Shown here: positions 1-54,295 of the stretch, piece by piece
How positions within the stretch are numbered: the stretch's first letter is position 1
Layout of the letters: every line of letters starts with the position of its first letter
Source of the DNA: a bacterium
Lineage (GTDB): Bacteria; Armatimonadota; Zipacnadia; Zipacnadales; UBA11051
Direction of reading: 5' to 3'
DNA: 54,295 nt
NCBI GenBank assembly: GCA_030604405.1
Contig: JAUVVY010000027.1
Location: 1 to 54,295, forward strand
Made by a program: the position numbers and the translations under genes
Notes under the pieces: generated by a model
What the model was told of the DNA's origin: nothing
Databases searched by the model: none
The model's input: the letters and a program-made list of their open reading frames with translations, nothing else

Positions 1-114
1 CGAGCGCGAAAAACTGCGAGCTCTAATCAAGATTTACGAAACGACCAACGATATCGACCAAGTCTTTGCTGCCGCCGGCTGTGCATAGAACCTACAAAAT
101 TTGCATAACTACAG
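1..114 (+). mobile_element. Right end of an insertion sequence (body outside window)
   Basis: Bases 100-114 are the reverse complement of CTGTAGTTATGCAAA, the same 15 bp that opens the element at 54188. The same 13-bp core also ends the 274-bp MITE at 45334-45607. A reading frame stops 26 bp before the tip, which is the usual distance between a transposase stop and an IS end. The flank just outside (115-125) reads ttccagcccga, the right half of the GTCGGGCT-TCC-AGCCCGAC hairpin found elsewhere in the window. The direct repeat ttcca also precedes the element at 54188. That this is an IS is inferred from ends, flanks and the partial gene; the IS family is not assigned. Confidence 0.6.
2..88 (+). 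CDS. C-terminal fragment, candidate transposase
   Basis: An open frame enters the window at its first bases and stops at the TAG at 86-88. The visible 28 residues end in ...DQVFAAAGCA. I do not recognise the family from this tail. The transposase call rests only on position: the stop lies 26 bp inside an IS-like terminal repeat, and the matching left end at 54188 is followed by a gene start. It could instead be the end of an unrelated gene that the repeat happens to follow. Confidence 0.4.
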   Translation, partial: EREKLRALIKIYETTNDIDQVFAAAGCA

Positions 115-156
115 TTCCAGCCCGAGGTCGTTGAAACACCAAGACCGGAATGACCC

Positions 157-921
157 ATGAGAATACTGATTACCAATGACGATGGAATAGCCGCGCCGGG
201 GCTGATTGCTTTGGCGCGTTCGCTGCAAGATCTGGGAGACATCACCGTCATAGCCCCCGAGACTCAGCAGAGCGCAGTCGGGCATTCCATCACTCTGCAC
301 AAGCCGCTGCGACTTGATGAAGTGGATCTCGGCTCCGGCATAACGGCTTATTCCTCCAATGGTACACCCGCCGATTGCATCATCCTTGGCGTTCTCGGCG
401 ACCTGCCCCGCCCCGACTTCGTTGTCTCTGGCATCAACGCCGGCGCCAATCTCGGAGAAGAGGTGCTCTACTCCGGCACCGTTTCAGCCGCCCTTGAAGC
501 GGCTCTCTACGACATCCCGGCCGTGGCGCTCTCGGTCTGTGCCTATGAGAATCCCATTCTCGATGTCGCACAGCAGATCGCGCCGCCTATCGTTAAGGCC
601 CTCTACGAGGCCCCGTTGCAGCCGGGCACGGCGCTCAATGTCAACATCCCCAACGTGCCCGCTGATGAGATTGCCGGCATTGCAGTTACCAGGCTTGGTC
701 ACCGCAAGTACGCTGACGTTGTCGTCAAACGCGATGACCCTCAGGGGCGCCCTTATTACTGGTTCACAGGCACACCAATGGAGATAGACTGTGCACCAGG
801 AACCGACATCTGGGCCGTGCAGCAAAACAAGATATCACTCGCCCTGGTGCATTTCGATCTCACCAGCCACCAGGAGTGGAGCGGCTTTGACAAACTGCAG
901 AGCGAATTGGGGCTGAGCTGA
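157..921 (+). CDS. surE: 5'-/3'-nucleotidase SurE
   Basis: Cytoplasmic metal-dependent nucleoside monophosphatase that dephosphorylates 5'- and 3'-nucleotides and is linked to stationary-phase survival. The 254-residue length is normal for the family. The N-terminal metal motif MRILITNDDG gives D8 and D9, S39 lies in QQSAVGHS and N94 in SGINAGANLG; these are the four expected metal ligands. NGTPADC and NVNIPN are further family signatures. The ATG at 157 opens the conserved N-terminus directly, so the start is secure although no strong Shine-Dalgarno is visible. The gene lies 42 bp inside an IS end, so its native promoter may have been displaced. It is followed with no gap by a radical SAM gene. 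Confidence 0.96.
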   Translation: MRILITNDDGIAAPGLIALARSLQDLGDITVIAPETQQSAVGHSITLHKPLRLDEVDLGSGITAYSSNGTPADCIILGVLGDLPRPDFVVSGINAGANLGEEVLYSGTVSAALEAALYDIPAVALSVCAYENPILDVAQQIAPPIVKALYEAPLQPGTALNVNIPNVPADEIAGIAVTRLGHRKYADVVVKRDDPQGRPYYWFTGTPMEIDCAPGTDIWAVQQNKISLALVHFDLTSHQEWSGFDKLQSELGLS

Positions 922-1830
922 ATGTCGGCCTCTTATCTGGCCCTTGCCGACAGCGGACGGTTACAGGGCCGCGTCGAGGCGGCGCTTGACTTGCTGGCTC
1001 CGTGTACTGCCTGCCCGAGGCAGTGTCGGGTGGATCGCCTGGCCGACCAGCAGGGCTCCTGCCAGACCGGCCGCCTCGCCACGGTCGCCAGTTATGCCCC
1101 GCATTTCGGCGAAGAGCGGCCGCTGGTTGGCACAAGCGGCTCAGGCACCATCTTCCTTGCCGGCTGCAACCTCGGCTGCGTGTTTTGCCAGAACTACGAC
1201 ATCAGCCACCTCGCTCATGGCCGCGAGGTTACTGCCGATCAGCTTGCAGCCATGATGGTGAAGCTGCAGAATATCGGCTGTCACAATATCAATTTCGTCA
1301 CACCAACCCATGTGGTGCCGCAGATACTTGAGGCCTTGCCGGCGGCTATTGCAGCAGGCCTTACCGTACCCTTGGTTTACAATTGCGGCGGCTATGAGAG
1401 CCTGGAAATGCTCAGGCTGCTCGAAGGCGTTTTCGACATCTACATGCCGGACGCCAAGTACGCTGACGGTGATGTTGCCGCACGATTTTCCAACGCCTCC
1501 GACTATCCGGACCGCATGCGTGCCGCGCTTCGGGAGATGCACCGGCAGGTCGGGGATTTGCAGATGGACGAGCGCGGACTGGCGGTGCGCGGGCTACTGG
1601 TGCGTCATTTGGTGCTGCCAGAAGACCTCGCAGGCACCACCAGGATCATGCAATTCATTGCTTCACTTAGCAAGCAGACTTATGTGAACGTGATGGACCA
1701 GTACCGGCCCGCCTACCGCGCCGACGAGTATCCGAGCCTGGGGCGCACGCTCACGGGCCCTGAGTACCGCGACGCGGTACAAGCCGCTCGCCACGCCGGA
1801 CTGACGCGGCTTGATGGCTGGGCGGCTTAA
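922..1830 (+). CDS. PflX-type radical SAM protein (COG1313)
   Basis: Radical S-adenosylmethionine enzyme of the group resembling pyruvate formate-lyase activases but without a known substrate. The CxxxCxxC cluster motif is GCNLGCVFCQN with C82, C86 and C89. An additional cysteine set near residues 29-50 (CTACPRQC...C) could hold a second iron-sulfur cluster. Family blocks NINFVTPTHV, YNCGGYESLEML, YMPDAKY and RHLVLPEDLAG are all present, and 302 residues is typical. The ATG follows the surE stop codon directly (TGAATG), so the two are surely cotranscribed and probably translationally coupled. Whether the enzyme activates a glycyl radical enzyme here is unknown; none is encoded in the window. 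Confidence 0.9.
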   Translation: MSASYLALADSGRLQGRVEAALDLLAPCTACPRQCRVDRLADQQGSCQTGRLATVASYAPHFGEERPLVGTSGSGTIFLAGCNLGCVFCQNYDISHLAHGREVTADQLAAMMVKLQNIGCHNINFVTPTHVVPQILEALPAAIAAGLTVPLVYNCGGYESLEMLRLLEGVFDIYMPDAKYADGDVAARFSNASDYPDRMRAALREMHRQVGDLQMDERGLAVRGLLVRHLVLPEDLAGTTRIMQFIASLSKQTYVNVMDQYRPAYRADEYPSLGRTLTGPEYRDAVQAARHAGLTRLDGWAA

Positions 1831-1860
1831 TCATATCAACTTCTCAATAGGAGGCTCACA

Positions 1861-2418
1861 ATGGAAAAAGGCGGATGGGAACAGGCCAGGCAGGTCAGCG
1901 GCGGCGTCTGGAAGCAGATCAAGCGCGGGGGCGAGAGCGCGGCCGACGCGGCGCAGCGCGCTATGCAGATACAGCGCCTCAAAGCCCAGATGCGCAAGCT
2001 CAGGTCCCGGCGCCGCAAGGCCATATACGCCATCGGCGAACGAGTCTATGCCCTCCACGCCAAGGGCAAGGTGCGCAACAAAGACGTGCTGGAAAACTGC
2101 CAGAGCATTGACGAGATGATGCAGCAGGTGGCGCAGCTCCAGGAGCAGATCGAGTCCATCCGCGCCCAGGCCAGGCAAGCCCGCCCAGACTCCGACGAAC
2201 TCACCGACGATAGCTTCCTTACCGATGCTGAAGAAGATGCCGAAGAAGAGGAAGATGTCGAAGATGAGGAAGATGTCGAAGATGAGCCGGCCGACACGGA
2301 CGATACCGATCTCGACGAAGCTCCGGCTGCCGAAGCGGAAGCGGACGAACCGGAATGTGACCCCTCAGAATCGGACGATGCCGCCTGCGGTGAGCACGGC
2401 CGAACCGAAGACGATTGA
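1861..2418 (+). CDS. Basic coiled-coil protein with long acidic tail, unknown function
   Basis: I do not recognise a named family. The 185-residue protein has an Arg/Lys-rich N-terminal half (about 1-60) with helical character, then a heptad-like segment (about 80-105, DEMMQQVAQLQEQIESIRAQ). The C-terminal 75 residues are almost entirely Asp, Glu, Ala and Pro. A perfect AGGAGG lies at 1849-1854, six bases before the ATG. No signal peptide or membrane segment is visible, so it is probably cytoplasmic. It lies 30 bp after the radical SAM gene and likely shares its transcript. The basic head and acidic tail suggest nucleic-acid or protein-bridging roles, but that is a guess from composition only. 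Confidence 0.75.
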   Translation: MEKGGWEQARQVSGGVWKQIKRGGESAADAAQRAMQIQRLKAQMRKLRSRRRKAIYAIGERVYALHAKGKVRNKDVLENCQSIDEMMQQVAQLQEQIESIRAQARQARPDSDELTDDSFLTDAEEDAEEEEDVEDEEDVEDEPADTDDTDLDEAPAAEAEADEPECDPSESDDAACGEHGRTEDD

Positions 2419-2520
2419 GCCATTCAGACTCTGAATGTCGTAGCTGCTCAGCTTGGGGCGTTAGAAGAGGGGCAGGCAAGGCAGCAGGTGACGACCCGTC
2501 CCCAAAAACTTTCTCCTGGA

Positions 2521-2630
2521 GGACAGGCATCCCTGCCTGTCCATGCCGTTGCCGTGCAGAGAGGCCTCGACAGGCTGGGAAGCCTGTCGTCCAGGAAGGC
2601 TAGGGAAAAGGGCCGTGGCACTCCATCAAA
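2521..2630. repeat. Dispersed intergenic repeat with two hairpins, copy 1
   Basis: Two palindromes lie after the acidic-tail gene: GGACAGGC-atccct-GCCTGTCC (2521-2542) and CGACAGGCT-ggga-AGCCTGTCG (2568-2589). The stretch from 2534 to about 2630 recurs in the same order at 47943-48040, including the second hairpin and the following ggccgt...cactcca segment. No T-run follows, so a terminator role is possible but not shown. Confidence 0.75.
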
Positions 2631-2658
2631 TCTGATCGCGATCGAAGGGTGAGCAACT

Positions 2659-3423
2659 GTGGACTACTGTCGGATAATTCCGTGTCTTGATGTGAAGGCC
2701 GGCCGTGTCGTCAAGGGCGTACATTTTGTTGACCTTGTTGATGCCGCCGACCCGGTCGAGGCTGCCGTCGCTTATGACGAAGGCGGCGCCGATGAGATTA
2801 CCTTCTTGGACATCACCGCCACTCTGCAGAGTCGCGCTACCACCCGCGAGCTGGTTGGACGCGTAGCGGATGCCATATCGGTGCCACTGATTGTCGGCGG
2901 CGGCATCTCGTCCCTGGACGACATCGCTGCGCTTTTTGCTCTCGGCGTCGCCGCGGTGTCCATGAATTCAGCGGCTGTCAAGCGCCCGGAGCTCGTCGCC
3001 GAGGCGGCTGGAGAGTTCGGCAGCGAGAGAATCATCGTCGCCATTGATGGCCGCAAGAATGCGCAAATGCCTTCCGGCTACGAGGTCGTCACTCATGGCG
3101 GCACCAGCGGTGCTGGCATGGATGCCTTGGAGTGGGCCGGACGCGTGGCCGATCTGGGTGCCGGCCAGATCCTGCCCACCAGTATGGAGACTGATGGTGT
3201 CAAGACCGGATATGACATCCCGTTGACGGCCGGTTGTGGTGATGCCTCGGGTCTGCCGATTATCGCCTCGGGCGGGGCAGGCGAGCTTGAGCACTTCTAC
3301 GAAGCGGCCACTGCCGGCAGGGCTTCGGCGCTGCTGGCCGCTTCGGTATTCCACTTCGCCACCTTCACCATCACCCAGGTCAAAGAATACTTGCGCGACC
3401 GTGGGGTTCCGGTGCGCCTGTAA
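2659..3423 (+). CDS. hisF: Imidazole glycerol phosphate synthase subunit HisF
   Basis: Cyclase subunit of the HisF-HisH complex, which turns PRFAR plus ammonia into imidazole glycerol phosphate and AICAR in histidine synthesis. It is a 254-residue (beta-alpha)8 barrel with both catalytic aspartates at the canonical positions, D11 (IIPCLDV) and D130 (AIDGRKN). The phosphate-binding loops VGGGIS and ASGGAG and the motif DGVKTGYDI are present. Translation starts at GTG 2659, with a weak purine-rich site 9-14 bases upstream. No hisH, hisI or hisA is adjacent, so this is an orphan member of the pathway, a common arrangement outside enteric bacteria. Confidence 0.95.
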   Translation: MDYCRIIPCLDVKAGRVVKGVHFVDLVDAADPVEAAVAYDEGGADEITFLDITATLQSRATTRELVGRVADAISVPLIVGGGISSLDDIAALFALGVAAVSMNSAAVKRPELVAEAAGEFGSERIIVAIDGRKNAQMPSGYEVVTHGGTSGAGMDALEWAGRVADLGAGQILPTSMETDGVKTGYDIPLTAGCGDASGLPIIASGGAGELEHFYEAATAGRASALLAASVFHFATFTITQVKEYLRDRGVPVRL

Positions 3424-3465
3424 CAGCCTTCTATCGTAATCAGTCACCGTCACGGGGGAGGGGCC

Positions 3466-4989
3466 ATGTCGCCCATTGCCTTCGACAACGAAAAGTACCT
3501 CGAGCAACAGACGCAAGCCATTCTGGAGCGGGTAGAGGCCTCTGAGGGCAAGCTCTACCTCGAGTTCGGCGGCAAGCTCACCTACGATCTCCATGCCGCC
3601 CGCGTTTTGCCCGGCTACGATCCCAACGTCAAGATGCGCCTGCTGCAGGGCCTCAAGGACCAGATCGAGGTGGTCCTTTGCGTCTATTCGGGCGATCTGG
3701 AGCGGGGCCGCATTCGCGGCGATTTCGGCATCACTTACGATCTGGCCACACTCAAGGCCATTGACGATCTGCGCGACTGGGACATCCCCACCTCCGCCGT
3801 GGTGCTGACCCGTTTTCATAATGAGGCGGCCGCCGAGCGGCTCATGCGGCAGTTGGAGAGCAAGGCGATTGCCACTTATACTCAGCCCGAGCTTCCCGAC
3901 TATCCCAACGATGTGGACCTCATCGTCTCAGAAGATGGTTACGGGCGTAATCCGTATGTCGAGACCCGCGCCCCGCTGGTTGTGGTCACCGGTACCGGCC
4001 CCGGCAGCGGCAAGATGTCAACATGCCTTTCGCAGCTTTACCATGACCATCGCCGCGGCATCGCCTCCGGCTTTGCCAAGTTCGAGACTTTCCCGATCTG
4101 GCATCTGCCTGTGGACCATCCCGTCAACATCGCTTACGAGGCGGCCACCGCCGACCTCGGCGACATTGTAATGATTGACCCGTTTCATCTCAACGCCTAT
4201 GGCGAGACAGCGGTCAATTACAACCGCGACATTGACAATTTCCCCATCCTCAAAAGCATCATTGATCGCATTGCAGGCGGCAACGAGCGGACGCTGGTGT
4301 ATCAGTCGCCTACCGACATGGGGGTCAACCGCGCCGGCTTTGGCATCATAGACGATCGGGCGGTGCGCCAGGCCGCCACGCAGGAGGTCATCCGGCGCTA
4401 TTTCCGCCATTACTGGGAATATCGGCGCGGGCTTTGCTCAAGGCAGGTCCTGGAGCGCACCGAGACGCTGATGCAACGTCTCGGCGTGGGGCCTACTGAC
4501 CGGTCGGTAGTAGCGCCGGCACGCGCCGCTGCTGCCGAGGCCGAAAAGAGCGGGCTCGGCAAGGACGGCTTCTATTGCGGAGCCGCCCTGCAGCTCGCAG
4601 ACGGCACCATCCTCACCGGCAAGAACTCCCCGCTGTTCCATTCCGCTTCTGCGGCCATCATCAACGGCATCAAGCATCTGGCCGGCATCCCTGACCGCAT
4701 GCACCTTCTGCCCGAAAGCGTCATCCAGAGCCTCACCGCCCTGAAGGCCAATTACCTCGGCTCCGCCTCACCGAGTCTGAACGTCCAGGAGGTGCTGATT
4801 GCTCTGGGCATCAGTGCGGCCGGCAGTCCCGCGGCCAGGGCGGGGGTGGAGATGCTGCCGCAGTTGCCCGGCACTCAGATGCACCTGACGCACGAGCCGG
4901 GCCTGGGCGACGAAAACGGCCTGCGCAAGCTTGGCATTTGCCTGACCACGGACGCCGAACCCACTTCCCAGGGCTACTTCCTCCGCTGA
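3466..4989 (+). CDS. DUF1846 (UPF0371) family protein
   Basis: Belongs by whole-length resemblance to DUF1846, a widespread family of about 490-510 residues whose biochemical role is not established. The N-terminus MSPIAFDNEKYLEQQ and the block EFGGKLTYDLHAARVLPGYD are typical. A glycine-rich loop GTGPGSGKMST (176-186) resembles a nucleotide-binding loop, followed by a conserved segment with FPIWHLP and DHPVNIAYEAA. The ATG has a purine-rich site (gggggagggg) just upstream. The protein has no signal peptide. It lies 42 bp after hisF on the same strand and may share its transcript, although no functional link to histidine synthesis is known. Confidence 0.9.
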   Translation: MSPIAFDNEKYLEQQTQAILERVEASEGKLYLEFGGKLTYDLHAARVLPGYDPNVKMRLLQGLKDQIEVVLCVYSGDLERGRIRGDFGITYDLATLKAIDDLRDWDIPTSAVVLTRFHNEAAAERLMRQLESKAIATYTQPELPDYPNDVDLIVSEDGYGRNPYVETRAPLVVVTGTGPGSGKMSTCLSQLYHDHRRGIASGFAKFETFPIWHLPVDHPVNIAYEAATADLGDIVMIDPFHLNAYGETAVNYNRDIDNFPILKSIIDRIAGGNERTLVYQSPTDMGVNRAGFGIIDDRAVRQAATQEVIRRYFRHYWEYRRGLCSRQVLERTETLMQRLGVGPTDRSVVAPARAAAAEAEKSGLGKDGFYCGAALQLADGTILTGKNSPLFHSASAAIINGIKHLAGIPDRMHLLPESVIQSLTALKANYLGSASPSLNVQEVLIALGISAAGSPAARAGVEMLPQLPGTQMHLTHEPGLGDENGLRKLGICLTTDAEPTSQGYFLR

Positions 4990-5345
4990 CCCGGTGATTG
5001 CTGATCCTGTTTCGTTCTCGCACACGTTACATCCGCCCGCTAAGAGCAAGTCCAGCGCCTGGCTCCGCCATCCCGAATATCATCACGTGGAATGCCTTTG
5101 GTTAATCCCACGGCTGGGCCATCCGAAGAATTATCCCGCGCCTTGGGCATCGCAAGAATTATCCCGTGCCTCGGGCATCGCAATAATTATCCCGTGGGTC
5201 GGGCTTCCAGCCCGACTCCGTAGGAGTGGGTGAAGTGGGTGAGAAACCCGATTTTGCAAAAAAGCAGTTTCCTCTGGGAGCAGGTACTCGCCACCGGGGC
5301 GGCGAATGTACGAATTGATTGACCCACTCCGGCAGGTGATCGCGA
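4990..5345. other. Intergenic region with REP-like array
   Basis: A 356-bp gap between two plus-strand genes. The left half shows no gene or clear terminator. The centre holds a four-unit array of a 28-bp repeat ending in a perfect hairpin (listed separately). The last 60 bases carry AGGTGA seven bases before the next ATG, a good ribosome binding site. No promoter of convincing quality is seen. Confidence 0.6.
5105..5216. repeat. Four tandem 28-bp units ending in GTCGGGCT hairpin
   Basis: Units lie at 5105-5132, 5133-5160, 5161-5188 and 5189-5216, each beginning ATCCC. The last unit ends in the perfect hairpin GTCGGGCT-TCC-AGCCCGAC (5198-5216, 8-bp stem, 3-base loop). The same unit and terminal hairpin recur at 37679-37756, and again at the right end of the window, where an IS end replaces the right half of the hairpin. 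The units abut without spacers, so this is not a CRISPR. Confidence 0.85.
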
Positions 5346-6137
5346 ATGGCCAAGTACTCAGGAAAGCCCGCCAAGAAGACAGGCACACCGCTGTTTGTCT
5401 GGGTAATCGTTGCCGTAGGTGTATTGGCCATACTTGGCGTGGGGTCCTTTTTCGGCTACAGGATTCTGCGCGGACCTACTGGAACCGAGGCATTGCCCGC
5501 AGCCCACGATATGCCTTCTCTGCCGCGTCCTGATTTGCCTGAGGGACCCGCGTTGCCCGAAAGCGCCGAGATGCCCCCACTGCCGGGAGGCCCTGCCTTG
5601 CCCCAGGTCGAGCCATCGCAGCGGCCGCAGTTGCCTGAGGGCCCCGCCCTCCCCGAGGCCGAGCCTGCACCGCCACCGGAGCCCGAACCTGCCGGCCCCT
5701 CCGGCATCGTGTACTGGGCCGCCACCGTCCACCCATATACGCCCAGAGTTCGAGCAGGCCAGCGTGGTCCCGGCTTTCGCTATGTGACGGCCTATTTTCG
5801 CATCCTCAATAAGAGTACAGGCTATATACACATCGACCATGGCCAAACCTCGCTCGAGTACCAAGGACAATCTTACTCGGAGGACGCCTTCGCATCTGGA
5901 TTTGATGCATTCTCTAACCGCTCTCTGCTCAGCGCCATCGACCTGCCGCCGAACACCTTTACTGAAGGATACGTGGGATTTCAAATTCCCCAGGGCTCCG
6001 GTATTGTCATACCTAAACTGAAGCCCAAGCTGAGACCTTCTGTGTCTTCTAATGCTCTCTTGCCTCTGCCTCGTGAAATCCAGGTCCGCCGCGTAACACC
6101 AGAGCAGTTGTCGGCGCTTCAAGCCTCTGGCCCCTAG
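5346..6137 (+). CDS. Membrane-anchored protein, Pro-rich linker and extracytoplasmic domain
   Basis: No firm family. The 263-residue protein has a short basic cytoplasmic head (1-14, MAKYSGKPAKKTG), one membrane helix (about 16-38) and a long Pro/Glu/Leu linker with repeated LPEGPALPE-like motifs (about 50-120). A beta-rich C-terminal domain of about 130 residues follows (GFRYVTAYFRILNKSTG ...). That domain resembles the DUF4352 type of immunoglobulin-like lipoprotein domain in pattern (VTAYFRI.N...I.I), but I am not certain. The topology would place the domain outside the membrane, on a stalk. The start is fixed by AGGTGA at 5333-5338. Partner and role are unknown. Confidence 0.8.
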   Translation: MAKYSGKPAKKTGTPLFVWVIVAVGVLAILGVGSFFGYRILRGPTGTEALPAAHDMPSLPRPDLPEGPALPESAEMPPLPGGPALPQVEPSQRPQLPEGPALPEAEPAPPPEPEPAGPSGIVYWAATVHPYTPRVRAGQRGPGFRYVTAYFRILNKSTGYIHIDHGQTSLEYQGQSYSEDAFASGFDAFSNRSLLSAIDLPPNTFTEGYVGFQIPQGSGIVIPKLKPKLRPSVSSNALLPLPREIQVRRVTPEQLSALQASGP

Positions 6138-6217
6138 CCAGACGATTGTGCAGCGCCAGGCACGGAGCGCCTCATCTAGCACCTGCAGATCAATCTTGCC
6201 AATAATGGGACCGCATC

Positions 6218-7093
6218 ATGCTCCACGAACTCAGCGACGCAACCCGCACCTACTCCATGAGTGCCGCTCACCAGCCGGCCCTGACAATCAATGCCGGGGA
6301 TACGGTGCGCTTTCAGACGCGCGATTGCTTCGACGGCCAGATGCCGATGGAGGAAAATCCGGAAAACCTCGACAAGCGCGACGGAGGTCGTGGCAACCCC
6401 GCGACGGGCCCGGTCTATGTCAGCGGCGCGGCACCGGGGCACACGCTGGTCTGCACGCTGCAAGATGTCCGACTCGCGCCCCAGGGCCTGATCTGTTCGC
6501 AATGCCGCGATGGCTCCGAACGCACCGTCACGGTAGTCAATATCGAAGGAAACATGGCTCACATGGGCAAGTGGGAGTTTCCGGTCGAGCCAGTTGTTGG
6601 GGTAATGGGCGTGGCTCCGGAAAGCGGCGAGGTGCCGAATTCCACTCCCGGACCGCACGGTGGCAACATGGACACCGCGGATCTTGTAATCGGCTCAAAG
6701 CTCTATCTGCCGGTGTCTCATCCCGGCGCGCTATTCGGCTGCGGGGATGTGCATGCTTTGCAGGGGGATGGCGAGGTCTGTGGGCAGGGCATCGAGATCG
6801 CCGCCGAGGTCACTGTCGGCTTCGATCTGCTTGACCGCCCTGTCTGTCCGTGGCCACTGGTGGAGACGCCGATGCATTACGACATCATCGCAGCCGGCGA
6901 GGACCTCGACGAGGCCGCGAGGTTCGCACTATTGGCGGCCCGCGATTTCTTAATCAAATACGCCGCCGCCACCGACCAGGAAGCGCTCGCACTGATGAGC
7001 ACCGTCGGCGACTTGCGGATTTGCCAGATAGTTGACCCGCTACTGGGCGTCCGCGCCTGTGTCCCCAGAGAACTGATAACCGGTGCGCTCTAG
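6218..7093 (+). CDS. Acetamidase/formamidase family protein
   Basis: Cytoplasmic amidohydrolase of the FmdA/AmdA family, which hydrolyses formamide, acetamide or similar short amides to ammonia and the acid. Family blocks are clear: GPVYVSGAAPGHTL, GVMGVAPESGEVPNSTPGPHGGNMD and GALFGCGDVHALQGDGEV, the last two carrying the residues around the metal site. At 291 residues it matches the short bacterial form. The ATG at 6218 opens the first recognisable block, and no strong Shine-Dalgarno is seen. Its stop codon overlaps by four bases the convergent small membrane gene, so the two 3' ends are antisense to each other. No amide transporter is adjacent, so the natural substrate is open. Confidence 0.92.
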   Translation: MLHELSDATRTYSMSAAHQPALTINAGDTVRFQTRDCFDGQMPMEENPENLDKRDGGRGNPATGPVYVSGAAPGHTLVCTLQDVRLAPQGLICSQCRDGSERTVTVVNIEGNMAHMGKWEFPVEPVVGVMGVAPESGEVPNSTPGPHGGNMDTADLVIGSKLYLPVSHPGALFGCGDVHALQGDGEVCGQGIEIAAEVTVGFDLLDRPVCPWPLVETPMHYDIIAAGEDLDEAARFALLAARDFLIKYAAATDQEALALMSTVGDLRICQIVDPLLGVRACVPRELITGAL

Positions 7094-7317
7094 TCCTCGC
7101 CGCCCGGTTTCATTTCCTCCAGCTTCCCGAGTAGCTCGGACAGCATCAGCACCAGGGCGAACACAAACACGACAGTTGCGAACTGCAGGAACCCCTCTGG
7201 AGATCCGAGAATCCCGACGACGGCCCCTTTGCCACCCACTATCATGAAATGGTCAATCACACCAAAAACCAGAGACAGCAACCCTACGAACACTAGCACT
7301 TGCCGTACCACTCTCAC
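7090..7317 (-). CDS. Small two-helix membrane protein
   Basis: A 75-residue protein with two hydrophobic segments (about 4-23 and 42-63) separated by a Gly-rich loop, and a charged tail KLEEMKPGGED. Translation starts at GTG (7315-7317) seven bases after a perfect GGAGGT on the minus strand; an ATG lying between them is in another frame. The strong ribosome binding site and the clean hydrophobic pattern argue that it is real. It overlaps the end of the acetamidase gene and is divergent from the aconitase gene. Function is unknown. Confidence 0.7.
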   Translation of the reverse strand: MRVVRQVLVFVGLLSLVFGVIDHFMIVGGKGAVVGILGSPEGFLQFATVVFVFALVLMLSELLGKLEEMKPGGED

Positions 7318-7577
7318 TCTTCATACCTCCCTTTGTGCCGCACTTGCCGCTCCGAATTCACTGCTGCCTGTATGTTGCTTGCCCTTACATATAGTTGCTT
7401 GCGCTGCTTATGTCAATGCCAAAATGCAATTAAAGAGCCGATACGAGCCGCGCCCGCCGGCGACATTCCCGATGCGAGCGAGCGCCGAGTGGGTTATAAT
7501 GGGACCTGGAGAATACCACCGGCCGCTTCGGCGGGGCTCAGTGACGGGTTGATTTCGCCCGATATGGAGGCAGCGGG

Positions 7578-9500
7578 GTGAAGAGCACACTAGTTGAGAA
7601 GATACTCAAAGCGCATCTCGTAGAGGGGAAGCTTACCCCGGGCGCTGAGATCGGCATCCGCGTTGACCAGACGCTGACCCAGGATGCCACAGGCACGATG
7701 ACATATCTGCAGCTTGAGGCGATCGGGATAGACCGCGTGCGCACTGAGCTTTCCGTCTCCTATGTTGACCACAACACTCTGCAGAGCGGGTTCCAGAACG
7801 CCGACGACCACCGCTATTTGCAGTCAGTGGCCGCCGGATACGGCGTCTATTTCTCGCGCCCGGGCAACGGCATCTGCCATCAGGTGCATCTGGAGCGCTT
7901 CGGCATCCCCGGCAAGACGTTGCTGGGCTCTGACAGCCACACCACAACTGGCGGCGGCCTGGGTATGATCGCCATCGGCGCGGGCGGCCTCGACGTGGCG
8001 GTGGCAATGGCCGGAGCGCCCTACTACATCACCGTGCCGCAGCTACTGGGCGTAAAGCTGACCGGCGAGCTGTCGCCCTGGGTATCGGCCAAGGATGTCA
8101 TCCTGACATTGCTCAAGCGGCTTTCGGTAAACGGTGGTGTGGGCAAGATCGTCGAGTATTTCGACTCTGGCGTTGAGAGCCTTACCGTGCCCGAACGCGC
8201 GACAATAACCAATATGGGTGCCGAACTGGGCGCGACCACCAGCATATTCCCGAGCGATGAGCGGACGCGTGAATTCCTCGCCGCCCAGCAGCGCGAAGGT
8301 GACTGGGTCCCGCTGCAGGCCGACGCAGGCGCACAATATGATGAGATTATCGAGCTGGACCTGAGTGCGGTGGAGCCGATGATCGCAATGCCGCACAGCC
8401 CTGACAACGTCGTCCCGGTAAGCGACCTGGCTGGCAAGCAGGTTGACCAGGTCTGCATCGGTTCGTGTACCAACTCCAGCTACAAGGACATGATGACTGT
8501 GGCGGGGATGCTCGAGGGCAAGACCGTCCACGCGGGCACCGACCTGATGATATCGCCCGGCTCGCGCCAGATCCTGACGATGCTTGCGGACAACGGAGCG
8601 CTTTCGGACATCATCGGCGCCGGAGCGCGCTTGCTCGAGTCCGCCTGCGGCCCGTGTCTCGGCCAGGGCGCTGCGCCGCAGTCCGGTGCCGTGACGCTGC
8701 GCTCCTTCAACCGCAACTTCGAGGCCCGCAGCGGGACCGCGGATGCCGGCATCTACCTGGCCTCGCCTGAGACCTGTGCGGCCTCGGCGCTGACGGGGGC
8801 CATCACCGATCCGCGCACTCTGGGCCGGCCGCCGCAGATTGAAATGCCACACCGCTTCACCATTGACGACAGCATGATCCTGCCGCCTGCGGACAAGCCT
8901 GAGGCAGTTGAAGTCTATCGCGGGCCCAACATCAAGCCGGCCCCGCGCCGCGAGCCGATGCAGGACAGCCTGCAACTTACGCTGCTTCTGAAGGTCGGCG
9001 ACAACATCACCACCGACCACATTTCCCCTGCCGGCGCGGCCTTTCTGCCGCTGCGCTCTAACCTGCCGGCGCTGGCCCAGCACGTATTCGAGGGCGTTGA
9101 TCCTACGTTCGCCCGCCGTGCGCTGGAGTTCGCCCCTGGCGCGATCTCAGGCGGGCAGAATTATGGCCAGGGATCGAGCCGCGAGCACGCCGCCATGGCG
9201 CCGCTGCATCTGGGTGTGCGCGCGGTCCTGGCCGTGTCATTTGCCCGCATCCACCACGCCAACCTCGTCAACTTCGGCATCCTGCCGCTGCTGATTGCTC
9301 AGGCTGACCATGATGCTCTCTCCGGCGGCGATAGCCTGCTGATTGAGGGCATTCCTCAGGGCATCGGGGCACGGAAGTTCACCGTGAAGAACCAAAGCAG
9401 CGGCGAGGACTTCGAGGCGCGGTTAGAGGTGACTGACAGGCAGGCAAGCATCCTGCAGGCCGGCGGTCTGCTCAACTACGTCGGCGAGCAGGCCGACTAG
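7578..9500 (+). CDS. Aconitate hydratase, short (about 640-residue) type
   Basis: Iron-sulfur hydro-lyase that interconverts citrate and isocitrate in the TCA cycle. The 4Fe-4S ligands are visible as C297 (IGSCTNSS), C357 and C360 (ESACGPCLGQG). The N-terminal blocks GSDSHTTTGGGLG and the C-terminal swivel-domain motif GQNYGQGSSREHAA are intact. Length and order match the putative aconitase subgroup first noted in Aquifex-like bacteria (TIGR01342) rather than the 890-residue AcnA or AcnB. The GTG start at 7578 lies seven bases after GGAGG. An exact TATAAT sits at 7495-7500 without a recognisable -35, so the promoter is uncertain. A role as a homoaconitase-like enzyme is less likely but not excluded. 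Confidence 0.93.
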   Translation: MKSTLVEKILKAHLVEGKLTPGAEIGIRVDQTLTQDATGTMTYLQLEAIGIDRVRTELSVSYVDHNTLQSGFQNADDHRYLQSVAAGYGVYFSRPGNGICHQVHLERFGIPGKTLLGSDSHTTTGGGLGMIAIGAGGLDVAVAMAGAPYYITVPQLLGVKLTGELSPWVSAKDVILTLLKRLSVNGGVGKIVEYFDSGVESLTVPERATITNMGAELGATTSIFPSDERTREFLAAQQREGDWVPLQADAGAQYDEIIELDLSAVEPMIAMPHSPDNVVPVSDLAGKQVDQVCIGSCTNSSYKDMMTVAGMLEGKTVHAGTDLMISPGSRQILTMLADNGALSDIIGAGARLLESACGPCLGQGAAPQSGAVTLRSFNRNFEARSGTADAGIYLASPETCAASALTGAITDPRTLGRPPQIEMPHRFTIDDSMILPPADKPEAVEVYRGPNIKPAPRREPMQDSLQLTLLLKVGDNITTDHISPAGAAFLPLRSNLPALAQHVFEGVDPTFARRALEFAPGAISGGQNYGQGSSREHAAMAPLHLGVRAVLAVSFARIHHANLVNFGILPLLIAQADHDALSGGDSLLIEGIPQGIGARKFTVKNQSSGEDFEARLEVTDRQASILQAGGLLNYVGEQAD

Positions 9501-9527
9501 AAGCGGTTTCAAAACTCGGTGGGATGG

Positions 9528-9589
9528 GGGGACAGTCCCTGAAGGGACAGTCCCCTCCGCCAGCCGCGTATCACGAGGGGACTGTCCCT
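9528..9589. repeat. GGGGACAGTCCC palindrome between convergent genes
   Basis: GGGGACAGTCCCT and AGGGACAGTCCCC (9528-9540, 9543-9555) form a hairpin with one central mismatch and a 2-base loop. A third arm at 9577-9589 pairs perfectly, 13 of 13, with 9543-9555. The structure fills the gap between aconitase (+) and the URO-D gene (-) and could stop transcription from both sides, but it lacks T-runs. The same palindrome recurs at 22134-22161. Such sequences are typical of REP elements moved by REP-associated tyrosine transposases; that link is inference. Confidence 0.75.
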
Positions 9590-9590
9590 G

Positions 9591-10652
9591 TCAGCGCCTG
9601 GCCCGACGGGAAGAGGTCATCTTCCGCGCCATTCTGACCAGATCGTCCGCTTCCTCGACGGAATTGCAGCTTGTGACCAGAAACAACCCTTCCGGCCGCA
9701 GGTCGGTCAAGGCCCGCTGCAAATGGCCTGGCTCGATGCTGATGTGCAACAGCTTGCCCGCATCCTGTATCCTGCCAAGGAGCTGCGTCCATTCTATACA
9801 GGGCGGCTGGCCGGCCCCGGGCACCCACTGAATGCCCTTGATCTCAGGCACCTCCAGCAGGGCGTCGAGATGCTGTACGGCTCCCGGCCCGTCCAGATGA
9901 TAGAGGCAGTTGTCCAGCCAGCGAGCGCGTGTCTGCAGTCCGGGGATAACAAAGCGGCGGAACATGGCTTCGCTGATCATGCACGAGAAATCGCACTGGA
10001 CGGTGGTGGACAGGCCCGGGGACCACAGCGGCAGCCAGCCGGTCGAGCCGAGTTGGCTGGCTTGAAGGATATCCCCCAACTCCGCGTAGGCACGGAACCA
10101 TACGCCGGTCAGATAGTCGAGCGCCTTCGCCACCGTTTCCGGACGATCGACGATGTCCGTACACAGGTTCTGGGTGCCCCGCAGACCGGACAGTTGGTCG
10201 GTGGGGTCTATCACGGTCGGCAGTTCGACGACCCACTTGTCGCGCCCGGCCTCGAACAGCGTACGCACCACATCAGTGACCGTCTGCCATCCCGGGTTGT
10301 CGGTGTCGAACGCCGGCATATCGCGCTCATAATCATCAATTATCTGCTCCATCCAGATGGTATGCGGCTCGTAAGTGACAGGTGTGCCGAGAAAGGCGTA
10401 GCCAATCAGCAGATAGCTGCAGGGGAAAGCCTCGGCCGCATAGTACGTTGCGGCGAAATTGGCATCCCAGGCTTCGACGAGGTATTCGGGGTCGCCGTGG
10501 ACGCGGAAGGGGTCGTCAGGCACGGGGACGTGCCTGCGGGGACGGCCGTTGGGCGCGCTAACACTCATAGCGACGCGGTCTATGACCTCCCCGGCCCACC
10601 AGGCCACGAACCGCTGCTTGGTCTCTTCCCAATCGGGTTTGTAGAGCATCAC
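9591..10652 (-). CDS. URO-D/MtaA-fold protein, unknown substrate
   Basis: A 353-residue protein that I place in the uroporphyrinogen decarboxylase / cobamide methyltransferase superfamily from its pattern. Supporting motifs are an N-terminal aromatic-rich domain, then LYHLDGPGAVQHLDALL, IKGIQWVPGAG and a terminal barrel strand GLFLVTSCNSVEEAD. In this subgroup the position that carries a zinc-binding HxC in true methyltransferases reads HLDG, so zinc binding as in MtaA is doubtful. Translation begins at GTG 10652 or, equally well, ATG 10649. It lies 22 bp downstream of a second URO-D-type gene on the same strand and is probably cotranscribed. Heme synthesis is unlikely; one-carbon or demethylation chemistry is a guess. 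Confidence 0.75.
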   Translation of the reverse strand: MMLYKPDWEETKQRFVAWWAGEVIDRVAMSVSAPNGRPRRHVPVPDDPFRVHGDPEYLVEAWDANFAATYYAAEAFPCSYLLIGYAFLGTPVTYEPHTIWMEQIIDDYERDMPAFDTDNPGWQTVTDVVRTLFEAGRDKWVVELPTVIDPTDQLSGLRGTQNLCTDIVDRPETVAKALDYLTGVWFRAYAELGDILQASQLGSTGWLPLWSPGLSTTVQCDFSCMISEAMFRRFVIPGLQTRARWLDNCLYHLDGPGAVQHLDALLEVPEIKGIQWVPGAGQPPCIEWTQLLGRIQDAGKLLHISIEPGHLQRALTDLRPEGLFLVTSCNSVEEADDLVRMARKMTSSRRARR

Positions 10653-10674
10653 TCCGCGCCCCTGTCGGTCTGCG

Positions 10675-11838
10675 TCAGTCGGCTATGTCAATCGGATAGC
10701 CGCCCCACTGCTCGCGGCATTGTTTCATCGCCATCAGGTTGTCGTACTTGGTGCCCACAGCCAGAGAATGGCTTGCGCCATAGATGAAGCCGCCGCCGGG
10801 TGCGCCCCATTTCAGCGCATACTTCGCATCAGCGATGATGTCTGCCGGCGTGCCGAGGATCAGGTTCTCGTTCGTCACCCCGCCCCACAGCACCAGCTTG
10901 TCGCCATAGCGTTCTTTGAGCAGCTTCATGTCCATGCCGCCACTGGCCTGAATCCCCTCGTAGCCGTCGAAGCCACCTTCAACAATGTAGTCAAGCGCCT
11001 CCCAGATGCAGCCGCAGCAGTGTTTGATCACCCGCAAGCCCAGCTTCTTGGCTTCGCTATTGTAGGTCTTCCACCATGGCAGTACGTGCTCCTCAACAAT
11101 GCGCGGATTGCACAATAGGCCCGTTGAGCTTCCCAGGTCGCCGCAGGGCATGATCGAATCGTAGCCCTGCTCGGCATAGTAGGGCAGCATGGCGATGCAG
11201 TGTCTGGCCTGCCGCTCGACCACCTTGGCGTGCAGTTGCGGGTGCAGAGCCAGGTTCAGGTAGCGCTCCTCGTCGGTCGGGCCGATCATCGGGAAAGTGA
11301 TGGCCTCGACGCAGATGTTAATCCAGTGGGTCGCCTGCATCTGATCCATTACGTGCCGCGCCGCCTCCCACACCGAATCATCCTGCCTCGGCACTCCCTC
11401 ACGCACGATCTTGTCTATGTCTTCCTGAAGCGACTCTACTGTCGGCAGTTCATAGTTGTCGGTGCGGATCTTATACGGCATCAAGTCATGGGTGGTGGCG
11501 GAGATGCGGTAGAGGTCGCCGTTGTCACTGCGGTAGGTCTCGTGATCCACCTGCTCCATCGCCGCGGGCCTATGGTCTTTGCTTGGCGTCGTGCCGATGG
11601 TAATGATATCAAAGCCCAGGGCCTCAGCCAGATCAACGACATCCCGCTTCGTGCAGGCGACCAATTCATCCCTACGGCCGTCCCACAGGGCCCTGGTCTG
11701 GCGGAACTTGGCCGCTACCAGCGTTTCGCGGCCCAGCACCATCTCATAGGTGGTGTAGTCTATGGAGTGTTCGCCCCACGGCACCAGGTCGGGTTCTTCG
11801 TGAGCCAACGTGCACTCAACGCGCTCGCGCGGTAGCAT
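10675..11838 (-). CDS. Uroporphyrinogen decarboxylase family (MtaA-like) protein
   Basis: A 387-residue URO-D superfamily protein. The N-terminus MLPRERVECTLAHEEPDLVPWGE is the usual opening of the methyltransferase-like branch. The block RVIKHCCGCIWEALDYIVEGGFDGYEGIQ contains H273, C274 and C275, a plausible zinc site for activating a thiol or cobamide substrate. ATG 11836-11838 follows GGAGGG by six bases. It precedes the other URO-D gene by 22 bp. No corrinoid protein or MtaB/MtgB partner is encoded nearby, so the methyl donor and acceptor are unknown. It is unlikely to be the heme enzyme HemE, whose arginine-rich N-terminal motif is absent. Confidence 0.82.
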   Translation of the reverse strand: MLPRERVECTLAHEEPDLVPWGEHSIDYTTYEMVLGRETLVAAKFRQTRALWDGRRDELVACTKRDVVDLAEALGFDIITIGTTPSKDHRPAAMEQVDHETYRSDNGDLYRISATTHDLMPYKIRTDNYELPTVESLQEDIDKIVREGVPRQDDSVWEAARHVMDQMQATHWINICVEAITFPMIGPTDEERYLNLALHPQLHAKVVERQARHCIAMLPYYAEQGYDSIMPCGDLGSSTGLLCNPRIVEEHVLPWWKTYNSEAKKLGLRVIKHCCGCIWEALDYIVEGGFDGYEGIQASGGMDMKLLKERYGDKLVLWGGVTNENLILGTPADIIADAKYALKWGAPGGGFIYGASHSLAVGTKYDNLMAMKQCREQWGGYPIDIAD

Positions 11839-11939
11839 GTATGTCCCTCCTAGATAGTCGCTGCGGCTCGTGGTCCTACTTACAGAGGATCAAACTCGCC
11901 GCGCAGGGGCCGCTCCGACCGTCCACCACGAAATGAGTG

Positions 11940-12506
11940 TCAACGGCTGGCCAGGCCGAAGTTGTCCCGGTACGCCAACACGATCGCTATCTGCATCAGC
12001 GGGAAAGCCACGAAATAGCCGATCCCGAAAGTGAGAAACGAGATGAGGCAATACAGGAGGGTGAGGACAAACACAAACAGAGAAAGTCCGAACCAGTTCT
12101 GCTTCGCCTTGTCGTAGCTGGCGCAGATGGCGTCCCAGAAGCTCATGCGGCGGTCCATTATCAGCGGCAGTGCGAAGAGCAGCAGCGCCCAGACCACAAT
12201 CGAGCCAACGATACAGGCAATTAGCCCCAGGCTTGTAAAAACACCGATAAGCAACCAGGCGACGAATGAATCAATGAAAACGTCGAAGCCCTTGGACAGA
12301 GGGTTGATGTCCAGCGGCGCGGTGGGCTTTTTGAGCTTGCTGATGATGATGTACACATAGCCGCAGGTCAGCGGGCCGATGATGAGATAGCCAATGCCAG
12401 TGCTGTTGACTGCCGCGAAGATCAGGGCGATCAGCGCGTGCATCCAGAAGTCCGCCTTGACCAGCTCCCAGGCCTCGGAGATCCACTCGCCAGTCTTGAC
12501 TGTCAT
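11940..12506 (-). CDS. Multi-pass membrane protein, unknown function
   Basis: A 188-residue integral membrane protein with about five hydrophobic segments, separated by short polar loops and an amphipathic stretch MSFWDAICASYDKAKQNWFG. The pattern resembles the glycerophosphodiester phosphodiesterase-type membrane domain families found in many bacteria; that is a resemblance only. The ATG at 12504-12506 is chosen because GGGAGG lies six bases upstream. The frame stays open 20 codons further, but that extension runs into trxB and has no better site. It lies 38 bp after trxB and likely shares its promoter. Confidence 0.8.
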   Translation of the reverse strand: MTVKTGEWISEAWELVKADFWMHALIALIFAAVNSTGIGYLIIGPLTCGYVYIIISKLKKPTAPLDINPLSKGFDVFIDSFVAWLLIGVFTSLGLIACIVGSIVVWALLLFALPLIMDRRMSFWDAICASYDKAKQNWFGLSLFVFVLTLLYCLISFLTFGIGYFVAFPLMQIAIVLAYRDNFGLASR

Positions 12507-12544
12507 CGCTTGCCTCCCATTATCTTTGGGCTTCCTATCCTGCT

Positions 12545-13480
12545 CTATTGGCGCTCTGCTTTCCACTCGTTGACATAGTTGTGCGCCGAGAACGCCGCAA
12601 TCGCCGCATCGCCAACCGCAGTTGCGATTTGCCGCAGCGGAGTGTCACGGATGTCTCCACAGGCGAATATGCCCGGCTGGCTGGTACGCATCAGCTCGTC
12701 GGTAATGATGAAGCCGTCCTTAAGACTCAGCAGATCGCCCAGCCATTCGGTCTTCGCAACGTACCCGATGGCGATGAAGATGCCATCAACGTCTATGCTG
12801 CTGGTCTCTTCGGTCTGGGTGTTCTTCAGGGCCACGGTCTGCACTGCATCCTGGCCCTCGATAGAGGCCACGACGCTGTTCCAGACTATCTCGACATTGT
12901 CGCGTTCAAAGATGCGCTCCTGGAGGTACGTGTCGGCCCGGAGCTCGTCACGACGGTGGATCAGATACAGCTTTTCTACGATGTCGGCCAGGTGAAGCGC
13001 CTCTTGCACGGCGGTGTTGCCACCACCTACCACCGCTACGGTCTGGCCGCGGTAGAAAAAGCCGTCGCAGGTGGCGCAATATGACACGCCGTGGCCGCGG
13101 AGTTCATTTTCCCCCGGCACCATCAAACTCCGAGGGTAAGCGCCGGAGGCGATAATCGCTGCCACAGTGTCCATATCGCCTTTGGTCGTCTCAAGCAGCC
13201 AGCGGTCGTTTTCCACGGCTCGTATGGCTTTGGCCTCGGCGGTTACGAACTCGACGCCGACGTTGACGGCCTGCTGGTGGACCCGCTGGGCTAATTCGGG
13301 GCCCTCGATGCCCTCGGGAAAGCCCGGATAGTTCTCGATCGTGGTGGCTGTGGCAGTCTGACCGCCGGGCGCAAGCATCTCAAGCAGTGCCACATCCAGT
13401 CCGAAGCGCACAGCGTACATCGCGGCAGTACAGCCCGCGACGCCGCCTCCGATCACGATCGTATCACAACTGCGTGTCAT
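12545..13480 (-). CDS. trxB: Thioredoxin-disulfide reductase
   Basis: FAD- and NADPH-dependent enzyme that reduces thioredoxin in the cytoplasm. The FAD-binding motif GGGVAGCTAA lies at 11-20, the redox CxxC is C135-C138 (YCATCDG), the NADPH-binding GGGNTAVQEALHLA follows, and the C-terminal FAD motif is GIFACGDIRD. The 311-residue length is standard. ATG 13478-13480 is preceded by GGAGGT at seven bases. A good sigma-70-type promoter with a symmetrical operator-like sequence in its spacer lies 60-90 bp upstream (listed separately), so redox or other repressor control is plausible. No thioredoxin gene is adjacent. Confidence 0.95.
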   Translation of the reverse strand: MTRSCDTIVIGGGVAGCTAAMYAVRFGLDVALLEMLAPGGQTATATTIENYPGFPEGIEGPELAQRVHQQAVNVGVEFVTAEAKAIRAVENDRWLLETTKGDMDTVAAIIASGAYPRSLMVPGENELRGHGVSYCATCDGFFYRGQTVAVVGGGNTAVQEALHLADIVEKLYLIHRRDELRADTYLQERIFERDNVEIVWNSVVASIEGQDAVQTVALKNTQTEETSSIDVDGIFIAIGYVAKTEWLGDLLSLKDGFIITDELMRTSQPGIFACGDIRDTPLRQIATAVGDAAIAAFSAHNYVNEWKAERQ

Positions 13481-13787
13481 CGCCGGTACCTCCGCAAAGT
13501 GCCATGCTTGCCATCTTGCTTGACTGGCGCACGCTTATGCATTATCTTTGGTATGATACCAGTGTCCATTGACCGAAGCCTGTTCAATGATTGCTCGCCG
13601 TAGTGTCGGCCGTTTACTATTTCTATCACTGACGCTCTTTGCCCTTCTTGCGACGGAAACGCCGTTGAATGAACTGGCGGCCAAGTGGCATCAGCAGGTC
13701 CGTTGCAGCATCGTCGCCGCAAATAACCCCGGTTACGACGTATGTTGTGCCGACTGACAGCGGCAAACATTCAGGGACTGAGATGGA
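13481..13787. other. Divergent intergenic region trxB / DUF6599 gene
   Basis: This 307-bp divergent gap holds the trxB promoter with its palindrome. A 56-codon open frame (13587-13757, plus strand) begins MIARRSVGRLLFLSLTLFA, which looks like a signal peptide, but it lacks a ribosome binding site and a recognisable mature part. I do not call it a gene. No convincing plus-strand promoter for the DUF6599 gene is seen. Confidence 0.5.
13541..13568 (-). promoter_or_regulatory. trxB promoter with dyad in the spacer
   Basis: On the minus strand TGGACA (13563-13568) and GATAAT (13541-13546) each match five of six sigma-70 consensus bases and are 16 bp apart. The predicted start is near 13534, about 54 bases before trxB. 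The spacer holds a perfect palindrome TGGTAT-C-ATACCA (13549-13561), exactly where a repressor would occlude polymerase. The regulator is unknown. Confidence 0.55.
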
Positions 13788-14783
13788 ATGATTCGTAGGC
13801 GCGACGCGTGTAATTTGGTTTGCCTGCTGCTGTTTAGTTGGGCAGCGGCGATGGTTTATGCAGGGCCGGATGCTGCAACGGGCCCTGCGGCCGCGCCGCC
13901 CACTGAGCTGCCGCTTCCCGACGCGCAGCAGATGGCCGCTGTGCTGGCGGGGCTGCCCGAGCAGGTTGAGGGATGCAGCCTGCTCGCCGGGCCGCAAACT
14001 TTCGACAGCGAGGCCCTGGCGCAGTACCTCGGCGACAGCGCGGACGACCTTCTCACCTATCAGCACAGTTGGACGACCCGTGCCGAGTATGCAGTGGCCA
14101 CAAGCCAGCAGACCATCACCCTTGATGTTCACCGCATGGGCAGTGATCTGGAGGCGTTCGGCGTCTTCAGCCGCCGCAGAGCCGAGACACCGAAAGTCGC
14201 GCCGGCTCTCTCTACATCAACCTACTGGCTGGGCTCGCAGCTACACGCGTGGCGCGGGCCGTTCTACATTCATACCCACGCCGCAAGTGATGACACCGCC
14301 CTGCCGCCGGCGATGCGGCAACTGACGGAGGCGGCTATCGGCAGTATTCCAGTTCCCAGCCGATTGCCGGCCATGCTACGTCTTCTGCCTGTCAGGAGCC
14401 GCCAGATCTCCTGGGCGCAGTACTATCGTGGTCAAGTGCCCGGCTTCGGAATCGTCGCCGATGCCGTGACTGTCAGCTATGCCGACAGCGCCAACGCCGA
14501 GTGCCGCTTCGTCCTGGCGCGCTGTGCCGATACTGCGTCCGCATCCGGCGCGTACGACAAAATGCTCTTGCAGTTGTCCGGCGGCAGCCACCCCGTTAAG
14601 CCAATCCCTGAAATCGCCGATCGCGCCGCCCTGGTGCAGTCGCGCCAGGATAAGATGGCCGCGCTGATGCAGCAGGACAACTTCATCGCCGCTGTGCTCG
14701 ATTCTCAAGAGCGCCAATTCGCGGAGGCTCTCCTGCGAATGACAGCCGTCAATGTCCGTGTGTATCTGCTCACAGAAAAGTAG
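13788..14783 (+). CDS. Secreted DUF6599 family protein
   Basis: A 331-residue exported protein with a signal peptide (about 1-25, LVCLLLFSWAAAMVYAG). The middle matches the DUF6599 pattern in the usual order: a predicted lipid- or ligand-facing segment with AQYLGDSADDLLTYQ, then ITLDVHRMGSDLEAFGVFSRRRAE, then a C-terminal copy of a similar fold. The family is common in bacteria of this type, and its role is unknown. Other in-frame starts give no better signal peptide, and the ribosome binding site is weak. It stands alone, divergent from trxB and convergent with the RseB-like gene, so it has its own promoter, which I could not identify. Confidence 0.75.
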   Translation: MIRRRDACNLVCLLLFSWAAAMVYAGPDAATGPAAAPPTELPLPDAQQMAAVLAGLPEQVEGCSLLAGPQTFDSEALAQYLGDSADDLLTYQHSWTTRAEYAVATSQQTITLDVHRMGSDLEAFGVFSRRRAETPKVAPALSTSTYWLGSQLHAWRGPFYIHTHAASDDTALPPAMRQLTEAAIGSIPVPSRLPAMLRLLPVRSRQISWAQYYRGQVPGFGIVADAVTVSYADSANAECRFVLARCADTASASGAYDKMLLQLSGGSHPVKPIPEIADRAALVQSRQDKMAALMQQDNFIAAVLDSQERQFAEALLRMTAVNVRVYLLTEK

Positions 14784-14858
14784 CCGGCACCACAGCGTTG
14801 CCAGCAACATCAGCCGACGAAAGCTGCGCGAACACAATATTCCGTGTTAGTCACAAAG

Positions 14859-14886
14859 AAGGCCACCGCTATGAGGGTGGCCTTCG
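14859..14886 (-). terminator. Terminator of the sigma/anti-sigma/RseB operon
   Basis: GAAGGCCACC and GGTGGCCTTC form a perfect 10-bp stem with an 8-base loop, 33 bp beyond the stop of the RseB-like gene. Read on the minus strand it is followed by TTTGTG, a short T-rich tail. On the plus strand it lies about 75 bp after the DUF6599 gene and could also act there, but no T-run follows on that side. Confidence 0.6.
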
Positions 14887-14918
14887 GCATGTTCCTGCTT
14901 GCTTTGCTGCGTATCAGC

Positions 14919-15959
14919 CTATTGCCGCAGCGACCTCATCAGCTTCTCGATCTCTCCCACCGTGAGATCACCTACGAGGGTAAAGCAGATGCCGTCATCA
15001 TACCACTGGGTGGCGGATTTTTGCTGCTGAGCGCCCTTATCGGTGTGCTGCCAGCGTGTCTCGAACAGCGAAAAACTGTCCAGGCCATTAGTGAATGTCA
15101 GCCACAAAGTGCGCATTTTCTTGTAAGTGGTGACTGCCACATTGTTGGACTCGAAGATGTAACTTGACGGCAAATAGGCTGGTACGATCGCGCGGAAGCC
15201 AGCCAGTTGCTCTGCGGTGGCAAGCGCCATGCGCGTTGCCGGCGGCGGCGCGCGCCTGAGCACGACACCGGGTGGGGTGGCAAAACTGAACATGCCCGCC
15301 ACAAAACTCGGGCCGTAGTCTATCGAGGTTATCTCAATGCGCATGTACAGTGCGCCACTGCCACCATACTTTTCCAGCTTCAACTCGACGTGTGTGCCCG
15401 TGTCTATCCAGCACTTGCGCAACAGCCGACGACTCTCATCCCTGATTGCCAACTCGTGCGCGGGCCTGGAGGCGACCGTTGTACGGCCGATATACTGCAG
15501 CACCAGAACCTCTTTAATCAACTGTGCCGCACGCTGCCGGTTGCTTTTCAGCATTGAGGAGGGCTGTAGTTGCCGCTGTATTACTTCGCGTTTCTGCGGA
15601 CTGTACTCCCAGAGCCATTTGCCATTCGATACCACCAGCCGGCCCGCCTCTGAGGGCGGCTCCAGCGTCTCGATGTGCTGCTTGTCGCCGCGCTTGCGAT
15701 ACACTCGTTGTCGCACGGCACGCGTCCGGCGGCCCCCCTGATAGAGCTCCACCACCCGCTCGGCGCTGTAGTTGACATTACCCTTCGACATGATCGCATC
15801 GTGCATAGTGCGGTAGGGGTCTTCGTCTGCCACCGTCGGGGACAACCCGAGCGCCAGAAACATCACTGCGGTCAGAGCCACGCCTAACCACCGCGCCAGG
15901 GCGACTGCGTTCCGACAAGCTTGTTCTTGAAGTCTGGGGATCATGACGATGCTACACAT
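14919..15959 (-). CDS. RseB/MucB-like envelope-stress regulator or LolA-fold protein
   Basis: A 346-residue exported protein with an N-terminal signal or anchor segment (about 20-45, WLGVALTAVMFLALGLSPTVA). Residues about 50-215 read as a LolA/RseB-type domain (NVNYSAERVVELYQGGRRTRAVRQRVYRK, VSNGKWLWEYSPQ), and residues about 240-346 form a second domain. RseB in proteobacteria binds the anti-sigma factor and blocks its cleavage. The position here, last after ECF sigma and anti-sigma genes, supports the same role. The start may instead be the Met at residue 6. Gaps within the trio are small. Confidence in the fold is moderate, and the role is inferred from context. Confidence 0.7.
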   Translation of the reverse strand: MCSIVMIPRLQEQACRNAVALARWLGVALTAVMFLALGLSPTVADEDPYRTMHDAIMSKGNVNYSAERVVELYQGGRRTRAVRQRVYRKRGDKQHIETLEPPSEAGRLVVSNGKWLWEYSPQKREVIQRQLQPSSMLKSNRQRAAQLIKEVLVLQYIGRTTVASRPAHELAIRDESRRLLRKCWIDTGTHVELKLEKYGGSGALYMRIEITSIDYGPSFVAGMFSFATPPGVVLRRAPPPATRMALATAEQLAGFRAIVPAYLPSSYIFESNNVAVTTYKKMRTLWLTFTNGLDSFSLFETRWQHTDKGAQQQKSATQWYDDGICFTLVGDLTVGEIEKLMRSLRQ

Positions 15960-16022
15960 GGCTATCCACGCGGATCATGTGCGGCCTACCCTTTGACGTT
16001 GTTACCATACCGCATGTGCAAG

Positions 16023-16616
16023 TCAATAACTCGTCTCACTTACCAATCTGACCGAGGGATCAGGCCCGAGCGGCTTGCCCAATTCGTAATTCTCGTGGCG
16101 CAGTATCAAGTCATCTATCTTCAGCGTGTCACCTTCGCCGTTGATCCGGCGCAACCTCGAGCCTCCCGCTGGAACCAGCGTGCCTGCGAGCCCAGGGTCG
16201 CCTCCGTCTGCCACCACCACTACTTCATGGCCAATGTCGGTGGGATGGATGTGGGCGGTGTACAGCGCGCCGCCCACCAAAAGGGCCAGCAACAGACAGC
16301 TAGCCGCCACGAGTTGGTAGGCCGGCACTCGGGGTGCGGGCGCTCTCAGCGGACCGACAAGCCAATGCAGCCACCTCTCCCAGACGCTGCCTGACTCCTG
16401 GTCGAGGCGGGCCATGACGCTGCGGGCGAAATCTTGCGGCACTTCGTCACTGGGCAGACCCCTGAGCATGTCGCTGACGTGCTGGGTGCGGCTGACCCAG
16501 CGCCGGCACGCGGGACAGGCCGCCAGATGCTCCCGTAAAGCTTGTGGCAGCTCCTGGGGGTCGTACGCTGCGTAGTTGTACGTGCCTAGCTGTCGTCTCA
16601 GGTCTTTACATCTCAT
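16023..16616 (-). CDS. Zinc-finger transmembrane anti-sigma factor
   Basis: A 197-residue ZAS-type anti-sigma factor that should hold the adjacent ECF sigma at the membrane. The zinc motif is C3 plus H30-x3-C34-x2-C37 (REHLAACPACRRW). One membrane helix lies at about 101-121, and about 75 residues follow outside the membrane. The gene starts six bases after the sigma stop codon, and that coupling is the strongest evidence of pairing. The extracytoplasmic tail (GDTLKIDDLILRHENYELGKPLG) would be the sensory part, probably touched by the RseB-like product encoded next. Confidence 0.9.
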   Translation of the reverse strand: MRCKDLRRQLGTYNYAAYDPQELPQALREHLAACPACRRWVSRTQHVSDMLRGLPSDEVPQDFARSVMARLDQESGSVWERWLHWLVGPLRAPAPRVPAYQLVAASCLLLALLVGGALYTAHIHPTDIGHEVVVVADGGDPGLAGTLVPAGGSRLRRINGEGDTLKIDDLILRHENYELGKPLGPDPSVRLVSETSY

Positions 16617-16622
16617 CTTAGT

Positions 16623-17234
16623 TCACCTGGGCAATTCCAAGTCAAGTTCGTCCACCAGTATCTTCTTAAGATGCTCTCTGGCATTGAACAATCTGCTCTT
16701 TACTGTTCCCAGTGGCGCCCCTACGATCTCAGCAATCTCCTCGTAGCTCAGGCCCTGCAATTCGTACAGGATCACCACTGTGCGGAGCTTGGGTGAGAGC
16801 TGCAGAATCGCCTCACTCACCCTGCGCTGCAACTGCGCGCTTTGTAGCTGGCGCTCCGGCCCGGCCGCATCGTCTTCAATGTCGCGCTCCACCTGGCCGC
16901 CGGAAATGTCCAGCGGCTCGTCGAGAGAGTAACTGGCTTGCCGGTGCTTGCGCCGTCGCATGGTATCTATTGCCAGGTTGCTGGCGATCCGATAGAGCCA
17001 TGTCTGAAATGACGACGCTCCGCGAAAACTGGCAAGCGAAGAGTAGGCCTTAATAAAAGTCTCCTGGGCCACATCCTCAGCCATCTCAGCCTGACCCAGC
17101 ATCCGCAGGACGTAGTTGTAGATCTTCGACTTGTACGTATCTACAAGTTCCTCAAATGCGGCGGCGTCTCCGCCCTGGGCACGCTGTACCAGTCTCCCGA
17201 TTTGTTCGAGACCAGGTGTAGGCCCTGTACTCAT
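16623..17234 (-). CDS. ECF-type RNA polymerase sigma factor (RpoE/SigW-like)
   Basis: A 203-residue sigma-70 family factor with only regions 2 and 4. Region 2 spans about 25-100 (YNYVLRMLGQAEMAEDVAQETFIKAY, FQTWLYRIASNLAIDTMRRRK) and region 4 about 145-195 (LPRTVV-type block LRTVVILYELQGLSYEEIAEIVG, GTVKSRLFNARE). The acidic linker between them is typical. The gene lies 49 bp after the YhaM-like gene, so it may be read from that transcript as well as from its own start. A SigW-like motif pair sits just upstream of the ATG (listed separately), suggesting autoregulation. Confidence 0.93.
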   Translation of the reverse strand: MSTGPTPGLEQIGRLVQRAQGGDAAAFEELVDTYKSKIYNYVLRMLGQAEMAEDVAQETFIKAYSSLASFRGASSFQTWLYRIASNLAIDTMRRRKHRQASYSLDEPLDISGGQVERDIEDDAAGPERQLQSAQLQRRVSEAILQLSPKLRTVVILYELQGLSYEEIAEIVGAPLGTVKSRLFNAREHLKKILVDELDLELPR

Positions 17235-17236
17235 GA

Positions 17237-17264
17237 TAGACGTACCCTTCGCGGAGAAGGTTCA
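17237..17264 (-). promoter_or_regulatory. Candidate ECF-sigma promoter upstream of the sigma gene
   Basis: On the minus strand TGAACC (17259-17264) and CGTCTA (17237-17242) are 16 bp apart, close to the TGAAAC-N16-CGTA pattern of SigW-type factors. The -10 ends only two bases before the annotated ATG, so transcripts would be leaderless or begin inside the codon. That lowers confidence, because a weak AAGGG site lies in the spacer and would not be transcribed. Confidence 0.35.
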
Positions 17265-17283
17265 AGACATCGAGCCAATTATC

Positions 17284-18255
17284 TTATTGCTCGTCCGCGC
17301 TGTCTGCTGCGCCCAGATAAATGTAACGGTCAAACAGCCTCTGGTATTCGGACCAGCGGTCACCGGAGGCGGCGCCCCGCTCGATGACCTGCCCGAAATA
17401 CTGCACGTGGGCGTCGAGATTGTCGGCGTAATGCAGCGCGCAGGCCTCCGCCGTCATCGGCACTATCGGCGCGCCGTACTCCTTCTGACCGTGGTGGCTC
17501 AGAAGAATATGACACAGCCTGTCGGCCAGCTCCTCAGGAAAGTCCGGGATGCCTGCTATTGCACCATTCACCATGCGGTCGGTGTGCACGATGTGGCCGA
17601 CCAGTCGCCCGGTGTCAGTGTAGTCAATGCCGGTCTCAACGGCAAGCTCTCTCAGCTTTCCGATGTCGTGCAGCAGCGCGCCGGCCACCAACAGGTCGCT
17701 GTCGAGTTCGGGATGGCACTCCAGCACAGCCAGCAGAATCTTGACCACCCCGACGGTGTGCTCCAGGAGGCCGCCGATGTGGGAATGGTGCAATGCCTTC
17801 GCCCCCGGGGCCTCGGCGAAGTCTTCGACAAAACTGGCATCGGAAAAGAAGTGGTCCAGCAGTGGGCGCAGGTGCTGATTCTGCACCATGTCAACAAAGC
17901 GGCGCAGGTCCGCCTGTAGCTCTGCAGCATCGCGTTTGCCTTCGGGCAGGAAATCCTTTTTTTCGAATTCGTCATCGGCGCACACTCGCGCTCGTTCAAC
18001 GATAAGCTGTAGAGCGCCCTGGTACTCATCCACACGGCCCTGCACCATGACCACGTCACCCACCTTCAACTGTGCGTCGAGCTGCTCGGCCTTCTCCCAC
18101 ACCCGTCCCACTATGCTGCCGCTGCTGTCGGCCAGCACCAGGCTCATGTAGCTCCCCGTCTTTTTCTTAAACGGGATCAGGCTCTTTTGATTGACCAGAA
18201 ACGGGGCGGAAACGCGGTCGTTGCTCTTCAACTCTGCGGCCATTTGCTTGCTCAT
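17284..18255 (-). CDS. YhaM-type 3'-5' exoribonuclease (OB fold + HD domain)
   Basis: A 323-residue protein with an N-terminal OB fold for nucleic acid (about 10-92, YMSLVLADSSGSIVGRVWE, VGDVVMVQGRVDEYQG). A C-terminal HD metal hydrolase domain follows (about 155-290), with H157 and the LLHDIGK motif at H196-D197 and further ligands in HIVHTDR and LSHHGQKEYGAP. YhaM of Bacillus degrades RNA and single-stranded DNA 3'-5'. The ATG at 18253-18255 shares its A with the TAA of the kinase gene (TAATG) and has GGAGGGAGG upstream. The frame stays open 53 codons further, but only as an overlap with the kinase gene. Confidence 0.88.
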   Translation of the reverse strand: MSKQMAAELKSNDRVSAPFLVNQKSLIPFKKKTGSYMSLVLADSSGSIVGRVWEKAEQLDAQLKVGDVVMVQGRVDEYQGALQLIVERARVCADDEFEKKDFLPEGKRDAAELQADLRRFVDMVQNQHLRPLLDHFFSDASFVEDFAEAPGAKALHHSHIGGLLEHTVGVVKILLAVLECHPELDSDLLVAGALLHDIGKLRELAVETGIDYTDTGRLVGHIVHTDRMVNGAIAGIPDFPEELADRLCHILLSHHGQKEYGAPIVPMTAEACALHYADNLDAHVQYFGQVIERGAASGDRWSEYQRLFDRYIYLGAADSADEQ

Positions 18256-19145
18256 TACATCCTCCCTCCGGCGGCTGCCTGGTCGAGTTGTTCTCCGGCT
18301 GTGTTGAGCGTAATTGCGCCGAATAGTATGCCGGACGCGGTTTCGGCGGCCTCGGGCGCGTACGCCAGCAGCCGGTGATTCCGCAGGTCTATCGTCTGCA
18401 GCAGGCCCAGACACACCAATCTGCGCATCTCATCAACGAACCCTAGCAATAGCCCGCCCGAGGCGTCCGGCTGCGGGCCGGCTGGCGAGCTCAGGATCGC
18501 CTTATCATCCAGACTAACCCAGCGCATGTTGCTGTCGGCCAGCGCCGCCGCGAATATCTGCTGCCGGTGCTGGCGCCTTTGCATCACGGTCTTTACGTGC
18601 AGGCGGTCGGGAGTATTGAGACGCCTGATCCGGGCCGGCGTGAAATTCTGCCAGCACTTCAGTAGCCGGCGTGCCGGCCTGTCATCACCGATTACCAGCA
18701 CGTCAAGCGGAGCCAGCATCTCCACCTTCGCGGTCTTGAGCGCTACCGCGCCATCGCCCTCAATGTAGCCGGTGGTATCAATTACCGTATAGGCCGCGCC
18801 AGCCGCCTCGGCGTCGCGTACTGCCCGCAGCAGTGCGCTGAGCGCCGTGGCCGGCCGAGAGGCGGGGCTGACGTCACCGACAAAGTAGCAATGCTCCTGC
18901 CCGCTTCCCGCCAGCCGCCATCCCACAGTTGCTGGCGGCCCGATCTGTGACTGGCCGACATCCGCATCTACCATGCCGGTGGGTGCGACCGCGGCCAGCC
19001 TCTCGCCCAGCCAGCCCGCCAGAGTGGTCTTGCCGCTGTCGGTAGGCCCGACAATCATTACCCGACGCGGGGCCTGCCGCAGATCCTCAAGAAGCTGCAG
19101 CCACTCTCTCGAGACCAGTATCCTCTGCCTATCCTGCTCCGGCAT
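18255..19145 (-). CDS. Clp1/Grc3-like polynucleotide 5'-kinase
   Basis: A 296-residue P-loop protein with Walker A GPTDSGKTT (33-41), then VDADVGQSQIGPPA (59-72), the DxDxGQ signature of the Clp1/Grc3/NOL9 kinase family, and VIDTTGYIEGDGAVALKTAKVEML. These enzymes phosphorylate 5'-OH ends of RNA in tRNA and rRNA processing and are well known in eukaryotes and archaea. The C-terminal 90 residues (LLGFVDEMRRLVCLGLLQTID...) match the small C-terminal domain of that family. The gene overlaps the YhaM-like nuclease gene by one base. The start shown gives the Walker motif at the usual distance. A general GTPase is less likely because no NKxD motif is present. Confidence 0.82.
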   Translation of the reverse strand: MPEQDRQRILVSREWLQLLEDLRQAPRRVMIVGPTDSGKTTLAGWLGERLAAVAPTGMVDADVGQSQIGPPATVGWRLAGSGQEHCYFVGDVSPASRPATALSALLRAVRDAEAAGAAYTVIDTTGYIEGDGAVALKTAKVEMLAPLDVLVIGDDRPARRLLKCWQNFTPARIRRLNTPDRLHVKTVMQRRQHRQQIFAAALADSNMRWVSLDDKAILSSPAGPQPDASGGLLLGFVDEMRRLVCLGLLQTIDLRNHRLLAYAPEAAETASGILFGAITLNTAGEQLDQAAAGGRM

Positions 19146-19309
19146 GGCTCGCCTGCTTCACTGTTCCGCGCGGCCCCGGCCCACCCTTTCCAGCTATGGC
19201 CGGTGAGCCATCGCCGCCTTTTCTCAGCCTGACCCGAAATGCCCCGAACTACAATCAAAGCGGGGCGAACCCAACGGCCCGCCCCCGTGCGTTTTCAAGT
19301 CAGGCCCCG

Positions 19310-21733
19310 TTACTGTTCCTTGCCCTCGGACTTCTGCGGCCGGGCAAACTCTCTCATCGTTTCGGCCATCTCGCGCAGGCGGGCTTCGACGCGGCCGTTG
19401 ATGCTGGCCTCAGGATATTTCCCGTCCTTATTCCTCTTGCCGGCCTTTACACCGGTCAGTATCTCAATACCCTCATCTATGGTCTTGACTGACCAGATGT
19501 GGAACTCTCCGTTCGCCACGGCCTCGATTACTTCGTCGTTCAGCACCAGGTGGCGCACATTGGCGTCGGGGATGACGACGCCCTGCTCGCCGGTCAAGCC
19601 CATTGCCTTACAGGTGGCGTAGTAGCCCTCGATCTTGCCGTTGACGCCGCCTATCGCCTGCACCTGGCCTCTCTGGTTCACGGAGCCAGTCACCGCGATG
19701 CCCTGCTTAATCGGCACCTGTGCGAGGCTGGAGAGCAGCGCGTACAGCTCCGTGGAAGCCGCCGAGTCGCCTTCGATCTCTTCGTAGATTTGCTCGAAGG
19801 AAATAGTGGCCGAAAGTGACAGCGGGAACTCGCGGCCGTAGCGTTCCCCCAAAAAGCCGCTGATCGTCAGTAGTCCCTTGTCGTGTATGCGTCCGGTCAG
19901 CTTGGCCTCGCGGTCAATGTTGACCACTCCGGCCCGGCCCATGTAGGTCAGGCAGGTGATGCGGCCCGGTTTGCCGAGGACGTAGTCGCCAAGTTGCATG
20001 ACGGCAATGCCGTTGATCTGCCCCACCACATCGCCGTCCACATCCACCATGATCGTGCCGTCTTTTGTCATCTCGATGATGCGCTCTTGGATGCGGCTGG
20101 AACGCAATGCCTGCTGCTCCAGGGCGTAGCGGACATCATCGGCGGTTACGACCTCTCGCTTGCTGCGCGCGGCCCAGTAAGCGGCCTCTCGCACGACATT
20201 GGAAACCTCGGAGAAACTGATGCTGAGCTTCTTCTGGTCGCTGGCCAGGCGGCTGCCGTACTCTACGACCTGTGCTGCTGCCTCCGGTAGGAAGTGGGGC
20301 AAGTCCTCCTCCCGGCACATCTGGCCGATGTAGGCGGCGAACCGCCGGCAGGTCTTTGCCGACCGGTCTATCTGGTTGTCAAAATCGGCCTTGACCTTGA
20401 AAAGCTTACGAAAATCCTCATCGTACTCGTAAAGCAGGTAGTACAACAGCGGGCTGCCGATCAAGATCACCTTGACCTCGAGGGGTATCGCCGCCGGCTC
20501 CAGGCTCACTGTCGAGATGAAGCGCAATTGGTCGCGCAGCGATTCGATGCGCACCTGTCGGCTCTTGAGCGCTCTCTTCAGCGCATCCCAGGCGAATGGC
20601 CGCTGCAATACCTGAAGCGCTTCCAGAATCAGGTAGCCGCCGTTGGCTTTGTGCAGCGCGCCGGCCTTAATCATCGTGAAGTCAGTGACCAGCGCACCCA
20701 TGTGTGTTTGGTGCTCGACCTCGCCGGTGAGGGCCTCAATGGTGGGGTTCGATTCCATAATTACGGGCGCGCCTTTGAGGTCCTGATTATTAATCAGGAC
20801 GTTGATTCCATAGCGCTCCATTATCGGCATAGCACCGGCCCCGACACCCATCGCGGCGGCAAGACGCATCTGCTCATCGCCGTCTTCAGCCGACTGCCGA
20901 AGCGAACTGATATTGTCCAGCAGGTCATCCTGGATCTCATCGAGGTGCTGCAGGACCTCATCCTGGCGCTTGTTCTTCTTGCGGATGTCCCGAAGCAGCG
21001 GCTCGACGACCGACCGCGCGACCGCGCGGTCGAGTTCCTGTACCTGTTGCCTGGTCTGTCGTTCTTCACGCTGGCCGCGGCGCATGATCTCGGCCAGCGT
21101 CCCCTGCAATTCCTGCCGCTTCTCCTCGAGTTGTTCGCGCTCTTCTTCGGGCAGGTCCCGGTACTGCTGCGGGTCCATGACCTCCCCGTCCGAAGCAGGA
21201 GCGACGATCAGGCCGGCCGGCGAGCGGCCCAGCGTAAAGCCCGCCGCTTCCACCTCTTTCTCAAACTCCTGCAACTCCTTATTGCGCTCGTCGCGAAAGC
21301 TGCGTAGCAGATCGTCCCGCTTCTCGTTATACTCATCGCTCTCGAACGCGGCCAGCACCTGCGTAACAAGCTCGCCGATCACCTTGTCCATGTCGCTTTG
21401 CCATCTGGCGCCCTTTCCTGCCGGCAGCTTGATGGCCTTTGGCGTGTGCGGATCGGAAAAGTTATACACATAGCACCAGTCGTCCGGCGTCGGCTGCCGC
21501 TTGCTGCGCTTGTCCAGAAACTCCCGCGAAATCGTTGAGCGACCGGTTCCAACGCGTCCCATTACGTACACGTTATAGCCATCGCTGTCAATATTGGCGG
21601 CAAACTCCAGCGCATCAACCGCCCGCTGCTGTCCTATCGGCTCAGCCAGGTCGGCCAATTCCGCCGTCGTTTCGAACTTGAATAGTCCGGGATCGCATTG
21701 GTTACGAAGCTGTTTGGGGGTTAATTCCCGCAT
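19310..21733 (-). CDS. Lon-like ATP-dependent protease (AAA_32 / LonC-B type)
   Basis: An 807-residue Lon-family protease. The Walker A loop reads GRVGTGRST, with the usual Lys replaced by Arg as in the AAA_32 subgroup. A long coiled-coil insertion (about 130-290) follows, then a Walker B/sensor region (GGYLILEALQVLQRPFAWDAL). The C-terminal protease domain has catalytic S657 (EGDSAAS) and K700 (GGVNGKIEG), spaced 43 apart as in E. coli Lon. It would act on unfolded or regulatory proteins in the cytoplasm. ATG 21733 opens the family N-terminus MRELTPKQLRNQCDP. It lies 164 bp upstream of the kinase gene on the same strand, so operon membership is possible. Confidence 0.92.
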   Translation of the reverse strand: MRELTPKQLRNQCDPGLFKFETTAELADLAEPIGQQRAVDALEFAANIDSDGYNVYVMGRVGTGRSTISREFLDKRSKRQPTPDDWCYVYNFSDPHTPKAIKLPAGKGARWQSDMDKVIGELVTQVLAAFESDEYNEKRDDLLRSFRDERNKELQEFEKEVEAAGFTLGRSPAGLIVAPASDGEVMDPQQYRDLPEEEREQLEEKRQELQGTLAEIMRRGQREERQTRQQVQELDRAVARSVVEPLLRDIRKKNKRQDEVLQHLDEIQDDLLDNISSLRQSAEDGDEQMRLAAAMGVGAGAMPIMERYGINVLINNQDLKGAPVIMESNPTIEALTGEVEHQTHMGALVTDFTMIKAGALHKANGGYLILEALQVLQRPFAWDALKRALKSRQVRIESLRDQLRFISTVSLEPAAIPLEVKVILIGSPLLYYLLYEYDEDFRKLFKVKADFDNQIDRSAKTCRRFAAYIGQMCREEDLPHFLPEAAAQVVEYGSRLASDQKKLSISFSEVSNVVREAAYWAARSKREVVTADDVRYALEQQALRSSRIQERIIEMTKDGTIMVDVDGDVVGQINGIAVMQLGDYVLGKPGRITCLTYMGRAGVVNIDREAKLTGRIHDKGLLTISGFLGERYGREFPLSLSATISFEQIYEEIEGDSAASTELYALLSSLAQVPIKQGIAVTGSVNQRGQVQAIGGVNGKIEGYYATCKAMGLTGEQGVVIPDANVRHLVLNDEVIEAVANGEFHIWSVKTIDEGIEILTGVKAGKRNKDGKYPEASINGRVEARLREMAETMREFARPQKSEGKEQ

Positions 21734-21949
21734 TTATGCGCAACACTTCCTTATTGAGCATTTGCCCACAGTGGCATTCTACCGTATTGTTGGACGTGTA
21801 TTTGCCTATTTCCCCACAAGTATCAAGAATCCTCCTGCAGCGGTCGGGAAGGTTATCCTGAGCAACTGAGGGAACCTGCCGTCAACAGCAATGTTTAGTA
21901 ACTGCTTACCTTGTCTAGTGCGCGCTAAACGCAAGCGAGGTCGCGTGGT

Positions 21950-21967
21950 ACAGGCTTTCCAGCCTGT
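21950..21967. repeat. ACAGGCT-ttcc-AGCCTGT hairpin, copy 1
   Basis: A perfect 7-bp stem with a ttcc loop. Preceding sequence gaggtcgcgtggta recurs upstream of related sequence at 47800, and the same hairpin sits at 44478-44497 after gcgtgg. The design (..GGCT-TCC-AGCC..) is the same as that of the GTCGGGCT hairpins, so these look like two subfamilies of one REP class. Confidence 0.65.
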
Positions 21968-22133
21968 GAATGTCGTTAATTGATGTCGATTGCTGTGTCA
22001 ATGCCTTCGTGGACGACAGCCATCCGCCTGACCTGCCTGCGCGCCAACGTGTCCGCGGAAGCCTTGGCGGAGGCGGGGCGGCTCGCCTGTCGAGGCGTCT
22101 CGACGCTACTGCTTTTTGGAATAGGCTGCATAT

Positions 22134-22161
22134 GGGGACTGTCCCTTTAGGGACTGTCCCC
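22134..22161. repeat. GGGGACTGTCCC palindrome, copy 2
   Basis: GGGGACTGTCCCT and AGGGACTGTCCCC with a 2-base loop form a hairpin with one central mismatch. It corresponds to the element at 9528-9555 and lies 30-57 bp upstream of the EamA gene. Confidence 0.75.
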
Positions 22162-22190
22162 TACGGTAGAATGGCCGCGATCATCACAAC

Positions 22191-23030
22191 ATGTTATTGC
22201 TTGCTGCCACAATTGTCGCCAACACGTCGTTCGCACTGATACTGCGTGCCGCTCAGCGCCGTCACGCCAACGACATGGCCGTCGGCACGATCAACTACGT
22301 TGTCGCATCAATGTTCTTCGGGATTCTGGCGGCCATTAGTCGGCCCGACGGCGCTACCACAGCCGCGACATACGCGCTGGCTGGTGGCAGCTTCAACGTG
22401 ATCATCTACCTGCTGCTGCTGCCGGCCATGCGGCTCAGGGGCGTGGCAATATCCATCGCGATGGTTCGCCTGGCTGTGGTCATACCTCTGGCCGCCGCAA
22501 TCCTTGTCTGGAACGAAGCTCCCAGCTTTGTCCAGACATACGGCATCCTCCTGGCCCTGGTTGCCGTCCCGATGCTCACCCTGGACAAGGGCATCAGTGA
22601 CCAGCCGCTCACTGTGCGGCGCATCGCAGTTCTTCTCGGCCTGCTTCTGAGCAATGGCATGACTCTGCTCATGCTGAAGGCGTTTCAGATGACTGGGTTC
22701 ACCGGCGCTCGCCCCATCTACCTGGGGGTTGTCTTTGCCATCGGCGCGGTCGTGTGTGCCATCGCCTGGCTGCGTGGCAGAAAGGCGCCGCTGAGCGCGC
22801 TCGAAATCAAATGGGGCATACTGCTGGGCACGTCCAATGCGCTGACCAACATCCTGATGTTCGCCACACTTGACGTACTGCTGGCGTCGGTGATGTTTCC
22901 TATCCTGGCCGCGGCCGGGTTGTCTCTCAGCACCATTTTCGCCGCAATTGCATGGCGCGAGATTCCCGGCAAGCTGGGCTGGGCCGGTATTGCTGTTGCC
23001 GTGGTCGCCGTAGTGCTGACCAATCTTTGA
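22191..23030 (+). CDS. EamA/DMT-superfamily transporter
   Basis: A 279-residue integral membrane protein with about ten hydrophobic segments in two halves, the drug/metabolite transporter fold. Examples are MLLLAATIVANTSFALILRAA at the start and AAGLSLSTIFAAIAWREIPGKLGWAGIAVAVVAVVLTNL at the end, the latter being the usual EamA closing block. Such proteins export metabolites or small amphiphiles; the substrate cannot be read from sequence. No Shine-Dalgarno precedes ATG 22191, so the message may be short-leadered or leaderless, or the start may lie elsewhere; an upstream in-frame start is not evident. Confidence 0.85.
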   Translation: MLLLAATIVANTSFALILRAAQRRHANDMAVGTINYVVASMFFGILAAISRPDGATTAATYALAGGSFNVIIYLLLLPAMRLRGVAISIAMVRLAVVIPLAAAILVWNEAPSFVQTYGILLALVAVPMLTLDKGISDQPLTVRRIAVLLGLLLSNGMTLLMLKAFQMTGFTGARPIYLGVVFAIGAVVCAIAWLRGRKAPLSALEIKWGILLGTSNALTNILMFATLDVLLASVMFPILAAAGLSLSTIFAAIAWREIPGKLGWAGIAVAVVAVVLTNL

Positions 23031-23094
23031 TACTACGTTGGGAGCGCAGTTCACCTCTTGCAAACCCGGCCCAAAAGCCTCACAATATAGCCAA

Positions 23095-24480
23095 ATGGAC
23101 ATCGCCCGTTTCGAGGATACAATCGTAGCCATATCCACACCTCCCGGCCGTAGCGGCATCGGCATCGTACGCCTCAGCGGCCCGCAAGCGGTGGAATTGG
23201 CCAATCAGATATTCCGGCCTGCGAACCGAAACCGCAGCCCGCTTACCCAGCGCTCCTTTGCCACATGCTACGGCCACGTGGTTGACGGTGAGCACGTTGT
23301 AGATGAGGTGATACTCACCGTCATGCGCGCCCCGCACACCTACACGACTCAGGACGTGGCGGAGATCAACTGTCACGGGGGTATTGTGCCCTTGCGGCGC
23401 ACTCTGGAATTGGTGATAGACAGCGGCGCGCGGCTGGCCGACCCCGGGGAATTCACCAAGCGCGCTTACTACTTCGGCCGCATTGACCTGGCACAGGCCG
23501 AGGCGGTCGCCGATGTTATCAACGCGCAAACCGAGCAGAGCCGCAAGGCCGCTATGGCTCAACTCGCCGGCCAGTTGTCCGAAGCCGTCAACAGTTTCCG
23601 CGAAAATATCATCTCACTGCTGGTGCGTATCGAGGCCTCCGTTGATTTTGCCGACCAGGACATCGAGATGATCGCAGCCCCGGACATTGCACGAGGCATT
23701 GCCGGCCTGCGCGAAGAGATAGGTGCTCTTCTGGCAACCGCCGAGCACGGGCGGATTCTCCGCGAGGGCCTCAAAGTCGCCATCGTCGGCCGGCGTAATG
23801 TCGGCAAGTCCAGCCTGCTCAATGCTCTGCTGCGCGCCAACCGTGCCATCGTCACCGAAGTCCCCGGCACCACCCGCGATGTCATCGAGGATGCCCTCAA
23901 CATCAATGGCATTCCGGTGACGCTGGCCGACACCGCCGGACTATGCGACACCAGCAATATCGTCGAGGCTGAGGGGGTCAACCGCAGTCGTCAGGCGATG
24001 GCCGAGGCGGATCTGGTGCTCTTGGTGATAGACAGCTCCGAGCCGCTGCAGCAAGATGATCTCAAACTGCTCGCGCAACTGCCTGCTTGCGGGATCGTGG
24101 TAATGAATAAGGAGGACCTGCCGACGGTGGCCGATTCGGGTCAGGTTGCCGAGGCCACCTCTACGCCCATCGTCTGGGTCTCCGCCCGCGAAGCCACGCA
24201 TATCCAGGACCTGGAGCAAGCCATCTCTTCGGCGGTCTGGGAGGGGAAGACCGGGGACGGCGAGCAGACTATCATCACCAACGTCCGCCATAAAGTGGCG
24301 CTTCAGGAGGCGGACGCCGCGCTGGCCGGTGCCACGGCAGCGACTGCCAACGGCTATTCAGAGGAATTCATCGCTGCTGACCTGCGCGAGGCGCTGGCCG
24401 GCCTTGACGAGATCGTCGGCAAGTGCTTGCCGGAGGAGATAATCAACCGCATCTTCGCCGAATTCTGCATCGGCAAGTGA
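23095..24480 (+). CDS. mnmE: tRNA modification GTPase MnmE
   Basis: GTPase that with MnmG installs 5-carboxymethylaminomethyl or related groups on wobble uridine of tRNA. All G-motifs are present: GRRNVGKSS (from G232), GTTRDVIED, DTAGL, NKED and SARE. The N-terminal tetrahydrofolate-binding domain carries INCHGG and PGEFTKRAYYFGRIDLAQAEAV, and the C-terminal catalytic FCIGK is intact. ATG 23095 gives 461 residues starting MDIARFEDTIVAISTPPG, which matches the family. A TTG at 23038 would add 19 residues with no family support. It lies 64 bp after the transporter gene. No mnmG, rnpA or yidC is adjacent. Confidence 0.96.
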   Translation: MDIARFEDTIVAISTPPGRSGIGIVRLSGPQAVELANQIFRPANRNRSPLTQRSFATCYGHVVDGEHVVDEVILTVMRAPHTYTTQDVAEINCHGGIVPLRRTLELVIDSGARLADPGEFTKRAYYFGRIDLAQAEAVADVINAQTEQSRKAAMAQLAGQLSEAVNSFRENIISLLVRIEASVDFADQDIEMIAAPDIARGIAGLREEIGALLATAEHGRILREGLKVAIVGRRNVGKSSLLNALLRANRAIVTEVPGTTRDVIEDALNINGIPVTLADTAGLCDTSNIVEAEGVNRSRQAMAEADLVLLVIDSSEPLQQDDLKLLAQLPACGIVVMNKEDLPTVADSGQVAEATSTPIVWVSAREATHIQDLEQAISSAVWEGKTGDGEQTIITNVRHKVALQEADAALAGATAATANGYSEEFIAADLREALAGLDEIVGKCLPEEIINRIFAEFCIGK

Positions 24481-24557
24481 GCGCCTCGGTCCATTTCCCT
24501 TCTCCCCGCCGACGCCCTATTCCTGATTATTCATCAATCCGTAGGTCGGGCTTGCTA

Positions 24558-24733
24558 CTGTAGTTATGCAGATTTCAAGCAAGTATAGTTTCGGGCTAAT
24601 GGCCTGCAGTCGTTAGTCGTAATGGAGGGGCCGTGTCGAGCATCGGACGACACTGTCGTCCGATGGGAGCCCGGCCCACGCACAACGCTATCAAGGCAAG
24701 GTCGCCACACCCAAACGGCCAACGGCAACGGCT
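24558..24733 (+). mobile_element. MITE relic lacking its right end
   Basis: CTGTAGTTATGCAGATTT (24558-24575) is identical to the 18-bp terminal repeat of the MITE at 45334. Internal blocks also match that MITE: ggggccgtgtcgagc, cggcccacg, acgctatc, and ccacaccca followed by aacggct. The left flank is gtcgggct-tgcta, so it entered the same hairpin type. No matching right terminal repeat follows; a REP palindrome begins where the right part should be. Confidence 0.7.
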
Positions 24734-24907
24734 GGAAATTGGGGACTGTCACCTATTTCTCAGAGGAGTAGGACTGCAATTCACAGAAATCGCAAGAAAT
24801 GGGTGACTGTCCCCAATTTCCCGGGCTAATGGCCTGCAGTCGTTAGTCGTAATGGAGGGGCCGTGTCGAGCATCGGACGACAGTGTCGTCCGATGGGAGC
24901 CCGGCCC
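24592..24907. repeat. 86-bp direct repeat, two copies, each with a 25-bp palindrome
   Basis: Copies at 24592-24677 and 24822-24907 differ at one base. Each contains CATCGGACGACA-N-TGTCGTCCGATG (24641-24665 and 24871-24895), a perfect 12-bp stem around one base, and the single difference is that central base. The first copy lies inside the MITE relic. The second follows a REP palindrome, so one end of the relic was duplicated around an insertion or by template switching. Confidence 0.85.
24735..24820. repeat. Long inverted repeat of GGGGACTGTCACC type
   Basis: Arms 24735-24760 and 24795-24820 pair at 24 of 26 positions with a 34-base loop. The arm core ggggactgtcacc is typical of REP pairs associated with tyrosine transposases. 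No such transposase gene is in the window. Confidence 0.75.
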
Positions 24908-24979
24908 GCCGCCATTGCGGTTGTCCCCTCTCCCTGCGGGAGAGGGGAATGAAAGGGGTGAGGGCGTCGCCTTTCGTAG

Positions 24980-25038
24980 GGGCGTGATTTATCACGCCCT
25001 GCTCTGGCCGCTGATGATCGGGCGCACGCCGTGCGCCC
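24980..25038. repeat. Two short GC-rich hairpins
   Basis: GGGCGTGAT-tt-ATCACGCCC (24980-24999) and GGGCGCAC-gcc-GTGCGCCC (25020-25038) are perfect stems of 9 and 8 bp, 20 bases apart. Neither has a T-run. They look like two more dispersed palindromic elements rather than terminators. Confidence 0.65.
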
Positions 25039-25068
25039 GCGGTCTGTTATTGCCGTCGTCGTTCGGAG

Positions 25069-25119
25069 GGGCCAGTCTCAGGTGTGTTCGGCAGAGCCGA
25101 ACACACCTGAGACTGGCCC
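25069..25119. repeat. Perfect 24-bp stem-loop
   Basis: Left arm 25069-25092 and right arm 25096-25119 are fully complementary over 24 bp around a 3-base loop (aga). The stem runs from GGGCCAGTCTC to GTTCGGC. This is the strongest hairpin in the window. It has no T-run, lies about 590 bp after mnmE and about 245 bp before the end of the minus-strand propeller gene, and no second copy is seen here. Confidence 0.85.
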
Positions 25120-25200
25120 GCGACCTTGCCGCAGGCCCTGCCGCGTGCGCCCTGAGCCTGCCGCAGGCCCTGCCTGTCCGCCATAGCTTTAGCGAAGGCG

Positions 25201-25348
25201 GGAGCTTGCCGAAGGGTATCGCGGCGCAACTTGCAGTGGCATACGGGCCGGTTTCGCTTCGCTCAGCCGGCCCCTCCCTACGACAAGGACGACGTTTCTG
25301 CTGCCGCCACCACCCAACCTAGCGTACCGACACTCTTTACACGCACCC
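25201..25348. repeat. 148-bp dispersed repeat, copy 1
   Basis: From ggagcttgccgaagg to acgcaccc this stretch closely matches 48236-48386, interrupted by small indels. Shared blocks include cgggccggtttcgcttcg, caaggacgacgtt and cccaacctagcgtaccgac. In both places the repeat ends within 20 bp of the stop codon of a minus-strand gene and has the same orientation. Confidence 0.8.
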
Positions 25349-25365
25349 AGCCCGAGGCATTTTCT

Positions 25366-26514
25366 TTACTTAAGACAATAGACCTTCCCGTCGCCTGCTC
25401 CGAAGTACACCCGCCCGTCAACAACCGCCGGCGATGAATAGAGCTTGGCCCCTATCTTTATGCTGCGCACGTCGCGGCCGTTGCTCTTGTCCACAACGTG
25501 GAACCGCGAGTCGTGGTTGCCAAAGAGCAGATAGCGCCCGGACAGAGCCGGTGAGCTATCGGCCACTCCGCCCAAGTTGACCTTCCATAGCTCTTTGCCA
25601 TCGCTGAGCCGGGCGGCGAACAGCGCTGTCGCTGATGTGTAGCCGCTTACCGTTGCGTAATACAGTGTGGCGTCGTCAGCGACGGCCGTGTGCAGTAGTG
25701 ATGATTGCCCGGTCTTGGCCCAAAGCTCTCTGCCGCTGGACTTGTCGAAGGCAAGCAGGTACTTGATCTTCGCCGCGCGCAATGCCGTCGGCGACATCAC
25801 GCTGACCACCACAGCGGTGTCGGTCACTAGTGGCGCTGTTACTACGCCGCCTGTCACCTTTGCCGTCCATATCTCGGTGCCGGTGGCTGCGTCGCGAGCC
25901 CAGAAGCTACCATCCTCGTCGCCATAATAGACTACGCCGGCCTCATCGGCTGCCGCGGCCCCGCTGACCGGGCCGCCCTGCTGCTCCCAAACCGGCTTGC
26001 CTGTGTCGGCCTCGACGCACTTAAAGCTGCCGTCCATAGAGCCAAAGTACACACGGCCCGCGAAGACCAGCGGGGAGGCCACTACCGGCCGCCAGGTGCG
26101 CACCCGCCACAGCATCTTGCCGCTGTCGGCGTCAAAGGCATACAGGCAGCGGTCAACCGATCCCACGTACACGGTCCCATCGTGCACGGCCGGCGATGAT
26201 ACCACACAGCCGTCGGCCTGCGCCTCCCAGATGACCGAGCCATCCGCCTCGTCAAGACAGAACACCGAGCCATCGGCAGTACCCGCGAAGATCTTGCCAT
26301 CAACTACCGCCGGCGAGGAATCGACACTGCTGCCCAGCTTTGCTGTCCAGGCCACCTCCAGAGTCGTGGCCGCCACAGTGCCCGCCGTGCCGCTGCGGTG
26401 GATGTCGCCACGCAGCATCGGCCAGTCCTCAGCTACAGCGCCGCCGGCGGCCAGCATGAGGCTCACGATCAAAATCCGGAAGCACGATTTGGTTCCCACT
26501 GCCGGTTCCTTCAC
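25366..26514 (-). CDS. Exported PQQ-like beta-propeller repeat protein
   Basis: A 382-residue protein with a signal peptide (about 1-28, ILIVSLMLAAGGAVAED) followed by eight or so repeats of the PQQ/YvrP type. Examples are SSPAVVDGKIFAGTADGSVFCLDEADGSVIWE and its variants, each with an xDGxVYxLDAxTGxxxW pattern. This forms a seven- or eight-bladed propeller. It has no dehydrogenase motifs, so it is more likely a scaffold like BamB than a quinoprotein enzyme. It is the last gene of the 19-kb minus-strand block of exported proteins. The start is GTG 26514; no strong ribosome binding site is seen. Confidence 0.88.
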   Translation of the reverse strand: MKEPAVGTKSCFRILIVSLMLAAGGAVAEDWPMLRGDIHRSGTAGTVAATTLEVAWTAKLGSSVDSSPAVVDGKIFAGTADGSVFCLDEADGSVIWEAQADGCVVSSPAVHDGTVYVGSVDRCLYAFDADSGKMLWRVRTWRPVVASPLVFAGRVYFGSMDGSFKCVEADTGKPVWEQQGGPVSGAAAADEAGVVYYGDEDGSFWARDAATGTEIWTAKVTGGVVTAPLVTDTAVVVSVMSPTALRAAKIKYLLAFDKSSGRELWAKTGQSSLLHTAVADDATLYYATVSGYTSATALFAARLSDGKELWKVNLGGVADSSPALSGRYLLFGNHDSRFHVVDKSNGRDVRSIKIGAKLYSSPAVVDGRVYFGAGDGKVYCLK

Positions 26515-26518
26515 TCAA

Positions 26519-26553
26519 AGACGCCGCCCGGCCAGGATTGACGGACGGCGTCT
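26519..26553 (-). terminator. Stem-loop between lipoprotein and propeller genes
   Basis: AGACGCCG and CGGCGTCT form an 8-bp stem with a 19-base loop. Read on the minus strand it is followed by TTTGAG, a weak T-tract, 37 bases past the lipoprotein stop. It ends five bases before the propeller start codon, so it could equally attenuate read-through into that gene. Confidence 0.4.
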
Positions 26554-26589
26554 GTGCTATGTACTCTCGAAATGCAACTTGCCGATCGC

Positions 26590-27003
26590 TCAGGACCACG
26601 GATCGGGCGGCTTGTCGCCGGAATCGATGAGACGTATCGGCGCTGCCAGCGGGTAGGTCTCGTTGGCAGTTACGTCCACCAGGATTGGGTCATCAGAGGG
26701 CAGCGCAAGGCTTGTGTCCGGCGGGATAGTCACAGTCAGCACCTGGTTGTTGGCGGGCGCGATGCCGGTGATCGTGAAATTGCCGCCACCAGCCGTGCTG
26801 ACAGCGCTCTTGCCTCCGACGGTTAGTGTCACGCCGCCGAGTCCCTGGTCGCTGATGAAGTACAGGACCTGCCCCGACACACTGCCTGTGTTGTCGTCCT
26901 GGCCGCCTCCGTTGCCGCCGCCGCCACAACCCGGCAGACCCGTGACAATGAGTGCCGCGATGCCAATCGTCATGATTAGTTGCCATCTTGTGTGCCTGCT
27001 CAT
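26590..27003 (-). CDS. Small lipoprotein with carboxypeptidase-regulatory-like domain
   Basis: A 137-residue lipoprotein with lipobox LPGC (signal about 1-25) and a Gly-rich spacer. One beta-sandwich domain reads VSGQVLYFISDQGLGGVTL, GGKSAVSTAGGGNFTITGI and ends VDVTANETYPLAAPIRLID. The pattern is that of carboxypeptidase regulatory-like (CarboxypepD_reg) domains, which serve as structural or binding modules on cell surfaces. It is a paralogue of the next gene. AGGAG lies ten bases before the ATG. It probably sits in the outer or cytoplasmic membrane; the ligand is unknown. Confidence 0.8.
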   Translation of the reverse strand: MSRHTRWQLIMTIGIAALIVTGLPGCGGGGNGGGQDDNTGSVSGQVLYFISDQGLGGVTLTVGGKSAVSTAGGGNFTITGIAPANNQVLTVTIPPDTSLALPSDDPILVDVTANETYPLAAPIRLIDSGDKPPDPWS

Positions 27004-27148
27004 ACTCTCTTCACTCCTGTAACTTCATTGTAACGCGCCGTTTTAGCGTTCCTACGTCGGTCGCCATGCCCACTAGACGTTGCCGACTGCGGGCAGTTCA
27101 CATCTCCGCCGCGCACCTTCGCCCCACATCACATCTCCAGCAAACTGA

Positions 27149-27583
27149 TCACCAGGGCGGAGGCGGCGGCGAGCCAAGCATGATCAAGCGTATGGGCTCA
27201 GATAGATTCGTTGTCTGATCTACAACAACATCAACATAGACAGGTTCATCGGACTCCAGCACGTACGAACTCGGTGGCTGCACCGTCAGCAGTTGGCCGT
27301 CGCCCTCAGTTATGTCTGTTATGACGAAATTACCGTCGCTGTCGCTGACGCTGCTCTGGCCACCGACGCTGACTACAGCATCTGCCAGACCCGTGCCGTA
27401 GCAAACAACTTGGCCACTAATGTTGCCTGTAGTTGCCACCTCGCCGTCGCCATTGTCACCGTTGACAGGGTCGCCGTTGCTAGGGTCCCCGCCACCTCCG
27501 CCACCACAGCCAACCACCACAGCGAGACTGAGTGCTACAAGGCTCGTCGTCACCAGCAGCAGCCACGAGCTGCCCCTGCCCAT
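27149..27583 (-). CDS. Small lipoprotein, paralogue of the adjacent one
   Basis: A 144-residue lipoprotein with lipobox VVGC followed by GGGGGG and an Asp/Asn-rich spacer. A single domain shares its frame with the neighbouring 137-residue protein: ISGQVVCYG.., GGQSSVSDSDGNFVITDI, GDGQLLTVQPPSSYVLESDEPVYVDV, PIRLI. GAGGAG lies ten bases upstream of the ATG. The gene starts 74 bp after the stop of the 3304-residue protease gene, so it is likely the third gene of one transcript. The pair arose by tandem duplication. Confidence 0.8.
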   Translation of the reverse strand: MGRGSSWLLLVTTSLVALSLAVVVGCGGGGGGDPSNGDPVNGDNGDGEVATTGNISGQVVCYGTGLADAVVSVGGQSSVSDSDGNFVITDITEGDGQLLTVQPPSSYVLESDEPVYVDVVVDQTTNLSEPIRLIMLGSPPPPPW

Positions 27584-27657
27584 ACTGTGTTAACTCCTCG
27601 ATTGCTTGTTGTCGCACTTCCTGCTGTCAGCGTTCTTCGTGTAGCCCCGGTCACCGA

Positions 27658-30600
27658 TTACCGGTTCAGGTTGATTCTGGCCAGCGCCCGTGACTGCTGA
27701 CCGTTGTCGGCCATCGCCCGGATCTCTATCAGATACGGGCCCGAGGGAACCTTTGCTCCCGTCTGATTGGACAGGTTCCAGGTCTCTGCGTTCAGACCCG
27801 CGGATACTGCCTTATCAGCCGCCAGCACCTTCACACACCGGCCGGCCATGTTGCGCACCATGACGCTGACCTTGCAGCGCTGCGACACGCTGTAGGTGAC
27901 TACGGCGCTGCCGCTCTGCTGGACGGTTGTTGCCGTCGAGATGGTGAGGCTGCTAACCGACCGCGGGCGCACCTCTAGCCGGAAGTTGCGAAGGCTCATA
28001 CCCTCGCCGCTGCGGTACGTGTAGGCCTGCATGGTTCTGGCATACACGGTCTTGCCTGCATCCAAGTCGGTCAGCATGACCTCGTATTGGTGGGGTATGG
28101 TGCTCAGATCCGGCAGCATTACCCTGACGTCCGACGCGCCTACACCGCAGCTTACGACGAATTGATAGCTATCGGCGCCGCTGCTCTGGTCGCGGATGTC
28201 TCTGGACAGATACTGTCCGCTGTCATTGACGAAATAGACATCTACGGTTGCCGGTGCTGTCGGCGGATTCAACAACGTGTGCTCCGCACCCGCGCCCGGG
28301 ATTACCCCGGCCACGCTGCAGGTGTCGCTGCGGCCGCTGGCCGTCGCAATTACCGGCAGGATATAGCCACTGCCGATGTCGGCCTGCTGCGGCTCGGCAA
28401 CGGCGGCCGTTGCTGTGGCTGCCGACGTTATGGTCAGCGAGCAGCCGCCCGTCACGCACAGTACCCAAGCGCCTTCCCACGCCTGTATGTTATCGCGCAC
28501 CGCATTGATGGTGGGCTTGGAGGATACCAGGTCGTAGCTGCCAGTGTCGGTGTTATAGACGAACGCATAGGGCCGTATGCCGCCAGCGACAGTCGGCTGG
28601 AAGTTGGCAAACGGCGTGGGGCCGGCGAACGGGTTGGCGATCGTATTCCAACCCACACCTACCCCTATGCTCACTGGCCTGGAGGCGTTTGTGGGATCGG
28701 CGGCAATGGACAGGTCGGCTGGGCGGGCGAAACGTACAAAATAGCCCGATCCTGGCCGGACCCGCATGAAGTCGGTGTCGCCGTGCTGTTCTGCCAGCAG
28801 GTAAGCCGGCGGGTCGGCGGTGGGATCCCAGCGCGCCACCTCGGTGGTGTTGAACACGGCCACCGGATTGCTGTCCACCGGCGTCCCCGGCACACCTATG
28901 AGATTGGCGCCCGCGGGGAATGAGTTACTCAGCTCAAAGTAGGCGGTGAAGTCCGCGCCAGTGTAGTCAGGCGGCACTGTCACCTCGAGCTGCGCCGGCA
29001 GCAGTTTGTAGCCGACCTTCGAGGCGCTGACTGAGTGCGTGCCCATCTCAACATTGGTCAGCGTGTATCCGCCCGCTGAACTGGTTATCGCCACGCTACC
29101 ACCGTCAGTTACCTCAACGCCTTGCACTCGTTGGCCGGCGCTGTCATAGACCGTGCCCGAGATCGAGAACGTATCGGGCACAGCGGTGAAGTTCTGACCC
29201 GTGACATCGCTGTCGGTGATCTCGGCGACCCGGTTGACGGGCTCGAAGTGATAGTACTGCAGCGATGGCGTCAACGTGTACTGCCCGCGCCGCAGGCCGC
29301 TGATTGAGTAGTTGCCGCTGGCGTTGGTCTGCACGCTGCTGCTACCGCAAACGATCGCCACTGCCGCCACCCCGTCGCCATCACGGTCAACGACACGCCC
29401 ACTGACGCTGTAGGTTACCAGCGCGCCCACGAAGTTGACGTCGGTCGCATCCCCGGGCACGACGCCGACGGTGACCGGTTGCGATGTCGGAGCGAAGGTC
29501 CATTCGTCCTTGGTCGGCGTCACTGTGTAATCGCCGGCGACCATACCCGTCAACAGATACGCGCCGTTGCCGTCAGTGGTCGTCGCACGCCCGTTGCAGG
29601 TCATCGTCACGCCGGGCACCGGCTCAGATTGTGCCGTCAGCACGAAGCCGGATATTATGTACGTTAGCTCATCCTCTGTGATGAACCAGTAGGTCTTTGC
29701 GGTCGTGACACCGACGTTGTCCTCAACATACACGTCCACATCTATCTCCGTGGAGTACGGGAGCGGATCTTGTGGCGTGAATGTGACGAATACGCTGTTC
29801 CCTTGCTCAGTCGTGTCGAGCGTACCGGTGACTTGCTCGGTGCCGCCCGCCCCGTTTGCAAAGCTGGCCGATACATCTATCGAGGCGACGTTGACGCCGG
29901 ACTGGGTGTCGGTCATGCGCATACTGATCTCGGTGTCCACAGGCACATCGGTGGCACTCTCCGCCGGACTGAACTGGTCAATGACCACGCCGGTGTCGTC
30001 CACCGCGGTATCGAAGCTCCAGGCGACTGTGAAGCTATTGCCTGCAAAGTCCGATACGGATACGCTCACGCGGTAGCTGCTATTGTACAGTAGGTCCTCC
30101 GGCGGCGTGTACCTGCACGCGATGTCGAGGTTGCCATCAATCGGGTTGGTGGTCACATCTGCGGTGATGTCCTGGCCGTCGAATGTGACGCTCAGGGAGC
30201 TGAGGTCAATACCCGACTTGTCATCCGTCAGGTGGAAGGTAACCGGTGAGCCCACCGCTATGCCGGCCGCTTCGTCAGCCGGTGACTGCTGTCCGACCCC
30301 CGGATCCGTAGTGTCGGCCACCACATCGAAGCTCCAGTCGGCGGTGCCCGTATTGCCGTCATTGTCATCAACTGAAACAGAGACATTCACCGTGTCATTC
30401 CAGGCAAAGTCGTTGACCGGGTCAACGTCAACCTGCGTGGAGGTGGTCTGGTCGATCACATCTATATCAGTGGTGACCACGGTCCCATTCACTGTCACCT
30501 CGACTGTGAGTGTGCTCAAGTCGAGGCCGACGCCGGGGTCGGTCATCCGGAAGCTGATGTTGGTATCCAGGTCAACTTCGTCTGCGCCGTCAGCCGGTGA

Positions 30601-33600
30601 CAGGTTGTCAATGACAGGCGCCGTGGTGTCACGAGTCGTTAGTTCTTCGGTCGCAACCGGGACCGCCGCACTCGGGTTGGGCACCTCGTCATAGCCCACC
30701 ACTGCGAAGTAGTAGGTGGTGTTCGGCGTCAGGCCGTCCACAGTTATTGTCTGCGGGCCGGCGACCGTTTGCGCATACAGTTGCGCGTCGGCAGCGCCGG
30801 TGTTGGCGAAGTCGTTCTCTCCGTAATAGACGCTGTAACCAGACACATCTATCTGGGCTGTTTCATCGTATCCAGACCAGTCGAGATCCGCGCTGCGACC
30901 GTGCTGGCCAGATGTAACCGTCAGGTTGCTGGTCGGAGAGTTAACCCGCGCCGGCGCCTCTGTGTCCACCACAGTAGCGGTGTCCGTCTGCTCGTCCGGG
31001 TCGGGGTTGTTATCGTCGTCCTTGTCGCGGTAATACGCTCCGATCTGTGCACCGCTCGCCCCAGCGATAACGTTGAGCTGTCCGTTGGAACTTGTTGCGT
31101 CGTTGGCGGGGCCGAGCGCGCCGTGAATTGCAATCTCGCCGCGGAAGATACCGTCGTTGATATTCCGCTCCTGCAGCGTGACCGTTTCCCGATCGGTCAG
31201 GTCAGCGGTGTAAATCAACACATCTATGCTCTCGCGGAATGTCGGATCGAGATTCTCATCCTGGTCGTCAATCTCGACATAGACTGTGCCGGTCTCTTCA
31301 TACTGGGTGGTATCGTTCCAGGTGCTATCAACGAACAGCATGGTGCTGTCAGAGCCGACTGTCGGCCCGAGGCCGGTATCAGGCGCTGTCTCCGGCAGCC
31401 GCGCCGAGTTCTCGGTGAAGAATACCCAGGTGTGTGTGCGGTAACCCAGGTCCGTCCCGGCAATGCCGACCGCATAGACTACCCCGTTCTGGAAGTCACT
31501 TTGAGTCGGGTCCACCGGGTTCACCGCTACCATAGGCAGCGTCTGCTCCACGCCCGCCACGCCCAGGTCTATCGTCACCCGCACCCAGCCAGGCGCGTCG
31601 CCCTCGGCATCCTCGTAGGTTACACGGTATTCATAGAAAGTCTCGAGGCCGCCATAGCGCGGATTGACAAATCGGTCTGGCTCCGTGACAGGATACCCTT
31701 CAGACAACACCGGGTCCTGGTTCTCCGTATCCAGATAGAAGTTCTGGATATCGCTCCACTCTGACATCGCGCCGCTGTCGTCAACCGCACGCACACGCCA
31801 GTACCATGTGGTCAGGTCCTCCAGCACCTCCGTCGCTGTTAGCCAGTTCTCACCGTCGTTGCCGGTGTACTGGTAGGCCACGTTGGCGGTGAAATTCGCC
31901 GGCGACGTATTGGCCTTCGACAGTTCCACGATGTAATGCAGATTGGTGCTATTGTCAGTGTAGTCTGGGTCGTCAGAATGATTCCAGGAGAAGCGGGGCG
32001 TGCTGTCGTTTATGGTGACCCCGTTGGCAGGGCTGAAGCCCGACGTCGGTGGCTCAGGCGTATTGTTTTGGGTGTTGACCCAGAAGCTCTGAGCCGCGCT
32101 CCAGTCGGAGTACAGTCCCGTGCCATCCAGGTCGCGGGCTCGCACCCGGTACCAGTACTGAGTATCGTCTTCGGGGTCGTCCAGGTCCACATCCACTGTT
32201 ACCGAAACTGTCTGCTGACCCGGAGGCAGTTCCCCGGCGGCCAGTGTCTTATGCAACTCCGTCTTGTACGGCCCCTCATCAAGGTTCGGCTCGTCGTTGA
32301 TCTGCACGTAGAAGTCAATAGTGTCCAGCACATCGCTTTCATCCGGGTCCGGCGGACTAGCGGTATTCCAACTGATTGCAGGTCGTGCTGTGTTGACCTC
32401 CTCATCGTTGCTGGGTGAGAACAAGGCTTCCGGCGGGTACGGCGGACGGTTCTCCACAACCTCGAACTGCTGCACTGATACCGCGGACCAGTCCGGGTCG
32501 TCAAGAACGTCGTGGTTGGAGTACGTCCCCTGTGCGTCCTTGGTCATCACCCGCCAGTAGTACACCACGCCAACGGTGAGCGGCTGGCCACCCGGATGCT
32601 CGAACCACATCCGGTCGGTGTCGGTCATCGGATCGCCGTCAGGCGTGAGGGCGGGCACCGGAATGTCGTTCTGATCCACTGCCGGGCTGCTGAAGTCGTC
32701 GTTGTCGTCAACCTGGAGGTAGTAAAGTAACGTGTCGAAGGTGTCATTGGCATCCGAGTCGGTGCCGTGGTCCCAGCGATAGGTGGGCGTAGTGTCGGTG
32801 ATTTGCAGTGGCGTCGGCGAACCGTGCGGCCAGAACCCAGAGTCAGGAGCGGTCGGCGCCTGGTTGCCGATGAGCTGGAAGTGCAGAGTGACGCTTGCCG
32901 GCGAGCGGGCACCGTCGGTGTCCACAGTCCGCAGCCGCCAGTAGTAATCAACCGTCTGGTCGGCCGGGTCGTCCAGCTCGTTAGCAGGCGGCAGCGTGAA
33001 CTCTGTCACGCCCGGATTGGCCTGCGTGTTGCTACTGAAGATGATATTGGTCATCAGCAGATCGTCGGCCAATTCGATCTCGTAATAGAGGTCCGCCGGG
33101 TCGTCAGCAGTGGCCGGGTCGCCCGGGTCCGTCGGATTGTCGGTGGCCCCATCCCAGCGGAACACCGGCGTGCGGTCGCTGATAATGGCGAACGTTGTTG
33201 GAGCGGCTGGCGGCATGTCAGCCGGCTCGAACCCGTCCTCCGGAGGATTCGGCAGCGCGTTGGGTTGGATCACTGTTGACGCCTGGCTCTTGACCAGTGT
33301 CCCGGGCGGTACCGGCAGCGGGTCGCCGTTCTCATCCTCAGTGAAATTCAGCGGTGACACCGAGTCCTGCTGAGCCGGCGGGTGGCTCGGGTTGGTGACC
33401 AGAGTGATATAACCTGCAGTCAGCAGCTTAATCTGCACCTGTGCGCCGACCGGAGCCTCATCCTCCACATCCACCGACAGCAGCCAGTACTTGTCGTTCT
33501 CGGGCTCGTCGGCGTGTGGTATCGTGCGCAGGCTAATCGGGTCCACGTCATCGAGCTGCAGCAGCGCCCGCGGTACGCCGCCTACGTCCGCGAAGTTCGC

Positions 33601-36600
33601 CTCGGCAAGCAGGAAATCTGTGCCCGCGTCAATCAGGCCGTTACGGTTCGTGTCCACGTACAGGCGGATTACGTTGAGGTCGTCAGTGGCGTCAATCCAG
33701 CCAACGCCGGTAGTGGCATCCACCGTCATCTGCTTCACTATCACTTCATCGTCGGTGGCGTGCATCCGCAGTTGCAACAGCGGCACGTCGCTGGCTCCCT
33801 GGCTGATCGAGTCAGGTGCCACCGTGCCGGCGCCCGGATCCGGCGGGTTCGGCGTTATCTCCAGCACGTCGGGCTTCTCGATGATCAGCGAGGTCGCCGA
33901 CACCATCGGGAAGTAGTAGGCGCCAAAGTCCCATTCCGCGCCGTTACGCACCCGCACACATACCGCACCAGGCGCAGCCGGTATGATGAACGTATAGTCG
34001 GTCAACTCAGCGCCCACAGTAATCTCAGGGTTGATCTGCGCATCCTGAAGGATGTCATACACTAAATAGACAATCCTGTTCTCATCTGGCGGCACGCGGT
34101 AGCCCAGCGAGCTGAATGTCGCATAATCGGGCGCGCCTCCGTTGCCGAAGGTTGCAGTACCGATGCGACTGTCAGGCGTGGCTCCCGTGGTTTGCAGCCC
34201 GGCCGTCCCGTTAGTCTCGTCATACAGATAAGCCCGCTCAACAGCCGGATGGTCTTCGCCGGCGTTCTGCTCGGCCGTACCAGACTCGAGTATCTGGATG
34301 CTGTTAACGACAACTTCGCCGGTGGACATTTCGCTGAAGTCGCCGGCACCGCCAGGCCCGGGATACTGCGGGTTGTCCAGCTTCAGGGCCAGGACGCCTT
34401 GCAGCGTGTCGCCCTGCGTCAGGTCGGCCCCGCCAGCCAGCGTCGGCGCGATGCCGGCATCTCCGCTCACGTCGGTGACGATGATTTCTCGCGGCTCGAC
34501 GAATGCATCCGCCGTCATGACCACACTGGGCTCGCTGATGTTGACCACACGCGTGAAGCTGTCGGTCGGTGTGCCGGACTTGATAACCACCGTACCCAGC
34601 GGCCCGCTGCTTATCACATCACCGTGGCTCCAACTCTTCGGCGACCAGCGCTGCGGATCAGGCGGGCTATCCTCCAGAAGCACGGGTATCTGCGAGAAGC
34701 TGCGCACGTTATCTGCGCCAGGGAACGGGTCGCCGGCCGAGTACGCTGATAGTGCCGGCGGCGGATTGATCCCCTGCATATCATAGCTCTCCAACTCCAT
34801 CTTGCCGTCCGCCTGCACCATCGCCACCGACAGCGCGCGCTCTTCGACCTGGAAGATGCTTTGATAGCGCGGCGCGTATCTGATGTTTCTGTTGTCAACG
34901 TGGTATATGTACAGGCCCTGTGGCGACGGATCTCCAAAATAGTCCTCGCCAACCTGGTAGCGATTCTCGACCAGGAAATACTCCTGCCAACTGACAGGAG
35001 CCGTGCCTTTGAGTATGTCGTACGGATTTGCCGGCAGTTTCAGAACCACCGGGTCGCGCAGCGTGCCCTCGATCTGGGGAATCTCCACGTTCAGCCGGTC
35101 CTCGGTGATATCCAGTGGCGCCACCCAGCCCACGCCTATCTTATGCCAGGCGTCAACCCGCACGCCGCTGCAGCCTCGCGTCATCACGCTGTAGGGCCCC
35201 AGGCCCAGACATTCCTTGAGCGGCGGGTCCGGCGGCATCGTTGTCATATAGTTGTTATAGAAGTCCTGGTCGTACAGATCGGCAAACGCAAACAGGTTGT
35301 GACCGAACTCGTGCGCCGCCAGTGTCAGACCAGACGATTCGGGCAGCAGCACATAAAATGCCGTGCTGCGCGGTATCATCCGGAAGCCCACGTTCTCGTC
35401 GTCCCCGGTCGCGCTGCTGGGGAACAGGTAGGCTATCGAATCGTATCCAGGCCAGTTCGGGTCTATACCATTATCCTCCAGAACCTTCCTGATATCACTG
35501 ACCATCGAGTTCGCGTCGTGCCCGTAACCCCCATACCTGAATCCAAAGCCCTGGTTGGCCGAGTCTGAGCCGTCGCAATTGAACGGGTAAGGCCGCGGAT
35601 AGTGGCGGCCGGCGTCGTAAACCGTGCCGCCGATGTCATCTACTGCGCCGGCGGCATTCTCCAGGTGGCTGAGCTGGTACGTGGGCTTGCCCGTAGTCCA
35701 GTCGTGGTCATGATGGTAGTACCAGAAGGCCTTGAGGCGGTTGCCCAATCCGTAGTTGACGCCATCGCCATTGTAGCTGCCAAACAGGGCCTGCGTCGTC
35801 GGTACCGGGCCTGCTCCGCCCTCTTCCGCGATCCACGCCTGGGTGTCTGCCGCGCTTTGCGCATACACGTCCGCTGTCGTGAAGGTGGTGTTATACAAAT
35901 ATGCGCCGCCCCGGGGTGTCCTGTACACAGTACTCCAACCCCACGGCGTGAAGCCCATGCCGACATCGTTCAAGGCAAGGGGATAGGCGGTGCCCCAGCC
36001 GCTTGGCACCGGATCGCCGCCGCTGGGATGTCCGCTCGGCTGACCCCACTTGTAGGCACCCGCCGTCATATACCAGTGCCCCCGCGCCGCGTACACAGCG
36101 TCAAAGTCCACATACGTGTAACCCGGGCTGCTACTCGAACTTCGCCTGTACTCCCAGCCACTGTTTGTCCACTGGTGCCGCCGGTAATCATAGACATCGC
36201 TGTAGTGATCGGCGCTCAGCGACGCTCCTGCCTCGCCGTAAATCCTCGTATAGCCGGGCTGGTTGCCGGTGGTAGTACCATCCAGATCCACTTGGTATGC
36301 GTACAACTCCGGCGTCCCCGGGTACTCGTCCTCGGCCATCAGTATGGTCAAGGCGTGCTCGTCGAGGCTCGCACGCACGATGCGCTGGTCATATTGAGGA
36401 TCGCCCGGCGTGACCAGGAAAGGCCGTATCAACGGCGTGCCGGGCTGCTGGGCGTAAAGCCAGTTCCTGCCAAACTCATGGCGGTCGAGTACATGCCCGC
36501 TGCGAACCCAGCCGGTAACGTCACTGCGATCCCCCTCGATTGTGATATTGCCGTGCGAGTTGTCGTAGTAGTAGTTAGTTAGCGAGTTTGTGTTGGACCG

Positions 36601-37572
36601 GTTGAATATCAAGTTCCACCACTCATCTTGCAGTTGAAACTCGGTCCAGCTCTGGCGCGACGTCTCGATCGAGTACCAGGTAGGCGTGACCGGCATGGTG
36701 GTACTTGCTGGCCCGTCCCATGCTGGATTGGCAAGCCCCGCAGGGTTGCACCTCCCGCTGGCGTAAACCGTCACCGGCCCGCCGGTGCTGTCGGCATACC
36801 AGTCCGGCTTATATTCGGCCGCCGTCACTGCCTCTGTGGCATCTACAGTCCCGTTGAAGTTGGTGTCGAGGTTCCAATACATCGGGTACGCCCGGACGGA
36901 CGCCTCCGACAGCGGCGTCAGCCGTCCGTTTGCCCAGACTTCATAGGCGGAGTAATAGCGGTTCGCGAATCCCGCCCGCGACGCCGACGTGCCTTGGTCC
37001 GGCGAGTGGTCGTCCCAGGGCGGAAACTCGGTGCCGATGACGGCGATCTTCCGCGTCTCTGTGGCTCCTGCCATCGCCGCAACCATCTGCGTCATCTGCC
37101 CCGGCTCCAGCATCCCCACCGGAACCAGCACGACGTGGTTGTTCGGCGCGAAGACATCACCCAGCCACTTGTTGACCCGCTCAGTGAAGCTCAGTTCGCC
37201 ATAGGCCTCGCGCAGGTACGCCTGCCCGAGCCGGGAATTGCGCTGCACCACTACTGCCGAGCCGTTATACGCCGCCCCCGGGCCGCCTGCTTTCTGCTGC
37301 CCGACATGGTAGTAATCAATGATCGTGCCCGAAGACAACTCCCACTCGTCAATTATGCGGGCATTGCTGGTCCGCTCCACGTACGCTACCAGCTTGCGGG
37401 CCGACTCCGTGCTGAGGTTCTCGGTCCTCGCCAGGAACCGCTCATACTGGTCCCGGCTGTCGCCTATGTTGACTTTGGTCCCCGCGTGGGCACTCACCAC
37501 CAGCCCAACGAGCATGATGGCGACGAACATAAGGATGAGTGCTGCCTGTCGCTTTCGGTCGCAGTAGCTCAT
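27658..37572 (-). CDS. Giant secreted M6-type metalloprotease with FnIII, Ig-like and surface modules
   Basis: A 3304-residue exported protein. The signal peptide is about 1-30 (ends VVSAHA). The zinc motif HEFGHNLFAFADLYD spans 754-768 (H754, E755, H758; D765 possible third ligand) with GPYSVMTRGCSG after it, as in immune inhibitor A (M6) proteases. An EF-hand-like loop DTNFNGTVDATE lies at 236-247, and a second, DTNRNGLIDAGT, at 1307. Four FnIII-like repeats span about 1457-1946, a further FnIII about 2210-2310 and three Ig-like repeats about 2316-2631. Three carboxypeptidase-regulatory-like repeats span about 2638-2883. A 421-residue C-terminal module (2884-3304) ends in a FlgD-like Ig domain. 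The last two parts are shared with the neighbouring giant. ATG 37572 follows GGGAGG by seven bases. Confidence 0.87.
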   Translation of the reverse strand: MSYCDRKRQAALILMFVAIMLVGLVVSAHAGTKVNIGDSRDQYERFLARTENLSTESARKLVAYVERTSNARIIDEWELSSGTIIDYYHVGQQKAGGPGAAYNGSAVVVQRNSRLGQAYLREAYGELSFTERVNKWLGDVFAPNNHVVLVPVGMLEPGQMTQMVAAMAGATETRKIAVIGTEFPPWDDHSPDQGTSASRAGFANRYYSAYEVWANGRLTPLSEASVRAYPMYWNLDTNFNGTVDATEAVTAAEYKPDWYADSTGGPVTVYASGRCNPAGLANPAWDGPASTTMPVTPTWYSIETSRQSWTEFQLQDEWWNLIFNRSNTNSLTNYYYDNSHGNITIEGDRSDVTGWVRSGHVLDRHEFGRNWLYAQQPGTPLIRPFLVTPGDPQYDQRIVRASLDEHALTILMAEDEYPGTPELYAYQVDLDGTTTGNQPGYTRIYGEAGASLSADHYSDVYDYRRHQWTNSGWEYRRSSSSSPGYTYVDFDAVYAARGHWYMTAGAYKWGQPSGHPSGGDPVPSGWGTAYPLALNDVGMGFTPWGWSTVYRTPRGGAYLYNTTFTTADVYAQSAADTQAWIAEEGGAGPVPTTQALFGSYNGDGVNYGLGNRLKAFWYYHHDHDWTTGKPTYQLSHLENAAGAVDDIGGTVYDAGRHYPRPYPFNCDGSDSANQGFGFRYGGYGHDANSMVSDIRKVLEDNGIDPNWPGYDSIAYLFPSSATGDDENVGFRMIPRSTAFYVLLPESSGLTLAAHEFGHNLFAFADLYDQDFYNNYMTTMPPDPPLKECLGLGPYSVMTRGCSGVRVDAWHKIGVGWVAPLDITEDRLNVEIPQIEGTLRDPVVLKLPANPYDILKGTAPVSWQEYFLVENRYQVGEDYFGDPSPQGLYIYHVDNRNIRYAPRYQSIFQVEERALSVAMVQADGKMELESYDMQGINPPPALSAYSAGDPFPGADNVRSFSQIPVLLEDSPPDPQRWSPKSWSHGDVISSGPLGTVVIKSGTPTDSFTRVVNISEPSVVMTADAFVEPREIIVTDVSGDAGIAPTLAGGADLTQGDTLQGVLALKLDNPQYPGPGGAGDFSEMSTGEVVVNSIQILESGTAEQNAGEDHPAVERAYLYDETNGTAGLQTTGATPDSRIGTATFGNGGAPDYATFSSLGYRVPPDENRIVYLVYDILQDAQINPEITVGAELTDYTFIIPAAPGAVCVRVRNGAEWDFGAYYFPMVSATSLIIEKPDVLEITPNPPDPGAGTVAPDSISQGASDVPLLQLRMHATDDEVIVKQMTVDATTGVGWIDATDDLNVIRLYVDTNRNGLIDAGTDFLLAEANFADVGGVPRALLQLDDVDPISLRTIPHADEPENDKYWLLSVDVEDEAPVGAQVQIKLLTAGYITLVTNPSHPPAQQDSVSPLNFTEDENGDPLPVPPGTLVKSQASTVIQPNALPNPPEDGFEPADMPPAAPTTFAIISDRTPVFRWDGATDNPTDPGDPATADDPADLYYEIELADDLLMTNIIFSSNTQANPGVTEFTLPPANELDDPADQTVDYYWRLRTVDTDGARSPASVTLHFQLIGNQAPTAPDSGFWPHGSPTPLQITDTTPTYRWDHGTDSDANDTFDTLLYYLQVDDNDDFSSPAVDQNDIPVPALTPDGDPMTDTDRMWFEHPGGQPLTVGVVYYWRVMTKDAQGTYSNHDVLDDPDWSAVSVQQFEVVENRPPYPPEALFSPSNDEEVNTARPAISWNTASPPDPDESDVLDTIDFYVQINDEPNLDEGPYKTELHKTLAAGELPPGQQTVSVTVDVDLDDPEDDTQYWYRVRARDLDGTGLYSDWSAAQSFWVNTQNNTPEPPTSGFSPANGVTINDSTPRFSWNHSDDPDYTDNSTNLHYIVELSKANTSPANFTANVAYQYTGNDGENWLTATEVLEDLTTWYWRVRAVDDSGAMSEWSDIQNFYLDTENQDPVLSEGYPVTEPDRFVNPRYGGLETFYEYRVTYEDAEGDAPGWVRVTIDLGVAGVEQTLPMVAVNPVDPTQSDFQNGVVYAVGIAGTDLGYRTHTWVFFTENSARLPETAPDTGLGPTVGSDSTMLFVDSTWNDTTQYEETGTVYVEIDDQDENLDPTFRESIDVLIYTADLTDRETVTLQERNINDGIFRGEIAIHGALGPANDATSSNGQLNVIAGASGAQIGAYYRDKDDDNNPDPDEQTDTATVVDTEAPARVNSPTSNLTVTSGQHGRSADLDWSGYDETAQIDVSGYSVYYGENDFANTGAADAQLYAQTVAGPQTITVDGLTPNTTYYFAVVGYDEVPNPSAAVPVATEELTTRDTTAPVIDNLSPADGADEVDLDTNISFRMTDPGVGLDLSTLTVEVTVNGTVVTTDIDVIDQTTSTQVDVDPVNDFAWNDTVNVSVSVDDNDGNTGTADWSFDVVADTTDPGVGQQSPADEAAGIAVGSPVTFHLTDDKSGIDLSSLSVTFDGQDITADVTTNPIDGNLDIACRYTPPEDLLYNSSYRVSVSVSDFAGNSFTVAWSFDTAVDDTGVVIDQFSPAESATDVPVDTEISMRMTDTQSGVNVASIDVSASFANGAGGTEQVTGTLDTTEQGNSVFVTFTPQDPLPYSTEIDVDVYVEDNVGVTTAKTYWFITEDELTYIISGFVLTAQSEPVPGVTMTCNGRATTTDGNGAYLLTGMVAGDYTVTPTKDEWTFAPTSQPVTVGVVPGDATDVNFVGALVTYSVSGRVVDRDGDGVAAVAIVCGSSSVQTNASGNYSISGLRRGQYTLTPSLQYYHFEPVNRVAEITDSDVTGQNFTAVPDTFSISGTVYDSAGQRVQGVEVTDGGSVAITSSAGGYTLTNVEMGTHSVSASKVGYKLLPAQLEVTVPPDYTGADFTAYFELSNSFPAGANLIGVPGTPVDSNPVAVFNTTEVARWDPTADPPAYLLAEQHGDTDFMRVRPGSGYFVRFARPADLSIAADPTNASRPVSIGVGVGWNTIANPFAGPTPFANFQPTVAGGIRPYAFVYNTDTGSYDLVSSKPTINAVRDNIQAWEGAWVLCVTGGCSLTITSAATATAAVAEPQQADIGSGYILPVIATASGRSDTCSVAGVIPGAGAEHTLLNPPTAPATVDVYFVNDSGQYLSRDIRDQSSGADSYQFVVSCGVGASDVRVMLPDLSTIPHQYEVMLTDLDAGKTVYARTMQAYTYRSGEGMSLRNFRLEVRPRSVSSLTISTATTVQQSGSAVVTYSVSQRCKVSVMVRNMAGRCVKVLAADKAVSAGLNAETWNLSNQTGAKVPSGPYLIEIRAMADNGQQSRALARINLNR

Positions 37573-37882
37573 GAATCTGCCTCCCGGTGCGTGGCTGAAC
37601 TTGCGATCTGACTGCCGGTCCGAACTACCGCCTCAAACCGGCGTGTATGTCAACGTCTCTGCAAAGCCTACCAATAATGACCTTAGGCTTCCCAATAATC
37701 ATCCCACGGGTCGGGCTTCCCAATAATCATCCCGTGGGTCGGGCTTCCAGCCCGACTCCGTTATGTAGTTGGTGCGATAGGCGTCTCGCCTGTCGCGACC
37801 TTGGACAGCCTCAGGCTGGGCACCCACGCAAAGCATGGGTCACCCGACCTACGAATTCAATGATGCGTACTAGCTCGGCCGG
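37573..37882. other. Intergenic region between the two giant genes
   Basis: A 310-bp gap on the minus strand. It holds the second 28-bp REP array (listed separately), a GGCGTCTCGCC hairpin near 37780 and an ACCCACGC-aaa-GCATGGGT hairpin at 37822-37840 of the same type as 45650-45668. No T-run terminator or clear promoter is seen, so cotranscription of the giants is possible. Confidence 0.55.
37679..37756. repeat. 28-bp REP array ending in GTCGGGCT hairpin, copy 2
   Basis: A partial unit (37679-37700) and two full 28-bp units (37701-37728, 37729-37756), each of the form ATCCC-N-GTCGGGCTTCC. The last ends in the perfect GTCGGGCT-TCC-AGCCCGAC hairpin (37738-37756), unoccupied by an insertion here. 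The consensus is the same as at 5105-5216. Confidence 0.85.
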
Positions 37883-40800
37883 CTATCTACTCACCTGTAC
37901 CGGCACTAGCGCGCGTGTCTGCTGCCCGCTGTCGGTAGTCGCCACGATGCTGATGAGATACCTGCCGGCCGGCACCGTGGTGCCGCGAGTGCTGGTCAGG
38001 TCCCACAGCTCGGTATTTACGCCGCTGCTGGCCGGCTTGTCGGCGACCAGGTACTTGATCTGGCGCCCGCTGATGTTCATCACGCTGATACTGACATTCG
38101 CCGTCTGCGACAGCGTGTAGGTCAGTGCCACCTGGCCGCCTCGCGACATAGCTGCCGAGGCCGCCGATATCGCCAGGCTGCCCACGCTGCGCGGGCCGAT
38201 TTCGAGTTTGAAGCGCCGCGCCTGGCCCCCGGTCGCCTGGTAAGTGTATTGCTGCGTGGTGCGAGCGTAGGTCCGCTTGCCGCTAGCCGTATCCTCCAGC
38301 GTGACCTGCTTATCGGCCGGTACGCGCGACAGATCGAGCAGTGATATTGCCACCGCCACGTCGCCGATATCGGTGACTACCTCGAAGTCCCAGCTTTCCG
38401 TAGCGTCTGCACTGGCGCGCAGGTCGTAGCACAGCTTGCCGCCGTCAGGGCCGATGAAGTACAGATCAACGTGCGAGCCCGCTGGCGGTGGGTTGACCAG
38501 GCGACCTCCGCCCGGCAACCTCTCCGCCGCCTTCACTACGCCCGCCGCCGCACACGTATCCGCACGACCGCCGGCAGCAGCTTGCAGCGGGATCACGTAG
38601 TCACCGTCGGCCAGCACCAGCGGCGCCGTCTCCACAGCCGTCGGAGCCGTCAGCGGGTTGATACGCACCGTCCGTGCCGTGCTCGAGTTCATCCAGAAGC
38701 CCGCGCCCTCAGGCACCCTGTCGAGAATACCGAAGCCGTTTACGTCGGCCACGACACGGTAATCAGGCGGATCGGCATTCCGATCCCAGATGAAGCCGTA
38801 GTCCTTGACCGTGCCGCCAGGGGCGACACCAATCCTGGACCACGGCAGATCTGCCGGGTAGGGATTGCCGACCATCGTCCAGTCCGCCGCCAGTTGCAGG
38901 TCATGGCCGACACCGGTCGAGATCGGGGTGCCCGCGACATAGTTGGTCACTTCGGCAGCCGGATTTGTCCAGTAGCCGCGCCCGGCCCCAAGCTCCAGAA
39001 GCGGATGCTCGGGCGTCGCGTTGGTAATCCACTCTTCGTTCGCGCTATCCCAGCGCGCCACCGGAGTATTGGCGCCGAATGCCGCCCGGAAGTCCGTCGT
39101 CTCCGGACTGATAGGCACTGCGACCAGGCTCAGGCCGGCGGGCAGCACCACTTCATACAGCGGCACACCGATGAAGTTCACATCGGTCCTCTGGGTCATC
39201 AGCTCAACACTCTGTTTCAGCGGCTTGAACTGGTAGTCGCTCTTGGCCGGCGTCACTTCATAGGTGCCCTGCCTGAGCTGCTGGAAGACGTACAGGCCGG
39301 AGGCGCTGCTGAGCACTTCGGTAGATGCGCCGGTATCAGCGTTCCTGGCGGTGACCGCCACGGTCGCCATCCGGTCGCCGGTGGAGGTCTGGATGATGCC
39401 GCTGAGTGAATGGCTCTCGACTACGGCCATGAACTCCAGCGGGTCGGGGCTAAGCCCCGGACCAATTTCGATATCGGCAAGCGGCGGGACGAAGTCGAAG
39501 CCCTCCAGCACTGGCGCGATGTTGTACGTGCCGGCAGGTAGGTCCCTGAGCTGGAAAGTGCCATCGGCACCGGTGACCTGTGACTTGCCGCCGGCACTAA
39601 TCAGCGCCCCGGACTTGCCCACGCCGTTCTCGTCAACAACCTGGCCATCAATGTCATAGCCGAGCTGGCCGATGAAATTGATGCCGCCTTGATCCGGCGG
39701 TACTGACACCGCCATTTGCTGGGGCGTAAAGTACCAGCCTCGAAGCTCGGTGCGAACCTCATGCGTACCATCGGCCACGCCGGTGATAGTGTAGCTGCCG
39801 TCAGCGCCGGTTACGCCTTCCAGTTCCCCTGCGACTATTCTGACGCCGGCAATCGGGCTGTCGTCTGCCTGCAGCACCTGGCCGCTGATTATCGAGGTGG
39901 GCTCGCCCTCAACGACGAAGCTCCACGACTTGATCCTCGGGTTGTTCTGCAGGTCCCGGACGTTGACCTCAACGCGGACGTTTCGCAGATAGTCAAACTC
40001 CGCGTCGGGCGTGAATTCGACGGTCATGCGCTTCGTAGTTCCGCCTATTTCGATGGAGCCGGGCACGGCTGCTCCCGAAATCGTCACATCCACCTGGATC
40101 GAGCCCTGGTCCACGCCGGAACCATTGTCCTCCACCACGAAACTGATCGTGGTGTCGCGGCGCACACCGGTCTCTCCGGCACCAGGCTGCAAGTCGATGA
40201 CTACCGGCGCTTCCCCGTCTGTGGATGTCTCGGGGCCGGCGACGTTGGAATCCTCACTCTCATTGGACCCGTCATAGGCCCTGAGCATGTAGTACACCGC
40301 CACGCCGTCCGGCGCTGTCGTGTCGCGGAAGCTGCTCTCGTCGGCAAGAGCGGTCCCGACATACGGAGCTGCGAGCAGGGCCGGGGTGGTTGCGCGGTAG
40401 ATGTGATACTCGGTCACATCGTTCTGGCCGGCGCCGTCGTCAGGCGATAGCGTCCACGACACATCAAGCGTGGCGCCGAGGGCCGGATTGCTGACGGCTA
40501 CACCGCTGGGTGGCTGCGGCGGGATATTGTCCTTGGGCGTCACCGGCCCCTCCTCATTGGAGCGGTCGGACTCGGTGGCCGCATCGAAGGCCTTAACGAT
40601 GTAGTAGTACGCAACGTCAGTCACAGGCGGGTTCGTCGAAGCGGGCGCCGTGTCCTGAGCGTTGTAGGCCGCGGCCCCTGTGGCCGCCACGGTCACCACC
40701 GGTGTATCGCTGTATTGGCCCTGGGTTTGGGTGCGATAGACCCTATACTCCGTAACGTCGTCAGCGCCACCGCCATCGTCCCGGCTGGCGGAGAACTCGA

Positions 40801-43800
40801 TGTCTGTAGAGCCGCCGTTATCGTTCGGAGTATCCTGCACCAACAGGTTCAGCGGCTCTCCGGGCGGCTCGTCCACGACCGGCCCATTGTAGCGGTCGGG
40901 CGTGATGCCGGTAGTCGGCAGGCGCGCCCGATCGAGATCATCAGAAGCCAGGAAGAAGTAGGTGTGCGGTGTGCCCTCGATCAGATTCGAGATGCTGAAC
41001 TCGAAGGTCGCGCCGTCGGTATAGTCGTAGTCGTTGGGGTCAATCTTTGTCATGTCATGGCGCACGTCGTCTATGTAAACCCGCACGTACTGCGGCGGGT
41101 TGCCTGCAATACCGGCGAACCTGTCGGTGTCGGTATAGACTACTGTATAGGTGAAGGTGGTCTCGCGCCGACCGCTATTGGGGTCCAGTCCGGGCGGATT
41201 GTCGGGATCGGTGCCGTCGTCCTCAGGCAAAAAGTTCAGTGTCGGCGGCGTATTGTCAGCCACCGTCGGCCCGTATGCAAAGTCGTAATAGCCATCGTCG
41301 TTGCCGTCCGGCGGGTCGAGCGGATCGGGAGCCGGCTGCGGAACTATCGGCCCGCTGAAGATAAGCGGATCGCCCGGGTCGGTCTCCGGGAACCGGGCCT
41401 TGCCGTCAGAGGCCTGGGCGTAGAAGACGTGGTCGCCCTCGGACAGCTTCACTTCCGGCGTCCTGAACATCGCCCCGTCGGTATAGACAGTGTCCTCCGG
41501 CGGATCTGCCACCAGGTCCAGGACCATCTCGGGGTTCCCCGCGGTGCCGTCAATGCCGAGCCTGATCAGGGTTGGCGGATCATTCTCGTGATCCACGTAC
41601 GTTACGAAGAAGACAAAGCTGGTGGCCGTCGTGCCATCCGGGGCGTCCGGATCGGTACTCTGGGGTGTAAAGCGGAAATCTTCCAATTCCGGCGCACTGT
41701 TCTCACGCACCTCCGGCCCCTCGAAGTAGCCGGCCGTGGGATGGCGCACGGTCTCGCCTTCTGCTTTCACATTAGGGTCATCCGGGGAAAGCCAGGTTGC
41801 GCAGTCATCGGTGAATTCGAACCAGTAGCGGTGCACGCCCGGGCCCAACTCCACATTTGTCGCCGTATCGAAGACGTACTCGGCACCGTCACTGTAGTCC
41901 GTGTCGGTGACGTCTCCTGCCAACATTGTCCCCTCGAACCATTGCTCGATGCGGAACTGATCCCCTGAGGCCACACCGTCGGTAGAGAGGTTGGTGCCAG
42001 CCGCGAGAGTTATGGTGTTGCCAGTGTTGCCGGCGACGGCATAAGTATTGCCCGCTGCGGCGCCGGTCTGCATCGTGATGCTGAACGGTACTTCTACGTC
42101 AGACAGCGTGCCGTCATCGTACAAATCGCCGCTCCCGGTCACGTACGTCAGCAAGTTAACGCCAGTCACCTGGGCTATGGATGCCTGGAGCAGCGGGCTA
42201 CCGAATAAGTCCAGGTGGATCTTGGTGTGGAAGGGGCGGTCGCCGGTGGCATCGGGATTGAGCACTTCGCCGTTAATGTCGGCGTAATCAACTCGGAAAT
42301 GGTAGTTTTCACCGGCACGGCCCACGGCGGGATCTACCGACTGGCCGCCGAGCGTAGGTGGGCGGTTCACGCGGAACCAGTAGTAGTCCTCGCCCTCGGC
42401 CTCGTTCGCCTCTGTCACCGTCGGGACGCCGTACTGCCCTATCGTAGTCACGAAGCCGTCGTGGCCCGGATCGTAGATGTTGTAACCATTCGGCTGGTTA
42501 TACACCGGCGGACGGTTCGGGTAGGTCGTTGTCATGGTGCCGTCATTGGCGGCGAAGTAGTAGTTATAATCACCCGGCCCGCCGCCCCCAGGCAGTTGCT
42601 CCGGGGTGGCCTGGAACTGGAACACGCAGCCGTTACCCACCAGGTCGTAGCTGGTGTCCAGCGGGTCCATCTGCTCCATCGTATAGGCCGTCCAGGGAGC
42701 GCCCGGGTTCTGGCCGTCATCGTTCCGCCTGATGAAGATGCGGATCAAGGCCGGAGCGATATTCTCGGACTGCCAGTAGTTAATACGGAAGGTGAAGGTG
42801 CTCTGGTTGGTCCACTTGCCGCCCTTGAACGGCGTAGCGGCGGTTTCCGGATGGATGTTCACGTAGTTGGGCAGGATGGTGTCATCGTTGGTATAGCGCA
42901 TCGGAGGATTCGGCCCCGCGCCAGTCTCGGCAGGGAAGGGACTAGTGACGATGACGCCGCTAGCGTCAACCGGATCGGGATAAAAGTCGCTGTCGGGCTC
43001 TATCGTCCCGCTCGGGAAGTAGGGATGCGCCGACAATACCGGGTCAACCTTCGGGAACCGCGTCGGGTCCTGCGAATCGTACGGATAGCCCGAGCCGCCC
43101 GCCGCACCGTCGCTGTCGTCGTAGAGGGTATTCTCGCGGCTGACCTCAATGCTGCTTATTTCACGCCTGTCGAAGTTAACCCGGAACGGTCGTACCCGCT
43201 GATAGTCGTTGTACGCCCCGTCGCCCGGGCGTCCGACCTGCAACCAGTTATTGTTGCCGTTGCATGGGCTGAAGTCGTCACTCGCCAGGAATTCATAGAT
43301 ATGGCCGCCGGCAGCAAGCGCCACATAGTTGTTGGACATGGGCCGGCCGCGCAGATAGTCCAGAGAGCGACCAAGTTCATGTTCCCCGGCCGGATCGTAC
43401 GGGAACATGAAAATGTTCTCAAGGTAGCGCTTGTAGTCCGTGGGCATCAGGTCGTAATAGTAGATCATCCCGTCGTCGTAATTGTTATCGGACGGGTTCA
43501 ACTTGTACATGAAGCGCGGCCTGCTGCGGTCGCCGTCTATGATCAGGACGACGTGAGGATCCTGTTGCTCCCAGTTCTGATCCCAGCCAATGCGGTCGAG
43601 GCTGTGCCAGTCATCATACGGCCCATAGCCCCAACCGTCAATGCCGCGATCACTGTGCCGTTCCAGGAGTCCCGTATCGTAATTATACTCGACGAAGCAG
43701 TTGTGTCCCGGCGCTGAGCCCGGCGGCGGCACGCGAGTGCCGAATCGGGGCCGCAGGTTGCTGCTGGAGTTTCTTCTCGCATAACGGACCATGAAGCGAA

Positions 43801-44380
43801 AGCGGGAACTGCCAGTGCCGTCATCGGGCGCTATCTCCGCCGGAAAAACACCGAGCGGGTCCACTCCCGTGGCGTCGCCGCTGAACCACTGCAGGTAATC
43901 CTGGTTATCGCTGACGGTACACACGCTCCCGCTGACACGAACGGTGCTGCAGGCACTGCTGGTGCAAAACACGGCGGTGAATGTGAAGCTGAGGCGCGAC
44001 TCCCCCTCGTCCCATCCGGGAGTCGGCAGGTTGCCGATGACGCCTTGGTGCGGATTGCCCCAGATGTCATAGCCGGCAAACGGGCCGATGGTGTGGGTGT
44101 AGCCGCTTTGGCATACCCCCTCGTCAGTACCCACGCCGGGGTAGAGTGTGTACCCGCCGGCAGGGCAACTCAAAGTCAAGCTGGCTAACCACTCACTACT
44201 GGCGGGAACGGCTATAGCCCTGAAATAGCGCTCCGAGTTCGCCGAAGCACAGTTCGCATAGACGCCGGCCCCCGCGTATCCCAGCGTGAGCGTTCCGGCA
44301 AACGCAGCGCTTGAGCCTCCCAGAGCCAGGACGAATGAGAATAGGAGTGCAAGCAAGATACCCCTGTTCGGATGTTTCAC
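37883..44380 (-). CDS. Giant exported surface protein with FnIII and carboxypeptidase-regulatory-like repeats
   Basis: A 2165-residue exported protein. The signal peptide is about 1-28 (FVLALGGSSAAFA). The N-terminal 450 residues are Cys- and aromatic-rich and match no family I know. Residues about 690-1160 hold four loose repeats of a module with conserved FVVxYxDxE, YTDGAxF and YFxASDxxxxxxP. Two FnIII domains follow (about 1163-1387), then an Ig-like domain (1387-1493), three carboxypeptidase-regulatory-like repeats (about 1495-1744) and a 421-residue C-terminal module (1745-2165) ending in a FlgD-like domain. No protease or glycosidase motif is seen. Start is GTG 44380, nine bases after GGGAGG. 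A strong promoter lies about 200 bp upstream. Confidence 0.82.
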   Translation of the reverse strand: MKHPNRGILLALLFSFVLALGGSSAAFAGTLTLGYAGAGVYANCASANSERYFRAIAVPASSEWLASLTLSCPAGGYTLYPGVGTDEGVCQSGYTHTIGPFAGYDIWGNPHQGVIGNLPTPGWDEGESRLSFTFTAVFCTSSACSTVRVSGSVCTVSDNQDYLQWFSGDATGVDPLGVFPAEIAPDDGTGSSRFRFMVRYARRNSSSNLRPRFGTRVPPPGSAPGHNCFVEYNYDTGLLERHSDRGIDGWGYGPYDDWHSLDRIGWDQNWEQQDPHVVLIIDGDRSRPRFMYKLNPSDNNYDDGMIYYYDLMPTDYKRYLENIFMFPYDPAGEHELGRSLDYLRGRPMSNNYVALAAGGHIYEFLASDDFSPCNGNNNWLQVGRPGDGAYNDYQRVRPFRVNFDRREISSIEVSRENTLYDDSDGAAGGSGYPYDSQDPTRFPKVDPVLSAHPYFPSGTIEPDSDFYPDPVDASGVIVTSPFPAETGAGPNPPMRYTNDDTILPNYVNIHPETAATPFKGGKWTNQSTFTFRINYWQSENIAPALIRIFIRRNDDGQNPGAPWTAYTMEQMDPLDTSYDLVGNGCVFQFQATPEQLPGGGGPGDYNYYFAANDGTMTTTYPNRPPVYNQPNGYNIYDPGHDGFVTTIGQYGVPTVTEANEAEGEDYYWFRVNRPPTLGGQSVDPAVGRAGENYHFRVDYADINGEVLNPDATGDRPFHTKIHLDLFGSPLLQASIAQVTGVNLLTYVTGSGDLYDDGTLSDVEVPFSITMQTGAAAGNTYAVAGNTGNTITLAAGTNLSTDGVASGDQFRIEQWFEGTMLAGDVTDTDYSDGAEYVFDTATNVELGPGVHRYWFEFTDDCATWLSPDDPNVKAEGETVRHPTAGYFEGPEVRENSAPELEDFRFTPQSTDPDAPDGTTATSFVFFVTYVDHENDPPTLIRLGIDGTAGNPEMVLDLVADPPEDTVYTDGAMFRTPEVKLSEGDHVFYAQASDGKARFPETDPGDPLIFSGPIVPQPAPDPLDPPDGNDDGYYDFAYGPTVADNTPPTLNFLPEDDGTDPDNPPGLDPNSGRRETTFTYTVVYTDTDRFAGIAGNPPQYVRVYIDDVRHDMTKIDPNDYDYTDGATFEFSISNLIEGTPHTYFFLASDDLDRARLPTTGITPDRYNGPVVDEPPGEPLNLLVQDTPNDNGGSTDIEFSASRDDGGGADDVTEYRVYRTQTQGQYSDTPVVTVAATGAAAYNAQDTAPASTNPPVTDVAYYYIVKAFDAATESDRSNEEGPVTPKDNIPPQPPSGVAVSNPALGATLDVSWTLSPDDGAGQNDVTEYHIYRATTPALLAAPYVGTALADESSFRDTTAPDGVAVYYMLRAYDGSNESEDSNVAGPETSTDGEAPVVIDLQPGAGETGVRRDTTISFVVEDNGSGVDQGSIQVDVTISGAAVPGSIEIGGTTKRMTVEFTPDAEFDYLRNVRVEVNVRDLQNNPRIKSWSFVVEGEPTSIISGQVLQADDSPIAGVRIVAGELEGVTGADGSYTITGVADGTHEVRTELRGWYFTPQQMAVSVPPDQGGINFIGQLGYDIDGQVVDENGVGKSGALISAGGKSQVTGADGTFQLRDLPAGTYNIAPVLEGFDFVPPLADIEIGPGLSPDPLEFMAVVESHSLSGIIQTSTGDRMATVAVTARNADTGASTEVLSSASGLYVFQQLRQGTYEVTPAKSDYQFKPLKQSVELMTQRTDVNFIGVPLYEVVLPAGLSLVAVPISPETTDFRAAFGANTPVARWDSANEEWITNATPEHPLLELGAGRGYWTNPAAEVTNYVAGTPISTGVGHDLQLAADWTMVGNPYPADLPWSRIGVAPGGTVKDYGFIWDRNADPPDYRVVADVNGFGILDRVPEGAGFWMNSSTARTVRINPLTAPTAVETAPLVLADGDYVIPLQAAAGGRADTCAAAGVVKAAERLPGGGRLVNPPPAGSHVDLYFIGPDGGKLCYDLRASADATESWDFEVVTDIGDVAVAISLLDLSRVPADKQVTLEDTASGKRTYARTTQQYTYQATGGQARRFKLEIGPRSVGSLAISAASAAMSRGGQVALTYTLSQTANVSISVMNISGRQIKYLVADKPASSGVNTELWDLTSTRGTTVPAGRYLISIVATTDSGQQTRALVPVQVSR

Positions 44381-44477
44381 TTAGTACATCCTCCCATCTG
44401 GAGCGAAAACGGCCAGTTGGAAACAGAATTTTGCTACAACACTTGCCTGGTAAGACTTGCCTCCGTTGCCTGCGTGG

Positions 44478-44497
44478 CACAGGCTTTCCAGCCTGTG
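44478..44497. repeat. CACAGGCT-ttcc-AGCCTGTG hairpin, copy 2
   Basis: A perfect 8-bp stem with a ttcc loop in the long leader of the 2165-residue protein gene. If transcription starts near 44576 as predicted, this hairpin is in the mRNA leader, about 100 bases before the start codon. Same family as 21950-21967. Confidence 0.65.
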
Positions 44498-44582
44498 GTT
44501 GCCATCGACACGCGCATACCGAAGCCTAGCGTATCCGGCCCCTCCGCTACGCGCCTATGCAACCACTATTGATACAAATGTC

Positions 44583-44611
44583 ATTGTAACGAATCACCAT
44601 GTCAAAGTCAA
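44583..44611 (-). promoter_or_regulatory. Strong sigma-70-type promoter for the giant surface gene
   Basis: On the minus strand TTGACT (44606-44611) and TACAAT (44583-44588) are separated by exactly 17 bp, with five of six consensus bases at each. The start would be near 44576, leaving a leader of about 195 bases before GTG 44380. A second TTGACA overlaps the spacer but is too close to act with this -10. Confidence 0.6.
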
Positions 44612-44612
44612 C

Positions 44613-44640
44613 TGCAAGCGCACGTGTGCAAGCGCACGTG
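44613..44640. repeat. Perfect 14-bp tandem repeat upstream of the -35
   Basis: TGCAAGCGCACGTG occurs twice in direct tandem (44613-44626, 44627-44640), starting one base upstream of the TTGACT element. Each copy contains the palindrome CACGTG. The position, about -37 to -65, suits binding of an activator; the regulator is unknown. Confidence 0.7.
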
Positions 44641-44655
44641 TTGCAGACCGCTGTG

Positions 44656-45255
44656 TCACACAGATTCGCACGCTGCTGTTACACCTTCGAGTCGCAACAG
44701 GGCCAGCTTTTGCTCCGTGCCGCCGCCGAAGCCGACCATGCTACCGTCGCTACCGATTACCCGGTGACATGGCACCAGCAGTGCGACCGGGTTATTTGCC
44801 ATCGCCTGACCGACAGCGCGGCTGGCCTGGGGACTTCCGGCTGCGGCGGCCAGTTCGGCATAAGAGCACGTCTCGCCCCAGGGCATTGACTGGGCCTCAT
44901 GCAGAATCCTAGCCCGAAAGCCGCTGACCTCCCGCAGGTCAACAGGAAGGTCGAATTGCTTGACCTGACCGGAAAAATAGGCCCGCACCTGCCAGTAAGT
45001 CCGGCATAAGAGCGGGCTCCATGAGAAACGCCATGTATGCGCCGGCTGCAGCTCCTGCATGAGCTGTGTGAGCGAGGGTCCAGGCAGCAGCAGGCGGGTG
45101 ATGCCGAGGTCTGACGCGGCCAAGCCGATCCAGCCGCTCAGCAAGGGGCTGTGGCAAGACGCGATTCGAGGCAGCCAGCCGAACACGAAGCCGCATTGCG
45201 GCCCGTTTTCGGCTTCATTTTCGTGGTAATTTGTGACAGCGCCCTGATCTGTCAT
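44656..45255 (-). CDS. ogt: Methylated-DNA-protein-cysteine methyltransferase
   Basis: Suicide DNA repair enzyme that transfers the methyl group from O6-methylguanine (or O4-methylthymine) to its own cysteine. The active site PCHRV places the acceptor at C163. The helix-turn-helix with the finger arginine is in SYAELAAAAGSPQASRAVGQAMANNP, and FGGG.EQKLALLRLEG closes the domain. At 199 residues it is the Ogt/AdaB size with a less conserved N-terminal domain. The ATG at 45255 has only a weak site (CAGGGA), so the start could lie a little downstream. It is a single-gene unit; its 3' end abuts the tandem repeat of the giant-gene promoter. Confidence 0.93.
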   Translation of the reverse strand: MTDQGAVTNYHENEAENGPQCGFVFGWLPRIASCHSPLLSGWIGLAASDLGITRLLLPGPSLTQLMQELQPAHTWRFSWSPLLCRTYWQVRAYFSGQVKQFDLPVDLREVSGFRARILHEAQSMPWGETCSYAELAAAAGSPQASRAVGQAMANNPVALLVPCHRVIGSDGSMVGFGGGTEQKLALLRLEGVTAACESV

Positions 45256-45333
45256 GCGGTGTTCCCTGGAGCGGCATGATATGGCCTCCCCACCGCCAGA
45301 TCAGACGTTACACAAGGCCTTGCAGGCTAACTA

Positions 45334-45607
45334 CTGTAGTTATGCAGATTTCTAATCGTAAAAGGAGTTTAGAGCTTTGCAAGCGTCTCCCATTACACGT
45401 TGTGCTGCTGTTGGAAGGGCCGTGTCGAGCCGGGTACCCGCTGCGCAGCAGTGGGTGAAGCTTGTCGAACTGCTGGGAGGCCGGCCCACGCCAGACGCTA
45501 TCCTGGCGAGGTCCCCACACCCAAGCGCCAAACGACAACGGCTTACGACTAACGACGCCACAGCGCCGCTCTACAGCTTAAGTTACCCAAAATCTGCATA
45601 ACTACAG
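45334..45607. mobile_element. Complete 274-bp MITE with 18-bp TIRs and TAACTA target duplication
   Basis: The terminal inverted repeats CTGTAGTTATGCAGATTT (45334-45351) and its exact complement (45590-45607) bound a 274-bp element. The 6-bp direct repeat taacta flanks it at 45328-45333 and 45608-45613. Outside lie ggc on the left and gcccgac on the right, the two stem halves of a REP-like hairpin, so insertion was in the loop. The interior has no usable gene and carries a hairpin similar to other local palindromes. Its first 13 bp equal the ends of the IS at both window borders, which identifies the probable autonomous partner. Confidence 0.88.
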
Positions 45608-45649
45608 TAACTAGCCCGACGCCGTTGCCGTTCTCCCCTCTCCCGGGTA

Positions 45650-45668
45650 CCCACGCCGCAGGCGTGGG
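45650..45668. repeat. CCCACGCC-gca-GGCGTGGG hairpin
   Basis: A perfect 8-bp stem with a 3-base loop. It is embedded in a block (tctcccc...gaggggaattaaaggggtgagggc) that recurs at about 24922-24965, where a different short hairpin occupies its place. Imperfect relatives lie at 37822-37840 and inside the MITE near 45430-45460. Confidence 0.65.
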
Positions 45669-45764
45669 TGAGGGGAATTAAAGGGGTGAGGGCAAGCCCT
45701 TATCGTTGCATTTCGCAGCGGCGGGTCGCCCTTCGCGAATAATCCGCGCCAGCCGCTCAACTGG

Positions 45765-46439
45765 TTACTCAGTGACGCTCGTCGGGCTCCAGAAGGTCGG
45801 CTGGTCGAGGCCTTCTTCCCGACCCCACTTGGCATGCCCGTCGGCGTATCCCCAGTTGCAGCCGTCGTTGTGGCGTTGTGGCCGGCCGATCGCGGTGAAG
45901 TTGTTGTTCGCTGGGTCCTCGGTGCCAGCCGCTACCATCGTGCCAACAGCATCGCCAGGCACAAAGCAGATGTCGTTGCCCGGATCGTTGACCCACCACT
46001 CGCTGCCGCCGGAGCTGTTGGTCACTCCCAGGCACTCAGGCGGCACGTCGCCGATCACGATCTTGGAGGCTGAATCAAAGAATGAACCTTCCGAGATGCC
46101 GGAGCACAGGTAGTTAAGACCATAGCCGATGTAGCGGTCCTTGCGATCGGGGCAGCGCAAAATCTGCCTGTTGTGCGTGTAAGAGTAGATAGCGTCGTGC
46201 CAGAATGCCCCAGCACCATTCAGTCCGAAGGGCAACTGTTCGTCGGCATCCTGGACGTACATTTTTATCGCCAGTACGATCTGTTTCACGTTCGATATGC
46301 ATGCTGTCTGGCGAGCCTTGGCTCTGGCCCGCGCGAACACCGGCATCAGCATCGAGGCCAGAATTGAGATGATGGCGATCACCACCAGAAGTTCGATCAG
46401 CGTGAAGCCTGCCCGCCTTGGTGTCGTCTTTGGGCGCAT
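45765..46439 (-). CDS. Type II pseudopilin with H-X9-DG C-terminal signature
   Basis: A 224-residue protein with a prepilin peptidase site GFTLIELLVVIAI (cleavage after G11, E16 being position 5 of the mature form). The hydrophobic helix is followed by a globular domain ending HNDGCNWGYADGHAKW, the H-X9-DG signature of DUF1559-like pseudopilins common in Planctomycetes, Lentisphaerae and Armatimonadetes. These assemble through type II secretion or pilus machinery and may bind substrates at the surface. ATG 46437-46439 has AGGAGGT nine bases upstream; the frame is open 27 codons further without such a site. TATAAT at 46596-46601 (minus strand) could be its -10. No secretion machinery is in the window. 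Confidence 0.92.
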   Translation of the reverse strand: MRPKTTPRRAGFTLIELLVVIAIISILASMLMPVFARARAKARQTACISNVKQIVLAIKMYVQDADEQLPFGLNGAGAFWHDAIYSYTHNRQILRCPDRKDRYIGYGLNYLCSGISEGSFFDSASKIVIGDVPPECLGVTNSSGGSEWWVNDPGNDICFVPGDAVGTMVAAGTEDPANNNFTAIGRPQRHNDGCNWGYADGHAKWGREEGLDQPTFWSPTSVTE

Positions 46440-46702
46440 CTTGATGTTACCTCCTGAGTGCTCTGATAAGCACCACTTCGTGTGTGAATTCTCCAGCGAC
46501 CCACCAGTCGTAACAGCCACAGTTTCCAGGCCTCACACACTGCCCCGCCTCGCCGCGGTGCACCGTGTACTGTCCGAAGCTGAGCACATCGTGCTATTAT
46601 ATTATTCCACACTACGGCCGCCGCAAACCTCTATCCTTAATACAGACGAAGCTATCAGGTCCTATGTTTCGTCTTTTTTGCGGCGCTGATGATATTCTAC
46701 AC

Positions 46703-47680
46703 CTATACGATAGGCACTTCAACCGGTTTTCCCGTCCGGGCCGATGCATTGGCGGCCAATGTCACGGCGCTGGTCTGCAGGCCGGAGCGGTACGAACACG
46801 GTATCGTGGTCGAATCGTCGCTGCGAATGGCGGCGATGAACGCCTCGTCAATATTCATGGTTTCCTGCGGCTCGGCGGTGACCTCGGGCTCGTCATCAGG
46901 CATCATAACGTTGCCGCCAATCTGCCACTCCAGGACGTGGTCCTCGACCAGGAATTTCAGGTCACTGACGCCACCGCCCTGGCGCATCATCGGACTGGTC
47001 ATCACCATGCCGATCGCGCCGTCGTGGAACTTCAGCAGCGCGCCCTGGGCGTCGGGGATATCGAGGTTGTCCACATCGCTCATCACCCGCAGCGAGTACT
47101 GGGCATAGACCTCGGCGATCTCGCCGGCCAGATAGCGCATCAGGTCCACCTGGTGGGTGGTCTGCTCGTGGAGTTGTCCGCCGGACCGGTCCATCACGCG
47201 CCACCAGGGCGTCCCGGCAAGGCCGCCCCAGCGATGCGCGCTGACCATTCCGATGGTGCGGGTGGCGAGATACCTGCGGGCCCGCTGCACCGAATCCAGC
47301 AGGCGGAGCTGGTAACCGACACACGACAGCACGCCGGCCTTGTCAATCTCCTCGGCGATCTCATAGCCCTTATCCATATTCAACACGACCGGCTTTTCGA
47401 CGAACAGGTGACAGCCCTTGCGCGCTGCCAGCACTTCCGCGTCCTCGTGGGCGAAGGGCGGGACACTGACATAGACGGCGTCGGCTTCGATCTCATCGAG
47501 CATTGCGCGGTAGTCGCTGTATGCGGCCGCTTCGTATTCCGCGCACGCCTGCTGCACCTTCTCCTCAACCAGGTCGCAGATGCCGACAATCCTGACATTT
47601 TCTATTTCTGCAAGCCTGGCCATGTGGCCCTGGGCGTTGCCGCCTGCTCCGACGCAAGCAACTCTTACTTCATCCGCCAT
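46703..47680 (-). CDS. Gfo/Idh/MocA family oxidoreductase
   Basis: A 325-residue NAD(P)-dependent sugar or inositol dehydrogenase-like enzyme. The N-terminal Rossmann fold has GAGGNAQGH, and the family lysine lies in FVEKPVVLNMDKG (EKP motif). The C-terminal domain carries GGQLHEQTTHQVDLMRYLAGEI, with the catalytic-site histidines. Substrates range over inositol, glucose, lactate derivatives and glycosyl intermediates, and cannot be assigned from sequence. ATG 47680 has AGGAGG nine bases upstream. It lies upstream of the pseudopilin gene on the same strand but 263 bp away, so a shared transcript is uncertain. Confidence 0.9.
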   Translation of the reverse strand: MADEVRVACVGAGGNAQGHMARLAEIENVRIVGICDLVEEKVQQACAEYEAAAYSDYRAMLDEIEADAVYVSVPPFAHEDAEVLAARKGCHLFVEKPVVLNMDKGYEIAEEIDKAGVLSCVGYQLRLLDSVQRARRYLATRTIGMVSAHRWGGLAGTPWWRVMDRSGGQLHEQTTHQVDLMRYLAGEIAEVYAQYSLRVMSDVDNLDIPDAQGALLKFHDGAIGMVMTSPMMRQGGGVSDLKFLVEDHVLEWQIGGNVMMPDDEPEVTAEPQETMNIDEAFIAAIRSDDSTTIPCSYRSGLQTSAVTLAANASARTGKPVEVPIV

Positions 47681-47942
47681 TTGCTACAGCCTCCTGATGC
47701 GTCATTATTTTTCGAGCGCCAGATAAATTCCCTGACCGCCCCCTCTGACCTTCTTTCTTTGCAACTACTCAGCTTGTGGCTTTAGTGCGGACTAAACGCA
47801 AACGAGGTCGCGTGGCAGAGGCTTGCCCGCCATTTTATCCGCCGTAGCTTTAGCCAAGGCGCAACCTTTAGCGACGGCGGATCAGGCATCCCAATATATT
47901 CCCGTGGGGCAGGCATCCACCTGACCTGAGCTTGTCGAAGGT

Positions 47943-48040
47943 TGCCTGTCCATGCCGTTGCTGTTTGGAGATGCCTCGACAGGCTAGGAAGCCTGTCGTC
48001 CAGGACGGCTAGCAAGAAGGGCCGTCCCACTCCAACAAAC
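47943..48040. repeat. Dispersed repeat with hairpin, copy 2
   Basis: Matches 2534-2630 in order, including tgcctgtccatgccgttgc, the hairpin CGACAGGCT-agga-AGCCTGTCG (47977-47998), gtccagga and gggccgt...cactcca. Loop bases differ while the stem is unchanged, which suggests the stem is maintained. Confidence 0.75.
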
Positions 48041-48235
48041 CTGGAGGACAGGCATCCCTGTTGTTTGCCGTAGGCGCGTAACGGCGAATTTTGTCATTCG
48101 GCAATAACTGTATTGAAGGTCCGGTCGTGAATTCCGGAATTAGGAATCAAGTATCTGCTTGTTGTAGGGCGTGGCCTTGCCGCACGCCCTGCCTGCCCTG
48201 CCTGCCCTGAGCTTGTCGAAGGGAGCCTGCCGCAG

Positions 48236-48386
48236 GGAGCTTGCCGAAGGGTATCGCCCCGCGCAACTTGCAATGGTACACGGGCCGGTTTCGCTTCGCT
48301 CAGCCAGCCCTTCCTTACGGCAAGGACGACGTTGCTGCTGCCGCCACCACCCAACCTAGCGTACCGACAATCTCTCTACGCACCCC
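48236..48386. repeat. 148-bp dispersed repeat, copy 2
   Basis: Near-identical to 25201-25348 and in the same orientation. It ends seven bases before the stop codon of the DUF2961 gene. The region just upstream (cctgccctgagcttgtcgaaggg) is low-complexity palindromic sequence related to that before copy 1. Confidence 0.8.
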
Positions 48387-48392
48387 CGTAGC

Positions 48393-49445
48393 CTAGCGGC
48401 TCCAGCGCTCGTGTAGCGGCGGCATCTGCGGAAACGCCCCATGCGGCTCCAGTTGGTACCAGTAGCCGACCGAGCTGACATCGTCGGTCAGCGGCTCGTA
48501 GCACCGGTTCGGCCACCAGCCCAGCTCCTGCATCGTCACCCGCAGGTCCTCATCGAAGCGGATCGGGTCCATGATATGCCAGCGGTACAGGCCGTGCTTG
48601 GGCACCTTGCCCTCTTCCTTCTGCCACAGCGGATAGCCCAGGAAGGCCGTCGAGAACGTGTCGCCGAAGCCCCATGCGCCGCCAAAGTAGTCCTCGGTGC
48701 CGGTGCCGCAGATGGTCGGGTATTGTGTGTCGCCGTCAATGAAGAACTTGATCTCGCCCTCGCCCCACCAGCCGTCGGAAAACTGCACCCAGGCCAGGTA
48801 GGTGCCGACATATTGCCCCTTGCCCTGTATCCCATCCAGTATCATGTGCTCCGGGCACTCCCGGGTTCCCATCGCCCGCCGCCACTGCGCGTGCAAGTAG
48901 GCGGCATCATCTGGCACCTCGGTCTCCGCCCACGTTATTTGGTAGAAGAAGCCGGGGATCTCCTCCCAGCGCTGATTCTCGATGGTAATCCTCGCCCCGT
49001 TGCAAAACGGCATCGGCCAGTAGCTGTTCATCCCGCCGCTGGGGTTTACCGCGACGGGCAGCGAGTTGATCTTCGCCCGCAGCGAATGACCGCAGCAGAA
49101 AAAATCGCCCAGCGGCACCTCCACTGAAGGCGTCTCCTCGCCGTCCCAGTACATGCGCAGGATGCAGTCGCGGTAGGCCGCCTCCCTGACGGTGATCCAG
49201 ATGTGCTGAATGACGCCGGAGCCGCCGATATCGGCGAGCGTCACCGTTTCTTCGGCGGCCAGGGTAATGCAGGGCTTGACCTTCCAGCCCTCACCGAGCA
49301 TCGCGGCCGCCATTCCCGGTTCCGGTTTGGCCTGCGCCCCGGCACCTTTTTCGCCTTTCGGATTCTCAGCACAGATAGAACGTGTCTTCGCATCAGCTAG
49401 GAATGGAACGCCGCCAAGCCCAAACTGAAAGCCGTGGTCAAACAT
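48393..49445 (-). CDS. DUF2961 / GH172 family glycoside hydrolase
   Basis: A 350-residue protein of DUF2961, now glycoside hydrolase family 172, whose characterised members act on D-fructofuranosyl or D-arabinofuranosyl linkages. The active-site blocks are WWGEGEIKFFIDGD (E229/E231) and TICGTGTEDYFGGAWG (E251), the two glutamates expected about 20 residues apart. No signal peptide is visible, so it may act in the cytoplasm on imported sugars, or be exported by another route. ATG 49445 follows AAGGAGG by ten bases; an upstream ATG overlaps that site and is less likely. A Gfo/Idh/MocA enzyme lies on the same strand, 0.7 kb downstream. Confidence 0.9.
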   Translation of the reverse strand: MFDHGFQFGLGGVPFLADAKTRSICAENPKGEKGAGAQAKPEPGMAAAMLGEGWKVKPCITLAAEETVTLADIGGSGVIQHIWITVREAAYRDCILRMYWDGEETPSVEVPLGDFFCCGHSLRAKINSLPVAVNPSGGMNSYWPMPFCNGARITIENQRWEEIPGFFYQITWAETEVPDDAAYLHAQWRRAMGTRECPEHMILDGIQGKGQYVGTYLAWVQFSDGWWGEGEIKFFIDGDTQYPTICGTGTEDYFGGAWGFGDTFSTAFLGYPLWQKEEGKVPKHGLYRWHIMDPIRFDEDLRVTMQELGWWPNRCYEPLTDDVSSVGYWYQLEPHGAFPQMPPLHERWSR

Positions 49446-49573
49446 AGTCAGACAGCCTCCTTCGCATGACATTTGTCGTCAATTACCACAACCGGTATGA
49501 CATCCTTCTTCTCATACGCCATCCCGCGCGCAGCCGGCTTCTTCGCCGGCCCCGCAGCCCCCCAGAGAGCGCC

Positions 49574-49993
49574 TCAGGACCCGCATCCGCATCCTGGGTC
49601 AGCGTCGCCGGTCCATTCCAACATGCCACCGAGCAGGTTGTACACTTGCCCAAAGCCCTCAGCAATCAGAGTGTCGGCCGCCGTACGGCTGCGGACTCCG
49701 CTACCGCAGATGCAGCAGATCCGCGTGTTCTTGCCGAGCGTCGGCGCCCACGTTGCGATCTCCTCAACCGGCAAGTTCACGCTTCCGGGAATATGTCCTT
49801 CGGTGAATTCCGCCTGCGTGCGCACGTCAATAAGCAGAAGCGGCTGCCCGTCATCCATCATAGTTTGAAGCTCTGCCGCGGAGATGTCCTGCGGCTTCAC
49901 CGGGGCGAGCGCGTGGCTTCCCCCGCAACCGGCCACTGCCGCCAGCACTGCCGCTGAAATCAACACTCCTGACACAGCGAGACCACGTTTCAT
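49574..49993 (-). CDS. Rhodanese-domain lipoprotein
   Basis: A 139-residue lipoprotein with lipobox AVAGC (C23) and one rhodanese domain (about 35-130). It contains LLIDVRTQAEFTEGHIPGSVNLP and the active loop C96-GSGV-R101, fitting CxxGxR. Such domains move sulfane sulfur or act as redox sensors; being lipid-anchored, this one works at the membrane surface. Cysteines C93 and C94 precede the active C96, and the protein ends DPGCGCGS, an unusual Cys-rich tail that could bind metal or accept sulfur. The gene stands alone, divergent from the E1 gene. Confidence 0.9.
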   Translation of the reverse strand: MKRGLAVSGVLISAAVLAAVAGCGGSHALAPVKPQDISAAELQTMMDDGQPLLLIDVRTQAEFTEGHIPGSVNLPVEEIATWAPTLGKNTRICCICGSGVRSRTAADTLIAEGFGQVYNLLGGMLEWTGDADPGCGCGS

Positions 49994-50127
49994 ACTGAAC
50001 CTTCCTTAACACCGCCCTATTGTTCAGGTGAGCAGCATTGGCCTTCGCCGCTCGCACTGCTGTTACCTGCCGCCATTAACGAATTATCATTGCGATTCGG
50101 GGCGTACCCTTGCGCATCCTGTGGCGA

Positions 50128-50157
50128 TTAGACAAAGCGGCGGCGATGTGGCATAAT
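50128..50157 (+). promoter_or_regulatory. Candidate promoter of the E1 fusion gene
   Basis: TTAGAC (50128-50133) and CATAAT (50152-50157) are 18 bp apart, 128 bases before the ATG. The -10 lies within the loop of a GCGGCGGC...GCCGCCG stem. The -35 is a weak match, so this is only a candidate. Confidence 0.3.
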
Positions 50158-50284
50158 TGGTGCCGCCGTCTTGCTATTTGCAAACCCACCGACCCATCCA
50201 AACCGCGGCCAAAGTGAATTACTGCGCTCGTGACACTCGTCCCGAGGCTGCTCACCCAATCCGCTAGAATCAGGAGTATTGACC

Positions 50285-52576
50285 ATGCCCAAGCATATTG
50301 ACGTACTGCCCAGTTTTCAGAGAGGTGCCATAGAGTTCGCGCCGATACCGCAGTTCGTCTATACCGGCGACCTCAAGACAGAACTCGAAGCCGGCCTGCC
50401 GCCAGAAGACGCCGTGACGATGTACGATCACATGCTGCACATCCGCAACTTCGAGGAGACGATCGTGCAGCTTAAGAGCGGCCGGTACAAACCCATTCCC
50501 GACTTCCGCTTCATCGGCGCGACGCATCTGTCCATGGGCCAGGAAGCCGTGGCTGTCGGCACCATGGCGGCAATCAACCCGCATGATTACATCACCTCCA
50601 CGCATCGCGGCCACGGCCATTCCATAGCCAAGGGCGCCTTTGCCCTGGAGCAGGCCGGGGTTGATGAAATGCTGGAGTTCCTGGGTGAGGCGGCCGCGAA
50701 CTACGAGTTCGACGAATCCGACCGCAATTCGGTCTATCAAGCCGCCCTGCAGGAGCACATTTTCCGCACTATGGCCGAGCTGTTCGGCAAGGAAGAGGGC
50801 TACTGCCGGGGCCGCGGCGGCGGGATGCACATCGCCGACTTCAACGTCGGCCATCTGGGCGCTAATGCCATCGTCGGGGGTTCCTACGCTATGGCCACGG
50901 GCGCTGCCATGGCCGCCGACAAGCTCGGCGACGACAAGATCTGTGTCTGCCTGGTCGGCGACGGCGCGGCCAACAACGGCATCGCCCACGAGTCATACAA
51001 CTTCGCCACGATGGCGCAGTTCGAGAACGGCTGTCCCATCATCTATCTGATCGAGAATAACCAGTACGGCATGACCGGCCAGCAGGTGGGCGAAGTCACC
51101 GGGATGCTACGCCTGGCTCGCCGGGGCGCGGGTTACAATGACGTCAACATGCACGCCGAAGTCGTCAGCGGCATGGACCCGCTGGCGGTACGCGATGCGG
51201 TCAAACGCGCCGCCGAAAAATGCCGCAGCGGGCAGGGTCCCGTGCTGCTGGAGTGCCTCACCTACCGCTACAAAGGCCACTCGCTGTCTGATAACGGTAG
51301 TGCCTACCGCAGCGATGAGGAAGAAGCCGCGTGGACGGACATTGATCCACTCAAGACCTTCCCGGCCCAGCTTATTGAAAACGGCGTGCTGGACGCCGAC
51401 GCCGTCGCAGCCCACAAGCAGGCCGCAGCGGCGCTCATCGAAAAGGCGGCGATCATGGCTGGCGCGGCTACCGACCCGGACCCCAGCACCATCTACGAAG
51501 GCCTCTATACAAACACCACTTCAGAGGACATCGGCGATCAGTGGGCGACCCCCGCTGACGAGCTGCTGGGCGAGCCACAAAAAGCCCGTCGCGACGGCCG
51601 GGGACGCATCCTCGCCCGCCATGCAGTCGCTGAGGCGTTGATGGAAGAGATGCTGCGCGACCGGCGCGTGATACTCTATGGCGAGGACGTGGCCGACTAC
51701 GGCGGCGCCTTCGGGGCCACTCGCGGACTGTTTGAGCTATTTGGCCGCAACCGCGTGTTCAATGCCGCCATCTCGGAGGCCGCCATCTGCGGCACCGCTG
51801 CCGGGGCTTCGATGGCCGGCCTGCGCCCGGTTGTTGAGATCATGTACATTGACTTCGTCCCGATGGCGATGGACCAGATTGGCAACCAGGCCGCCAAGAA
51901 CCGCTACATGTTCGGCGGCAAGGCCACGCTGCCTCTGGTCATCCGCACCACCATCGGCGGCGGCCGGGGCTATGCCGGTCAGCACTCCCAGAGCCTCGAG
52001 GCCATCGTCACGATGTTCCCCGGCCTGGTGGTCGTCGCGCCCTCTTCGGCCCACGATCTGAAGGGCCTGCTCAAGAGCGCGATCCGCGATGACAATCCGA
52101 TAATCTTCATCGAGCACCAGCATCTCTACACCTCCAAGAACGAGGTGCCGCAGGAGGAGTACACCATCCCGCTCGGCGTCGGCAATATCACCCGCGAAGG
52201 CTCCGACATTACGGTGGTGGCGTATTCCTTCATGCGCCATGTCGCCGAAGAGGCGGCGCAGATGGCCGCAGCAGAGGGCATCTCGGTCGAGATCGTTGAC
52301 CCCCGCACACTGCTGCCACTCGACACCGACCTCATCAACGAGTCCGTCCAAAAGACCGGCCTGCTGCTGTGTGTCAATCAGGCGCCATCAATTGGCTGCT
52401 ATGCCGAGCACATTGCGTACGAGGCGCAGGAGGCGTGTTTTGAGGCGTTGCAGAAGCCGGTGCGGATCGTGGCCTCCCATGACGTGCCACCACCGATGGC
52501 CGCACCGCTGGAGAGCGAAAATATCCCTTCGCCGGAGAAGATCCTCCGCAACATCAAGGACCTGGTGGGGAAGTAG
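50285..52576 (+). CDS. Fused 2-oxoacid dehydrogenase E1 alpha-beta subunit
   Basis: A 763-residue fusion of the alpha and beta chains of a thiamine-diphosphate-dependent E1 (pyruvate, acetoin or branched-chain type). The alpha part (about 1-400) has RFIGATHLSMGQEAVAVG, the RGRGGGMHI motif and the ThDP motif GDGAANNG (from G225) to ENNQYGM (about 256). After a linker, the beta part (about 440-763) has YGEDVADYGGAFGAT and SEAAICGTAAGASM. E1 would feed an E2 acyltransferase and E3 dehydrogenase, neither of which is encoded here. ATG 50285 has AGGAG eight bases upstream. The substrate cannot be fixed from sequence; pyruvate or acetoin are most likely. Confidence 0.92.
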   Translation: MPKHIDVLPSFQRGAIEFAPIPQFVYTGDLKTELEAGLPPEDAVTMYDHMLHIRNFEETIVQLKSGRYKPIPDFRFIGATHLSMGQEAVAVGTMAAINPHDYITSTHRGHGHSIAKGAFALEQAGVDEMLEFLGEAAANYEFDESDRNSVYQAALQEHIFRTMAELFGKEEGYCRGRGGGMHIADFNVGHLGANAIVGGSYAMATGAAMAADKLGDDKICVCLVGDGAANNGIAHESYNFATMAQFENGCPIIYLIENNQYGMTGQQVGEVTGMLRLARRGAGYNDVNMHAEVVSGMDPLAVRDAVKRAAEKCRSGQGPVLLECLTYRYKGHSLSDNGSAYRSDEEEAAWTDIDPLKTFPAQLIENGVLDADAVAAHKQAAAALIEKAAIMAGAATDPDPSTIYEGLYTNTTSEDIGDQWATPADELLGEPQKARRDGRGRILARHAVAEALMEEMLRDRRVILYGEDVADYGGAFGATRGLFELFGRNRVFNAAISEAAICGTAAGASMAGLRPVVEIMYIDFVPMAMDQIGNQAAKNRYMFGGKATLPLVIRTTIGGGRGYAGQHSQSLEAIVTMFPGLVVVAPSSAHDLKGLLKSAIRDDNPIIFIEHQHLYTSKNEVPQEEYTIPLGVGNITREGSDITVVAYSFMRHVAEEAAQMAAAEGISVEIVDPRTLLPLDTDLINESVQKTGLLLCVNQAPSIGCYAEHIAYEAQEACFEALQKPVRIVASHDVPPPMAAPLESENIPSPEKILRNIKDLVGK

Positions 52577-52622
52577 CTGCCTTCGGCCTGACCCGTTGCC
52601 CCAGAGCTTGGGTACGCCGGGC

Positions 52623-53102
52623 CTACCTCACCTGCCGGATATTGTAATTCCCGTCCACTACTTTGACGATCTGGATTTCCACGCCGTTATTGGCCAGCGT
52701 GAAACTGTCACCCTGGAACAGGGCCTCCGGCTTGTCCGAGTACACAAAGAAGATATCGTACTCGCCGTCTGGCACGAACACGGACGAACGCCCGTTGGGG
52801 GCGACCTGAAAGTCTTTGCCATTCCCACCGCAGCGCACCCCCACCATCACGCTGAAGTCGTTGGGGTTGCGCACGCGCACCTCATTAGCCCCTGCCAGTT
52901 GCCCGGTGAAGCTCGGAAGCGAAGCTTTGGTCACAGCAGGCTCCTCAACGGTCGCACTCTCTGGCGCGGTCTCTGCCTGCCTGGGCACAGCGGGCTTCTC
53001 AACGGTCGCACTCTCTGTCGTGCTCTCTGGCTGACACCCGGCCACGAAGCTCAGTACCATCACGAGCATGACGAAGGCGGCGATACTCGATATCCTGCGC
53101 AT
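52623..53102 (-). CDS. Small lipoprotein with duplicated acidic linker
   Basis: A 159-residue lipoprotein with lipobox VAGC (C23). A linker follows that contains a near-perfect internal duplication (TESATVEKPAV / PESATVEEPAV, about 30-58). The C-terminal domain of about 95 residues (ANEVRVRNPNDFSVMVGVRCGG, GKDFQVAPNGRSSVFVPDGEYDIFFVYSD) has the pattern of a small beta-sandwich that binds or caps a surface partner. I do not recognise a named family. ATG 53100-53102 has AAGGAG nine bases upstream. The frame is open far upstream, but that part is antisense to the PIG-L gene. It converges with the E1 gene (46 bp apart). Confidence 0.78.
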   Translation of the reverse strand: MRRISSIAAFVMLVMVLSFVAGCQPESTTESATVEKPAVPRQAETAPESATVEEPAVTKASLPSFTGQLAGANEVRVRNPNDFSVMVGVRCGGNGKDFQVAPNGRSSVFVPDGEYDIFFVYSDKPEALFQGDSFTLANNGVEIQIVKVVDGNYNIRQVR

Positions 53103-53244
53103 TGCTTTTCGCTCCTTTGCGAAACTGGCGCCAAGACAGGCCTGCTCCAGCACAGCCAGACCAGCGTCACTAGTTTTCTCCGCCGTGGGGCAGTCTCCTG
53201 CTATGGCGAACATTCCGCCTGCAAGGCTAAGGAGGCGTGGTTGC

Positions 53245-53313
53245 ATGTCTCGAAGAAGGGAATATGTTCGCCCCAGGCAGGTCTTGTGCGCCACGCGCGG
53301 AATCTTCTTCTGA
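53245..53313 (+). CDS. Candidate 22-residue leader peptide before the PIG-L gene
   Basis: A perfect AAGGAGG (53229-53235) stands nine bases before an ATG. The frame encodes 22 residues, five of the first ten basic (MSRRREYVRPR...), and stops at TGA 53311-53313, 26 bases before the PIG-L start. The frame overlaps a long imperfect stem (TGTCTC/GAGACA and AAGAAG/CTTCTT, 53246-53317). This layout fits a translated leader controlling the downstream gene, but there is no protein family to confirm it. Confidence 0.35.
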   Translation: MSRRREYVRPRQVLCATRGIFF

Positions 53314-53339
53314 GACACAAAACGAAACGAGGTGGCATG

Positions 53340-54095
53340 ATGGCTGATAATTTGCGCGTCCTGGCAGTCGTCGCGCACCCTGATGATGAATGTATGCTGT
53401 CCGGGACACTGGCGCTTCAGGCTCAGGCCGGAGTTGATGTCACACTGGCCGTCGCACTCAACGGCAACCGCGGCGGGCCCAGTGGAATCGCTCCCGAAAC
53501 ACGCGCCGAAACCCGGCACGCCGAAATGCTCAAAGCCTCCCAGGTGCTGGGGGTGAAGCTGGAATGGCTCGACTACGGCGACGATGATTTCATGCAGCAT
53601 TTCCATGAAGACTACCAGGCCACGGAGATGAATTTTCGCAATCTGGTGCGCCGCGTTGACCCGCAGCTTCTGCTGGTCGCACCGCTGGATGATTACCACC
53701 AGCACCACCGCCACACCGCCGAGGTTGCGCTCAATGCCTCCATCAACGCCAGCAACTCGGATATCGTCAGCGATTATCCTGCCTCCTCGGCTATCCCATG
53801 GGTGCTGCACTACCCGCCCCTGCCAGGAACGCAGTTTGTGCCCTCTATTTATGTGGACATCACTCGGACCTTTGAACTGAAGATCGCGGCGCTCAAGTGT
53901 CACGAAAGCCAGCACCAGTACCTCCAGCAGCGCCACCGCACCGACATATTCGCCCAGATCGAAGCCACGGCTCGCCACTACGGCGCTGCTTGTGGCGTGG
54001 AGTTCGCCGAGCCGTTTGCCCTTTGTCATCGCTTCAACCGCATCGCACCGATCCAGGAATTGGCAAGATTCTTCCCGCAGATTGAAGACAGATAG
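53340..54095 (+). CDS. PIG-L / LmbE family deacetylase
   Basis: A 251-residue zinc-dependent N-acetyl-sugar deacetylase-like protein, the family of LmbE, MshB and BshB. The N-terminal zinc and catalytic motif AHPDDE lies at 12-17 (H13, D15, D16), with the third ligand in LDDYHQHHRHTAEV (H120-H125). It may act on GlcNAc-linked thiol precursors, antibiotics or envelope sugars. ATG 53340 (second of two adjacent ATGs) stands six bases after GAGGT, the better spacing. It follows the candidate leader peptide and is the last complete gene before the IS end. Confidence 0.9.
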   Translation: MADNLRVLAVVAHPDDECMLSGTLALQAQAGVDVTLAVALNGNRGGPSGIAPETRAETRHAEMLKASQVLGVKLEWLDYGDDDFMQHFHEDYQATEMNFRNLVRRVDPQLLLVAPLDDYHQHHRHTAEVALNASINASNSDIVSDYPASSAIPWVLHYPPLPGTQFVPSIYVDITRTFELKIAALKCHESQHQYLQQRHRTDIFAQIEATARHYGAACGVEFAEPFALCHRFNRIAPIQELARFFPQIEDR

Positions 54096-54118
54096 CCCGC
54101 GTTGTTCACATCAGCGCG

Positions 54119-54187
54119 TGCCTTGGGCTTCCCTAATATAGTCGCGTGGCTCGGGCATCCCAAAAAAACCCGTGGGTCGGGCTTCCA
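54119..54187. repeat. 28-bp REP array, interrupted by an IS end, copy 3
   Basis: Units of the ATCCCGTGGGTCGGGCTTCC type run from about 54119, with a full 28-bp unit at 54141-54168. The last reads ...gtgggtcgggcttcca and is then cut by CTGTAG of the element at 54188. The missing half AGCCCGA(C) appears beside the matching right end at the start of the window. Copy 1 is at 5105-5216 and copy 2 at 37679-37756. Confidence 0.8.
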
Positions 54188-54295
54188 CTGTAGTTATGCA
54201 AAAAATTGTTGGTAGAAGCAAGATAAGAGGGGGCATATGGCGAACACAGGCTTAAATGCAGCAACATTCAATGCCGAGCTCGCCAAGGATGCCGC
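54188..54295 (+). mobile_element. Left end of an insertion sequence (continues past window)
   Basis: Starts CTGTAGTTATGCAAA, identical over 15 bp to the complement of the right end at 100-114, and continues with a T/G-rich segment that matches imperfectly to about 25 bp. A gene starts 49 bp inside. The flank ttcca (54183-54187) equals the flank at 115-119, consistent with a 5-bp duplication of the hairpin loop. Confidence 0.6.
54237..54295 (+). CDS. N-terminal fragment, candidate transposase
   Basis: An ATG stands six bases after AGAGG and opens a frame of 19 complete codons that runs off the window (MANTGLNAATFNAELAKDA). The family is not recognisable from this stretch. It is taken as the transposase of the element whose left terminal repeat is 49 bp upstream. 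Confidence 0.45.
   Translation, partial: MANTGLNAATFNAELAKDA

Follow-up and report, generated by a model that had tools for sequence, protein, structure and literature searches.

Targeting of REPs has been described for five IS families, with insertion at the palindrome axis reported for ISPsy8 and ISRm22 (Tobes and Pareja, PMC1525189), and IS481 has been added to the REP-targeting families (PMC11708052). The closest described system is ISRm22 of Sinorhizobium meliloti (IS4 family, subgroup IS4Sa), all copies of which are located in REPs, at the palindrome axis, and are flanked by 6-bp direct repeats (PMC1525189, PMC2266710). ISPsy8, IS1397 and ISKpn1 of the IS3 family and IS621, ISPpu9/10 and ISPa11 of the IS110 family are likewise highly selective for one point of a host REP (PMC1525189).

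The MITE family described here belongs to the same REP-targeting class: nearly all of its copies are located at one point of a REP. The host is an Armatimonadota ("Ca. Zipacnadia"-like) marine-sediment bacterium with a genome of 4.37 Mb (G000). The window, i.e., the whole stretch of DNA that was analysed, comprises the 54,295 nucleotides of contig JAUVVY010000027.1.

The 274-bp element and its family

The element at 45334-45607 is a MITE: it is short (274 bp), non-coding (no ORF of at least 120 aa inside), bounded by perfect 18-bp terminal inverted repeats (TIRs) as seen by sequence inspection, flanked on both sides by a perfect 6-bp target duplication, TAACTA, and its ends are common to a parent IS. 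Regarding size, TIRs and duplication, the coordinates and sequences of the original prediction were matched exactly. The features of the locus are as follows.

45334-45607 (+): MITE, non-coding, 274 bp (TIRs, duplication, genome-wide relatives)
45334-45351 (+): left TIR, CTGTAGTTATGCAGATTT (sequence)
45590-45607 (-): right TIR, perfect copy (sequence)
45328-45333 (no strand): target duplication TAACTA, left copy (sequence)
45608-45613 (no strand): target duplication TAACTA, right copy (sequence)
45324-45327 (+): left stem remnant AGGC, eroded, preceded by bases conserved with the congener G001 (flank comparison, pairing, folding)
45614-45632 (+): right REP half, GCCCGACGCCGTTGCCGTT (recurs on the 3' side of other REPs)

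The TIR sequence has four matches in the window versus 0.02 expected by chance, and relatives of the element, of full or partial length, are present at dozens of genomic sites. The element sits between the ORFs 44656-45255 (methyltransferase-like, MGMT-type, as judged by eye) and 45765-46520 (pilin-like). Elsewhere in the window, 37883-44380 (minus strand) encodes a protein of 2165 aa predicted, on inspection by eye, to be secreted and to contain repeats of fibronectin-like or carboxypeptidase-regulatory-like type.

The 13-base end CTGTAGTTATGCA was found in 63 exact copies in the own genome and in none in the reversed control, and the 18-mer end with up to 3 mismatches at 168 places (about 160 near copies) versus 6 in the reversed control. 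Among the 60 relatives examined, two congeners have the 13-base end, which is nearly absent from the others; in viral contigs, the end sequence gave three chance matches, none of them with the hairpin. These ends are common to several MITE types and to the parent IS. One further end in the window, for which no partner end was found, belongs to another element.

24558-24575 (+): one end of a second element, which is composite or truncated, directly adjoining the REP half GTCGGGCTTGCTA (TIR search)

Within a composite MITE copy, positions 24734-24821 contain a nested element whose 27-bp inverted arms (GGAAATTGGGGACTGTCACC...) are imperfect; an 86-bp direct repeat, near-identical in its two copies (24592-24677 and 24822-24907), borders this element on either side. 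One MITE together with its 30-base flank is identical in bins of two different families (L093 in G034:C86 and L099 in G001:C270), probably because a single contig was assigned to both bins or because of contamination from the same site in the sediment. At L216, a pair spaced by 1.8 kb was considered as a full IS and rejected, as separate MITEs flank an unrelated gene there.

Target site and duplications

The target is the REP hairpin GTCGGGCT-TCC-AGCCCGAC, the first stem half of which is seen as GGGC or GGGT ending 5 or 6 nt upstream of the element ends. Regarding the 62 distinct junctions of the own genome, which were chosen by exact end sequence only and not by flank, GGGC or GGGT occurred at exactly 5 or 6 nt upstream in 58, whereas the background was 2.2%. 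GGGC was found at 5 nt in 41 junctions and at 6 nt in 15, and GGGT at 5 nt in two, while one further junction had its motif at 8 nt; the three junctions with neither motif include the copy at 45334-45607 (AGGC) and one CAGGC site. The longer motif CGGGCT was present at 52 of the 62 junctions (background 0.19%). Most copies in the two congeners also have the hairpin half at a constant distance, whereas unrelated genomes that contain the same end-like string never showed the half-hairpin; the latter come from a collection-wide contig scan with a short pattern, most matches of which were due to chance and which served as negative control. These observations bear out the preference for hairpin loops, which had originally been inferred from several insertions.

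Insertions invariably fall between one half of the stem and the other. The sequence outside the hairpin varies from copy to copy, and both orientations relative to the REP occur (10/6 among left ends, 5/8 among right ends). Empty hairpins TCGGGCTNNNAGCCCGA were counted 73 times in G000 and 95 and 12 times in the congeners G001 and G002, respectively, with few or none in most other genomes; two are located in the window.

5199-5215 (no strand): empty REP hairpin TCGGGCTTCCAGCCCGA (hairpin search)
37739-37755 (no strand): empty REP hairpin TCGGGCTTCCAGCCCGA (hairpin search)

The hairpin is a GTAG-type REP with a RAYT-like Y1 gene adjoining two copies. In many copies GTAG or GTGG precedes the stem (cgcGTAG/GTGG-GTCGGGCT...AGCCCGAC), and an ORF of about 235 aa with a Y1_Tnp domain (40.3 bits) lies about 150 bp from two REPs. 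A 7-9-bp stem after GTAG or GTGG and the proximity of a Y1 gene are features shared with GTAG REPs and REPtrons (PMC3733652, PMC8266576); the present host is a member of the Armatimonadota, which are absent from the phyla given for GTAG repeats in PMC3733652. At 5113-5221 and 37681-37761 of the window, short tandem degenerate REP-like units (gggcatcgcaagaattatcccgtg...) lead to an intact REP, as though REPs were formed or degenerated in clusters.

The flanks of the copy at 45334-45607, which had been taken for the two stem halves of the hairpin, agree with that claim on the right side, where GCCCGAC(GCCGTTGCCGTT) represents the full REP half, but hardly on the left, where ...TTGC-AGGC provides a stem of only 3-4 bases; the claim holds for nearly all other copies in the genome. 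In the restored site 3 bp pair outside the duplication (4 of the 8 first positions), the hairpin fold is not formed, and the folding energy of -3.2 kcal/mol is no better than that of shuffles, whereas intact REPs reach -9.8 to -10.5 kcal/mol. In G001 the left flank is kept up to AAGGCCTCGCAGG, so that these bases are not REP sequence. The copy occupies one of the three worst sites genome-wide, with AGGCT as all that stays of the left stem. The check on relatives that had been suggested yielded the half-hairpin at most congener sites and the empty hairpins counted above, but no clean orthologous empty site in G001 for this copy: the flanking sequences can be aligned as far as the insertion point (88-90%), but the intergenic stretch there differs. 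Taken by itself, the short left stem would fit a chance inverted repeat beside a GC-rich palindrome, an explanation of virtually no probability that is refuted by the genome-wide junction statistics and the end counts.

Perfect duplications of at least 4 bp were found in eleven two-ended copies, measuring 5 or 6 bp in ten and 4 bp in one. In eight of the nine perfect cases at recognisable sites the duplication comprises the entire loop, TTCCA/TGGAA (5 bp) or TTTCTA/TAACTA (6 bp). The 5-bp duplications are those of five full-stem copies at GGGC-5-GCCC sites and of L106, in which the right stem is eroded; those of 6 bp in 6-nt loops belong to L057 and to the copy at 45334-45607. Three copies are exceptions: in L006 only 5 bp of a 6-nt loop are duplicated, L096 has a duplication of 4 bp at a weak site, and L004 one of 6 bp without a hairpin.

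Many other two-ended copies show near-duplications, in which TTTCTA at one flank faces TTTCCA at the opposite one, or carry two 5' or two 3' REP halves. Such mismatched or mixed flanks are attributed to recombination between copies, as argued for ISRm22 (PMC1525189), some hybrid repeats of which have been ascribed to the same process (PMC1525189, PMC2266710). Among the two-ended copies listed, the differing target copy is mostly the GTAG-side one, with TTTCTA versus TTTCCA at least 5 times and the reverse never.

The Y1 gene beside the REPs and the copies with two 5' or two 3' halves, a pattern expected from recombination, might suggest that MITE and REP halves spread as a unit, by the Y1 (RAYT) transposase of the REP or by recombination. 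This is very improbable, as the sequence beyond the hairpin differs between copies, several MITE types and the parent IS have the same junction, both orientations are present and perfect duplications exist; the mixed flanks are accounted for by recombination between copies, as for ISRm22.

The parent IS and the mode of insertion

The parent IS is known from its two ends only, its interior not being assembled. A total of 32 contig ends lie inside it (18 left, 14 right), with coding sequence next to the ends, and the 18 left ends indicate at least 18 copies. Left ends read CTGTAGTTATGCAAAAAATTG..., with an ORF MANTGLNAATFNAELAKDAADETVF..., and right ends terminate the reading frame with ...QKEAEREKLRALIKIYETTNDIDQVFAAAGCA and a stop; the start of the ORF lies close to one end of the element and its stop close to the opposite end. 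The right end of the IS begins CTGTAGTTATGCAAATTT, fitting the MITE end, and the left end is CTGTAGTTATGCAAAAAA. Parent IS junctions carry the REP halves of the MITEs in mixed orientation. The contig of the window starts and stops inside two such copies.

1-114 (+): parent IS right end, contig-cut, with transposase C-terminus ...EREKLRALIKIYETTNDIDQVFAAAGCA and stop at 2-88 (+) and TIR at 97-114 (contig-end comparison)
115-125 (+): REP half TTCCAGCCCGA beside the parent IS right end (junction sequence)
54177-54187 (+): REP half TCGGGCTTCCA beside the parent IS left end (junction sequence)
54188-54295 (+): left end of another parent IS copy, contig-cut, with TIR and ORF from 54237, MANTGLNAATFNAELAKDA... 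(contig-end comparison)

The interior was not found in the own genome, the congeners, the phylum or viral contigs, and a profile search with the two terminal peptides returned nothing relevant. G017 contains a single-copy relative with near-identical ends (CTGTAGTCATGCGTTTT), an IS that encodes a 404-aa transposase matching DDE_5 (E 6e-25) and the NCBIfam IS701 model (186 bits, cut-off 150). A stretch of 28 aa at the C-terminus of this protein is 50% identical to the parent IS, a weak match (scan E 1e-3 per genome, 291 genomes); a PF13546 domain was not found in the genus. The G017 element makes an IS701/IS4-type enzyme the best lead for the parent IS, not a fact.

The reading preferred here, with a probability of roughly 0.8, is that the MITE and its parent IS insert at the centre of the REP palindrome and that two DDE subunits read its half-sites. 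The MITE would be a non-coding passenger with the ends of the parent IS and moved by it in trans; the parent, with a putatively IS701/IS4-like transposase, and several MITE types would insert at the centre of the GTAG-type palindrome 5'-GTCGGGC/TTCCA/GCCCGAC. Most likely, the two DDE transposase subunits each recognise a GGGCT half-site, one per strand, and would cut after GGGC, with the result that the bases between the cuts, 5 or 6 according to loop length, become duplicated. What the enzyme recognises would be the sequence of the half-sites and not an extruded cruciform. Points against this reading are the unassembled parent transposase, the negative search for PF13546 in the genus, the weakness of the C-terminal match, the typical IS701 repeat length of 4 bp, which the family does not show, the mixed flanks, the exceptional copies L004, L006 and L096, and the poor hairpin at 45334-45607.

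A rather unlikely alternative is that a DDE transposase cuts an extruded REP hairpin or cruciform at the stem-loop junction on both strands, with the loop becoming the duplication and the MITE population confined to such structures. The agreement of duplication with loop length (5 or 6) in eight of nine copies and the constant position between the stem halves are in line with it, whereas the 5-bp duplication of L006 in a 6-nt loop and the barely folding site at 45334-45607 are not. Evidence against it also comes from the loops, which between GGGC and GCCC are TTCCA, TTTCCA, TTTCTA or ATCCT. Among the first empty REP-type CGGGC hairpins of the genome, those listed for contigs C1-C16, 13 of 33 have the ATCCT loop and 20 of 33 T-type loops, whereas A follows GGGC in only 1 of the 59 GGGY junctions (Fisher, 2.7e-6, versus the 13 of 33). 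As ATCCT hairpins have the same stem and the same loop length as those with TTCCA and are almost unused, shape alone is insufficient, and the sequence comparison suggests that base sequence matters as well as shape for target choice; alternatively, the spread of ATCCT hairpins may be more recent than most of the insertions. CGGGC-ATCCT-GCCCG (for example at C1:44472 and C6:97249 of G000) is a second abundant hairpin class with the shape of the target, almost free of insertions. Used and unused classes, one base pair apart beside the loop, provide a natural test set together with the 5- and 6-nt loops.

Comparison with known systems

To the original prediction, family and target looked undescribed. 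This is plausible, but insertion at a REP axis as such was already known (PMC1525189). In the open literature searched, a REP-targeting MITE swarm, the present element family, its phylum and a duplication following loop length were not found, which is weak evidence; REP-targeting ISs are known, and a MITE swarm targeting REPs and the present family look new. Filled and empty sites within one genome allow asking what a transposase reads in a palindrome, be it sequence, shape or both.

ISRm22, likened here by its published description, differs in host phylum and REP and in its 9-10 copies, with no MITE swarm reported. The REP-targeting ISs of the IS3 family have two ORFs, with 3-bp repeats in ISPsy8, and those of the IS110 family mostly have no terminal inverted repeats, with 2-bp repeats in ISPpu9/10 (PMC1525189), whereas the present family has 18-bp TIRs and 5-6-bp repeats. 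The IS701 family (DDE, a relative of IS4), to which the transposase of the G017 relative with near-identical ends belongs by type, almost always generates repeats of exactly 4 bp, and part of it has the ends ---YACT-Y--YR (PMC2266710); the present family, with 5-6 bp and CTGTAGTTATGCA, departs from this 4-bp rule. Loop targeting of REPs is known from a few ISs elsewhere, and its strictness here is unusual. As safe landing sites, REPs have hitherto been associated with a handful of ISs of about ten copies or fewer each, whereas in the present genome dozens of MITEs and at least 18 parent copies are located on the same few REP bases.
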